This document shows, in pieces, positions 1 to 47,400 of a stretch of DNA of 47,400 nt. Every line of letters starts with the position of its first letter. The stretch's first letter is position 1. The DNA is from Hassallia byssoidea VB512170 (GTDB lineage: Bacteria; Cyanobacteriota; Cyanobacteriia; Cyanobacteriales; Nostocaceae): assembly GCF_000817785.2 (NCBI RefSeq), contig NZ_JTCM02000050.1:1-47400 (forward strand). The letters are read 5' to 3'. A program made the position numbers and the translations under genes. The notes under the pieces were generated by a model. That model made no database searches. It had not been told where the DNA came from and saw only the letters and a list, made by a program, of their open reading frames with translations.

Positions 1-130
1 TAGCGCCGTGGCAAATTCTGTGATCATCAATTTGTACCGAATTAGCTCGTAACCATTTGGCGCTCTCACACTCAAAATATGGAAGGTGTTTTTTAGGATT
101 TATAGCGCCATTTGCTGTACGCTGTCAATT

Positions 131-448
131 TTGTCCAGGTTTTTCCCAAGGGCAATCAGCTACTCCCAACTCAAACAACTGGCGACAAATTGGGACTACG
201 AGGCAATCAGTGCAGGGCTTACTCAGTTGCAAAAATCGGAAAACCAACTCCGCAATGCAGCCCAACCTCACCTTTGGCTTGAAGTCTGCTTGCTAGGACT
301 GGTTCTAACGCGATCTGAGCATAGCAACAACTCAAACAACGGCAACCGCTCAAAGACTGCATCGAATTCCAAAAGAAAATCTCACCCGAAAGTTCCAACG
401 AATAACCTGACTGCTATTTGGAACATCGAAGCCGCTGGAGCTAATTAG
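131..448 (+). pseudogene. dnaX C-terminal fragment (DNA pol III gamma/tau), remnant
   Basis: The reading frame ending at 448 contains a stretch resembling the C-terminal domain of cyanobacterial DnaX: NWDYEAIS, then QLRNAAQPHLWLEVCLLGL near the middle, followed by an Asn/Ser-rich low-complexity tail typical of the variable DnaX end. The ATPase domain and most of the protein are absent upstream, and no good start codon or ribosome binding site precedes the fragment. Intact DnaX would give the clamp-loader gamma/tau subunits, so a functional copy must lie elsewhere. It is followed directly by a broken helicase, consistent with a decay zone. The family call rests on the short LWLEV..LGL region only. 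Confidence 0.5.
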
Positions 449-507
449 TCAGTTTTTTCTCTTTGCGCGATCGCGCGGTCAGGGTAGTAAGATTTAAACC
501 ACTACCC

Positions 508-1815
508 ATGAATAAACCCGACTACAATGCCCTACTCCGAAGTTTCTGGAGTAGTCCAGCATCGCTCGAAAGCATCAAAGACAACACAAAAAACGAAGTT
601 GAAGGGGACATTGGTGATTTTTTAGCAGAGAGTATTCTTTGGCAAGAAATCGTCCCTTCTCAGATCCCCGACCAACGACCGATGCCAGATAACTTACCTC
701 TTGAATTAATAAAAGCACTTCAGAAAAATGGCATTAGTCAACTTTATTCACATCAGTTAGAAGCGCTATCGGCACTCCGAAAAGGCAGGGATGTCATTAT
801 TACAACAACAACCGCCTCTGGCAAAACGTTAAGTGCATACCCGGCAAGGAAAGGAAGGCTGCTTGAATAAGGGTTACAGAGCCATCAGCTTTTACTCGTT
901 AAAGGCTTTAGCACTCGATCAGTTTAACAAAATCTCAACCTTACTCGCTTGCATCCCAGAAGCTACTCGTCCCAAACTGGCAATGCTGACTGGTGATATC
1001 AAAACAGAAGAAAGAGAAAGGCTTCTGGCAGCAAACCCCCATATTATCGGGGCGACCCCAGAACTAATCCACTACCAGCTAAGAGCTAGCTGGAGATCTA
1101 AGTATTGGAGCGAGTTCTTCAAGAAACTAAGGTATATTCTTGTGGACCAGAGCCACCTTTACAGTAGTGTCATGGGTGCATCAATGGCTTTGCTTCTGCG
1201 AAGGATCAAACTTGCGGTGGACCATCATGGAAGTACGAGCGCTAAACTCCAATTTATCTTTCTCTTTGCCATTGTAGGAAATCCAGTCCAGTTGGCTCAA
1301 CGGCTATCCGGTCGCACTCGCGATCCAAATCGGTTAGTCCTGATTGATACTCATTGGAGCAGCTGCGATCGTATAGCGGCTCTTGGTTCTTAAGCCCAGC
1401 ACTAATGCTAATCCCGATGCTGCCAAGATTATTCTATACCTACTAAAACAAGGAATGTCCGGCATTACTTTCTGCAACAGCAGACAAGCCGTAAAAAGCT
1501 TGTTAGGATTGGTCAAAAGCGAAGCTATACGCCAACGTTGCCCAGGCTATGAAGACAAGGTGGGCGACACCTGACCAAGACTTGGGTGGACAGCCTTGTG
1601 AACTCGTTCCGCAACTACCCACGACTATTTCAAATGTTCGCGCTTCGCGTCTGGTGAAGGAGAAGGCTGTCCACCCAAGGCTCCGGGGTTATTGCATGGC
1701 AATCTTCTACGGGTCTCTCACAGGCGATCGCCGTGCTGAGATAATTGAACAGCTGCAATCCGGTCAAATCCGCTTTATCATCAGCACGGAAGCATTGGAG
1801 GCAGGGCGACGTCTG
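508..1815 (+). pseudogene. DEAD/DEAH-box helicase, frame-broken
   Basis: A superfamily 2 helicase spread over at least three frames. Frame one (ATG at 508) carries a Q-motif-like region and Walker A-like TTTASGKTLSAY. The continuation (from about 857) has SLKALALDQ, LTGDI, GATPELIH and a degraded Walker B, VDQSH, where VDEAH is expected. A third piece near 1400-1540 has GITFCNSRQAVKSL. The piece from about 1690 has FYGSLTGDRRAEIIEQL and FIISTEALEAG, typical of helicase motifs IV-V. Motif VI is missing; the frame runs into repeat-like DNA at about 1815. The layout resembles YprA/MrfA-type helicases with an N-terminal ASGK motif. Frame breaks, the lost DEAH and repeat insertions mark it as non-functional. 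Confidence 0.75.
1581..1679. repeat. Palindrome-ended small element inside helicase remnant
   Basis: A 17-bp perfect inverted repeat, CTTGGGTGGACAGCCTT at 1581-1597 and its complement at 1663-1679, bounds a 99-bp element that interrupts the helicase reading frame. The interior (GTGAACTCGTTCC..CAAC..CCCACGAC) aligns with the reverse complement of the element at 47322-47398. The preceding bases, CTGACCAAGACTT at 1571-1583, recur at about 1813-1825 before a second related sequence (GGGGACAGGCTTC), so a degenerate copy probably follows at 1813-1905. It looks like a MITE or REP-type repeat. Confidence 0.55.
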
Positions 1816-2177
1816 ACCAAGACTTATGGGGACAGGCTTCAAGGGTTCGCTCTCGACGCACGCGTTGCGCGTTCATCACGAAGAAGTGTCGTGGGCGAGT
1901 CTTCCCTAAAAAATGGGGGTGGTTCTGACTTATGCTGAATTGCTAGAGGCAAGTGGGTTTTTACCCGCATTTTGTGTTAAACGATAGCAGAAAAATAATG
2001 AGATCGGGGAAACACTTGGCGCGATCGTTGGATGCCTTTGAAAGCTGCCGGTCCTCCGGTGAGGTTGGTGCGACCTTTGTATATCAGCCAAAGCCGCGAA
2101 GTTACTATTTAAGGAGTTAGTCAAAACGATTTGCCTAGAGTGAAAATAGGCAGTTTACAAACTGTCACTTAAAATAG

Positions 2178-2206
2178 TTGCATTTTTATTTAACTAATGA
2201 TATGGT
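2178..2206 (+). promoter_or_regulatory. Promoter of tandem sRNA copy 1
   Basis: TTGCAT at 2178-2183, a 17-bp spacer and TATGGT at 2201-2206. It sits at the same distance from the RNA body as the promoters of copies 2 and 3 although its sequence differs, which argues that promoter function is what is conserved. Confidence 0.5.
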
Positions 2207-2212
2207 TTATTT

Positions 2213-2284
2213 GTGTGTGAGGAGCAAGTTAAAAATTAAAAAACGCCTGGGGTGGAAACACGGTAACACTCCCAGGCGTTTTTT
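2213..2284 (+). ncRNA. Candidate tandem small RNA, copy 1
   Basis: Predicted RNA of about 72 nt beginning just downstream of the -10 box and ending in a hairpin with arms AACGCCTGGG and CCCAGGCGTT followed by a run of T. The 5' part is unpaired and contains GTGTGAGGAG (2215-2224), the exact complement of CUCCUCACAC, the invariant loop of the cyanobacterial small RNA Yfr1 as I recall it. No open reading frame of note fits within it. Coordinates of the transcript ends are inferred from promoter spacing and hairpin position. Confidence 0.5.
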
Positions 2285-2349
2285 CATGGCTATAAAAGAG
2301 CGAGTAAAAAGAAAATCATGTCCAGTCGGACAACTGTCACTCCATATAC

Positions 2350-2378
2350 TTGCCATTTGATAAAAGCAGTGATATTCT
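2350..2378 (+). promoter_or_regulatory. Promoter of tandem sRNA copy 2
   Basis: TTGCCA at 2350-2355, 17-bp spacer, TATTCT at 2373-2378: a near-consensus sigma-70-type promoter immediately before the second repeat unit. Confidence 0.5.
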
Positions 2379-2384
2379 TCAGTT

Positions 2385-2455
2385 GTGTGTGAGGAGCAAG
2401 TTAAAAGTAAAAAACGCCTGGGGTGGAAACACGGTAACACTCCCAGGCGTTTTTT
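2385..2455 (+). ncRNA. Candidate tandem small RNA, copy 2
   Basis: Second unit, nearly identical to copy 1 across the predicted transcript: GTGTGAGGAG near the 5' end, an A-rich linker, then the AACGCCTGGG/CCCAGGCGTT hairpin with T-run. The unit-to-unit period is 171-172 bp, including about 100 bp of conserved DNA between the hairpin and the next promoter. Confidence 0.5.
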
Positions 2456-2520
2456 CATGGCTATAAAAGAGCGAGTAAAAAGAAAATTGTGTTCAGTCGG
2501 ACAACTGTCACTCCATATAC

Positions 2521-2549
2521 TTGCCATTTGATAAAAGCAGTGATATTCT
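2521..2549 (+). promoter_or_regulatory. Promoter of tandem sRNA copy 3
   Basis: TTGCCA at 2521-2526, 17-bp spacer, TATTCT at 2544-2549, identical to the copy 2 promoter. A decayed fourth copy (TTGCGG at about 2690) follows copy 3 but has no RNA body after it. Confidence 0.5.
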
Positions 2550-2555
2550 TCAGTT

Positions 2556-2626
2556 GTGTGTGAGGAGCAAGTTAAAAGTAAAAAACGCTTGGGGTGGAAA
2601 CACGGTAACACTCCCAGGCGTTTTTT
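2556..2626 (+). ncRNA. Candidate tandem small RNA, copy 3
   Basis: Third unit. The hairpin has one change, AACGCTTGGG instead of AACGCCTGGG, which replaces a C-G pair with a U-G wobble and so keeps the stem. The 5' GTGTGAGGAG is unchanged. Conserved structure despite substitution supports an RNA-level function, though one change is thin evidence. Confidence 0.5.
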
Positions 2627-2983
2627 CATGGCTATAAAAGAGCGAGCAAAAAGAAAATTGTGTCCAGTTGTTTAACTGTCACTTCACATACTTGCGGTTT
2701 GATAAGTAAGTCGGCGTGGAAAAACCAAACTATGTAAAGATAAATAAATACGGGTAATGTATCTACCGAGGTGACTAAAAATATGGGCGCTCGTCTAAGG
2801 GTATTCCTGGCTAATGAGCAAAACAAAACCCCTGCAACAACCCACGACAAATTAGGACACATTGTTTTGTAGATCCGCAACCACCGACGAATATTTTTGA
2901 TGAAGCCTGTCCATATTTGTCTAGGGAAGGACTCGCCCCACACTCGCTATGAGGGTTTCAATCCAATGATGCATTAGTAATAA

Positions 2984-3008
2984 AAAGTCGCCCAATACCG
3001 GCGACTTT
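2984..3008. terminator. Hairpin with A/T flanks, possible terminator
   Basis: AAAGTCGCC and GGCGACTTT form a 9-bp stem with a 7-nt loop. No intact gene ends here, so it may be a leftover of the mobile DNA around it. The stretch 2700-3160 otherwise shows no gene I can support. Confidence 0.35.
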
Positions 3009-3165
3009 CACCAAAATAAACATCTACCATGAACAATACAACTTTACGTAAGTTAGAACCAGCGGGGATTCTACATTTTTACCTGCATTCTCAATCACAT
3101 AAGGTATAGTAACAATGTATACGCAACTATCCCTACTCGACCTTCTCCCCCTCTCCCCTACGCTA

Positions 3166-3537
3166 AAACTCGGTATATTCCGATGCTTAAAGGCAGGGGT
3201 GAATCCAGAATTTCCTGAACAAGGAACGCCGCAAGGTCGAGTGGTAAGTCCGCTTTTAGCTAACATCGCACTCAATGGAATTGAGGAAATCCATAACTCG
3301 GTAAGATATGCCGACGACATGGTATTTATCCTCAAGCCAGAAGATGATGCCAACATAATACTAGCCAAAATCAGCCAATTCCTAGCAGACAGGGGAATGA
3401 ATATCAGCCAGAAGAAGACCAAGCTAACCGATACGACTTCGGGCTTTGATTTCCTTGGCTGGCACTTTAAGGTGCAGAGCAACGGAAAATTTAGATGTGT
3501 CCCCTACAAGCTGGACGCGGTTGCAAAATCAATATAG
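3166..3537 (+). pseudogene. Group II intron reverse transcriptase/maturase fragment
   Basis: The fragment contains the RT core: LKAGVNPEFPEQGTPQG, SPLLANIALNG, the catalytic YADD box in SVRYADDMVFIL, KKTKLT and FDFLGWHF. These are RT domains 4-7 of a group II intron-encoded protein (usual length 400-600 aa). The N-terminal finger region and everything after the thumb start, including the maturase X and HNH regions, are missing; the frame ends at 3537 where transposase-like sequence begins. No intron domain V/VI structure was recognised nearby. A non-functional remnant. Confidence 0.85.
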
Positions 3538-3539
3538 TA

Positions 3540-4221
3540 AATCGATAGCACAAACTTATGGTTTAAGTATTGATCCACTGTTGCGACTTCATGCTGATTG
3601 GTTGTGTGATATCAGAAAAACAGAGCAGCGCTTGGAAGGGGAAATTGCCAAACTGTTAGCTGATGACTGTTTCAAAGTTTACAACTTCATTTTTGACTTA
3701 TTTGGTTTTGGGTTGCGAGTGCGCGAAGCGCTTGCTAAGTCGCATTTATCCGTTTGAGGCTTTTTTAAGTGCCGAGGGAAACCGTTGATTGAGCATGAAG
3801 TCAGAGAAGTTAAGAAAGTCGAGAAAGAGCGCCGCGATGGGGTGAACGTAATTAAGCGATCGCCCGGAGATATCAAACGGGTGAAGCGCAACTTTACTTT
3901 GCGATGCATTTAAAATGCGGATCGGAATGGGGACAGTGCTGGAGCAATCGGGTGATGAGTTGGTAGAAAAAGCCTCAGGCGGGCGCGCTGTGTCGAATGG
4001 CTTTATGGCAGTATGTTTTGTGTCAAGTTGAGACGGGCAAACTAAAGCCCAACTCAGTCACAAAGCGACTTTTAGACTACAAAAACGCTTTGAAAAATCT
4101 CACCACCCCTCAAGGCAAGCAGCTACTTAACGGTAAGCACTTGCAGGGTAAACTTATGGCGAAAGTTGCCTTCCATGCTTTTTGATGAATTGGTCAAAGC
4201 TTTAGCGACTACTAACAACTA
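3540..4221 (+). pseudogene. IS110-type transposase remnant, frameshifted
   Basis: Pieces in different frames read LLRLHADWLCDIRKTE, KVYNFIFDLFGFGLRVREAL, then after a frame shift RIYPFEAF, LIEHEVREVKK, and later MALWQYVLCQVETGKLK and LMAKVAFHAFDELVKAL. The order and spacing match the C-terminal half of cyanobacterial IS110-type transposases as I recall them (a GFG.R....SRIYPFE segment, then a short C-terminal helical part). The N-terminal RuvC-like DEDD domain is absent. It abuts the reverse transcriptase fragment, so one mobile element probably landed in the other. Clearly dead. The IS family assignment is moderate. Confidence 0.6.
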
Positions 4222-4235
4222 ACTAGAGTGAAGCA

Positions 4236-6008
4236 ATGGTTAATCAGACATACACGGCTGATGTTTTAGTTGTCGGTGGGGGAACCGGCGGAACTGCTGC
4301 TGCAATCCAAGCAGCGCGAAGAAAAGTAAAAACTATCCTGGTGAGCGAATTTCCTTGGTTGGGGGGAATGCTGACTTCAGCCGGGGTGTCTGCACCCGAT
4401 GGTAATGAATTAGAAGCATTTCAGACAGGTTTATGGGGTGAGTTTTTGCGAGAATTGCGTTCTCGACAGCCAGGAGGATTAGACAATAGTTGGGTAAGCT
4501 TTTTTAGTTACGATCCCCGCATTGGGGCGGCGATTTTTGCCGATTGGGTGCGAGAATTACCAAATCTGCATTGGATTGCTGGCAAAGTTCCCTTAGAAGT
4601 TTTGCGACAAGGAGATTGTGTTACTGGCGTTCGCTTTGCTGATTTTACTGTCAAGGCTAAGATTATTCTCGACGGCACAGAATTAGGAGATTTATTAGCT
4701 TTGGCGGAAATACCTCACTGTTGGGGTTGGGAATTGCAATCTCAGTGGCAAGAACCAAGCGCCCCAGCAATTTATAATTATATCACAGAAAAATATCCTG
4801 TGCAAGCGCCGACTTGGGTTGTGATGATGCAAGATTTTGGTGAAGAAGAACGACAAGAAATTGAGAAAGCACCCAATGAAGATTTATCACAGTTTGCAGG
4901 CGCTTGGGATGATTATGGTGCCGAGAAGTTTTTGAATTACGGACGCTTACCGGGGGGGCTGTTGATGATGAATTGGCCCATCTGTGGCAATGACTACGGC
5001 AAAGAAGTCGGGCGTTTGATAGAGTCAGAGACATCAAGAAGTGAGTTTTTACAAGAATGTCGCTGGCACAGCCAAAATTTTGCCCATTTTATCCAAAATC
5101 AGCTAGGTCATCGCTACGGCTTGGCAGAACAAGTTTTTCCCGAATACCGAAATTCCAGCACGGCTTACGCCCTACATCCCTACTACCGGGAAAGCCGCCG
5201 TTTGGTGGGACTAACTACTGTGCGAGAACAGGATATTTTGCCGATCGCTCTTGGTAGAGTAGCATCCTTAAATATCGAAGCGATCGCTATTGGTAATTAC
5301 GCCAATGACCACCATTATCCCGGAGTCAACTACCAGCTACAACCCAAATCTATCCGCTGGGGGGGACGTTGGACAGGAACTCCCTTTACAATTCCTTACC
5401 GTTGTTTAATACCCGCGCAAACGGATGGTTTATTGGTGTGTGACAAAAATATCTCTGTATCGCATATCACTAATGGGGCAACAAGATTGCAACCTGTGGT
5501 GATGGGCATTGGTCAAGCGGCAGGAATGGCAGCTGCTATGTGCGTTGAGTTGAACATTCAGCCGAGAGATTTACCTGTGAGAATGCTGCAAAATGCTTTG
5601 TTGCAAGACTTACATTCTCCGGCTACAATCGTTCCATTATTCAATTTACCACCCGATCATCCGGAATGGCTGGACTGGCAACTGTATTACTTAGACAACC
5701 CAGATGCTTATCCAGCTACTGGAAATTGTCCCATTTCATCTAATATTCAGTACAATTACTTGCAAAACAAATACGTACAATCACTTAATCAAGAATATTT
5801 CCGGGGCATCTTCCATCGCCTAGATCGGCAAGATTACAGATTTAGCATCACCACAGCAACTCAAAACCAATTGCCTTTACCAATTGTGACCTTGCGATCG
5901 CATATAAACGAGCAACTGCAAAATTTTGTTGATAAGCAACCGCTACAAATTTGCGGTTCCTGGAATCGTGCTGGTAATTGGTTATTAGTTGAACATATTG
6001 AAAAATAG
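4236..6008 (+). CDS. FAD-dependent oxidoreductase
   Basis: 590 aa. The N-terminus (about residues 8-40) has the dinucleotide-binding Rossmann motif VLVVGGGTGGTAAAIQAARR, followed by EFPWLGGMLTSAG, the arrangement of the FAD_oxidored (PF12831-type) family. A C-terminal segment around residues 410-435 (ATRLQPVVMGIGQAAGMAAA) is the second FAD-contact region typical of this family. No signal peptide or membrane segment is seen, so it should be cytoplasmic; the substrate is unknown. The start ATG follows AGAGTGAAGCA, a weak ribosome binding site. It stands alone between mobile DNA remnants and patX. A shared transcript with patX is unlikely because patX appears to have its own promoter. Confidence 0.85.
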   Translation: MVNQTYTADVLVVGGGTGGTAAAIQAARRKVKTILVSEFPWLGGMLTSAGVSAPDGNELEAFQTGLWGEFLRELRSRQPGGLDNSWVSFFSYDPRIGAAIFADWVRELPNLHWIAGKVPLEVLRQGDCVTGVRFADFTVKAKIILDGTELGDLLALAEIPHCWGWELQSQWQEPSAPAIYNYITEKYPVQAPTWVVMMQDFGEEERQEIEKAPNEDLSQFAGAWDDYGAEKFLNYGRLPGGLLMMNWPICGNDYGKEVGRLIESETSRSEFLQECRWHSQNFAHFIQNQLGHRYGLAEQVFPEYRNSSTAYALHPYYRESRRLVGLTTVREQDILPIALGRVASLNIEAIAIGNYANDHHYPGVNYQLQPKSIRWGGRWTGTPFTIPYRCLIPAQTDGLLVCDKNISVSHITNGATRLQPVVMGIGQAAGMAAAMCVELNIQPRDLPVRMLQNALLQDLHSPATIVPLFNLPPDHPEWLDWQLYYLDNPDAYPATGNCPISSNIQYNYLQNKYVQSLNQEYFRGIFHRLDRQDYRFSITTATQNQLPLPIVTLRSHINEQLQNFVDKQPLQICGSWNRAGNWLLVEHIEK

Positions 6009-6053
6009 AACTTGGCATTTTTTTTAGTCAAAAACATTGCTTTTGTCAAAATG

Positions 6054-6084
6054 TCCGGACGCAGGAAAAAAAACTAAGTATAAG
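6054..6084 (+). promoter_or_regulatory. DIF+-type promoter of patX (TCCGGA)
   Basis: TCCGGA at 6054-6059 matches the -35 element of DIF+ promoters, which in Anabaena-type cyanobacteria are active early in developing heterocysts. A -10-like TATAAG lies at 6079-6084 (19-bp spacer), with TAAGTA at 6075-6080 as the alternative. The distance to the patX ATG is about 30-35 nt. Confidence 0.55.
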
Positions 6085-6116
6085 TGAAGTGGAGAGTTCC
6101 AAAATAGACACTTACT

Positions 6117-6359
6117 ATGCGTGCAACTATTTCACTTCTAATTACTAGCTTAGTATTCGGCTCCTTAGCTTTTAACTGCCAAGCGATGGCAAATCGCTTA
6201 TCTAATCTGTTCCTATCCTATGATGATTCAGAACAATTTATATCGGTGAAACCCAAGCCCAAACCCAGAACTAACCAACCAGAACTGCCAATACCTCATC
6301 GGGGTAGCGGACGCAGAGAGTTAATGCAATATGTCGGTCAGACATATCCTGCTGTTTAA
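6117..6359 (+). CDS. patX: PatX-type heterocyst-inhibiting peptide precursor
   Basis: 79 aa. Residues 1-25 form a signal peptide (MRATISLLITSLVFGSLAF, then CQAMA), so the peptide should be exported. The mature part is short, basic and proline-rich (KPKPKP, residues 45-50) and holds HRGSGRRE at residues 61-68. RGSGR is the PatS/PatX pentapeptide that binds the differentiation regulator HetR and blocks heterocyst formation in neighbouring cells. PatX proteins are defined by a signal peptide plus an HRG(S/T)GR motif near the C-terminus; length and layout fit. PatS itself is much shorter and ends in the motif, so PatX is the better call. The gene is monocistronic with a DIF+-like promoter and has no strong ribosome binding site. 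Confidence 0.85.
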   Translation: MRATISLLITSLVFGSLAFNCQAMANRLSNLFLSYDDSEQFISVKPKPKPRTNQPELPIPHRGSGRRELMQYVGQTYPAV

Positions 6360-7065
6360 CAACTATAAGGGAAGGTAACTTGTTAAAGCGACAATTTTCT
6401 TGTAGCAAGAAAATCTTCATCAAGTTAAACAGGGTGTTATGTCAAAATATTTGATACATACACCCTTAGTACATATATAGCAGTAGAGATACAAAAACGG
6501 GCAGCGATCGCTCAGTACTTCGTCAGTAAGCTTCTGTATACATACGAGAGTCGTAAACCTTGCCTCAAAACGCGAAGCAACCTAGCTTCACGGCAAGACA
6601 GCATCAAAAGTTTTTCAATTACAACAATAATCGAAAAATTCCCAGATCAACTTCAACTTATCTAGAAAAAAATCTCATTAAGGCTATCAGTTAAGCTTTA
6701 GTAGCTCGAGCTGCTTTGATATTTGCAATGTTGTTCGTTCTAGGAAATAGCCTGAATGCTTCTCTACTTTGGTACGCTCACAGGCTTTCTCATGCGTCGA
6801 AGGCAGCTAGCTGGCTATTTGGCGTTGCTGAACCATTATTCTGATATCTTGCACCATTTTCAATAACCCTCGTAGGGTGTGTTAGGAGGACAGTACGGCA
6901 CCGTCGCTATCGGTTTGGTGCGCTAGCAGAAAGTACGGCATCCTACTAGCTAGTTATTTGGAGTTGCTGAATTATTGACCTTTAATACCATTTCACGATC
7001 GCAATACATATAAATGTAGAGACGTAGCATTGCTACGTCTCTACAAAAACCCTGCAAGGATTGTT
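6360..7065. other. Intergenic region with diverged direct repeats
   Basis: About 700 bp without a gene I can support. It holds an imperfect direct repeat (6804-6837 and 6945-6976, sharing CTAG.T..TATTTGG.GTTGCTGAA) about 140 bp apart and GTACGGCA duplicated near 6892 and 6933. These look like old repeat insertions. No tRNA cloverleaf was recognised. Confidence 0.5.
7015..7045. repeat. 15-bp-arm palindrome (TGTAGAGACGT family)
   Basis: TGTAGAGACGTAGCA and its exact complement separated by one base, just beyond the stop codon of the minus-strand ferritin-like gene. It may serve as its terminator, but a relative at 8099-8127 shows it belongs to a dispersed palindrome family. Confidence 0.7.
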
Positions 7066-7956
7066 TTATGATTGCTTAGTCTTTTCTGTGCCCTTAATGC
7101 CGTTAAGGAACATCGGCACGAATTTATCCATAAACGCTTGCGGGTCGCGCTGCCAAGCTTTTTGTGCTGCCATAATTCTGGTAAACTGCAATTCAGGTGC
7201 TAACAAAGTCTGCGGTAAGCGCTCCATTAAATACTGGGGACGTTCCCAAACAGGCATTGTGTTTGCCACTTCTACCAAGTTGGCTACTCGACGCAATTCC
7301 GCTCCTAAGGTGATATCCATTCCGGATTCAAACGCTGCTTGTTCAATTGCTGCATATTTCCGCTTTGCCTTTTCCACCTGTTGTTGGTGTTCTGGACTTT
7401 TGCGGGCAATTTCTGCTAACCAACGATTACCCCAGCGAACGTGTCCTGCTTCTTCTGGCAGAATTTTCTCAATCGTTTCCCGAATTTTAATATTTTCTTC
7501 GGTTTGCGGTGCAAGCTTTAGAGCGTAAATGTGTGCTGAGAAATATTCGCAACCTCGTTTTTCAGTGACATTAATCGCTGCGAGGGAAGAAATCAGAAAA
7601 TCATCAAGGTCTTTAACTGGATCTTTTTGGTCGCTGTCTAAGAGCCTTTCAAATTCATCAATGTAGGATGAACCAGGGGGAGTTCCCACATCGCTTTTCA
7701 ACTCCACCAACAAATCAGTTAGCCACATGGCGTGACGAGCTTCATCTGAGATATGATGTGATAAATCTCGGACTAATTCTGGTGGTTTGCCGTTAAGTAG
7801 TTCAATTAAATCAGTAAGGTCTTTGCAGCTGCGTTGTTCGCTGTAACGGTAGCGGTTGAGCGTGATTAAATGAATTTCGCGATCGCCCACTACCCGATTT
7901 AAGATATCTCTCGCACCCAAAGCATTCTGAAATTTACGCGGGTAAGCAACAGTCAT
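7066..7956 (-). CDS. Ferritin-like di-iron domain protein
   Basis: 296 aa, soluble and largely helical. Two ExxH-type iron ligand motifs are visible: DEARHAMW at about residues 71-78 and EEAGHVRW at about 168-175, the spacing of a four-helix-bundle carboxylate-bridged di-iron site. A conserved ITLNRYRYSEQRS stretch at about 31-43 would lie on the first helix. This is the ferritin-like fold seen in di-iron oxygenases and hydroxylases rather than storage ferritin; the substrate cannot be told. The gene is transcribed alone, convergent to patX and upstream of the methyltransferase gene on the same strand (224 bp away), with a palindrome in between. Confidence 0.8.
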   Translation of the reverse strand: MTVAYPRKFQNALGARDILNRVVGDREIHLITLNRYRYSEQRSCKDLTDLIELLNGKPPELVRDLSHHISDEARHAMWLTDLLVELKSDVGTPPGSSYIDEFERLLDSDQKDPVKDLDDFLISSLAAINVTEKRGCEYFSAHIYALKLAPQTEENIKIRETIEKILPEEAGHVRWGNRWLAEIARKSPEHQQQVEKAKRKYAAIEQAAFESGMDITLGAELRRVANLVEVANTMPVWERPQYLMERLPQTLLAPELQFTRIMAAQKAWQRDPQAFMDKFVPMFLNGIKGTEKTKQS

Positions 7957-8098
7957 AGTTTTTATAGAGTTTTGTAAACCGCTATTTTTGATAGTAAGTT
8001 AGTACTAGCTCGGTTGATCGTTGTAATATGTAGCGATCACCCTACCTTTATTGATCGGAAAACGTACAGCGATCGCGCAATATATGTCAAACATCGTC

Positions 8099-8127
8099 GT
8101 AGAGACGTTCCATCGGAACGTCTCTAC
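8099..8127. repeat. 13-bp-arm palindrome (TGTAGAGACGT family)
   Basis: GTAGAGACGTTCC and its exact complement with a 3-base loop. The arms match the palindrome at 7015-7045 in their outer half (GTAGAGACGT) and differ inside, the pattern of compensated dispersed hairpins common in cyanobacterial intergenic DNA. Confidence 0.75.
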
Positions 8128-8180
8128 AATCACCTGTCCCAACTAGGGACATGACATAACAGCAAATATCCGCAAAAATG

Positions 8181-9236
8181 TTATGCTGGCTTGCGAGCAA
8201 TCAAATACTTACTCATAAAGTGGACTTGAGTTGTAATATTCTCAAAACCCGCTTTTTCTAAACGCTCCACCAGATTATCTGTGGTGTAATTCTTGTAGTA
8301 AGGTTCGTGGAAAGTTTCATGGAAGTTTTCCATGATTGGTTCCATTTCCGGAGAATCGCTCATCTGAATTGAATCACAGATAATAAACACCCCACCTGGT
8401 TTTGTCACCCGGAAGCATTCTTCAATTACCCGCTGACGTACCGCTGGGGGTAACTCATGGAAAAGGAAAACAGAAGTTACAGCATGGAAATAGTTATCTA
8501 AATAAGGTAACTCTTCCGCATTAGCTTGTAAGAGTTGCGGTAACTCCCCAGGTATTTGGGATAGCAGTTCTATAGCCTTACGCAAATAAGCCGGCGATAA
8601 ATCTGTACCATACAAAGACGCTTGAGACAAAGCAGCGCGAATCGACTTTAAAGTGCGACCTGTACCACAAGCTACATCTAAAATACGTGTTTGCCGAGGT
8701 GACACATCACTAAAAACTTTCAGCCCTTCCTTCAACGGAGCGAGAATCCGGCGCCGCATCGCATCCGCAGAACCACCAAAGAGAATTTCTACCTGCAAAT
8801 CATACAAATTAGCTGAGAAATCACTTAAGTAGCCATCAGTTTGGTGATGGAAGTTCTGTACATAATAGCTGGGATAACCCTCAATATCCACATTTTGGGA
8901 AAATTCTTGATATTTCTTTTGGTTAGCGCGTTCCCAGAGTTGGGGTAAATCTAGCCACATTGCTGGATAGTAGCGGAAAAAGTCTGACCAAGGGTTATCA
9001 AATAGTAAGCTTGTAGGATACACGCCTTGTTCAGCATCTTGCCAATCAACTTCAAGTAAGTTATTTAGCCTTTGTTGAACTTTGAGTAAAAGCTGAGTTG
9101 GGAGCGGTTTGGTCTGCTGCTGACTGGGAGAGATGAGATTCATTAAGCGCGTGCTTAAAATTTTGTGTGCCAGACCAAAGTAATTTTTACCTTGCTGAAA
9201 AGTCTGATAAGTCAGTTTGGTTAAAGTGTCAGACAT
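8181..9236 (-). CDS. Class I SAM-dependent methyltransferase
   Basis: 351 aa. The methyltransferase domain occupies the C-terminal half: motif I ILDVACGTGRTLKSI at about residues 184-198, then YGTDLSPAYL (motif II acid), ANAEELPYLDNYFHAVTSVFLFHELPP (motifs III-IV, Methyltransf_11 style) and a late VTKPGGVFIICDS. The N-terminal 150 residues are an extra helical region with NPWSDFFRYYPAMWLDL and FHHQTDGYLSDFSANLYDLQ, the latter resembling the pre-methyltransferase region of cyanobacterial homologues. The acceptor is unknown; lipid or quinone-like substrates are only a guess. Soluble, monocistronic. Confidence 0.85.
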   Translation of the reverse strand: MSDTLTKLTYQTFQQGKNYFGLAHKILSTRLMNLISPSQQQTKPLPTQLLLKVQQRLNNLLEVDWQDAEQGVYPTSLLFDNPWSDFFRYYPAMWLDLPQLWERANQKKYQEFSQNVDIEGYPSYYVQNFHHQTDGYLSDFSANLYDLQVEILFGGSADAMRRRILAPLKEGLKVFSDVSPRQTRILDVACGTGRTLKSIRAALSQASLYGTDLSPAYLRKAIELLSQIPGELPQLLQANAEELPYLDNYFHAVTSVFLFHELPPAVRQRVIEECFRVTKPGGVFIICDSIQMSDSPEMEPIMENFHETFHEPYYKNYTTDNLVERLEKAGFENITTQVHFMSKYLIARKPA

Positions 9237-9323
9237 GAGTGAGAATGGCTGGGATTATTTTACCTGTAGTAGTTTGTTGTAAATAATTGTAAAAATTTTC
9301 TCATCAATCTTCAGAAAGATGTC

Positions 9324-9420
9324 GGCTAGGGACTAGGGACTGGGGACTAGGTGAGACCAGCCCCCGTCGGGCGCGGTCTGCCTGATCGATGGGGGACTGG
9401 CGAACCCGGAGGGGACTAGA
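9324..9420. repeat. GGGACTAG-type tandem repeats and GC-rich block
   Basis: Short units TAGGGACTAGGGACTGGGGACTAG followed by a GC-rich stretch (CCCCCGTCGGGCGCGG) and another GGGGACTGGC..GGGGACTAG. The units resemble the short tandemly repeated repetitive (STRR) sequences of filamentous cyanobacteria. No gene here. Confidence 0.6.
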
Positions 9421-9577
9421 AATGAAAATAAGCTTAATAGCTACTCAAAAATCATAAATATTAAGTTTTATTGCGAAAAAGCATTTTGTAACTTTGGTTA
9501 CAGAATTTCTTGATATAGTAGTTATGTAGATGAAAAACGAATCTATAAATCATTAAAACAATAAAGAGGAATTTGAT

Positions 9578-9781
9578 ATGTCTACCCAAGAAAAAGCGCG
9601 TGCTTTGATGATGCGTCATTACCAGCTGGTCAAGAATCGTCAACAATCAATGCTCGAACGTGTTGGTGAAGAACTTGGTCTTCCTGCTGGCGAAGCATCC
9701 CATTACTGGAACCCGATTCAGGGCAAGATAGATCCTACCGTTCGTATGACTTACGATCGCAGCAATGCCACAATGAGCTAG
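9578..9781 (+). CDS. Small conserved cyanobacterial protein, unknown function
   Basis: 67 aa, no signal peptide or membrane segment. It begins MSTQEKARALMMRHYQ and is helical and basic in the first 30 residues, with a GEELGLPAGEASHYW segment and a polar tail. A clean ribosome binding site (AAAGAGGA) lies 8-9 bases before the ATG, and a strong hairpin terminator follows at 9864. Codon use resembles the core genes rather than the mobile DNA, so I regard it as real. I do not recognise the family with certainty; its monocistronic structure suggests a small abundant or regulated protein. Confidence 0.75.
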   Translation: MSTQEKARALMMRHYQLVKNRQQSMLERVGEELGLPAGEASHYWNPIQGKIDPTVRMTYDRSNATMS

Positions 9782-9863
9782 GGACTCTAAATGTGTCTTA
9801 TTAACGTAGTGAGCGATTTATCGCTCAATTTAATCAGAACAAGCCAAGTTGTTAGTCAAAAAA

Positions 9864-9887
9864 AAGCCACCACTTTAGTGGTGGCTT
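9864..9887. terminator. Rho-independent terminator after small protein gene
   Basis: 11-bp perfect stem, AAGCCACCACT and AGTGGTGGCTT, with a 2-base loop, preceded by a run of A (useful for the opposite strand) and followed by TTAATAAT. About 80 bp after the stop at 9781; probably works for both directions. Confidence 0.7.
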
Positions 9888-9968
9888 AATAATGTTCTTA
9901 AATACCGCATTTCGGCTGAGGTGGGGATTGCTATTTTCAGCAACGCTTACTCAATGCGTATCCTTGAT

Positions 9969-10024
9969 TTAAGCGTTTCAACGCTTACTACAATTAAGAT
10001 TTAAGCGTTTCAACGCTTAAATCT
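9969..10024 (-). terminator. Repeated AAGCGTT palindromes at the 3' end of glnA
   Basis: Two copies of TTTAAGCGTTTCAACGCTTA (9969-9987 and about 10000-10020); the second extends to GATTTAAGCG/CGCTTAAATC symmetry and ends at the glnA stop codon. A third partial CAACGCTTACT occurs at about 9941. The 3' hairpin probably terminates or protects the glnA message. Confidence 0.6.
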
Positions 10025-11440
10025 TTAACAATCGTAGTAAAGACCAAATTCGTAAGGATGAGGACGCAGACGCATTGGGTTAACTTCGTTATCTAACTTG
10101 TAAGAAATCCAAGTTTGAATGAAGTCTTCAGTAAACACACCTGGTTCTGTTAAGAAAGCATGATCGTTCTCTAATGCTTCCAAAGCCAATTCTAAAGAAC
10201 CGGGTGTGGAAGGAACCTTAGCCAGTTCTTCTGGCGAAAGTTCGTAGATATTCTTATCTAGAGGTTCACCAGGATGGATTTTGTTCTTGATACCATCTAA
10301 ACCAGCACAAAGCATCGCAGCGAATGCCAAGTAAGGGTTAGAAGTCGCATCCGGACAACGGAATTCTAAGCGTTTTGCTTTGGGGTTATTGCCGGCAAGA
10401 GGAATACGGATAGAAGCTGAACGATTACCTTGAGAGTAAGCTAAGTTTACAGGTGCTTCATAACCAGGTACTAAGCGCTTGTAAGAATTAGTGGTGGGGT
10501 TGGTGATTGCTAACAGTGCGGGTGCGTGTCTGAGGATACCACCAATGTAATGCAGCGCCATTTCGCTCAAACCAGCGTATTTATCGCCTGCAAATAAAGG
10601 TTGACCATCTTTCCAGATAGACTGGTGACAGTGCATCCCAGAACCGTTATCGCCGAAGATTGGCTTGGGCATGAAGGTAACGGTTTTGCCGTATTTCTTG
10701 GCAACGTTCTTGATGACATATTTGTAAGTCATCAGCCAGTCAGCAGCTTCGATTAATTTACCAAAGCGGAAACCGAGTTCGCATTGTCCACCGCTTGCGA
10801 CTTCGTGGTGCTGTTTTTCAATGGGTACGCCGCATTTTGCCATTGTCAGCAGCATTTCTGTGCGGATGTCTTGGAAAGTGTCGGTGGGGGGAACTGGAAA
10901 GTAACCTTCTTTGAAGCGCGGTTTATAGCCGAGGTTGGGACCTTCTTCTCTACCGGAATTCCAACGACCTTCTACAGAGTCTACGTAATAGTAGCCGGAG
11001 TTGGCGGTTTGGTCAAAGCGGACATCATCAAAGATGAAAAATTCAGCTTCTGGACCAAAGAAAACAGTGTCACCAATGCCCGAAGAAACCACGTAGTCTA
11101 CTGCTTTTTGGGCAATAACGCGGGGACAGCGATTGTAGGGTTCACCTGTACGCGGTTCTTGGATGCTACAAATTATACTCAGCGTCGGCTCTGCCATGAA
11201 CGGATCGATCCAAGCTGTGTTCGGGTCAAGAACCATTGACATGTCTGATTCGTTGATCGCTTTCCAACCCCGAATACTCGAACCGTCGAAAGGTACACCC
11301 TCAGTAAATGAACTCTCATCAATTTGGTTATGAAACACCGTGAGGTGCTGCCAAGTTCCTGGCGTATCGATGAATTTCAGATCGATCATCTGAATGTTGT
11401 TGTCCTGAATCATCTTCAAGACTTCTTGTGGGGTTGTCAT
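10025..11440 (-). CDS. glnA: Glutamine synthetase, type I
   Basis: 471 aa, full length for GSI. It catalyses ATP-dependent amidation of glutamate, the entry point of ammonium in cyanobacteria, as a cytoplasmic dodecamer. Visible signatures: the N-terminal FDGSSIRGW loop (about residues 50-58), GPEAEFF and [20 protein letters not shown] metal-ligand region (about 200-220), the ATP-binding [10 protein letters not shown] (about 264-273), and [22 protein letters not shown] region before the C-terminal [11 protein letters not shown]. The ATG follows a strong AAGGAGTAACC site. Transcribed alone, diverging from apcF; an NtcA-like promoter precedes it. Cyanobacterial enzymes of this class are usually controlled by small inactivating proteins; none is seen in this window. 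Confidence 0.97.
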
Positions 11441-11536
11441 GGTTACTCCTTGTATGCTTATTTACTAAGGTAGAACTGAAATTTTCAATGCATTCTGACC
11501 CTGCTTGGTGAAACCAAATTGTGAGATACCTGGAAT

Positions 11537-11579
11537 ATCCTAAAGATAGGACATTAGGTAATTTTGTTGCATAAGCTAC
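11537..11579 (-). promoter_or_regulatory. NtcA-like activated promoter of glnA
   Basis: Read on the minus strand, GTAGCTTATGCAAC (11566-11579) matches the NtcA consensus GTA-N8-TAC except for the final half-site (AAC). A -10-like TAGGAT (complement of 11537-11542, form TAN3T) lies 23 bp downstream, the spacing of class II NtcA-activated promoters. glnA is a classical NtcA target in cyanobacteria. The leader would be about 90 nt. Confidence 0.45.
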
Positions 11580-11797
11580 AAAAACTCATGATTAAAGTTT
11601 ATATTTACCTTTGCTTAACCAGTTTCACAAAACTTAACAGTTCATTTCACAGGGTCAACTTTGACATAGAATCCTTTAAGTAGCCGATGGATTATTTTTT
11701 GTGCTGAGACTTTTGCCGTAGCACAAAAATTTATAGGCGCATAAAAGCAGCCAGATAAATATCAAACCATAAATAGGATTGATTGGGAGAAAAAGGA

Positions 11798-12307
11798 ATG
11801 CGGGATGCAGTAACAAGTTTAATTAAGAATTATGACGTAGCTGGACGGTATTTTGACCGGAATGCGATCGACAGCCTCAAGTCTTACTTTGAAAGTGGTA
11901 CAGCACGAGTACAAGCAGCTGGGGCAATTAATTCTAATGCGGCATCAATTGTCAGACAGGCTGGTTCTGGGTTATTTGAAGAACAGCCGGAGTTGATTCG
12001 TCCTGGTGGAAATGCTTACACTACTCGTCGCTATGCGGCTTGTCTGCGGGATATGGATTACTATTTGCGCTACGCTACTTATGCGCTGGTTGCTGGTAGT
12101 ATGGATGTTCTAGATGAGCGGGTGCTGCAAGGGCTGCGGGAAACTTACAATTCTTTGGGTGTGCCTATTGGTCCGACGGTTCGCGGTATCCAGATTATGA
12201 AGGATATTATTAAGGAGCAAGTGGCGGCAGCTGGTGTTGCTAATACTGCTTTTTTGGATGAGCCTTTTGATTATATGACGCGGGAGTTGAGCGAGCAGGA
12301 TATTTAG
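11798..12307 (+). CDS. apcF: Allophycocyanin beta-18 subunit (ApcF)
   Basis: 169 aa from the ATG at 11798, chosen because GGAGAAAAAGGA precedes it and family members start MRDAVT; a TTG 15 bases upstream is less likely. Phycobilisome globin fold. The chromophore-binding region has RRYAACLRDMDYYLRYATYA, with the bilin-attachment Cys in YAACLRD at about residue 81. YNSLGVPIGPTVRGIQ and the TRELSEQDI end fit the beta-18 (ApcF) type, a minor allophycocyanin subunit that sits next to the core-membrane linker and carries energy to the photosystems. Standalone gene, as usual for apcF. A terminator hairpin follows. Confidence 0.9.
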   Translation: MRDAVTSLIKNYDVAGRYFDRNAIDSLKSYFESGTARVQAAGAINSNAASIVRQAGSGLFEEQPELIRPGGNAYTTRRYAACLRDMDYYLRYATYALVAGSMDVLDERVLQGLRETYNSLGVPIGPTVRGIQIMKDIIKEQVAAAGVANTAFLDEPFDYMTRELSEQDI

Positions 12308-12343
12308 TTTTTATTCGGGGTTCGCCTCAGAATATAAAATAGG

Positions 12344-12372
12344 GCGAGTTTCTTTTGGAGACTCGCTTTTTT
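12344..12372 (+). terminator. Terminator of apcF
   Basis: Stem GCGAGT/ACTCGC (extended to GCGAGTTTC and GGAGACTCGC with mismatches) followed by TTTTTT, 37 bp after the apcF stop. Classic intrinsic terminator shape. Confidence 0.75.
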
Positions 12373-12473
12373 ACGAACCGCCAAGACGCCAAGGAAGCCA
12401 AGGAAAGAGTTATTCCCATCAGGAGTCTTTTTTCTTCCTTTGTGTCCTTGGTGTCTTGGCGGTTCGTAAAATC
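12371..12473. repeat. Large imperfect inverted repeat, ACGAACCGCCAAG family
   Basis: Arms of about 34 bp begin TTACGAACCGCCAAGACGCC and end with the complementary GTGTCTTGGCGGTTCGTAA, separated by about 30 bp. Single-arm relatives occur at about 16136 (CGAACCGCAGAGGACGCAG), 30612 (ACGAACCGCCAAGTACGCC) and, on the other strand, 30073 (TTGCGCCTCTGCGCCTCTGC). It is a dispersed repeat family between genes. Confidence 0.75.
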
Positions 12474-12501
12474 AGGTATTATTTGAGCGGGAAGGGAGTA
12501 G

Positions 12502-13311
12502 TTGGTTAAGCAGCGATTGGATATGTTATTGGTGGAGTTGAATTTGTGTGCTTCCCGCGCTTTGGCGCAACGGTTGATTCAAGCTGGGGAGGTGACTGTT
12601 AATCAACAAGTTGTGGATAAGGCGGGGACGGTGGTTGATGTCGCGGCGGATATTAAGATTAAGGAGCGATCGCGTTTTGTCTCTCGTGGCGGTGAGAAGC
12701 TGGCGAAGGCTTTAGATTTTTTTAATATTTCTGTGTCCGGACGGGTTTGTTTGGATGGCGGTATTTCCACAGGAGGCTTTACTGATTGTCTTTTACAAGC
12801 AGGGGCAAAGCTAGTTTACGGGGTTGATGTGGGTTACGGTCAAGTTGACTGGGGTTTGCGAAATGATTCTCGTGTGGTTTTGCGCGAACGTACTAATTTA
12901 CGACAGTTACAACCCCATGAGTTATATGGTGAGGCACAAAAAGCTGATTTGGCGGTGGTGGATGTTTCGTTTATTTCTTTAACCAAGATTTTGCCTGCTT
13001 TGTGGGAGTTAACTCAACCTCAAAGGGAAGCAGTTTTACTGGTGAAGCCACAATTTGAGGTTGGTAAGTCCCGTGTGGGGAAAAAAGGCGTTGTTCGTGA
13101 TTCTTGCGACCAAGCTGAGGCAATTTTTCAGGTTTTGCAAACTGCTGAAAATTTAGGATGGAAGTATAAGGGTTTAACTTGGTCGCCGATCACTGGTCCT
13201 GCTGGGAATATTGAATATCTGTTGTGGCTGGATATGGAAAGCGAAACACCACCGCCTAATTTAGAAGCTGTTCAGCAAGTTACTAAATCTGCTGTTGCCC
13301 AATTGCGTTGA
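12502..13311 (+). CDS. tlyA: TlyA-family RNA 2'-O-methyltransferase
   Basis: 269 aa. An N-terminal S4 RNA-binding domain (residues 1-60: RLDMLLVELNLCASRALAQRLIQAGEVTVN) is followed by an FtsJ/RrmJ-like methyltransferase fold: SRGGEKLAKAL, the SAM-binding GGISTGGFTDCLLQAGA at about 92-108, DVGYGQVDW, and VDVSFISLTKILP. The ending SPITGPAGNIEYLLWL is family-typical. TlyA proteins methylate cytidine 2'-O positions in 16S/23S rRNA in bacteria where studied; some are called hemolysin A from older work. The TTG start at 12502 is preferred because GGGAG precedes it and MVKQRLD is the usual family start. The stop directly abuts the convergent cp12 stop with no spacer. Confidence 0.9.
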   Translation: MVKQRLDMLLVELNLCASRALAQRLIQAGEVTVNQQVVDKAGTVVDVAADIKIKERSRFVSRGGEKLAKALDFFNISVSGRVCLDGGISTGGFTDCLLQAGAKLVYGVDVGYGQVDWGLRNDSRVVLRERTNLRQLQPHELYGEAQKADLAVVDVSFISLTKILPALWELTQPQREAVLLVKPQFEVGKSRVGKKGVVRDSCDQAEAIFQVLQTAENLGWKYKGLTWSPITGPAGNIEYLLWLDMESETPPPNLEAVQQVTKSAVAQLR

Positions 13312-13587
13312 TTACAAATCGTAGATTAGACATTCTACTGCTTCTGGATGGCGATCGCAGTAGCTTTCTAAAGAAGATTTGCCTTTTGTTGCTTGCTTTT
13401 TATGAGATTTTTCAGCTTGCAATTCTTCGACGATATCCCAAGCTACAGCGCAGTTAGCAGAATTGCTACCGCTAAGATCGCAGGTTTCACGGGCTTCAGC
13501 AATAGCATCAAAAATCACTTCTTCCAAGGTTTGAGTTTGATTATCGTGATTAATAGCAGCCTGGAGTACGTTTGAGATGTCAGTCAT
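13312..13587 (-). CDS. cp12: CP12 protein (Calvin-cycle regulator)
   Basis: 91 aa, somewhat longer than the usual 70-80. The core is intact: AEARETCDLSGSNSANC holds the N-terminal cysteine pair (about residues 36 and 46), the conserved AWDIVEELQAE follows at about 49-59, and the end YCDRHPEAVECLIYDL holds the C-terminal cysteine pair in the usual C-x8-C spacing. CP12 is an intrinsically disordered protein that in the dark, with its disulphides formed, ties GAPDH and phosphoribulokinase into an inactive complex. The extra length is N-terminal (MTDISNVLQAAINHDNQTQT). It is transcribed alone and ends base-to-base against tlyA. Confidence 0.9.
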   Translation of the reverse strand: MTDISNVLQAAINHDNQTQTLEEVIFDAIAEARETCDLSGSNSANCAVAWDIVEELQAEKSHKKQATKGKSSLESYCDRHPEAVECLIYDL

Positions 13588-13715
13588 GATACTTACCTTT
13601 GTGTGTTGATTTAGAAATCGACTGCGAGCTTCTGAATTATTTCACTAGCTTAATTTCTAGTTTAGACAAGCCTCACATAAAATGCCGGTAGGAAAACCGT
13701 CCATGCGTTTCGGAA

Positions 13716-14039
13716 AGGGGAGGGGGGAGGGGGGGACAGGGGGGACAAGGGGGACAAGGGGGAAAGAAGTATCCTTTACACTTTTGCTCGTTGTAGATGC
13801 TAGCAAAAAGCTTTATCTCAAAATGGCTCTGTTGACAAGTTATTGTAAGATGTTGAAAAACTTTAACAAACTTGAGATAAATTGACAAAATCTAATTGGG
13901 TAATTGGTAGTTGGTAATTGGTAGTTGGTAATTGGTAGTTGGTAATTATTTTTATTCCCCCATTCCCCATTCCCCATTCCCCATTCCCCACTCCCCATTA
14001 CCCATTACCCAATGCCCAATGCCCAATGCCCTATGCCCC
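13716..14039. repeat. Simple tandem repeats (G-rich, TTGGTAG, CCCCATT)
   Basis: Three blocks: G-rich GGGGGGACAGGGGGGACAAG units (about 13716-13765); GGTAATTGGTAGTT units (about 13900-13950); then CCCCATT heptamers passing into ACCCATT and GCCCAAT variants (about 13955-14039). The last is the heptameric STRR type of filamentous cyanobacteria. The frames read through this region on both strands are artefacts. The block touches the stop codon of the GTPase gene. A related block lies at 18121-18240. Confidence 0.85.
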
Positions 14040-15434
14040 ATTCCCAATTTTTAATTCTTGCCGCAAGCGGTACAAAATTGTATTTTGGTCAACTTGGGAT
14101 AAAATTTCTTGAATGACGGTGCTAGCGCCCAATTGACCCCATGTGCAGCCTTTTTTCAGATACTCTTGTGCGGCTTTACCGATCGCATAGGCGCCATAAC
14201 CGGCGATACCAGCTTGAGCGATCGCACTTCCGGCAAAGGCTGTAATATTGGTAGGATTTTCACCACTGGCTAAGGCTGTGGCACTTTTACCTAAGCCTAA
14301 AAGCAAGCTGCTTCCTAATTCTCCCAAAAGTAAACCGCCAGAACTAAATAAAATTGTCTTAAGAATTTTGCTGGCTTCGTAACCGGTCATCGGTAAGCCG
14401 TATAATCTTGCTAAGGAGCGAATTAACGCTAAGTCGGCAACGCTTCCGCCAACGACATCTAAAAAGGCGATGGGATTTAAGCCGACTGCTAAAGCTTTGT
14501 ATTTGGTAAACTGCCAAATCAGGTCTTCTGCTTGTTGTTCGCGTAAGTCGATGGTTTTTTGAGCGATCGCTGTTTCTGCATCTCTTGCTTGAATCAGTGC
14601 ATTTAAGGCGAGAAGCGATCGCCCTTCACGATTGAGAATATTTAAAATTGTCTGTTTGAGTTCCTCTACTTGGATTGCTGGTGTCTCCCATTCATAAGTT
14701 ACACGTCCATCAGTCCACTCAACCCGCACTTCCATTAGCGCAGGTTCCGCTGCTACCATGACAATTTCATCCGGTAATAGCGGCTTTTGTTGGGGATGTC
14801 CTGCACCGAGTTGTTGCAAATTATTATAAATAGCTGTTCTATCTGTATCTGGATACAAGTCTATTTTGTTAAATACAAGAATTAGGGGTTTTTGCGATCG
14901 CCGCAATTCTAGCAGTGCTTGATACTCAGTCCGGGTAATATCACCAGACACGACAAACAAGATTAAATCAGCACAGCAAGCTACGTCTCGCGCCATTTGT
15001 CCTCTGACTTCCCCTTGAATTTCATCTAAACCGGGGGTATCAATTAATTCTACCTGCACCTTTCCGCCAGGAGTCCACCGCAGGGAACGAGGATACTGAG
15101 TTACGCCGTTAAGGGGACCTGTTTGGAGAATTTTTTGTCCTACTAAGGCATTCAAAACTGCTGACTTACCACGACTGACTAAACCAAAAGCGGCAATTCT
15201 AATTACGTTAGAGTCGAGCTTATTGAGAGTATTCGTCAATGTCTCTAATTCTGGTTTGACAAAAGATGCTAATTCCAGGTTTGATTGCGGTTGTCCGGGT
15301 TTGCGAAGATATCCATACCAAGACAGCACTTGTCTGAGACTAGCACGAGCGCGATTTAAATGAGTTTCTTGGAGATTAGGCACGTTCTTGCCTTTGTTAT
15401 AACAAGCTACATATCTATTTTGATTCAATTGCAT
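14031..15434 (-). CDS. Era-like GTPase with DUF697-type C-terminus
   Basis: 467 aa from the ATG at 15434; a TTG 15 bases upstream is possible but less likely. G domain: G1 GLVSRGKSAVLNAL at about residues 84-97, G2/switch I with the Thr in GVTQYPR, G3 DTPGLDE, G4 FNKIDLYP at about 190-197. The C-terminal half has hydrophobic helices (AVGLNPIAFLDVVGGSVADL; GGLLLGELGSSLLLGLG; AFAGSAIAQAGIAGYGAYAIG), the layout of DUF697-containing GTPases thought to associate with the membrane. The biological role is not established; membrane or ribosome-linked roles are suggested for relatives. Monocistronic; CCCCATT repeats reach its 3' end. Confidence 0.85.
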   Translation of the reverse strand: MQLNQNRYVACYNKGKNVPNLQETHLNRARASLRQVLSWYGYLRKPGQPQSNLELASFVKPELETLTNTLNKLDSNVIRIAAFGLVSRGKSAVLNALVGQKILQTGPLNGVTQYPRSLRWTPGGKVQVELIDTPGLDEIQGEVRGQMARDVACCADLILFVVSGDITRTEYQALLELRRSQKPLILVFNKIDLYPDTDRTAIYNNLQQLGAGHPQQKPLLPDEIVMVAAEPALMEVRVEWTDGRVTYEWETPAIQVEELKQTILNILNREGRSLLALNALIQARDAETAIAQKTIDLREQQAEDLIWQFTKYKALAVGLNPIAFLDVVGGSVADLALIRSLARLYGLPMTGYEASKILKTILFSSGGLLLGELGSSLLLGLGKSATALASGENPTNITAFAGSAIAQAGIAGYGAYAIGKAAQEYLKKGCTWGQLGASTVIQEILSQVDQNTILYRLRQELKIGNGA

Positions 15435-15614
15435 AACAAAACTCAGCAATGCCTAAAGACGCTACTGAGTTATCGGTTATTTAATTATCCACAATCTGTG
15501 GTTAATTACACGTTTTAATTATATTACGTCTATTAATATAAGTTAGATAAAATTGCGCTTTCCACAAAGCGAGTTTAATTATCAGCCAGAAATAAAAATT
15601 CCTGGCTTAGATAT

Positions 15615-15941
15615 TTATCGCCAAGTCCGGTTTCCGTCTTCGTCAGTTCTTGCTTGACGAATGACATCGGAAATTTCTTCCGCATCTTTTACGTGGTGAA
15701 GTGGTTTTTGTTCACCATCTGGTTCATCGACAACAAAATAAGTCGGTACTGTGATATGCTCGCCTGTGATGTCTGGTGAATCTACAGCTATTTGTTTCGC
15801 TTTTTCTTCAACTGATTTTGACTCATCAACCACATCTCCGGGATTGAGTGTCGCGTTCTTTTCTTTAGGTGTCGGTTCTTCTCTGGATTCTATAGTTGGG
15901 CTTACTGGTTGCTTAATTTCATTTTCTGATTCATTAGCCAT
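15615..15941 (-). CDS. Small acidic hypothetical protein
   Basis: 108 aa from ATG 15941 (MANESENEIKQPV), or 116 aa from the ATG at 15965. Very rich in Glu, Asp, Lys and Pro and without hydrophobic segments in the first 60 residues, so likely disordered; a more ordered end reads HITVPTYFVVDEPDG, then HHVKDAEEISDVIRQARTDEDGNRTW. No family recognised. Monocistronic, 180 bp downstream of the start of the GTPase gene on the same strand. Reality is supported by a well-formed frame and ordinary codon use, not by homology. Confidence 0.6.
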   Translation of the reverse strand: MANESENEIKQPVSPTIESREEPTPKEKNATLNPGDVVDESKSVEEKAKQIAVDSPDITGEHITVPTYFVVDEPDGEQKPLHHVKDAEEISDVIRQARTDEDGNRTWR

Positions 15942-16066
15942 AATTTTTAGTTTTCCAGAATTCATCTACTAATATCATTTTATAGAATCAAAGCCGTGAA
16001 GAGTTCCTTCTCAAGAAAGACTTTGAGCATACGACTAAATGAGGAATTTATTAGGTAAGTAGGTAA

Positions 16067-16102
16067 GTAGGGTGCGTTACGGCTTCGCCTAACGCACCCT
16101 AC
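16067..16102. repeat. GTAGGGTGCGTTA palindrome
   Basis: GTAGGGTGCGTTACG, a 6-base loop, then CCTAACGCACCCTAC: a near-perfect hairpin of 14-15 bp. Relatives at 24785-24814 and 29194-29226 share the GGGTGCGTTA arm. Next to it, at about 16136-16170, is a single-arm relative of the ACGAACCGC repeat. Confidence 0.8.
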
Positions 16103-16206
16103 ATAAATATAGGACTTACGCAACAGTCATGAAAAACGAACCGCAGAGGACGCAGAGGACACAGAGGAATAAGAAAGAGAGAATTTTTGCGTAAGTTCTA
16201 AAATAG

Positions 16207-17205
16207 TTACTTTTGAGGTTGAAATGGTGTATACTTACCGCCTAGAGCCTCAACAATGGTGCGGGTATTCGCTTCCATCATTTTGATGTAAGAATCGCCT
16301 TCACTTCCCGCTGCACCAATGGAATCAGAATAAAGTTGACGCGGTGCTAGTTTGACACCGGCTTCTTGGGCAACTGTCGTAATTAAAGCTGGATTAATCG
16401 TTGTTTCGGCAAAAATTGCGGGAACGCCAATCTTTTTAACTGACTCTACCAAACGTTGTACAGTTTGAGCGCTGGGTTGTTCTTCGGTGCTGATGCCAAT
16501 TAATGTACCAGCGATCGCTATCCCGTAACCGCGTCCATAATATTGAAATGCATCGTGGGTTGTTACTAATTTGCGTTTCTCAGGTGGGATAGTTGCAATC
16601 TCTTGTTTTATCCAGCTATCCAACTGTTGTAATTCTTTACTTAGTTGCGTTGCGTTTTGGGTAAATTTCTCTTTATCTTCTGGCGATAACTCTATTAAAG
16701 CATCCCGAATCGCGTTTACCATCGCCCCCGCATTCTCTGCGTTACCCCAAACATGCGGATCTGGTACTATTTCACCTTTACCTTTATCTAACTGCAAAGG
16801 CTTGACAACTTCCCCCACTGCAACCTGACGCGCTTTTCCTCCAGTAGCTTTCATGATTTTAATCAGTCCCGGTTCTAAGTTGTAGCCGTTATACAAAATC
16901 AAGTTAGCTTCTTCTAAAAATCTACTATCTTCTGGTCTTGGTTCATATACGTGCGGATCTGTACCGGGTTTGAGAATTCCCGTCAGCTTGATTTCGTCTT
17001 TGCCAACATCTTGCGCTAAGTCAGCAATGATGGTACTTGTCGCGACTACCAACGGTTTGCCATCTGCCTTTGGGGTGTTGCGGTTAGGATTTGCTTGGGT
17101 ACAACTAAGTAAGAAAAGGCAAAAGGTAAAAGTAACGATCGCTTTTAGCTTTTGAGCTTTTGTCTGCCTAAAGGTGCGAACTTCTGTCTGGGGTATTACT
17201 TTCAT
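16207..17205 (-). CDS. Metal ABC transporter substrate-binding lipoprotein (Mn/Zn type)
   Basis: 332 aa. A lipoprotein signal peptide (hydrophobic TFTFCLFLLSC with the lipobox Cys at about residue 35) anchors it to the outer face of the plasma membrane. The mature protein is a cluster A-I (TroA/PsaA/MntC) metal-binding protein: DPHVYEP (first His), DPHVWGN (second His), THDAFQYYGRGYG and a late acidic region LYSDSIG supply the usual four ligands. There is no long His-rich loop, which favours manganese over zinc, but this is not proof. It lies head-to-head with the ATPase and permease genes, 89 bp apart, so the set forms a MntCAB-like importer expressed from a shared divergent promoter region. 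Confidence 0.85.
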   Translation of the reverse strand: MKVIPQTEVRTFRQTKAQKLKAIVTFTFCLFLLSCTQANPNRNTPKADGKPLVVATSTIIADLAQDVGKDEIKLTGILKPGTDPHVYEPRPEDSRFLEEANLILYNGYNLEPGLIKIMKATGGKARQVAVGEVVKPLQLDKGKGEIVPDPHVWGNAENAGAMVNAIRDALIELSPEDKEKFTQNATQLSKELQQLDSWIKQEIATIPPEKRKLVTTHDAFQYYGRGYGIAIAGTLIGISTEEQPSAQTVQRLVESVKKIGVPAIFAETTINPALITTVAQEAGVKLAPRQLYSDSIGAAGSEGDSYIKMMEANTRTIVEALGGKYTPFQPQK

Positions 17206-17294
17206 TTATATCTAATATTGCTTCCAATTATAGATGTTTTCATATTTGTCTCATATTTATAGTAAGCTCAAGGAAAGCAATATTTAACTTGGTT
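17206..17294. promoter_or_regulatory. Divergent promoter region with symmetric repeats
   Basis: AATATTGCTT at 17214-17223 and its complement AAGCAATATT at 17275-17284 lie symmetrically, each about 10 bp from one of the two start codons, and each runs into the ribosome binding site of that gene (GGAAGC and GGAAAGC). CATATTTGTC and CATATTTAT lie between them. The symmetry suggests a shared operator or a translational control site for the metal transporter; it could in part reflect two similar ribosome binding sites. Confidence 0.45.
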
Positions 17295-18116
17295 ATGAAA
17301 ACTGTCTCCTACCCGAAATTTGATTTATCCAAAAGGAAGCTAGGTGAGATGCCTTTAGAAGTTGTCAAAAGTTCGGCAAATTCCGCTGAAGCGATTAACA
17401 TTGCTCATTTGGGGGTACACTACCGCACGCAAGAAGCTCTGAGAGACGTTAATTGTATTATTAAACCAGGGAGACTAACAGGAATTTTTGGTCCCAACGG
17501 TGCCGGTAAAAGTACGCTGATGAAGGCGATGTTGGGATTGGTTCCCGCTAGCCGTGGTACAGTGTTGTATCACGGTAAACCTTTGATGCAGCAACTTGAT
17601 AAAGTTGCTTATGTACCACAGCGATCGCAAATCGATTGGACTTACCCCGCAACCGTTTGGGATGTGGTGATGATGGGAAGAGTCAAGAAAACAGGTTGGT
17701 TTCGTAACTTCTCGACAGTTAGCCGTCAGGTAGCGAAAAGTGCTTTAGAAAGAGTTGGGATGACCGAATATAGCGATCGCCCAATCGGACAACTTTCTGG
17801 AGGACAACAGCAACGAGTATTTTTAGCCCGTGCTTTAACCCAAGAAGCGGAAATTTTCTGCTTTGATGAACCGCTTGTAGGGATAGATCAGAAAACCCAG
17901 TCAGTAGTTTTTCAAGTCTTTGGTGAACTCGCTGCCGCTGGTAAAATCGTCTTGGTTGTCAACCACGACTTAGGCGAATCAATCACCCACTTTGACGATT
18001 TAATTTTGTTAAATCGCGACTTAATCGCCACAGGAAGCCGCCAACAAGTACTAACTGAAGACAATTTGTCAAGTGCCTATGGTGGGAAAGTTATTTACTT
18101 TTCGGATGCAGCGTAA
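17295..18116 (+). CDS. Metal ABC transporter ATP-binding protein
   Basis: 273 aa from ATG 17295; a TTG two codons upstream and an internal ATG at 17349 are alternatives. All ABC ATPase motifs are present: Walker A GPNGAGKST at about residues 69-77, Q-loop YVPQRSQIDW, signature LSGGQQQRVFLARAL at about 167-181, Walker B AEIFCFDEPLVGID, and switch His in VVNHD. The SQIDW after the Q-loop is typical of Mn/Zn/Fe uptake systems. It drives the permease encoded next (160 bp downstream) and works with the lipoprotein encoded divergently. Confidence 0.9.
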   Translation: MKTVSYPKFDLSKRKLGEMPLEVVKSSANSAEAINIAHLGVHYRTQEALRDVNCIIKPGRLTGIFGPNGAGKSTLMKAMLGLVPASRGTVLYHGKPLMQQLDKVAYVPQRSQIDWTYPATVWDVVMMGRVKKTGWFRNFSTVSRQVAKSALERVGMTEYSDRPIGQLSGGQQQRVFLARALTQEAEIFCFDEPLVGIDQKTQSVVFQVFGELAAAGKIVLVVNHDLGESITHFDDLILLNRDLIATGSRQQVLTEDNLSSAYGGKVIYFSDAA

Positions 18117-18120
18117 ATTG

Positions 18121-18245
18121 GGAATGGGTAATTGGTAATGGGTAATGGGTAATGGGTAATTGGTAATAGGTAATAGGTAATAGAAAGAAATTGTCCCCCT
18201 TGTCCCCTTGTCCCCTTGTCTCCTTGTCCCCCCCTCCCCCCCTTC
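18121..18245. repeat. Simple tandem repeats (GGGTAAT, TTGTCCCC)
   Basis: GGGTAAT/TTGGTAA heptamers at about 18121-18180 and CCCCTTG octamer-like units at about 18194-18240 fill the gap between the ATPase and permease genes. The composition mirrors 13716-14039. They separate two genes that must work together, so insertion between operon genes is likely. Confidence 0.8.
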
Positions 18246-18275
18246 CTCGCGTAACGGTTCGTAATATAAATAATT

Positions 18276-19202
18276 ATGCTTGAATCATTAATTGAGCCGT
18301 TGCAATATGGCTTTATGCAGCGATCGCTTGTAATTGCGATTTTAGTTGGTTTGTTGTGTGCGATTGTTGGCAGCTATTTGATGGTGCAGCGATTAGCTTT
18401 GCTGGGTGATGCTATCAGTCACTCAGTTTTACCAGGATTAGCGATCGCCTTTTTGTTGGGTGGAAATATTTTTATTGGGGCATTTATTGCGGGTGTCATC
18501 AGTACAATGGCGATCGCTTGGATTAAAACGCGATCGCCTATCAAAGAAGACGCAGCGATGGGGATAGTTTTTTCGGCGTTTTTTGCCCTTGGTGTGACGC
18601 TAATTACTATCATTCAAAAAGATAACAAAATTGACCTCAACCACTTTCTTTTTGGTAACATTCTCAGTGTGACAGTTGACGAAGTTAGAGACACATCAAT
18701 TATCGCTGCGATCGTGTTGCTAGTCGTCTTTTTATTATACAAAGAACTGTTATTTTACACCTTTGACCCTTTAGGCGCTCAAGCTGCTGGATTGCCAGTA
18801 AATCGGCTGAATTTTGGATTAATGCTGCTGATTGCTTTAACAATTGTCGCCAGCATGAAAGCTGTAGGTGTGATTTTAGTTTTATCACTTTTAATAACAC
18901 CAGGAGCAACTGCTTATCTATTAGTTAAACGCTTGCATCAAGTAATGATTTTGGGGGCAATAATTGGCGTAATTTCTAGTATTAGCGGTATGTACCTGAG
19001 CTACTTTTATAATTTGCCCTCCGGACCTGCGATCGTTTTGGTAGTATCAGGATTGTTTTTCTTGACATTTTTATTTAGTCCCCAACACGGTGTTTTTACT
19101 TCTCGTCAAGGAAATTTATCTCGCGCAAAAATAAGCCAGCGCCGTGCGGGGGTGGAGGAGTTTGAGGCGACTGCCGCGCAAATACGCGAAGAAGAACAAT
19201 AA
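18276..19202 (+). CDS. Metal ABC transporter permease
   Basis: 308 aa with eight or nine hydrophobic segments, for example ILVGLLCAIVGSYLMV, LAIAFLLGGNIFIGAFIAGV, AIVLLVVFLLYKELLFYTF and LVVSGLFFLTFLFSP. The motif GDAISHSVLPGLAIAFLLG at about residues 45-63 and DPLGAQAAGLPV at about 160-171 are characteristic of the ABC-3 (ZnuB/MntB) permease family. The C-terminal 40 residues are polar and probably cytoplasmic. Third part of the Mn/Zn importer with the genes at 16207 and 17295. Confidence 0.9.
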   Translation: MLESLIEPLQYGFMQRSLVIAILVGLLCAIVGSYLMVQRLALLGDAISHSVLPGLAIAFLLGGNIFIGAFIAGVISTMAIAWIKTRSPIKEDAAMGIVFSAFFALGVTLITIIQKDNKIDLNHFLFGNILSVTVDEVRDTSIIAAIVLLVVFLLYKELLFYTFDPLGAQAAGLPVNRLNFGLMLLIALTIVASMKAVGVILVLSLLITPGATAYLLVKRLHQVMILGAIIGVISSISGMYLSYFYNLPSGPAIVLVVSGLFFLTFLFSPQHGVFTSRQGNLSRAKISQRRAGVEEFEATAAQIREEEQ

Positions 19203-19262
19203 AAAGAATGAAAGCAAGATGTTTTATACTTATAGCTAAAACACTTAATTTAGTTTTTTACT

Positions 19263-19865
19263 ATGCCCTACAGTCAATTTACTATCGGCAAAGTAAAGCA
19301 AGATTTTCAATTAACTACTGTAGAGGGAGTTCGTTTTTTCCCAGATTCGATTGAATCGGTTACTCCAAGTTCCAGACTGCAAGCTATTTTAGAGGATTTA
19401 CCGTGGGCTTTAGCCGTAGATACAGAGAAAGCGCGTTCAGAGGTGATTATCAATCCTGTATTGCTAGAAGTGCGACGTATTTTCAATCAACAAATCAGCG
19501 TGTTTTCAGGAGAAGAGTTTAACATTGATGCGAGTATTGGACTCAACGGTGTATGTGACTTTATTGTTTGCCGTTCACCGGAACAATTAACAATAGAAGC
19601 ACCTGCTATTGTTATTGTTGAGGCGAAAAAATCAGATATAAAATCTGGACTGGGACAATGCATTGCCGAAATGATAGCTGCACAGCGATTTAATGAAGCC
19701 AAAGGACAACCCTTAACAGCAGTTTACGGTACTGTCAGCAGTGGAACGCAATGGCGATTTCTCAAATTAGAGGGACAAACAGTAACAATTGATTTAATGG
19801 ATTATTCCCTTCCTCCTATCGAGCAAATTCTCAGCTTTTTGGTGTGGATGGCGAAAATGGGTTAA
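19263..19865 (+). CDS. PD-(D/E)XK nuclease-like protein
   Basis: 200 aa, soluble. The segment LNGVCDFIVCRSPEQ followed by APAIVIVEAKKSDIKSGLGQCIAEMIAAQ (about residues 97-142) gives an acidic residue on one strand, then E-x-K on the next and a downstream Gln, the layout of a PD-(D/E)XK nuclease core, as in cyanobacterial type I-like orphan proteins. Whether it cleaves DNA is unknown. It follows the metal permease on the same strand at 60 bp but has no evident functional tie to it. Confidence 0.6.
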   Translation: MPYSQFTIGKVKQDFQLTTVEGVRFFPDSIESVTPSSRLQAILEDLPWALAVDTEKARSEVIINPVLLEVRRIFNQQISVFSGEEFNIDASIGLNGVCDFIVCRSPEQLTIEAPAIVIVEAKKSDIKSGLGQCIAEMIAAQRFNEAKGQPLTAVYGTVSSGTQWRFLKLEGQTVTIDLMDYSLPPIEQILSFLVWMAKMG

Positions 19866-20006
19866 TTTTTATTAAGAAATATTACTTGCTTGTAAACGTT
19901 AGATAACAATCCGGAAAAATAATATTGCGTGGAGACTTGACAAAGTTCTACTTAAGTTACTGGCTCATAATTTAAGTCTGTTTTAACCGAATATTCAAAA
20001 TCTTAA

Positions 20007-20221
20007 CAGTCCATTTTAACTGATAACTTACACCATTTTCAATTAGTACTCACAACCGCCTTGAAATAAATTTCAAGGCTAATAAACGAAGTTGGTTTAA
20101 ACGCACTGAAATCCTTTACCAGTCTGATTTATCAGACTTTGCCTATGAGCCTGTGAATTTATTCCTAGGCGGTTTGCGATGCTTGTTAAGATTGGTGCAA
20201 GTTATCAGTTTTAACGGACTT
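20007..20221. mobile_element. MITE-like element with 29-bp terminal inverted repeats
   Basis: The ends CAGTCCATTTTAACTGATAA (20007-) and the complement of 20193-20221 match at 24 of 29 positions. Inside lies a second nested pair, ACAACCGCC near 20052 and GGCGGTTTG near 20168, plus GAAATAAATTTC. No coding frame. At 215 bp with long inverted ends, it fits a miniature inverted-repeat element or a structured repeat common to Nostocales intergenic DNA. Confidence 0.65.
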
Positions 20222-20284
20222 TAACTATTAGCTAGGAAATTTATTTTTGGGCGGAAGTGGGAACAAACCAAATAGTCCATAATT

Positions 20285-20836
20285 TTAAATATTTACAATT
20301 TGGAGTATCTCGTCCCGTGTTTCTTCAGGTGTTTTATCCTTTGTATAAACAACGAACTTTGCTAAATTGTGATTTGAATGATGCTTGACAAAGTGTTCGT
20401 TAAAATCAAATCCCTTACTAACAAATCCACCATTGCGTTCGTTGAGGATTTGGATAGATTCTTCTAAATCTGGAGAGGGAAGAATCAACACAACGTTGTT
20501 ATATGATTCTAAAACTCGTTGCACGCGATTAAAAAGTTCATCGTCTTCATAAACAGAATGACCACCTCCGAAGTCAATAACACAATTGCTATGTTCAGAA
20601 AGGAGTCTTTCAACTGCGTAAGCTTCAAAGAACTTCCAATACCGATAAAGCTCTATAAATCCTTCTTTTTCTCTTATTCGCTTCGCCAATTCTTCATCGT
20701 AATTTATTTCCTTATAATAATCCCATCGTAATTTGTCCATAGAACACTGTGGAATCCCTAGTTTCTGCGCGAGGAGTTCTCCAAGTGTGCTTTTACCTGT
20801 CGTTTTAGGACCAATGAGAATAATATCTGAAATCAT
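20285..20836 (-). CDS. P-loop kinase-like protein (shikimate kinase-like)
   Basis: 183 aa from the ATG at 20836; a TTG 24 bases upstream would add KRKIQ residues. N-terminal Walker A in IILIGPKTTGKSTLGELLAQKLG, then an acidic loop SMDKLRWDY and a central VIDFGGGHSVYED, as in the shikimate/gluconate kinase group where a small substrate is bound next to the P-loop. A late FDFNEHFVKHHSNHNLAKFVVYT segment differs from true shikimate kinases, so the substrate is unclear. A monocistronic minus-strand gene just downstream of the CcmS-like gene. Confidence 0.7.
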   Translation of the reverse strand: MISDIILIGPKTTGKSTLGELLAQKLGIPQCSMDKLRWDYYKEINYDEELAKRIREKEGFIELYRYWKFFEAYAVERLLSEHSNCVIDFGGGHSVYEDDELFNRVQRVLESYNNVVLILPSPDLEESIQILNERNGGFVSKGFDFNEHFVKHHSNHNLAKFVVYTKDKTPEETRDEILQIVNI

Positions 20837-20952
20837 CTGTATTTTACGCTTATTCAACAAACGCCCTCAAGGGTGAGGGTCTATATAAACGCTCGTCCTC
20901 CTACGCTGGTTTTGTATGTGTAGCCCCGACTTCTTCGAGCCGCCAGATATTT

Positions 20953-21381
20953 TTAGGCTTCAATCTGCTCACTCATGCGCTGTTCTAAAAGCTCTAATAA
21001 GGTATCCACATTTTTACCAATTTGCTCAAAACAATTCGGTGGTGCAGGTTCGGGTGCAAACTGAATTAACTTAACTTCACCGCTACCAATACCAATCATG
21101 ACAACTTCTACTTCCGGTTGATAATGCTCAATAATTCCTAATAGTTCCTGAAGCCTATTTTCCACTCTCTCATTTAGTTTCTCTACCGATTCTTTGGAAC
21201 AATAAACAAAATGCGGTTTGGGTTGCAAATCAATGCCGATAGTACCCTGAGTGTCACTATTTTCTAACCATAATGCCCAAGATAACGCCGCTAATTCTAG
21301 CTGATTTGCTTTGACAAATTTATCCAACTGGCGACGCCACTTGGTATTTCCTGATTCTGACTGGGTACTACCAAACATCAT
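20953..21381 (-). CDS. Conserved cyanobacterial protein, candidate carboxysome chaperone CcmS
   Basis: 142 aa, soluble, starting MMFGSTQSESGNTKWRRQLD with AALSWALWLE, GIDLQPKPHFVYCSKESVEKLN and VEVVMIGIGSGEVKLIQF. These segments agree with my memory of the cyanobacterial family now called CcmS, a chaperone that binds a shell protein tail during beta-carboxysome assembly. I cannot verify the match here. No carboxysome genes are in the window, so context gives no support. It shares strand and closeness (61 bp) with the downstream end of the ABC exporter gene. Confidence 0.55.
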   Translation of the reverse strand: MMFGSTQSESGNTKWRRQLDKFVKANQLELAALSWALWLENSDTQGTIGIDLQPKPHFVYCSKESVEKLNERVENRLQELLGIIEHYQPEVEVVMIGIGSGEVKLIQFAPEPAPPNCFEQIGKNVDTLLELLEQRMSEQIEA

Positions 21382-21442
21382 AAGGATTTTAGATTTTGGA
21401 TTTTGGATTTGGGATTGTAAACACTTTCACTCGATCGCATTT

Positions 21443-23251
21443 CTACTTTAAACCAGATTGTACACGCCAGAGACTTTCATAAATGCCATTTTTCTCTAGC
21501 AATTGTTCATGGGTTCCGGATTCTACTAATTTCCCATGTTCCATGACATAAATGCAATCGGCATTGCGGATGGTGGAAAGTCGATGAGCGATCGCTATCG
21601 TCGTTCGATTGACTGTAATTCGTTTGAGCGATCGCGCAATTGCGGCTTCTGTTTCATTATCCACCGCCGAGGTAGCTTCGTCTAAAATCAAAATGGGTGG
21701 ATTCTTCAAAATTGCGCGAGCGATCGCTATTCGTTGTCTTTGTCCACCAGATAGTTTTTGTCCGCGTTCTCCCACAATTGTCTCATAATCTTGAGGCAAT
21801 CGCGTAATAAATTCGTGAGCTTCGGCAATCTTCGCGGCTGTGATTATTTCTTTTTCAGTGGCATCAAAGCTGCCATAACCAATATTTTCTGCTACAGTAC
21901 CATGAAATAAAAATACATCTTGACTTACCAAGCCAATGCAGCGGCGTAAATCTCGCAAATTCAAATCTTGTAACTTTATACCATCAACGGTGATGTTTCC
22001 CGATCGCACTTCGTAAAACCGTAACAAAAGTTTGACTAAAGTGCTTTTACCGGAACCAGTAGAACCAACAATTGCAATTGTTTTTCCTGCCGGAATATGT
22101 AATGATAAATTCTCAATTATCGGTTGCCTATCTTGATAAGCAAAACTGACATTTTGAAATTCTACATCGCCGCGTACCGTCTCAACAGGTAAAGGCACAT
22201 TTCCCGGATGAATGGTGATTTGTGTTGCCAATAAATCCATGATGCGATTAGTAGAAGCCATTGCTCGTTGATATAAATCAAAGGTATCTCCTAATCGAGT
22301 TAGGGGCCATAATAAAAGCTGAACTAAAAACACTAAAACGCTGTAAGTTCCTACAGACATTCTGCCAGCGACAGCTTCCATACCGCCAAAAATGAGCAAG
22401 ACTGTGAAAGCTGTTAAAATCAGCATCCGAATCAATGGGATAAAGGCAGCAGAGAGAGCGATCGCTTTTGTATTACTTTGCCGATAAGCTTCACTATCTT
22501 GCCTTAAACGTGCCTTTTCATAATCTTCAGCCGTAAAACTTTTAATCGTAGTAATGCCGCTGATATTATTAGATAACCTTCCATTGAGTAAGCCTACCTT
22601 TTCTCGCACATCAGCATAGCGCGGTGCCAGCAATTTTTGGAAAGCAACCGAACCAAAAACGATAAATGGCATCGGTAATATTGCCATCCACGCCACACTA
22701 GGAGCTAGAATAAAGAAAGCACCACCAATAACTACAATAGTTGTCAGAACTTGGATAATGTCATTTGCTCCCACATCCAAAAAGCGCTCTAATTGGTTAA
22801 CATCATCACTAAGGATAGACATTAAACCACCAGTACTGCGTTCTTCAAAAAAAGCTAATTCCAACTCTTGCAAATGGCTGTAAGCATCCAAACGCAAATT
22901 ATGTTGAATACTCTGCGCCAAATTGCGCCATAACAAGTTGTAAAAGTATTGAAAAACCGATTCTAAAATCCAAGTGACGGCAGTCAGGAACGCCAAAATC
23001 AAAAATTGCCCAAAGGTATCTTTTACTCCGAGTTGTGCAATAATAGAATCTTGCTTTTTGACGACCACATCCAAAGCAATACCAATTAAAGCTGGTGGTG
23101 CTAAGTCGAAAACTTTATTGAGAATAGAACAAACACTAGCTAACCAAATTTGTTGACGATATTCATGTCCATAATCAAGCAAGCGTTGGAAAGGATGTAC
23201 TGAATTTCCACGCCTTATTAACATCCGACGAGATTTTAATACAGTAGACAC
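21443..23251 (-). CDS. ABC exporter, fused permease and ATPase
   Basis: 602 aa half-transporter expected to act as a dimer. An ABC_membrane domain with six segments spans about residues 20-320 ([69 protein letters not shown]). The ATPase domain has Walker [19 protein letters not shown] at about 393-410, signature [16 protein letters not shown] at about 496-511, Walker [14 protein letters not shown] and H-loop IAHRLSTI. Typical lipid or drug exporter (MsbA/MDR type); substrate unknown. The GTTTGCAGTTAAG region upstream separates it from the divergent prohibitin gene. Confidence 0.9.
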
Positions 23252-23419
23252 AGCCGTTTGCAGTTAAGTGAGCATTGATATTAGCACGTTAGAAAGGTTT
23301 GAGTCTTGACTCTTAGGTAGAGTTATGAAAATGTCAGACTTTCTGTAACTGATGATACTCTTGAGCTAGCGAATGGTAGTATTTAACTTATTTATCGGTA
23401 TTACTAAGGAGAAAAAAAT

Positions 23420-24268
23420 TTGAAAAATCAGCAATTGGGGAATTGGCAAACGACAGTAGCCGGATTTTTAGCGGCAATAATTGTTATTATTAGCTTGAAT
23501 GCTTTTATCATTATTAACCCAGGACAAGCAGGTGTAATCAGTATCTTGGGTAAAGCCAGAGATGGTGCTTTAGCAGAGGGTATTCACCTGAAACCGCCTT
23601 TAATCTCAGTAATAGATGTGTATGATTTGACAGTGCAAAAATTTGAAGTGCCGGCAGAAAGTTCTACTAAGGATTTGCAAAATTTAACTGCGAGATTTGC
23701 GATCAACTTTCGGCTCGATCCGATACAGGTAGTAGAAGTAAGAAGGAAACAAGGAACTTTAGAGAATATCGTCTCAAAAATTATTGCTCCCCAAACACAA
23801 GAAGCGTTTAAAATAGCGGCTGCCAAAAGAACAGTAGAAGAAGCAATTACCAAAAGAACTGAGTTGAAAGAAGACTTTGATAATGCGTTAAGCGATCGCC
23901 TAGATAAATATGGAATAATAGTATTAGATACAAGTGTAGTTGACTTAACTTTTTCGCCAGAATTTGCCAGAGCAGTTGAAGAAAAACAAATCGCGGAACA
24001 ACGAGCGCAAAGAGCGGTCTACATAGCACGGGAAGCCGAACAAGAAGCACAAGCAGAAATTAATCGTGCCAAAGGCAAAGCCGAAGCTCAAAGACTATTA
24101 GCAGAGACTCTCAAAGCTCAAGGAGGGCAATTGGTTCTACAAAAAGAAGCCATTGAAGCTTGGAAAACCGGTGGTGCTCAAATGCCCAGAGTCCTGGTTA
24201 TGAGTGGAGATTCTCAGAGCAGCGTGCCTTTCCTCTTCAATATGGGCAATCTTCAAAATGAACCCTAA
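23420..24268 (+). CDS. Prohibitin/SPFH-family membrane protein
   Basis: 282 aa. TTG start with a good AGGAG site 8 bases before it. One N-terminal membrane segment (FLAAIIVIISLNAFIIINPG, residues 15-34), then the SPFH/prohibitin domain: QAGVISILGKARDGALAEGIHLKPPL, and a long helical, Ala/Glu/Arg-rich coiled-coil (about residues 180-245: EKQIAEQRAQRAVYIAREAEQEAQ). The protein should form ring-like membrane assemblies as prohibitins do, linked to membrane quality control. It stands alone, divergent from the ABC exporter and upstream of the DUF1824 gene. Confidence 0.88.
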   Translation: MKNQQLGNWQTTVAGFLAAIIVIISLNAFIIINPGQAGVISILGKARDGALAEGIHLKPPLISVIDVYDLTVQKFEVPAESSTKDLQNLTARFAINFRLDPIQVVEVRRKQGTLENIVSKIIAPQTQEAFKIAAAKRTVEEAITKRTELKEDFDNALSDRLDKYGIIVLDTSVVDLTFSPEFARAVEEKQIAEQRAQRAVYIAREAEQEAQAEINRAKGKAEAQRLLAETLKAQGGQLVLQKEAIEAWKTGGAQMPRVLVMSGDSQSSVPFLFNMGNLQNEP

Positions 24269-24355
24269 TGTAGGGTAATGACCACCTAAAATTTAAAATG
24301 AGCGATCGTCAACTAAAATACAACCATAAACACCAAGGACATAATAAACATATTT

Positions 24356-24772
24356 ATGTCAACACCCAATCACACGAATCTCACTGTCTCAGAAGCGAAA
24401 AAAATCCTGAATAAATTCAACTGTCTGGATATCGCACCTGTTGTCAAGCCATCAGAAAAAGTTTTAATCCGTCAGGCGTTACTTTTGTTAACCAGCCTTT
24501 CTGATTATCAAATTTTAGGAATTTGCGCTGATACAGAAGAAGAAGGAATGCTTGCCACGAGAACTTATTCCCAAGCTCTGGGTTATGAAGTACCGAGTAA
24601 TTTACCCCCAATTGAAGGTCCAGTTTACGTCAAATTAAACGGCAAAAACGGCTTGTGTTATCTCGATTCCTACGCAGGACATCATCGAGGCGTATTGGTG
24701 TCTTGCCAATCTTACAATGAAAAGGGAATCAACGAAATGTATGGACATTTGCCCCTGGATTTATTTGTATAA
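24356..24772 (+). CDS. DUF1824 family protein
   Basis: 138 aa soluble protein. The segments LSDYQILGICADTEEEGM, TYSQALGYEVP and GPVYVKLNGKNGLCYLDSYAGHHRGVLVSCQS match the cyanobacterial DUF1824 family, which has a solved structure but no assigned function. No signal peptide. The gene lies 87 bp after the prohibitin gene on the same strand and could be co-transcribed, without a known tie. Confidence 0.8.
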   Translation: MSTPNHTNLTVSEAKKILNKFNCLDIAPVVKPSEKVLIRQALLLLTSLSDYQILGICADTEEEGMLATRTYSQALGYEVPSNLPPIEGPVYVKLNGKNGLCYLDSYAGHHRGVLVSCQSYNEKGINEMYGHLPLDLFV

Positions 24773-24784
24773 ACTTCATTAAAT

Positions 24785-24814
24785 GTAGGGTGCGTTAACG
24801 TAGTGTAACGCACC
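24785..24814. repeat. GTAGGGTGCGTTA palindrome
   Basis: GTAGGGTGCGTTA.. and the complementary TAACGCACC, about 13 bases after the DUF1824 stop; probably also its terminator. Same family as 16067-16102. Confidence 0.7.
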
Positions 24815-24892
24815 ATTTTCTCATGAAATATTAGAGACGAGATGAATCACATCTTTTAAATCCAAAATCTAAAATCTAAAATCTAAAATTAT

Positions 24893-26797
24893 ATGAGTAT
24901 TATTACATTACAATCAATCAATAAAGACTTTGGCATCAAAGAAATTTTAAAAGATGCCAGCTTTAGTCTCGATGCAACTGATAAAGTCGGCTTAATTGGC
25001 ACTAACGGTTCTGGCAAATCAACATTATTAAAAATGATTGCCGGACTAGAATCACTTGATAGCGGTCAAATTTTAGTTAATAATTCTAAAATTATCTATC
25101 TTCCCCAGCAACCAGACTTAGACGAAAATCGCACAGTTTTAGAGCAAGTTTTTGCTGACAGCGGTGAACAAATGGCTTTGGTGCGCGAGTATGAAGAACT
25201 TTCTGATAAAATAGCTCACAATTCAGATGATAATCAGTTAATGTCCCGCTTGTCTGCGGTCATGCAAAAGATGGAAGCGACTGGTGCTTGGGAGTTAGAA
25301 ACTAACGCCAAAATCATCCTAACAAAGTTAGGAATTTCCGACTTTAACGCGACTATCGGCACATTATCTGGAGGCTATCGCAAGCGCATTGCTTTAGCAA
25401 CAGCTTTGCTTTCAGAACCCGATGTTTTACTCATGGATGAGCCGACAAACCATTTAGATGCTCTTTCTGTAGAATGGTTGCAAACGTACCTGCATCGTTT
25501 TCGCGGGGCACTTTTATTAATAACTCACGATCGCTACTTTTTAGATCGCGTTACCAATCGTATCATAGAAATTGACCGAGGCGACATTTACACATACTCA
25601 GGTAACTACTCATACTATCTAGAAAAGAAAGCTTTAGCGGAAGAATCTGCTGTTAGCAGTCAACGCAAACATCAAGGTGTATTGCGACGCGAATTAGAAT
25701 GGCTAAAAAAAGGACCCAAGGCAAGAAGTACAAAGCAAAAAGCGAGAATAGATCGCGTCCACGCGATGCAAGAAGCTGAGTTTAAACAAGTTCAGGGTAA
25801 AGTAGATATTTCTACAGTTGGTCGTCGCATTGGCAAAAAAGTTATTGAATTAAATAACATATCCAAAGCATACAACGGACGCACTTTAATTAAAGACTTT
25901 ACCTACAATTTTAGTCCAGAAGACCGCATCGGCATTATTGGTGGTAACGGTGCAGGTAAATCCACTTTAATGGATATTATCACCAAACGCATTCAGCCAG
26001 ATTCCGGGAATGTAGAAATTGGTTCTACAATTCACATCGGTTATTTTGACCAGCATTCGGAAGAATTACTCACAGCGTTAGACGAAAATCAGCGCGTAAT
26101 TGATTATATCAAAGAAGAAGGCGAATTTGTCAAAATTTCTGATGGAACTCAAATTACAGCTTCGCAAATGTTAGAGCGCTTTTTGTTTCCTGGAAATCAG
26201 CAATATGCACCAATTCATAAACTTTCTGGTGGTGAAAAACGACGTTTATTTTTATTGCGCGTTCTCATGAGCGCACCTAACGTATTGATTCTCGATGAAC
26301 CGACAAACGACTTAGATGTGCAAACATTAGCAGTGCTAGAAGAATATTTAGAAGATTTTTCTGGATGTGTAATTGTAGTTTCTCACGATCGCTACTTTTT
26401 AGACAGAACAATTGACAAAATTTTCGCTTTGGAAGAAGGGGGAAATTTACGCGAATATCCCGGTAACTACTCAATTTATCTCGACTACAAAAAAGCCGAA
26501 GAAGCAGCACTACAACAAATCGCTCCCGCTAAAGAAAAGCCAAAAATCGATGCGGAACCGAAAAAGACAGAAAATAAAAAGCGTCGAATATCCACTTGGG
26601 AAAAGCGAGAATTTGAGCAATTGGAAGGGAAAATTGCTCAGTTAGAAGACGAGAAAGCACAAGTAGAAAAAGCGTTGACAAACGTTGCACCAGGTAATTA
26701 TACTCAAGTGCAGAAATTGTACGATCAAGTGGAAGAACTCAAGCAAGCGATCGATGTAGCGACTGAACGTTGGATGGAATTAGCAGAGATGGATTGA
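24893..26797 (+). CDS. ABC-F ATPase (Uup/EttA-like)
   Basis: 634 aa with two complete ABC domains and no membrane segments. Domain 1: GTNGSGKSTLLKMIAG, LSGGYRKRIALATALL, LLMDEPTNHLD. Domain 2: GGNGAGKSTLMDIITKR, LSGGEKRRLFLLRVLM, LILDEPTNDLD. A basic linker between the domains (QGVLRRELEWLKKGPKARSTKQKARIDR, about 262-289) is the family P-site tRNA-interaction motif. The C-terminal 90 residues are Glu/Lys-rich coiled coil (KREFEQLEGKIAQLEDEKAQ), as in Uup. ABC-F proteins act on the ribosome. The start ATG lacks a strong ribosome binding site (TCTAAAATTATATG). Confidence 0.92.
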   Translation: MSIITLQSINKDFGIKEILKDASFSLDATDKVGLIGTNGSGKSTLLKMIAGLESLDSGQILVNNSKIIYLPQQPDLDENRTVLEQVFADSGEQMALVREYEELSDKIAHNSDDNQLMSRLSAVMQKMEATGAWELETNAKIILTKLGISDFNATIGTLSGGYRKRIALATALLSEPDVLLMDEPTNHLDALSVEWLQTYLHRFRGALLLITHDRYFLDRVTNRIIEIDRGDIYTYSGNYSYYLEKKALAEESAVSSQRKHQGVLRRELEWLKKGPKARSTKQKARIDRVHAMQEAEFKQVQGKVDISTVGRRIGKKVIELNNISKAYNGRTLIKDFTYNFSPEDRIGIIGGNGAGKSTLMDIITKRIQPDSGNVEIGSTIHIGYFDQHSEELLTALDENQRVIDYIKEEGEFVKISDGTQITASQMLERFLFPGNQQYAPIHKLSGGEKRRLFLLRVLMSAPNVLILDEPTNDLDVQTLAVLEEYLEDFSGCVIVVSHDRYFLDRTIDKIFALEEGGNLREYPGNYSIYLDYKKAEEAALQQIAPAKEKPKIDAEPKKTENKKRRISTWEKREFEQLEGKIAQLEDEKAQVEKALTNVAPGNYTQVQKLYDQVEELKQAIDVATERWMELAEMD

Positions 26798-26872
26798 GAG
26801 AATTAAATTCCACCGACGAGGATGTTTGCGGATATCGGCTAATAATTCTTCTCGTGTCACATTTATGGCTAA

Positions 26873-27125
26873 AGTCGAATTTAATAAGCAAAATGAGCTT
26901 TTACTTTCTCAAAATGCCATTTGACTTACTCATTTCGGTGTTTTCCGCAAGCAAAATGCCTTTTGACTTACTCAAAATGCCTTTTGACTTTCTCATTTTG
27001 GTGTTTTCCGCAAGCAAAATCAGCTTTGACTTTCTCAAACCCCAGTTTGCTTTCTCATTTTGGTGTTTTCCGCAAGCAAAATCAGCTTTGACTTTCTCAA
27101 ACCCCAGTTTGCTTTCTCATTTAAG
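26873..27125. repeat. 62-63-bp tandem repeat array
   Basis: A unit with GGTGTTTTCCGCAAGCAAAA, then CTTTGACTTTCTCAAA and CTTTCTCATTTT begins at 26937, 27000 and 27062 (periods 63 and 62), with a diverged further copy before 26937. The two last units are almost identical. The open frame through it (from 26770) is an artefact of a period divisible by three in part. It directly follows the ABC-F stop codon. Confidence 0.85.
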
Positions 27126-27202
27126 TAATTCACGCAGTCATCACAACTATCGCTAATGCGATCGCTTGCCGATGCATTTAAAAACACTTGGATGCAGTTC
27201 CA

Positions 27203-27242
27203 CAACACCCCTCTTTTTAACAAGGAGAAAAAAAGGGGGTGA
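27203..27242. repeat. Hairpin ACCCCTCTTTTT/AAAAAAAGGGGGT
   Basis: Inverted arms with a 9-base loop in the 790-bp gene-free stretch 26798-27586; looks like a bidirectional terminator or repeat relic. Confidence 0.5.
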
Positions 27243-27423
27243 GGTTTTATGTATCTCACTCAACCGAGAATCGCTATAGTTGAGGGATTTTGGCGTTAGT
27301 ATAAATAAAATCGACAAGCGATCGCTTTTGGGCTATCTTTCTTTTGACCGGAATCGTAGAATTTGAAAGTGTAGCTTATCAGTGCGTAGATACAGATATC
27401 TTGCATAAATCAAAAATTAAGAA

Positions 27424-27490
27424 CCCCACCCCGCAAAAGCTGTGCTTTAGCTCCCCTCCCCGCTTGCGGGGAGGGGTTGGGGGTGGGGTG
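27424..27490. repeat. CCCCTCCCCGC palindromic repeat
   Basis: Core CCCCTCCCCGC-TT-GCGGGGAGGGG (27453-27476) inside outer CCCCACCCC (27424-) and GGGGGTGGGG (-27490). A well-known type of high-copy repeat in cyanobacterial intergenic DNA. Confidence 0.75.
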
Positions 27491-27586
27491 TTATGGAATG
27501 AGTGCAATAAGTCTATCAATGTCTAGCCAGAGGCTCAAAGGAAGATTTTCAGCCTAAAATATTATGTAATAAAACCCTACCCTGCC

Positions 27587-28699
27587 ATGACCGATGAAAT
27601 TCCAGTCAAAAAAATCTTAATGTTGTCAGCCAATCCCAAAGGTACGAAACAACTGCGTTTGGGTGAGGAGATTCGTGAAATTAAGGAAGGGTTACAACTA
27701 GCCAGACAACGCGACAGATTTAAGATAGAGTCGGCAGAAGCAGTGCGCGACATAGATATTCACCGCTCTATTCTGAATCACGAACCCCAGATTATACATT
27801 TTTCTGGACATGGTGCAGGGGAACCGGGCTTAATATTTGAAGATAACACCGGACAACAAAAGCTAGTGGATGCAGAAGCATTAGCTGGACTGTTTGACTT
27901 GTTTGCAGATCAAGTAGAATGTGTATTACTTAATGCTTGCTATTCCGAGATTCAAGCCAAAGCGATCGCCCAACACATTAATTATGTTATCGGCATGAGT
28001 CAAGAAATTGGCGATAAAGCCGCCATTAAATTTGCTGTTGGTTTTTACGATGCTCTGGGGGCTGGAAGAAGCGTTGAATTTGCATATAAACTTGGTTGTA
28101 GAGTCATCCGCATGGCAGGGATTCAAGAGCATTTGACACCTCAACTGTTGAGAAAAGAAGATTTGCATGGGGAAAGTATAAATACCACACCCGTACCAAC
28201 TTCACCCCCACCCGATGCTCGCAAAGCAACCGTTGTTTCTCCTCCAACTACACCAGAAGAAACTACTATTACCAAGTATCGTCAGAAAGTTGAAGAATTT
28301 GCTGCTGATGGCGTGATTGATGATGACATTGAATCCCTCATATTAAATAGTTTACAGAAAAAGTTAGGATTAACGGATGAACAAGCCCGTGAAGTCCAAG
28401 AAGAAGTATTAGAGCCTTATCAGATTTACAAGCAACAATTTACCAAGAAAGTAGCTGAACAAGGATACCCACTGGGGGAAAAAGCTGAAGCTGAATTAAA
28501 GAAGTTGCAAAACTACTACGGAATTAAAGACGAGTACATAAATTCACTCAAACAAGAAGAGGAACAACAAGAAGCCGAAAAACTACGACAACGAAAACAA
28601 CAAGAAGCCGAAAAACTACGACAATACGACAATGAATATATGAAGCTTGTTAGACCACATACAAGTTTTTGGACTGAGTTTTGGGACTGGAAGGGTTAG
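27587..28699 (+). CDS. CHAT-domain protein (caspase-like protease fold)
   Basis: 370 aa. Residues 9-190 form a CHAT (caspase-HetF-associated) domain: KKILMLSANPKGTKQLRLG at the start, catalytic His in IIHFSGHGAGEPG at about residue 74, catalytic Cys in VLLNACYSE at about residue 112, then VIGMSQEIGDKAAIKFAVGFYDALGAG. Residues 225-320 form a helical domain (TITKYRQKVEEFAADGVIDDD..LGLTDEQAREVQEEVLEPY) often fused to NTPase or kinase modules in cyanobacterial conflict-type proteins. The C-terminal 60 residues are Glu/Gln/Arg-rich coiled coil with a duplicated EAEKLRQ. Possible role: protease effector in a signalling or conflict pathway. It stands alone here without an NTPase partner. Confidence 0.8.
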   Translation: MTDEIPVKKILMLSANPKGTKQLRLGEEIREIKEGLQLARQRDRFKIESAEAVRDIDIHRSILNHEPQIIHFSGHGAGEPGLIFEDNTGQQKLVDAEALAGLFDLFADQVECVLLNACYSEIQAKAIAQHINYVIGMSQEIGDKAAIKFAVGFYDALGAGRSVEFAYKLGCRVIRMAGIQEHLTPQLLRKEDLHGESINTTPVPTSPPPDARKATVVSPPTTPEETTITKYRQKVEEFAADGVIDDDIESLILNSLQKKLGLTDEQAREVQEEVLEPYQIYKQQFTKKVAEQGYPLGEKAEAELKKLQNYYGIKDEYINSLKQEEEQQEAEKLRQRKQQEAEKLRQYDNEYMKLVRPHTSFWTEFWDWKG

Positions 28700-28844
28700 T
28701 CTCTTCTCTCGCGTCGAGACTTGTAAACTGTAACATATAACGCTTACACGAAATTGTAAAGATTCACAAACAAGTCATTACCCACGAAGTATTGCGGGTT
28801 CTAGGTTTCCGTTACCTGGCACTGGGCATTTTAAAAGCATCTTG

Positions 28845-29122
28845 TTATGTTTGTAGTATGATGCTGGCAAATTGTGGGTTATAACAATTAGCAAAAATAA
28901 ACTTGCACGCTACATTTTCTACCTCTTCGTTACTTGCTTCCCATTCATCCCAAGGCAGCCTCATTTGTCCTGGAGACGATTTCTTCACCTTTTTTTAGCC
29001 TTCAACCCTGCTAATAACTTGCTTAGACAGTAGTTGCGAGTTTCTGGCTTGAGTTTGGGACGATATTTTTTACAGAATCCTCGATACTTTGCAGCGCATT
29101 CATCTAGAGTTTGACGGACATG
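28845..29122 (-). pseudogene. Remnant of an unknown gene, two overlapping frames
   Basis: On the minus strand a frame without a start reads DECAAKYRGFCKKYRPKLK and LSKLLAGLKAKKR, ending with a TGA at 28985-28987. A second frame starts at GTG 28988 within a GTGA overlap and reads MKKSSPGQMRLPWDEWEAS to a stop at 28845. The first looks like the tail of a larger protein with its 5' part lost (stop codons upstream at about 29125). I do not recognise the family. It may be a degraded mobile-element gene pair. Confidence 0.3.
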
Positions 29123-29193
29123 ATATCATCCAATTATTCAATAACTTCTAACAACTAACAACTATAGGACTCATATTTGATTATTGAAATATA

Positions 29194-29226
29194 GGTAGGG
29201 TGCGTTATGCTGAAAGCTAACGCACT
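29194..29226. repeat. GGTAGGGTGCGTTATGC palindrome
   Basis: GGTAGGGTGCGTTATGC, a loop, then GCTAACGCACTATCC: same family as 16067 and 24785. A further GTATAACACACCCTAC at about 29360 is a diverged relative arm. Confidence 0.65.
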
Positions 29227-29296
29227 ATCCTTTATGTTTTGGTGCCGTACTTTCGGCGTAACACCATTCCACTTTAATAATGATACCAATATGTGG

Positions 29297-29325
29297 GTAG
29301 GGGCACGGCAGTGCCGTGCCCCTAC
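29297..29325. repeat. GTAGGGGCACGGCA perfect palindrome
   Basis: Two 14-bp perfect arms, GTAGGGGCACGGCA and TGCCGTGCCCCTAC, around a single base. Dispersed palindrome type of cyanobacterial intergenic DNA. Confidence 0.8.
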
Positions 29326-29436
29326 GAGAAATCTATCTGTATCAAAGTTTTCGTGAATTGGTATAACACACCCTACAATATCTAATGCCTGTTCAAAAAT
29401 CAAATAGTAATCCTATATCCAATAACAACTAATCTT

Positions 29437-29985
29437 CTACGGCTCATACCGTACAATCACTTGACGCGATAATATAGAATTTGCACAATTAACATTACCC
29501 ATCAAACTTTTACAAGCATCTCCAACCTCAGAAAGACCGATGATAATACGAACATGCAAACCGTAATCAGTAGGATAAACCTCATACAAAAACGGTTTGT
29601 CAGTTTCAGCAGTTAAAGCAGCTGCTAAAACTGGTGTAGTACAAATTATCGCTTTTTTATCTGGAGGAATATAAAAATCTATAAAAAAATCGCGATCGCC
29701 TATTTTATTTGTCCAACCACTACCCACCGGATATGTAGACCAGGACATACATTTAAAGTCTAGTCCTTTTTCATACTCAAAACCCTCTTCGACAGCAATT
29801 TTCTGAATCAAACGAGGATTATCTATTTGTTTTTCTTCTAATTGTTTCAGCAACCTATCAACATTTATAATTCTCGCTCTAACAACATCAGCCAATAAAC
29901 AAGTAAACAACCCTAAAAAAATCGCCGTAAACGTTATTATTAACCAATGCTTCTTTATTTTGTAGTTAATAAACATGTTTTTCAT
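29437..29985 (-). CDS. Membrane-anchored hypothetical protein
   Basis: 182 aa with one N-terminal membrane segment (HWLIITFTAIFLGLFTCLLA, residues 13-32), probably an uncleaved anchor, and a soluble remainder likely on the outer side. Features: a short helical QLEEKQIDNPRLIQKIA, then FKCMSWSTYPVGSGWTNK and four further Cys, two near the end in GDACKSLMGNVNCANS that could form a disulphide. No family recognised. Flanked by gene-poor repeat DNA; ATG start confirmed only by frame. Confidence 0.65.
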   Translation of the reverse strand: MKNMFINYKIKKHWLIITFTAIFLGLFTCLLADVVRARIINVDRLLKQLEEKQIDNPRLIQKIAVEEGFEYEKGLDFKCMSWSTYPVGSGWTNKIGDRDFFIDFYIPPDKKAIICTTPVLAAALTAETDKPFLYEVYPTDYGLHVRIIIGLSEVGDACKSLMGNVNCANSILSRQVIVRYEP

Positions 29986-30109
29986 ATTTTATCGATCAGC
30001 TTGTAAATACTAAACAAATGATACCTGCATTTTTCCGGAAAATCTTGCCAAATCTCTAAATTAAACTTCTTTCTTTGCGCCTCTGCGCCTCTGCGTGATA
30101 AAATATTCT

Positions 30110-30592
30110 ATGCTACAATCAACAACCCAAAATCTACGATTCCAAGCTATCCAATTTTTAGAAAAAAGTCCCGAACAACGTTTGCAATTTCTCCAACAAC
30201 TTGGTATAGCTCGTTATGACTTTTTAACCAAAATGCGCTTAAACGAAGCAAACATAAATTGTATAATGCGCTTTTTAGTAAATCCCAATAATCTCAAATT
30301 CCCTAACTTAATCGAAGCCGATTTATCTAACTTAAATTTGGATGAAGTAAACTTGATCCGGGGCAATTTATCAAAAGCGAATCTGCAAAACAGCAGTTTC
30401 AAAAATGCAGATTTACTATTTGCTAATTTTACTAATGCAGATTTAAGAAAGGCAGATTTGCAAGGAGCAACTCTGAATGAAACTATATGGTTAAATGCTC
30501 TTGTAGATGAGTGTCAGTTTGGTGAGGGTATTGGTTTAACAATAAGTCAACGTAAAGATTTACAACTTCGCGGTGCTAGGTTTGATTATTAG
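30110..30592 (+). CDS. Pentapeptide-repeat protein
   Basis: 160 aa from ATG 30110 (a GTG 15 bases upstream is possible). The second half (about residues 70-120) contains A(D/N)LXX repeats: [56 protein letters not shown]. These form a right-handed quadrilateral beta-helix. The N-terminal 65 residues are helical ([20 protein letters not shown]). Function of most cyanobacterial members is unknown. Upstream DNA has a TTGCGCCTCTGCGCCTCTGC repeat of the ACGAACCGC family. Confidence 0.8.
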
Positions 30593-30661
30593 GAAGATGA
30601 TAATTAGAATAACGAACCGCCAAGTACGCCAAGTACGCCAAGAAGAAATAGAACTATATTA

Positions 30662-31831
30662 ATGAGTAGTTGTATGAAGTTGCCACAAAAGTTGATGCTG
30701 CTAGGTTCGGGAGAATTAGGGAAGGAGTTTGTAATTGCTGCTCAACGTTTGGGAAATTATGTAATTGCGGTTGACCGCTATGCTAATGCTCCAGCTATGC
30801 AAGTTGCGGATTGTTTTGAAGTTATTTCGATGCTGAGTGCAGATGATTTAGAAGCGATAGTTAGCAAACATCAGCCTGATTTTATCATACCAGAAATTGA
30901 AGCGATTAGAACGGAAAAGTTACAGGAGTTTGAATCAAGAGGAATTACGGTTATCCCGACGGCAGCGGCTACTAATTATACGATGAATCGTGACAGAATT
31001 AGGGAATTAGCGCATAAGCAATTGGGGATTAGAACTGCTAAATATGGTTATGCGGAAACGTTGGAAGAGTTGATTGCTGTTAGTGATGAAATTAAGTTTC
31101 CTAATGTTGTCAAACCTGTGATGTCATCATCAGGAAAAGGTCAATCTGTAGTGCAGAATTCAAGTGAGGTTGAGAAGGCTTGGGATTATGCGATCGCTAA
31201 TTCTAGAGGTGACAGTCAAAAGGTAATTGTTGAAGAATTTATCAATTTTGAAATTGAGATAACTTTATTGACAATTAAGCAGTGGGATGCACCGACTATT
31301 TTCTGTTCTCCTATCGGTCATCGTCAAGAAAGAGGAGATTATCAAGAGTCTTGGCAACCTGCTATAATTTCCGAAAAAATGATATCGGATGCTGAAGAAA
31401 TTGCCAAACAAGTTACCGACGCTTTAGGAGGTGCGGGAATCTTTGGAGTTGAGTTTTTCATTACCAAAGATGAAGTTATTTTCTCGGAACTTTCTCCCAG
31501 ACCTCATGATACAGGTATGGTAACGTTAATCTCCCAAAATTTGAATGAATTTGAATTGCATTTAAGAGCTATTTTAAATTTGCCCATTCCCAATATAGAA
31601 CAGTTGGGAGCATCAGCCAGTGCGGTAATTTTAGCTTCGCTTTCTTCAGATAATATCGCTTTTACTGGTGTTGCTGATGCCTTGTCAGAAAAAGATGTTG
31701 ATATTAAACTATTTGGTAAACCTAATGCTCATCCATATAGAAGAATGGGGGTAGCTTTAGCGAAAGGTGTTGATGTTCAAGAAGCACGGGAAAAAGCAAC
31801 GAGAGCAGCGAGTAAAATAAAGATTGTTTAA
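30662..31831 (+). CDS. purT: Formate-dependent GAR transformylase (PurT)
   Basis: 389 aa, full length for PurT. It makes formyl-GAR from GAR, formate and ATP in purine synthesis. ATP-grasp enzyme: N-terminal preATP-grasp LMLLGSGELGKEFVIAAQRLG, NRDRIRELA (about 114-122), nucleotide loop VVKPVMSSSGKGQSVV (about 148-163), IVEEFINFEIEITLL, catalytic acidic pair in FGVEFFITKDEVIFSELSPRPHDTGMVT, and a C-terminal LFGKPNAHPYRRMGVALA. It stands alone, with the Uma2 gene 70 bp downstream. A second start 12 bases in is possible. Confidence 0.95.
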   Translation: MSSCMKLPQKLMLLGSGELGKEFVIAAQRLGNYVIAVDRYANAPAMQVADCFEVISMLSADDLEAIVSKHQPDFIIPEIEAIRTEKLQEFESRGITVIPTAAATNYTMNRDRIRELAHKQLGIRTAKYGYAETLEELIAVSDEIKFPNVVKPVMSSSGKGQSVVQNSSEVEKAWDYAIANSRGDSQKVIVEEFINFEIEITLLTIKQWDAPTIFCSPIGHRQERGDYQESWQPAIISEKMISDAEEIAKQVTDALGGAGIFGVEFFITKDEVIFSELSPRPHDTGMVTLISQNLNEFELHLRAILNLPIPNIEQLGASASAVILASLSSDNIAFTGVADALSEKDVDIKLFGKPNAHPYRRMGVALAKGVDVQEAREKATRAASKIKIV

Positions 31832-31903
31832 ACCTCGTCTACCTTGATAACCGTAGTTTTCTGCCCAGAAAATATTAGCAGCACAAGAATAGGTGGTATA
31901 TTT

Positions 31904-32494
31904 ATGCAGTTAGAAACACAAAAACGTCATTACACACCTGAAGAATATTTAGAACTTGAACAAAAGGCAGAATATAAAAGCGAATACCGCGATGGAGAAA
32001 TCGTTCCGATGACAGGTGGCACTACAAATCATAATCAAATTGCAGGAAACTTTTATGCAAACCTAAAATTTTCCCTAAAAGGGCAAAATTATCGGGTTTA
32101 CATCGGTGATGTGCGTTTATGGATACCGAAGTATCGGCAGCATACATATCCAGATGTGATGGTAATTCAAGGACAACCTGTTTATACGGGAACAAATACG
32201 ACTACCGTAATGAATCCCTCACTAATTGCGGAAGTTTTATCTAAATCAACTCAAAATTATGACCAGGGCAACAAGTTTTTATATTATCGTTCTATCCCAG
32301 AATTTAAGGAATATATTTTAATCGACCAATATCAATATCATGTAATGCATTATGTAAAAACTGCTGATGGTAAATGGATTTTTGATGAAATTGAAGGTGA
32401 ATCTGCAACTTTATCATTTGAAACAATTGATTTTCAAATAGTATTGACCGACCTTTACGAGCAAGTAAATTTTGCGGAAAGTGACGAAGATTAA
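31904..32494 (+). CDS. Uma2-family protein (putative restriction endonuclease fold)
   Basis: 196 aa from ATG 31904, after AGGTGG; an upstream GTG-type frame extension to 31844 is unlikely. N-terminal MQLETQKRHYTPEEYLELEQ and EYRDGEIVPMTGGTTNHNQIAG, then VRLWIPKYRQHTYPDVMVIQ, LIAEVLSKSTQNYDQGNKF and EYILIDQYQ. This is the Uma2/DUF820 family, abundant in cyanobacteria and with a PD-(D/E)XK-like core (Asp in PDV, Glu in EV). The catalytic role is uncertain; many copies per genome. Confidence 0.9.
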   Translation: MQLETQKRHYTPEEYLELEQKAEYKSEYRDGEIVPMTGGTTNHNQIAGNFYANLKFSLKGQNYRVYIGDVRLWIPKYRQHTYPDVMVIQGQPVYTGTNTTTVMNPSLIAEVLSKSTQNYDQGNKFLYYRSIPEFKEYILIDQYQYHVMHYVKTADGKWIFDEIEGESATLSFETIDFQIVLTDLYEQVNFAESDED

Positions 32495-32670
32495 TATTTT
32501 TTAAATTATTTAGTGCTAGTACTGAGATATTTAAGTAAAAATCAATACTACTAATCCGGAGAACGTAATTTCATTTTGACAAATCCAACGCAAGAGTGAT
32601 GTAAACAATTTGCGGAAATGCTACTTTAATTTAGGTATCTATTATCTGACCGTTGTTTTGTCAGACAAAG

Positions 32671-35103
32671 ATGAGTAGGTTAGTTGTTTTAAGCTTAGGA
32701 CAGGGTAATTTAGAGGATGGCTTTCCAGCGGTAACAGTCCAGCTTGGGGAACAAAACAACTTTTATGGAATGAAGTTTACTGCTAGTTTGCCAGCAGCAC
32801 CAGAAATTAGTGTAATATACCGCAATTGGCGATCGCTTTATTCACTTTTTCACCAACGTCTCGGTTTGCGTCTGAATGTGGAAGCTGAAGTTGACGACGA
32901 TTTTGAAATTGAAGAAGCTTATATAACTAATATTTCTGAAGTCGATCTTCACGATTTATGCGAACAGTTAGACAACAGCATCAATGCATGGCTTAATTCA
33001 ACGCAGTTTCACAAAATTGACCAACAATTACGCACGCAATTAGAACCGTCGGCAGAAATTCGCTTCATTATTGAAACCAATGATAATCAATTGCGGCATC
33101 TTCCTTGGCATTTGTGGAACTTTTTTACAGATTATCCTCGTGCGGAAGTCGCGTTAAGTGCAGCAGAATATCAACAACCGAATATAATTACTGTAAATAG
33201 CAGTGAAGGAAAAGTTAAAATATTAGCTATTTTTGGTGACAGTCGAGGAATTGAAATTAGTCAGGATCGGAATTTTTTAGAAGAATTATCGCATCAAGCA
33301 GAGATAGAATTTTTAGTAGAACCATCGTTAAACGATTTAAACGATCGCCTTTGGAAACAAAGTTGGGATATTCTCTTTTTTGCCGGTCATAGCTACACTA
33401 AAGAAAAAGGATGGTTGCAACTTAATCAAACAGATAGTTTAACACTGGATCAATTAAAGTATGCTCTCACGAGCGCGATCGCACGCGGTTTAAAGTTAGC
33501 AATTTTTAACTCTTGCGATGGTTTGGGTTTAGCGCAGCAACTACAGAGTTTGCAGATTCCGCAAGTAATTGTCATGCGAGAACCTGTCCCAGACTTGGTA
33601 GCGCAAAAATTTTTAAAGTATTTTCTCGCGGAATTTTCCACCGGACAATCTTTATATGCAGCGGTGCGTTATGCAAGAGAAAGACTGCAAGGATTAGAAA
33701 AAGAATACCCCTGCGCTACTTGGCTACCCGTAATTTGTCAAAACCCTGCCGTAGCACCGATGATTTGGTCACAATCGGCAAAAACAATTATTTCTACCCA
33801 AAAAGAATATAAAGCTACCAAAAGCGATGAAATTCGACTTCAGCATACTTTATCAACGCTGTTGATTGCCAGTGTACTTGTCGGAACTTTAGTCATGGGA
33901 GTACGCTATCTGGGGATGCTGCAACCTTGGGAATTACAATCTTATGACCATTTAATGCAGTTGCGATCGCCTGATGAAAAGCAAGATTCCCGTTTATTAA
34001 TCGTCACAATTGATGAAGCAGATATTCAATATCAAATACAGCAAAAAATGAATCTGCGTGGGTCGCTATCAGACCAAGCATTCAATCAACTTTTACAAAA
34101 ACTAGACTCATATCAACCAACTACTATTGGTCTAGATATATACCATGATTTTCCGTTAGACCGCAAATATCCTGATTTAGCCAATCGCTTGCAACACGAC
34201 GATCGCCTGTTTGCACTGTGTAAAGTTGCCGCGTCGATTAATAAAGCACAGGATGGCGTTCCCCCACCACCTCAAGTGCCAAGACAACGCCACAGTTTTA
34301 GTGATTTTGTCGCCGATGAAGGTGATATTGTTCGTCGTCAACTTTTACACTTAACCCCGCCGGCGAAATCTCCCTGTGTGGCAGAATTTTCTTTTAACTT
34401 TCAGCTAGCACAACATTATTTGAAGGCACAAGGTATTAGATGGAAAATCAATTCAAACAAAAACTTGCAGATTGGCGATGTAGAATTTAAGGAATTAAAA
34501 TCCCACACTAGCGGGTACCAAAAATTTGATGCATCCGGTTATCAAATATTGCTGAATTATCGTTCCCTGCTTTCTCCACAAAAGATTGCTCGACAAGTAG
34601 CTTTAAAAGATATTTTAACCGATCAAATTAAGCCTGAGTTAATCGAATCACTAAAGAATCGCATTGTTTTAATTGGCGTTACAGCATCAACAAGCAGTTC
34701 TGATTATTGGAAAACCCCCTACACCAGCAACGCAGCAGACAATGATAAGCAAATTCCGGGGGTATTTGTCCAAGCACATATGATTAGCCAAATTCTCAGT
34801 GCAGTGCTTGACAAAAGACCTTTATTGTGGTGGTGGTCTGGGTGGATGGAAACACTTTGGATATGGGGATGGTCATTGCTAGGAGGAATCATCGCTTGGA
34901 GAATTCAGCAACCACTTTATTTAGGATTAGCGATCGCCACAGCCTTAATCGCAATTTTTAGCATTTGCTTTAATATATTTACACTCGCAGGGTGGATACC
35001 ACTTGTCCCATCAGCATTAGCATTAATTGTTAGTGCAGTTATTGCGAAAATACTACCGCGTCCTTTGTATAAACAAAAAGATGTAAATAAATTACCAAAA
35101 TGA
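32671..35103 (+). CDS. CHAT-CHASE2 membrane sensor protein
   Basis: 810 aa from the ATG at 32671; the upstream TTG extension lacks the family start MSRLVVLSLGQGNLEDGFPA. CHAT domain at about residues 150-370 with catalytic His 240 in FFAGHS and Cys 282 in IFNSCDGLG. Membrane segment at about 393-415, then a CHASE2 sensory domain (443-700, presumed outside the plasma membrane) with QSYDHLMQLRSPDEK and RLLIVTIDEADIQYQ. Three membrane segments close the protein (about 718-800). Its stop overlaps the next start (ATGA), so it is co-translated with the DUF928 gene. Interpretation: an outside ligand controls a cytoplasmic protease-like domain; the substrate is unknown. HetF is a different CHAT protein with another N-terminus. 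Confidence 0.88.
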   Translation: MSRLVVLSLGQGNLEDGFPAVTVQLGEQNNFYGMKFTASLPAAPEISVIYRNWRSLYSLFHQRLGLRLNVEAEVDDDFEIEEAYITNISEVDLHDLCEQLDNSINAWLNSTQFHKIDQQLRTQLEPSAEIRFIIETNDNQLRHLPWHLWNFFTDYPRAEVALSAAEYQQPNIITVNSSEGKVKILAIFGDSRGIEISQDRNFLEELSHQAEIEFLVEPSLNDLNDRLWKQSWDILFFAGHSYTKEKGWLQLNQTDSLTLDQLKYALTSAIARGLKLAIFNSCDGLGLAQQLQSLQIPQVIVMREPVPDLVAQKFLKYFLAEFSTGQSLYAAVRYARERLQGLEKEYPCATWLPVICQNPAVAPMIWSQSAKTIISTQKEYKATKSDEIRLQHTLSTLLIASVLVGTLVMGVRYLGMLQPWELQSYDHLMQLRSPDEKQDSRLLIVTIDEADIQYQIQQKMNLRGSLSDQAFNQLLQKLDSYQPTTIGLDIYHDFPLDRKYPDLANRLQHDDRLFALCKVAASINKAQDGVPPPPQVPRQRHSFSDFVADEGDIVRRQLLHLTPPAKSPCVAEFSFNFQLAQHYLKAQGIRWKINSNKNLQIGDVEFKELKSHTSGYQKFDASGYQILLNYRSLLSPQKIARQVALKDILTDQIKPELIESLKNRIVLIGVTASTSSSDYWKTPYTSNAADNDKQIPGVFVQAHMISQILSAVLDKRPLLWWWSGWMETLWIWGWSLLGGIIAWRIQQPLYLGLAIATALIAIFSICFNIFTLAGWIPLVPSALALIVSAVIAKILPRPLYKQKDVNKLPK

Positions 35104-35882
35104 GTAAAAATCAATTATTTCCAAAACAGATAAAACTGACTTTAATTACTTTAATACTGACTTTAACGAATCCATTGCAAGTTCACGCGCAATCATTTAC
35201 TAATGTATATATCAAACAAAATAAACCCACCGATCAACAATTTCCCGATGATGGCGATCCTGATGGTCGGCGCCGAGGAGGAGCAAGCCGGCGTGGTGAT
35301 TGTCCTAACTTAAAAACACCGCTAACAGCTTTAGTTCCTGGTGAAGAAACTAACAATAAATCCTTTTTAGCAACAACAATCAGCGAGTATCCTAGCTTTT
35401 GGGTTTATATTCCACAGTTAGCCAGCGATATCCGTTCTGGAGAGTTTGTCTTGCAAGATCGAGAAGGTAACGATATTTGGCGTACACCAATTACCTTACC
35501 AGGAAAACCGGGAGCAATTAGTGTCAAACTACCGCAAAATCCCCAATATGCTTTAAAGCCAAACTTGAGATATCATTGGTTTTTCAACATTTATTGTAAT
35601 CCGACTCAAAAGAATTCTGTGTATTTTGTTGATGCATGGGTGCGACGAGTGACAATAACTTCTCAACTGCAACAACAGTTAAATAACGCAAAATCACAGA
35701 AGTACAAAGTTTATATCGCTAATAATATTTGGTACGATGCGATAACTAATTTAGGAGAATTACGTCGCAATAATTCAGGTGTTAGCGTCTTTGTTGAAGA
35801 TTGGACTAAATTGTTAAAATCGGTCAATTTATCAGAACTTGCACCAGCACCAATTGTGCAAATTTACACGCCGAATAAATAG
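35100..35882 (+). CDS. DUF928 family secreted protein
   Basis: 260 aa. A Sec signal peptide (LTLITLILTLTNPLQVHAQS) is followed by an Arg/Asp/Gly-rich linker (DGDPDGRRRGGASRRGDC) and the DUF928 domain: LTALVPGEETNNKSFLATTI, EYPSFWVYIP, GEFVLQDREGNDIW, RYHWFFNIYCNP, ANNIWYDAITNLGELRR. Common in cyanobacteria next to CHASE2 genes, function unknown; probably periplasmic. Overlaps the upstream gene by 4 bp, so the two products are made together. Confidence 0.88.
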   Translation: MSKNQLFPKQIKLTLITLILTLTNPLQVHAQSFTNVYIKQNKPTDQQFPDDGDPDGRRRGGASRRGDCPNLKTPLTALVPGEETNNKSFLATTISEYPSFWVYIPQLASDIRSGEFVLQDREGNDIWRTPITLPGKPGAISVKLPQNPQYALKPNLRYHWFFNIYCNPTQKNSVYFVDAWVRRVTITSQLQQQLNNAKSQKYKVYIANNIWYDAITNLGELRRNNSGVSVFVEDWTKLLKSVNLSELAPAPIVQIYTPNK

Positions 35883-36367
35883 AATGGGAAATGGGGAAAC
35901 GCCCTAAATTCCTGCAAATTGTCAGATGGGCAATTTCAGGTGAGTACAGACAAATAAGAGTTTGCGTAAGTCCAGTTTCGCATCATGTTCGCATATATTT
36001 AATTAAAGTTATGTAACAAAAAAATAAGTTGCATATCGCGTTATATATTTTCTTGATAAACTTACTAATGCTATTTCAATCATACTGAAATATCAACTTT
36101 AAGCTACGGCATGTGGTTTGTAAAATAACCATCATGCCTCATATTTCATTAATTTCAATCGCTGAAGTCTAAGAAGTTCGAGTCAAACCAGGTTGATAGT
36201 TTTTGATTTTATTTTTTTGAATTTGTCATAAATCTCGTTGTTCACCCAACTGATGAAAAATGACATTTATCTGATGTGGTGCAATGCGGCAGTTGAATAA
36301 ATTGACCGTTAATAAGTGTTTTTAGATATCTGTACAGTTAATTGTAACTATTGCAAATGAATTTTTT
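35883..36367. other. Intergenic region, weak hairpin only
   Basis: 485 bp without a supported gene. An imperfect hairpin GGCATGTGGTT..AACCATCATGCC lies at about 36108-36139. AT-rich sequence before the next ATG probably carries its promoter, but no clear boxes were identified. Confidence 0.4.
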
Positions 36368-38704
36368 ATGGATTTTTTTAAAACCATTAGTAAAAGTCTG
36401 ATATTAGGTATTACCATAATTGTCTATACCCATACATCTGCTGCTGCTGTCACTATTGAGCAGACAAATTTTAGTGATAAGCAGACCGTTCAACCTACGA
36501 GTGAGATTAAACTAAAACTTGATCGTCTGCCAAGTCCAAATGAGGGAAGATTATCTATTTTTATTGGTCAGACTGATGTTACTTCGATGTTTCGGACGGT
36601 TGGCAATGAGTTAATTTACCAGCCAAAGAATATTCCCCTTCCTGTTGGGGAAACCAAAGTCATTATTTATCTAGTAAAAGAAAATAATCAGTGGCAAGAA
36701 ATTGCTCAACTACCATTAAAAGTATCAGAGGAAACGGCTGTAAAGCCGACAGATTCACAAGTCACTCAAACCCCAACACAACAACAACCAACACAACAAC
36801 GGTCTCAACGCGGACCATCACAATCAACTGAATCAACTCCAAGCGAAGAACCAACAAATAACAACCAACAACCAACAAATAACAACCAACAACCAACAAA
36901 TAACAACCAACAACCAACAAATAACAACCAACAACCAACAAATAACAACCAACAACCAAACTCACAAGAAAACAATACGTTATTACCTCCAACCCTGACT
37001 CTGGAATCTCAGTTTTTAGAAGCACGCAGTGGAGAGATAAGTTCACGTCCTACCTCTACCGAACTGACTTTTAAAGGTGACTTTAACCCGCAGGAAAGAA
37101 TTGGGGATCTAGATATTAGGGGTGTATTTAGTCTGTTCGGAACTACAATAGAAGAAAATGCCATTCGATTTCAGCAGCAGGGTGAGAACGCACGTAATCT
37201 TGATTTAGAAAAGTACGATATCGATTTAGCTTATGGTTCTACAACATTTTCTTTGGGACACAATACTTACGGGAACCATAGGTTTTTGCTTAACAACATT
37301 AGCAATCGTGGATTGTTACTCAACTCTCGACTAAGCGATCGCTTCGACATTACTCTGGCTACCACCACCGCTACAGATATCGTCGGGTTTGACAATATTT
37401 TTGGCTTAAACGACTTAGATAACGACAACATCTCCGCTGCAATTGTTGGCTATCAGATAGTAAAAGGAAATCCTGATAATGATTCTAGAGGAGTTCGTTT
37501 AGAAGCAACTCTCATAACTGCATCCCGCAACCCCGAACCTGACTTTAACCAGTTACAGGTGGTTGATGCAGAGGACAGTGATGGATTTGGATTGACATTA
37601 GTTGCCGAAGATAGTTCTGGTAGATTGCGCTTCAATGGGGGATTTGCCCGCAGCACCTTTACAAACCCCTCAAGTGAACGAGATTCTGAACTCACTGAAG
37701 GACTAGATATAGTACCCGTAGTCCCAGCCACTGAAAATGCATATTTTTTAGAGGCAGAATACGATCTGGTGAAAAACATGAACCTTGGGGGCGATCGCAC
37801 CTTGAACTTAACCTTGAAAGCCACCCACGAACGCATAGATCCCTTATTTAACTCGATTGGGGCTAGTGTTGCACCCGATACATTGCAAACAGTAATATTA
37901 CTAGAAGGGATAATTGCCGGGGCTAATCTGACATTAATACAGAGTTGGAACGAAGACAACCTCGCAGATATTCCCACGACACCAAAAAACAACAGACGCA
38001 ACACAGCCTTTAATCTAAACCTACCCCTGCAAACAGTATTCGCGGTGCAAAACCCCTTACTCCCCACATTGAGTTATTCCTTCACCAGAAACCGCAATTT
38101 TACAGCAAACTCTCCTGAACCGGTCAACCTTTTAAGCTCCGACTTGCTCACCACCACTCACACATTAGGAACCGCATGGAAAATTCAGAATTTAACTTTT
38201 GGCTATAACTTCTCCAGTACTTTCTCAGACAACCGTAGAATCAGCGGGGCAGCTGAGGTAGACAGTGAGCTAAATCAACAACCAGAAGATACTCAAGACT
38301 TTACCAATGAAATTAAGGTTGGGTGGCAAGCGACTCCTGGTTTGCGATTAGATTTAGGATATCAATGGACAAGCAGTAGAAGTCTAGTAACTAATATCAC
38401 TCAATTTAGCAGTACTCCAACTTTAGGAATAATGTGGCAGATTGACCCCAGCCTGATGTTTCTAGTAGACTTCAGCCGGAATGAAAACACTGACTCGATA
38501 AATCGGACTTTTGTACGCGGTGATACCATGAATGTAATCTTGGGTAAGACGTTCATAATTCCGGGTCCAGCGGGGGTAGAATTGCCCGCTAATGTTTCCT
38601 TACAATATGGATTGACCTCTAATAGCGATCGCGATCGTGAACTAAACCAATCTAGAGATGGCACGATTCACACCCTAACAGGTAACATTAGTATTAGTTT
38701 TTAA
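36368..38704 (+). CDS. Predicted outer-membrane beta-barrel protein
   Basis: 778 aa. Signal peptide (SLILGITIIVYTHTSAAA), then a beta-rich N-domain (about 26-125: LSIFIGQTDVTSMF, LIYQPKNIPLPVGETKVIIYL), a Pro/Thr/Gln/Asn linker (130-200) with five exact PTNNNQQ repeats, and a C-terminal barrel (about 215-778) of alternating polar/hydrophobic strands ending LTGNISISF, a terminal Phe as outer-membrane barrels require. The barrel has strand-like runs such as NLTLKATHERIDPLF and LGIMWQIDPSLMFLVDF. I do not recognise the family. It follows the DUF928 gene by 486 bp and precedes the Fn3-like gene by 158 bp on the same strand. Could be a surface receptor, pore or export channel. Confidence 0.7.
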   Translation: MDFFKTISKSLILGITIIVYTHTSAAAVTIEQTNFSDKQTVQPTSEIKLKLDRLPSPNEGRLSIFIGQTDVTSMFRTVGNELIYQPKNIPLPVGETKVIIYLVKENNQWQEIAQLPLKVSEETAVKPTDSQVTQTPTQQQPTQQRSQRGPSQSTESTPSEEPTNNNQQPTNNNQQPTNNNQQPTNNNQQPTNNNQQPNSQENNTLLPPTLTLESQFLEARSGEISSRPTSTELTFKGDFNPQERIGDLDIRGVFSLFGTTIEENAIRFQQQGENARNLDLEKYDIDLAYGSTTFSLGHNTYGNHRFLLNNISNRGLLLNSRLSDRFDITLATTTATDIVGFDNIFGLNDLDNDNISAAIVGYQIVKGNPDNDSRGVRLEATLITASRNPEPDFNQLQVVDAEDSDGFGLTLVAEDSSGRLRFNGGFARSTFTNPSSERDSELTEGLDIVPVVPATENAYFLEAEYDLVKNMNLGGDRTLNLTLKATHERIDPLFNSIGASVAPDTLQTVILLEGIIAGANLTLIQSWNEDNLADIPTTPKNNRRNTAFNLNLPLQTVFAVQNPLLPTLSYSFTRNRNFTANSPEPVNLLSSDLLTTTHTLGTAWKIQNLTFGYNFSSTFSDNRRISGAAEVDSELNQQPEDTQDFTNEIKVGWQATPGLRLDLGYQWTSSRSLVTNITQFSSTPTLGIMWQIDPSLMFLVDFSRNENTDSINRTFVRGDTMNVILGKTFIIPGPAGVELPANVSLQYGLTSNSDRDRELNQSRDGTIHTLTGNISISF
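36851..36955 (+). repeat. Five 21-bp in-frame repeats (PTNNNQQ)
   Basis: Five identical units CCAACAAATAACAACCAACAA. No synonymous differences between units, so the array is recent or kept homogeneous; copy number can vary without breaking the frame. Confidence 0.95.
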
Positions 38705-38862
38705 CATCAACCCACTAGAAATTCGCTTTTTTCAACCAAGTAAAGCAAAAGATAAAGCAATCACGAAAAAACCTTTCACTCTTCGGTGCAATTAAATTAG
38801 ATAAGAGGATAATTGAAAAACTATTAATCTCAATTTAATCAGAAAGTTTTAAACAAAAAAAT

Positions 38863-40107
38863 ATGCGATTCCGTGTTCTTTGGATTTTGTTTTCTTTACC
38901 ATTCACTTTTTTGCCAACAGCCAGCAGCCAAGCAATCACAGTCAGTCCCTTTGGAGTCAATGTCAGCACCTTTTCAGCCACAAGCGTCTACCTGACATTT
39001 AGAGGACTAGATAATCAGCGTGCAGCAGAAGCACTCTGGTGTGGGGAAATTAACGCCAATAACTCATGTGTACCGGGAACCATTTATGGTCGTCTTCCGA
39101 GGAAATATGACCGAGGAACTGTTAGCAGTCCCGATAACTACACCGACATTATGACAATTCCTCCTTCGGTTGCTCGTCGCGCTTACCAGGATGCGGCACG
39201 CGGCAATTCTCCCGAATTCTTTTACGTGCGGCGGTTTGCTAGCACAATTGGAGGAGCTGACGAGTACGTAGCTGTAACATGTAGGCTGGCAGGTTATAGT
39301 GCCAGGGTTCCACTGTCACTAACCAACGTGCGTCTGCGGTTTGAGAACACCGATCCCGCTGTATTAGGAGTGGTACGGGGTCAAACTCCCCCCCCATTTC
39401 AAGCAAAAATTACCTACAATGGCAGTGGACGACTCAGAGGACGTTGGGAAGTCGTGCTACCAGGGGATACACCGCCTAACACGCGAGACTTGCTGCCAGC
39501 GGCATCACTACCCCCCGAACAACGTGGCTTACAACGACGCTATACTCTTCTTGAGCCGATTGATGTGTTTTTGCCACCCACTGGGCAGGTGGTTTTGCGT
39601 GGTCCAGATCCAGCCAAACTTCCTCAAGTCTCAAGCGGACTGCATCTGATACTACTGAGAGTTGAAGCAACAAATGACGAAGATGCTGCCAACTCGCAGA
39701 CTGGTTTAACCACTGTGTTTACTGGTGGAGTTGCTGGTTCCCCTTTGCCTGTGTTGCGTTACTACGTTGGCAATCGAGATGGGATAGGGCAGATAAAGAC
39801 AAAGATGAGTCAGATCCAGTTACTATTGCCAAACCAAAGTGCCAAAATTCCAACCAACCAGCCTGTGAGTTTTAACTGGCGCGAGTCTCAAGGGGCAAGC
39901 GCATATAAACTAGAGGTTGAAAGCGATAAAAAACCAATACTCTCAGCAGTGCTGAATGCAAACACGACCAGCTATACAGCTCCTCCCTGGCTTCAGGAGA
40001 AAGCTGGGGATACTTTGCGCTGGCGAGTGCAAGCGATCGCTCCTGGTGGTACAACTATAGGTCAATCAGAATGGAGCGAGTTTCAGTTTCAAAAGTCTAG
40101 CAACTAA
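38863..40107 (+). CDS. Secreted protein with fibronectin-III-like C-terminus
   Basis: 414 aa. Signal peptide (LWILFSLPFTFLPTASSQA), then a beta-rich body with ITVSPFGVNVSTFSATSVYL, two Cys in ALWCGEINANNSC that could pair, and a C-terminal Ig/Fn3-like domain (about 325-410: PTNQPVSFNWRESQGASAYK, TTSYTAPPW, TLRWRVQAIAPGG). The early ALWCGEINA and NSPEFFYVRRF segments are not recognised. Co-oriented with the barrel gene at 158 bp, so a partner for it is plausible. Ends 13 bp from the convergent DUF1822 gene. Confidence 0.7.
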   Translation: MRFRVLWILFSLPFTFLPTASSQAITVSPFGVNVSTFSATSVYLTFRGLDNQRAAEALWCGEINANNSCVPGTIYGRLPRKYDRGTVSSPDNYTDIMTIPPSVARRAYQDAARGNSPEFFYVRRFASTIGGADEYVAVTCRLAGYSARVPLSLTNVRLRFENTDPAVLGVVRGQTPPPFQAKITYNGSGRLRGRWEVVLPGDTPPNTRDLLPAASLPPEQRGLQRRYTLLEPIDVFLPPTGQVVLRGPDPAKLPQVSSGLHLILLRVEATNDEDAANSQTGLTTVFTGGVAGSPLPVLRYYVGNRDGIGQIKTKMSQIQLLLPNQSAKIPTNQPVSFNWRESQGASAYKLEVESDKKPILSAVLNANTTSYTAPPWLQEKAGDTLRWRVQAIAPGGTTIGQSEWSEFQFQKSSN

Positions 40108-40120
40108 CCATCATTCGTTA

Positions 40121-41152
40121 TTACAGTTCAAAATTTTCTCTCACACTCAGCTCGTCTAAACTAACTTGAATGCTAAAGCGTTTACCTCTTTCGCCTTTAA
40201 AAAGCTTAAGTTGAATGTAATTATCTTGACCTCTAGCTTCAACTTGCTGAAGAATATTCCCCGCTTTAGATAATAAAGTAACTTTGATATTTGGTGGCAA
40301 ATATTTATCTTTACCCGTTGGATGCAATTGTATGGAAATAGATATTTTTTCTTCAGCTTCTTCGGTGATATTCACTAGTAACGCCACAGTTTGATGACTT
40401 AGTTGTATTCCTAAGTCAATCAATTTACCTCGCTTTGTCGCTAATTCAACACTCCTAGTGCTGAAAGCTAAATTCATTTCTGGGCTAAGAAGTGTATCAA
40501 TAGCTTGCCAACTTTCATCAATTACACCTTGTAACCATTCACTTAATTTAGTTGTAGTTTCTTGTAGATATACAACTAAATTTTCTTCTACTTTTGTTTC
40601 TGTGGCTACAGGTAAAGGAATAGCTGTCGGTTCTAAAAAACGCGAGTAAAATAACAGGTGATTTGGTTCTGGGTCAAATTTTGCTAGCGGTAGCCGATAA
40701 AAATTATCTCGTGGTTGTAGTTTGATAGTATAATTAACTAGTTCATCGTAACGCAAAAAGCCTCTAATTATTACTTCTTCTTGCTCTTCTAAGACTTCAA
40801 GTAATACATAGAAATGAGCCGCTAATTCTGGTCTTTCAATGATATCTACTGCTAAATTTACCTCTTCGTCAAGTATATTTTCAGTAGCAATTAGACAAAG
40901 TTTAAATTCACCAACTTTGAGATAGCTGATATTTGAATCACGCTTGATTGGTTGCTGGGTGATGCGTGTACTCAGCCATTCTTCAAAGCCAAGTAGCGCT
41001 AGTGCATTCAGATAAGTTTGCCATTTTTCGGCTTCATTATTAAGGCTAAGGCTAATTTTTCTCGCTTCGGTAAAATGTTCTGATTCTAACCAAATCGATT
41101 CGGGTAGTAACAGTCTTATATCAGTAGAATTAAGCATATCTTTATTACTCAT
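40121..41152 (-). CDS. DUF1822 family protein
   Basis: 343 aa, no signal peptide or membrane segment. DUF1822 features: an early LLLPESIWLESEHFTEA, WQTYLNALALLGFEEWL, KLCLIATENILDEEVNL and FLRYDELVNYTIKL. Its start overlaps the stop of the upstream gene by 4 bp (ATGA), hence one operon. As I recall, in other cyanobacteria DUF1822 genes sit beside sigma-like and CHASE2/DUF928 genes, so here the same set of families has been kept near each other on opposite strands. Confidence 0.85.
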   Translation of the reverse strand: MSNKDMLNSTDIRLLLPESIWLESEHFTEARKISLSLNNEAEKWQTYLNALALLGFEEWLSTRITQQPIKRDSNISYLKVGEFKLCLIATENILDEEVNLAVDIIERPELAAHFYVLLEVLEEQEEVIIRGFLRYDELVNYTIKLQPRDNFYRLPLAKFDPEPNHLLFYSRFLEPTAIPLPVATETKVEENLVVYLQETTTKLSEWLQGVIDESWQAIDTLLSPEMNLAFSTRSVELATKRGKLIDLGIQLSHQTVALLVNITEEAEEKISISIQLHPTGKDKYLPPNIKVTLLSKAGNILQQVEARGQDNYIQLKLFKGERGKRFSIQVSLDELSVRENFEL

Positions 41153-42579
41153 GCAGATTTGTGATTATTTATATTTTGGCGAAGTTCCTGTGCATATAAG
41201 CTATCCAAACTCCGGCTTTTTCCCGCTCTAATTTCTTCTGCGGCTTCTTGAAAAATTTCTGCATCAGCAAAAGCTTCAATTTGCTCAACCACAGTTTTGA
41301 GATATTCTATTTTTGGGGGAATTTCAGTTAGACCTTTTGAATGAGCCTCTGATAAAATTTTTTCTATAACTTGTTGTACTGTAGATGTGCGAACTTTGGA
41401 AAGTAACTCTCCGGGATTTAATATTCGTCTAGTTTGATCCCAACTTGACATTCCCAATTTAAGACCAACATCTTTCAAAGGCATCCCCTGACAGTAATAA
41501 AGTTGCAATCCCGGAATGAATTGATTGGCGAGAGGAGCATATTTTCGGCTTTTTTGCAACTCGCTTAAGCGATCGCTAATCTGTTCTTCAATTGATCCAA
41601 CTAATGCCGTTTTCAGTTGTTCATGCAAAAACTCTATAATTTCCCGTTGTTCCACATCTAATTCATCTGGGGCATCATTGGGTAAATCTACTCTAGTTGT
41701 ATAATTTCCCGTATCCGGGTCTTGAATTTCCAGAGGTTCTCGGTAACTCCAAATGTCATATTCTCTGAGTTGAGTTGCTACATGTTTTAGTTCTTTTGTC
41801 AACTCAACCGGGGTTTTAATTATGACACCTCGTTGCTGCAAGCTTTTTAACATTTCTTGCAGTTGGGCAGTGGAGGGATCGGGACATCTTTTTGCCCCGA
41901 CTTGAGGCTGCACAAGTCTATCTCGACGATAAACTGAATGAAAGACTTCGACTAAATGGCGATCGCGTACAGATAATTTTTCAATCTGTTTCGGTCTAGC
42001 TTTATTCATCAAAGCCCAGTCACTGAGATTCTGAAAACCAAACTCTGATAAGAAATCTTTAACTTCAGAATTTTGTTTAGTTTGCAAGTATACCCAATTA
42101 TCTAAGCTCATGCTAGAGGCATCAGCGTTATATGTTCGCAAAACCTCAACCGTAAAAAATTTAAAAGTTGATGTTTTTGTTTCACCGTTTGCATCCAGGA
42201 GAAGTTGAGTTTTGCGTAAGCTATCCAAGATAATCGGCGTTTTTCCATCATCATTCAGCACAAATGGCAGTAAATCCTTGTACGTAAACGACTTATCACC
42301 ACTAAACAGACTATCTATCTTTTGACAAGCTTTGAGAATCGGTTCGCTAACATAGCACCGCAAACAAAACCCAGCTTTCGCACGAGTTGCAACATCAACT
42401 AAGCCTGTGTTAAAGCTGTAATTGGATAGCAAAAAAGCTTGCATCTCCCTAGTTTGGGAACTAGGAACATTTTGGTGACAAAATTCCTCGGCAATCGGAA
42501 CTAAACTGTATTCATATCCAGCCCTTTGACTCTTAAGACTAATTCGGCAAATATGCCAGTATCTTGATGTCGCACTCAT
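41149..42579 (-). CDS. Hypothetical protein with possible helix-turn-helix
   Basis: 476 aa, soluble. Start preceded by AGGAGAACCAGGATCT. The N-terminal 90 residues contain four Cys, including GFCLRCYVSEP. The middle is charged and helical. At about residues 359-395 YYCQGMPLKDVGLKLGMSS and DQTRRILNPGEL look like a helix-turn-helix of the sigma region 4 type: a short helix, a turn at Gly, then a second helix. A regulator of the convergent envelope genes is possible but unproven. First gene of an operon with the DUF1822 gene, overlapping it by 4 bp. Confidence 0.65.
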   Translation of the reverse strand: MSATSRYWHICRISLKSQRAGYEYSLVPIAEEFCHQNVPSSQTREMQAFLLSNYSFNTGLVDVATRAKAGFCLRCYVSEPILKACQKIDSLFSGDKSFTYKDLLPFVLNDDGKTPIILDSLRKTQLLLDANGETKTSTFKFFTVEVLRTYNADASSMSLDNWVYLQTKQNSEVKDFLSEFGFQNLSDWALMNKARPKQIEKLSVRDRHLVEVFHSVYRRDRLVQPQVGAKRCPDPSTAQLQEMLKSLQQRGVIIKTPVELTKELKHVATQLREYDIWSYREPLEIQDPDTGNYTTRVDLPNDAPDELDVEQREIIEFLHEQLKTALVGSIEEQISDRLSELQKSRKYAPLANQFIPGLQLYYCQGMPLKDVGLKLGMSSWDQTRRILNPGELLSKVRTSTVQQVIEKILSEAHSKGLTEIPPKIEYLKTVVEQIEAFADAEIFQEAAEEIRAGKSRSLDSLYAQELRQNINNHKSA

Positions 42580-43162
42580 AGATCCTGGTTCTCCTAGTGT
42601 ACGATGACTTTTATGTATCTTTCTATGCTATAAATAGATGCCTGCATATTCAGCTTATGCAGCACCTATTATTTAGGTTGTCATTAACAACTACCATTAG
42701 TCAATTCCACTCCAGAGCAAAACCCAACAAAATTAAATTACATCTGCCTGGAGAGAGGTTTGCTTGTGCGATCGCAAAGCCACTCCTTTGCTGCGGAACG
42801 CACATGCGTTCGGAATATCGCCAAAATCTCTGATTTGGTGGTCTATATTAGACTGAAAGACTCATTCTTTATTTTCGCGCTGTTGTCAAGCGGCGAAAAC
42901 AACTTGCCTTAAGGCATTTACCTGCGAATATAGCATAAAACATTACCAATAAATTCTGACTGATGAATTCTCTTTCATCCCAAAAGTGCATAAATTGATT
43001 GACTGACAGCCATTAGTAATTAACCTGAGTTCGGGTTAAAGATAAGGAGGTAAAAGCCAGTCAAGTTGAAGGCTAGGTTTCTTAGGTTGATGACAATAAG
43101 CGATTAATCCGCAAAGAACGTTAACACAAAAATTAACGGGGCTTAGGAAGTCTTGCTAAAAA
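42580..43162. other. Intergenic region upstream of the HTH/DUF1822 operon
   Basis: About 580 bp. It should contain the operon promoter on the minus strand. GGAATATCGCC, a GGCGAAAACAACTTGCC stretch and AT-rich DNA were seen, with no convincing gene or RNA. The IS-like element begins at its right side. Confidence 0.35.
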
Positions 43163-43972
43163 CCCCCATTCCGTACCCCAACTGTCACAAACGGGAATTA
43201 CTGAATGAAATCTCTAAAAAAAGAATAAAATTATACTGTTTTTCTCAGAAAAACGGATGAGAAAGCGTCAAAACTCGGATCTAAGACATACTCGCTATTC
43301 TCAATTATTAGCAATAAGATGAGAACAGATTTTCTGTCGTAATTGATAGATAAAATCCTATAGTTACTTGAATGAAGTTATTATTTTACTGATGGAGCGG
43401 TTTCACAAAAAAAATATTAGACATAATGATTTAAAGCTATTTTCTAAAAAAAATAGCTCGTTGGTGAAGAAAATATACATTTTCAAAATATAATTAATTA
43501 TGTGACCGCTCGATAATAACGCTGGCATTCTTCAGGCAATAGATTTAGAATAAAATTTCTCTCTTGATTCCAATTAAAAATTTATTTTTCTTCATGAAAA
43601 GTGACAAGATGAATTGATTGAAAACATTGAAATATCCACTTCAAGGTAGGATTATCTATGGATTTACCTAACTGATTTTTAACAGTTAATCGTGACTCAT
43701 ATAAAGCCAGACGTATTTGTCGCTGCGCTAATTTATAGACTAACAAACATAAACCCATTATCATTGCCAATGCTTCGATTCTTTCCGGTCTTTTAAGATA
43801 AACGCTATTTGCAAAAAATGATGGGTCTTTGAGAAAAGCAAATCCTCTTTCGCATGACTGCCGCGCTTTATAATTCTCAATTGGGTGATTGTTTTCTACT
43901 CTTTTTTTAGTTTTTCTGTACTACTTTTCCTTCATCTTATTCATGTGCGACACTTAGGGTGCGGAATGGGGG
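43163..43972. mobile_element. Internally deleted IS1634-like element with both ends
   Basis: Terminal inverted repeats: CCCCCATTCCGTACCCCAAC.. at 43163-43189 and its complement at 43946-43972 match at 23 of 27 positions. Inside lies only the 3' part of a transposase on the minus strand (43582-43920). A full IS of this family is about 1.5-2 kb, so about half is missing. No clear target duplication was found at the flanks. It could still be moved by an intact copy elsewhere. Confidence 0.65.
43582..43920 (-). pseudogene. IS1634-type transposase, C-terminal fragment
   Basis: The minus-strand frame reads NHPIENYKARQSCERGFAFL, KDPSFFANSVYLKRPERIEA, LAMIMGLCLLVYKLAQRQIR and NPTLKWIFQCFQSIHLV, matching the C-terminal end of IS1634-type (DDE) transposases, including the YK...CERGF...LKDP region near the catalytic Glu. 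A stop at about 43921 marks the 5' truncation; all earlier catalytic residues are gone. Confidence 0.75.
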
Positions 43973-44017
43973 ATACTATTACTCTCAGCCGTCTCAACAA
44001 TATTAGAGGAAACTAGC

Positions 44018-44521
44018 GTGAATATTGAAATCATTGAAGCCCGTCCGCAAGATAAGTCGATTTTGAGTCATTTGATAGAACTTTATTTCTATGATTTTAG
44101 TGAGTTCATGGGCTGGGATGTCGGGAATGATGGTCGATTCGGGGACGACGCTCTTAAAGGTTGTTGGACTGAGCCTTGGCGACATCCGTTTCTTGTCAAG
44201 GTGGATGGCTCGCTCGCAGGATTTGTCATTGCCGACGGGCGCAGCCATCTTTCAGGAGACGAACACACTATGGATATGGGTGAATTCTTTATTCTACGCA
44301 AATACCGAAGACAAGGTATTGGCTATCGGGTAGCGACCGACATTTTCGATTTCTTTCCCAGTCAGTGGGAGGTACGACAGCTAGACTTGAATGTAGATGC
44401 ACAAACATTTTGGCGCAAGGTTATCAACCGATACACCAATAGCCAATTCTCTGAAATTTCTTGGAATGATGAGCGTTCTTGTGGTGTGGCTCAATTATTT
44501 AACAATACTGACCGCACTTGA
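44018..44521 (+). CDS. GNAT-family N-acetyltransferase
   Basis: 167 aa. GTG start after AGAGGA at about 9 bases. GNAT fold: N-terminal IEIIEARPQDKSILSHLIEL, HPFLVKVDGSLAGFVIAD and the acetyl-CoA loop FFILRKYRRQGIGYRVATDI (R-x-x-G-x-G form at about 94-113), then VNVDAQTFWRKV. The acceptor is unknown. It lies right after the IS-like element and its stop overlaps a possible TTG start of the next gene. Confidence 0.85.
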   Translation: MNIEIIEARPQDKSILSHLIELYFYDFSEFMGWDVGNDGRFGDDALKGCWTEPWRHPFLVKVDGSLAGFVIADGRSHLSGDEHTMDMGEFFILRKYRRQGIGYRVATDIFDFFPSQWEVRQLDLNVDAQTFWRKVINRYTNSQFSEISWNDERSCGVAQLFNNTDRT

Positions 44522-44658
44522 ACAAGTTGAGCGTTTGCACTATCAACTCCCCTCTCAATCCACGAATGTCCCGCTTTTTGGGCAGCAAGAGCCGTGTAAT
44601 ATATCCGACGCTCTCCATACACCACTCCACCAAAACCTACAACTCGAAACTGCCAACA

Positions 44659-45348
44659 ATGTGCTTCTGTGTAAAAAATAAAGAGATAAAAAAAGAAAAA
44701 TTTTTAGAATTATTTTTTGCTGCTAATTCGCCTGAGAAAATAGCAGGTGATATTGACATTCCAAATCACCCCAACACACACGGAATCATATATAGTTTAT
44801 TTGAAAACACAGACGACCCCACAACAATCATAACAATAAAAAATATTGCTGAATGGAGAAGAATTTACGAAGCGAATAAAGCCTTAATTGGATCTGACCC
44901 AACCCAGCTCAAACCAAGGATGGTACTTACCATTCCTGGGGTATCTGCCCCTCAGCCATCGAATAATATCGTCAAAAGAGTTTTAGAACTCACCAATATA
45001 GAGCGCAGTAAAGCTGGTTTGCCACCACTAAGATTAAATCCGCAATTGACTGCCGCTGCACAAGCTCATAGCGAGAACATGGCACGGAGCAGGTCTATAA
45101 GTCACCAACTCCCAGGCGAGTTATCATTAAGCGATCGCATCTCACATGCAGGCTATAAATGGTCAGAAATTGCCGAGAACGTTGCAGCAGGACAGAAGAC
45201 ACCAGAACAAGCAGTCTCCGTTTGGATCAACGAGGTTCCTCCCAATGATGCACATCGCAGAAACATTCTTAATCCCAATTATCGGGAGCTTGGTGTTGGT
45301 TACTCCAACAACTATTGGACACAAGATTTCGGCTCCCCCGCATACTGA
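44659..45348 (+). CDS. LysM-like and CAP (SCP/PR-1) domain protein
   Basis: 229 aa from ATG 44659 (MCFCVKNKEIKKEK); starts at TTG 44518 or ATG 44566 would add residues but the region before 44659 is unusual in composition. No signal peptide or ribosome binding site is clear. A LysM-like segment (about 45-95: RRIYEANKALIGSDPTQLKP, RMVLTIPG) precedes a CAP domain (about 105-229): VLELTNIERSKAGLPPLRLN, AHSENMARSRSISHQLPG, AENVAAGQK, DAHRRNILNPNYRELGVGYS, TQDFGSP. The conserved His and Glu of the CAP pocket are present. A cell-wall-bound secreted-type protein without a standard leader. Confidence 0.75.
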   Translation: MCFCVKNKEIKKEKFLELFFAANSPEKIAGDIDIPNHPNTHGIIYSLFENTDDPTTIITIKNIAEWRRIYEANKALIGSDPTQLKPRMVLTIPGVSAPQPSNNIVKRVLELTNIERSKAGLPPLRLNPQLTAAAQAHSENMARSRSISHQLPGELSLSDRISHAGYKWSEIAENVAAGQKTPEQAVSVWINEVPPNDAHRRNILNPNYRELGVGYSNNYWTQDFGSPAY

Positions 45349-45385
45349 ACTTGATGTAAAAGTCAATTTCTCAAAGGAAAAAATC

Positions 45386-46183
45386 ATGTATACCACGCAA
45401 AATGCAAGTCAAACATATACCGTACAATCTGGTGACACCCTATTTATAATTGCCGAAAAAGTTTACCAAGATGGTAATTTATGGTCTCTAATTTACGAAG
45501 CTAATCGCGGGATAATTGGAAATGATCCCAGTCAAATTCAACTTGGAATGGTACTTGTTATTCCCGAACCAAATCAGTCTGGTAATCCTGGTACAAGCAA
45601 GGGAAATTTTCAAGATATGCTCGAAGCACTAGGAGCATTTGAATCAGGATTACCATCAGGAAATCCAAATCAATACACCGTTGAAAATTCACTCGGTTTT
45701 ATCGGCAAATACCAATTTGGAGAAGCCCTGCTGATTGACCTTGGCTACTACAAAGCCGATGTTTTCTATGGACAACCTGGTGTTGACAAAAATTACTGGC
45801 GGGGTACATGGACAGGAAAGAAAGGTATTGATAGCAAAGCCAAATTCCAAAATTCTCCTGATGTCCAAGAATTTGCAATTCGTGAAGCTTTTGCCCTGAA
45901 CTGGAACCGTATCAACGATACGCTAAAAGGTCAAGGAAAGTCCATAAACGAATACCTCGGTCAGCAAAAGACATTTGATGATAATGGAGTGTCAAAAACA
46001 ATAACAATCACCCTTTCTGGCATTCTCGCTGGGGCACACCTGCGCGGTCCTTATGGGTTAGCAGACCTTCTGCTCAAAAACGAAGTGTCTCACGATGAAT
46101 TTGGCACTTCTATTCTGCGATACATAAATGAATATGGCGGTTATCAAGTTACGCCAGAAGATTTTCTAAATCCCGGTTCATAA
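45386..46183 (+). CDS. LysM and lysozyme-like (transglycosylase) protein
   Basis: 265 aa from ATG 45386 with AAAGGA 8 bases before it; the longer upstream frame overlaps the CAP gene and is rejected. LysM at about residues 9-58: TYTVQSGDTLFIIAEKVYQD, LWSLIYEANRGIIGNDPSQI, GMVLVIPE. A lysozyme/transglycosylase-like domain follows: LEALGAFESGLPSG (a Glu that could be catalytic at about residue 87), then NSLGFIGKYQFGEALLID, resembling the SxGxxGxYQF signature. No signal peptide. It would cut or bind peptidoglycan if exported. The LysM part is similar to that of the preceding gene, so the two may share ancestry. Confidence 0.75.
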   Translation: MYTTQNASQTYTVQSGDTLFIIAEKVYQDGNLWSLIYEANRGIIGNDPSQIQLGMVLVIPEPNQSGNPGTSKGNFQDMLEALGAFESGLPSGNPNQYTVENSLGFIGKYQFGEALLIDLGYYKADVFYGQPGVDKNYWRGTWTGKKGIDSKAKFQNSPDVQEFAIREAFALNWNRINDTLKGQGKSINEYLGQQKTFDDNGVSKTITITLSGILAGAHLRGPYGLADLLLKNEVSHDEFGTSILRYINEYGGYQVTPEDFLNPGS

Positions 46184-46457
46184 CGAATTTTATTTGCACT
46201 CTCTGCGCCAAAACTCAAGCAGTTGGTCTGGGTTAGGAAAATCTAATTCAACGCTTAGAAGGCTTGGCGCTGCCTTCGATTAAACTACTACCTTTGGTTT
46301 GGGATAGTCGATATTTTTCAAAGATAGTGCATAAATTGGTTTCACTTTGCCTATTAACGATGTAGATGAAGAATTTATGTAGTAGCCGTTGCTTGCACTC
46401 ATATCTGCTGCGGTCTTATAACTTCATCCAACTCACATTAATAAAAAGAGAGCTTTC

Positions 46458-47246
46458 ATGGCTGAAAACAACCTAGAAGAAATCAAAATTTGTATTCAGA
46501 TATTACCAGACATGTCTGAAGAAGCGCAAAGAAAAGCGATTGAAGAAAATCCACAGAATGCAAAAAGCGGCTTGAATTTTATCGAAAAATTTGGCGACAC
46601 CGTTGAGTCGTCGCGAATGGCACTTATCGCCGATAAAAAGTGGAAACCAGGTCGGACATTGCGCGTGCGCTTTTTGGACGGCGACCCCGTAGTTCACCAG
46701 AAAATTGCTCAGGTAGCACAGCAATGGAGTCAATTTGGTAACATCAAGTTTCAGTTTGGCAACGATCCTGATGCAGAGATTCGCATCTCCTGTAAACTCG
46801 GTGCCGGTTCTTGGTCTTATATTGGTACTGATGCCTTAAACATTCCGAAGAATCAGCCCACAATGAACTATGGATGGCTCAAACCCGATAGCGACAATAA
46901 AGAGTATTTAAGAGTTGTAATGCATGAGTTTGGTCATGCTCTTGGTTGCATCCACGAACATCAACATCCACAAGCCGGAATTCCTTGGAATCGAGATGCT
47001 GTTTACCGCTACTATATGGGTGCGCCCAACAATTGGAATAAACAGGACGTAGATAACAATATATTCCAACTGTATAGTAAGAACATCACTCAATTCTCCC
47101 ACTACGACCCACAGTCAATCATGCACTATGCGGTTCCCAAGCAGTTAACGACCGGCGGCTTTGAGATTGGCTGGAATAACTATCCGTCAGCAACGGACAA
47201 ACAGTTCATCGCTCAGATGTATCCTCTGCCCAAGACTGGTGGATAA
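46458..47246 (+). CDS. Astacin-like zinc metalloprotease (M12A)
   Basis: 262 aa. Zinc motif HEFGHALGCIHEH (HExxHxxGxxHE) at about residues 157-169 and a Met-turn SIMHYAVP at about 223-230, both as in astacins. The N-terminal half holds MALIADKKWKPGRTLRVRFL and WSQFGNIKFQFG, typical of the first sheet of the M12A domain. No signal peptide or pro-region is evident; the N-terminus MAENNLEEIKICIQILPDM is polar. Probably an effector or a protein exported by another route; the 274-bp gap before it suggests its own promoter. Confidence 0.88.
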   Translation: MAENNLEEIKICIQILPDMSEEAQRKAIEENPQNAKSGLNFIEKFGDTVESSRMALIADKKWKPGRTLRVRFLDGDPVVHQKIAQVAQQWSQFGNIKFQFGNDPDAEIRISCKLGAGSWSYIGTDALNIPKNQPTMNYGWLKPDSDNKEYLRVVMHEFGHALGCIHEHQHPQAGIPWNRDAVYRYYMGAPNNWNKQDVDNNIFQLYSKNITQFSHYDPQSIMHYAVPKQLTTGGFEIGWNNYPSATDKQFIAQMYPLPKTGG

Positions 47247-47321
47247 ACCGCAAAAGTGTCAATTAACCGACTAATGGCAATTTAGAGGGGGAAGTACCGA
47301 GAGGGGGTTTCACAAACAATA

Positions 47322-47398
47322 GACAAAAATGGACAGCCTTCATCCGAAAATGTCGTGGGGTGTTGAGGATCTAGTAAACAAGGCTGTCCATTTTTGTC
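47322..47398. repeat. Palindrome-ended element related to 1581-1679
   Basis: 19-bp perfect inverted repeat, GACAAAAATGGACAGCCTT at 47322-47340 and its complement at 47380-47398. The reverse complement of the interior (TGTTTACTAGATCCTCAACA then CCCCACGACA) aligns with the element at 1581-1679. It may continue beyond the window end. Confidence 0.7.
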
Positions 47399-47400
47399 CA

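Follow-up and report, generated by a model that had tools for sequence, protein, structure and literature searches.

The window analysed here, a 47,400-nt stretch of the Hassallia byssoidea VB512170 genome (contig NZ_JTCM02000050.1), carries a tandem array of three Yfr2 small-RNA genes. We consider it likely that these RNAs titrate Yfr1 and so release Yfr1-repressed mRNAs, with the dose raised by the number of copies. Under this explanation, each copy would have its own promoter and terminator, its leader (GUGUGAGGAG) would pair with the invariant Yfr1 loop, the mRNAs repressed by the titrated Yfr1 would be released, and multiple copies would supply a higher dose of Yfr2. Some DNA-binding protein would control the array through a conserved inverted repeat upstream of the units. 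The identity of the units as Yfr2 is nearly certain; most of the doubt in the explanation lies in the titration role. The initial annotation had read the units as a possible sponge for Yfr1, an interpretation that our analysis supports; the idea is not new, because the units are Yfr2 itself and the sponge role is the published model of Yfr2.

Three direct repeats occupy window 2150-2640 with start-to-start distances of 172 and 171 nt, in keeping with the three tandem units of 171-172 bp first described. Against the Rfam covariance models, all three matched RF01701 (Cyano-1 RNA) with 53.3-54.6 bits, the cut-off being 41.

2211-2287, plus strand: Yfr2 (Cyano-1 RNA) copy 1; RF01701, 54.2 bits, cut-off 41
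2383-2458, plus strand: Yfr2 (Cyano-1 RNA) copy 2; RF01701, 54.6 bits
2554-2629, plus strand: Yfr2 (Cyano-1 RNA) copy 3; RF01701, 53.3 bits

Since all three exceed the Rfam cut-off for Cyano-1, these matches are beyond chance; the Cyano-1 motif characterises Yfr2 RNAs (accessible text of PMC8400943, which cites Gierga 2009). The matches are 76-77 nt long, close to the RNA of 72 nt predicted initially. NsiR1 likewise arises from a tandem array, upstream of hetF (accessible text of PMC3610870), but the units score as Cyano-1 above the cut-off and none of six scanned neighbouring frames is hetF-like, which leaves hardly any probability that the array is NsiR1 or another tandem small-RNA array of that sort.

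Promoter-like boxes separated by 17-nt spacers, as claimed at the outset, can be read before all three copies.

2178-2206, plus strand: promoter-like boxes of copy 1, TTGCAT (2178-2183) and TATGGT (2201-2206), 17-nt spacer; from the sequence, absent from the consensus scan
2350-2378, plus strand: promoter-like boxes of copy 2, TTGCCA (2350-2355) and TATTCT (2373-2378), 17-nt spacer; from the sequence and the consensus scan
2521-2549, plus strand: promoter-like boxes of copy 3, TTGCCA (2521-2526) and TATTCT (2544-2549), 17-nt spacer; from the sequence and the consensus scan

The consensus promoter scan found 3 sites where 0.9 were expected: it reported copies 2 and 3, missed copy 1, and placed its third site, unrelated to the units, at 2147. 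Each unit is predicted to form a hairpin with a 12-nt loop that runs into T6, which bears out the terminator-like hairpin proposed originally. The leader, described there as unpaired, forms in the predicted fold just one weak stem, of 4 bp, around the Yfr1-complementary motif; nine of the ten motif bases inside it are unpaired. A terminator scan reported none of the three hairpins because their 12-nt loops exceed its loop limit of 8. The C-to-T change in the hairpin of copy 3 still pairs, as G-U, at -23.9 versus -26.6 kcal/mol, as had been noted. Below the loop, three predicted pairs are followed by a one-nucleotide bulge; a 12-nt loop and a bulge at position -4 are hallmarks of Yfr2, whose two highly conserved stretches are the 5' region and the central loop (accessible parts of PMC2662882). 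The array units also have the short unpaired 5' region conserved in the family (TGTGAGGA type).

The leaders of all three units contain the same 10-nt motif, GTGTGAGGAG.

2215-2224, plus strand: Yfr1-complementary leader motif GTGTGAGGAG, copy 1; exact match
2387-2396, plus strand: Yfr1-complementary leader motif GTGTGAGGAG, copy 2; exact match
2558-2567, plus strand: Yfr1-complementary leader motif GTGTGAGGAG, copy 3; exact match

Complementarity of this motif to the Yfr1 loop had been proposed at the outset, and it holds for the partner encoded by the strain itself, so that neither of two conditions set to refute the idea, lack of a Yfr1 gene and a non-matching loop, applies: Yfr1 (RF01116) has a single match in the H. 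byssoidea VB512170 genome (61.8 bits), its loop reads TTCACTCCTCACACCACAC (also given as UUCACUCCUCACACCACAC), and the array leader is the exact 10-nt complement of CTCCTCACAC / CUCCUCACAC within that loop. The 10-mer alone is weak evidence: it occurs 16 times in the 7.5-Mb genome, counting both strands, and the reversed pattern occurs 6 times; Yfr1 (1) and Yfr2 leaders (4) account for five of the 16. The argument stands on family membership and conservation. Co-folding with Yfr1 gained -20.4 kcal/mol for copies 1-3 and -22.0 kcal/mol for a fourth, isolated copy elsewhere in the genome. The pairing of copy 2, the sole pair for which shuffles were made, was matched by 1 of 1000 letter-shuffled Yfr1 sequences and by 0 of 1000 letter-shuffled Yfr2 sequences.

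Others have shown that Yfr2 binds Yfr1 in relatives and that a reporter in E. coli is freed from repression. According to the accessible parts of PMC6778093, Yfr2 binds Yfr1 and relieves its repression: Yfr1 was pulled down by Yfr2, and, with Prochlorococcus RNAs, a Yfr1-repressed GFP reporter was restored in E. coli. The same source reports that Yfr1 protects Yfr2 from RNase E. For Nostoc PCC 7120, the accessible text of PMC6974561 presents a gel shift of Yfr2 with Yfr1, describes Yfr2 as coming from "four repeats" and as rising under nitrogen deprivation, and proposes sequestration of Yfr1 in vivo, which its authors mark as hypothetical.

Both partners are widely conserved. Cyano-1 matches occur in all 59 genomes searched, this strain included (50 over the cut-off), and Yfr1 in 58 (56 over the cut-off), the one without it being a 54% complete genome. 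Among viruses, five contigs fitted a loose Yfr2 pattern and none of them scored as Cyano-1. In relatives, the leader GTGTGAGGAG is exact in 102 of the 107 Yfr2 matches checked among the matches listed; the five with a changed leader, again among the matches listed, are in genomes G001, G046, G047, and G057, and two of these leaders (GTGTGGGGAG) would still pair with the Yfr1 loop through G-U. Outside this strain, 45 Yfr1 loci from 44 genomes were read, and 44 of the loci carry the loop CACTCCTCACACC; the one that does not is a weak second match in a genome where the other match carries it. No compensatory change between leader and Yfr1 loop was found: the four genomes with a changed leader have the usual loop, and both sides are so nearly invariant that there is little to test. 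Co-evolution is therefore not demonstrated, and the four genomes that pair a changed leader with an unchanged loop lower our confidence in the main explanation. Tandem arrangement is itself conserved. Yfr2 copies less than 400 nt apart were found in at least 26 fetched genomes, at least 24 of them from the same family, and with H. byssoidea included tandem copies occur in at least 25 of 35 same-family genomes. Congeners G001 and G002 have four Yfr2 units each.

The leader could also be conserved for the sake of mRNA targets or of cleavage by RNase E; the accessible parts of PMC6778093 report both for Yfr2. Yfr2 might here act mainly on mRNA targets of its own through leader and hairpin loop, with Yfr1 pairing as a side effect, a possibility that we judge unlikely while giving it some weight. 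A targetome of Yfr2 itself has been reported (PMC6778093, accessible parts), Yfr1 pairing explains, of the two conserved parts, the 5' region but not the central loop (PMC2662882, accessible parts), and the absence of compensatory changes with Yfr1 among relatives points the same way; but the leader is an exact 10-nt complement of an invariant Yfr1 loop in the same genome, binding of the two RNAs is published, and the argument from loop conservation is circular because our list of copies was selected on the loop. We continue to favour titration of Yfr1 as the role of the array.

The stretch around the array contains disrupted genes, and these, like the decay of one unit, weigh against our main explanation. 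Similarity to DEAD-box helicases at window 463-1393 extends over two overlapping frames (20.8 bits, below the cut-off, and 39.8 bits) and apparently marks a broken gene, and a reverse transcriptase fragment at window 3115-3537 (PF00078, profile positions 112-205) may be the decayed remains of the protein of a group II intron. Within and beside the broken genes, at 1562-1597, 1804-1839, and 2901-2938, is a short repeat (TGACCAAGACTT..GGACAG) in two direct copies and one inverted copy, 74-83% alike. Following copy 3 is the remnant of a lost fourth unit.

2665-2702, plus strand: decayed promoter of the lost fourth unit, with the inverted repeat (2665-2682) and TACTTGCGGTTTGATA kept, without a -10 box and with no RNA after it; from the sequence and a pattern match, aligns with the fourth-unit promoter of G001

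In an alignment with G001 and G002, the remnant breaks off ahead of the -10 box; the G002 stretch used lies past its last unit, and there is no match there. An isolated Yfr2-like copy (G000:C147:12400-12469, locus L004) scores 38.7 bits, below the cut-off, with its leader intact. It belongs to a second subtype with loop GACGAAACACGG and stem CACCGAGAC, its sequence 3' of the leader differs from that of the array copies, and copies of this type in relatives are without the upstream repeat. The array could be a relic in a decaying stretch while this isolated copy does the work, as the broken helicase and reverse transcriptase frames on its flanks and the decayed fourth unit would allow. We regard this as improbable: leader, hairpin, T-run, and promoter boxes are intact in copies 1-3, and tandem copies are retained in at least 25 of the 35 same-family genomes.

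Upstream of array-type Yfr2 genes, we found a repeat of the form GTGnCAGTT-N4-AANTGTCAC.

2151-2168, no strand assigned: inverted-repeat site of copy 1 (CAGTTTACAAACTGTCAC); pattern match, half-site conserved in relatives
2323-2340, no strand assigned: inverted-repeat site of copy 2 (CAGTCGGACAACTGTCAC), left arm imperfect; from the sequence, half-site 8/9
2494-2511, no strand assigned: inverted-repeat site of copy 3, left arm imperfect; from the sequence, half-site 8/9

We examined 115 distinct copies of Yfr2, recognised by TGAGGA with GAAACA after it. The half-site AAGTGTCAC is present upstream at 8 or more of its 9 letters in 61 of them, and in 60 of these 61 it ends 46-49 nt before TGAGGA; nine of the 12 copies with a 7/9 match have it 47-49 nt away. 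As a control, random stretches were drawn from these loci, in part overlapping the arrays; 47 of the 1920 score 8 or 9. In 61 distinct sites, picked for their right half, the bases of the left arm are C98 A96 G62 T90 T83 (percent), which makes the element an inverted repeat, imperfect in many copies including copies 2 and 3. The strict repeat matches six times in this genome: twice at the array, once in the intergenic sequence at a second RNA-like gene, and three times in apparent coding frames, which we take as chance. It is commoner than its reversed control in 48 of 59 genomes and equal or rarer in 11, and one genome has 11 sites; the regulon may be wider than the array and the second gene, and some of the surplus sites may have nothing to do with it.

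The canonical NtcA-activated promoter has GTA-N8-TAC at about -41, and copies 2 and 3 have GTC-N8-TAC. NtcA is an unlikely binder of the repeat, and GTC-N8-TAC is not the shared element, since the second gene, which has the same repeat, is without the TAC half in its aligned members. Yfr2 levels respond to nitrogen and light (PMC6778093; PMC6974561), and the accessible parts of these papers name no binding site for the response. Our literature search, which covered article listings and text passages, found no published description of the inverted repeat or of the second gene, for which a transcript entry may nevertheless exist. A conserved site at a fixed distance before both Yfr2 and a second RNA-like gene offers a direct handle on the regulator that sets Yfr2 levels.

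This second gene lies at G000:C206:4082-4372 (locus L149, 1480-1770), with the same inverted repeat upstream; the repeat adjoins a leuS-like frame (the name was read from the translation), and the distance from GTCAC to GATAT is 30 nt, as in the array. DNA similarity shows the gene to be conserved in 31 of the 35 genomes of the family, a count that leaves out G036, where only the 3' edge matches; a covariance model adds G017 and brings the total to 32. In an alignment of 30 members, the 5' tail (TGCAAGGAGTG) is invariant, ATACCA and TGGTAT pair in a long-range stem, and a terminator hairpin is shared; of 27 predicted pairs, 8 are changed on both sides. The predicted RNA of this strain has a better fold than 199 of 200 shuffled versions, and its best hits in Rfam reach 17-18 bits against cut-offs of 100. 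A small protein was rejected as the product because, by eye, the open frames of some members are broken by length changes of 1-2 nt in others.

The inverted repeat precedes the second gene at 30 of the 31 family loci. An exact pattern, which demands the tail and part of the stem and is uninformative on diverged members, found at least 115 second-gene loci in named public genomes; the 80 matches listed are mostly from Nostoc, Anabaena, Calothrix, Scytonema, Fischerella, Richelia, and similar genera, with some uncultured cyanobacteria and one Plectonema. Among the matches listed, a somewhat looser pattern places the repeat 45-48 nt before GCAAGGAG in 112 of the 114 loci with enough upstream sequence. 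Against the Yfr1 loop, the second-gene tail can form 8 plus 3 nt of pairing with UCACUCCU, and the first 60 nt of the RNA gained -9.4 kcal/mol with Yfr1, a value equalled by 7 of 300 and 1 of 300 shuffles, so that the energy test comes out weak.

In other families, the second-gene model matches repeated elements, often by its middle part alone. Eleven of 13 fetched regions are repeated elements that start with TAATACCAATTCAC or similar and end in an inverted copy, without the tail, and the other two are the second gene itself. The element looks like a MITE, possibly of the Nezha family. A pattern for its left end occurs at 24 places in 19 of 59 genomes (none for the reversed control), and by coordinates 16 of these places coincide with the second gene and 8, all of them fetched, lie elsewhere. 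The MITE-end pattern has no match in the H. byssoidea genome, the strain's own second-gene copy included, and the MITE reading therefore depends on relatives. The upstream regions of three second-gene members score 52, 61, and 59 against Yfr2 promoters, versus shuffle maxima of 39, 45, and 35. For linker and terminator, five members score 37, 27, 34, 31, and 34 against 60 of the 115 Yfr2 copies, versus shuffle maxima of 29, 27, 30, 30, and 30, a suggestive result only, because such terminators are similar in composition.

On these grounds we put forward a tentative proposal, which may well prove wrong. The Yfr2 array would belong to a regulon marked by GTGnCAGTT-N4-AANTGTCAC, 45-49 nt before the 5' tail, and the second member would be a Yfr2 paralogue that a MITE split between leader and terminator hairpin in the family ancestor. 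The inverted ends of the MITE would form the main stem of the RNA, the tail GUGCAAGGAGUGA would face the remaining half of that loop in Yfr1 (UCACUCCU), the split gene would have been kept in 32 of 35 family genomes and in Richelia symbionts, and the two RNAs would be co-regulated Yfr1 ligands of different specificity. If the MITE reading is true, a conserved small RNA has come to be built around a mobile element. We treat the second gene, and the repeat found upstream of both it and Yfr2, as leads.

Compared with the Yfr2 family and its Cyano-1 motif, the array shares the leader TGTGAGGAG, the 12-nt loop with GGAAACA, the bulge four positions under the loop, the terminator hairpin, the promoter boxes, and the presence of several copies per genome (hallmarks from the accessible parts of PMC2662882); we see no essential difference. 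Tandem clustering is common in same-family genomes, and PMC6778093, in its accessible parts, describes yfr2 as multicopy at unconserved loci. A close counterpart is Nostoc sp. PCC 7120, for which Yfr2 repeats, induction under nitrogen deprivation, a gel shift with Yfr1, and a sequestration model are described (PMC6974561, accessible text); against the four Yfr2 repeats of that strain, which we compare by description only, the array has three intact units and a decayed one, with a separate diverged copy elsewhere. Yfr1 (RF01116), the partner RNA, keeps its invariant loop and lies outside the array, and Yfr10 in Prochlorococcus has the Yfr1 motif in common (PMC6778093, accessible parts). The array is thus ordinary in kind: a known RNA family, with a known partner and a known model.
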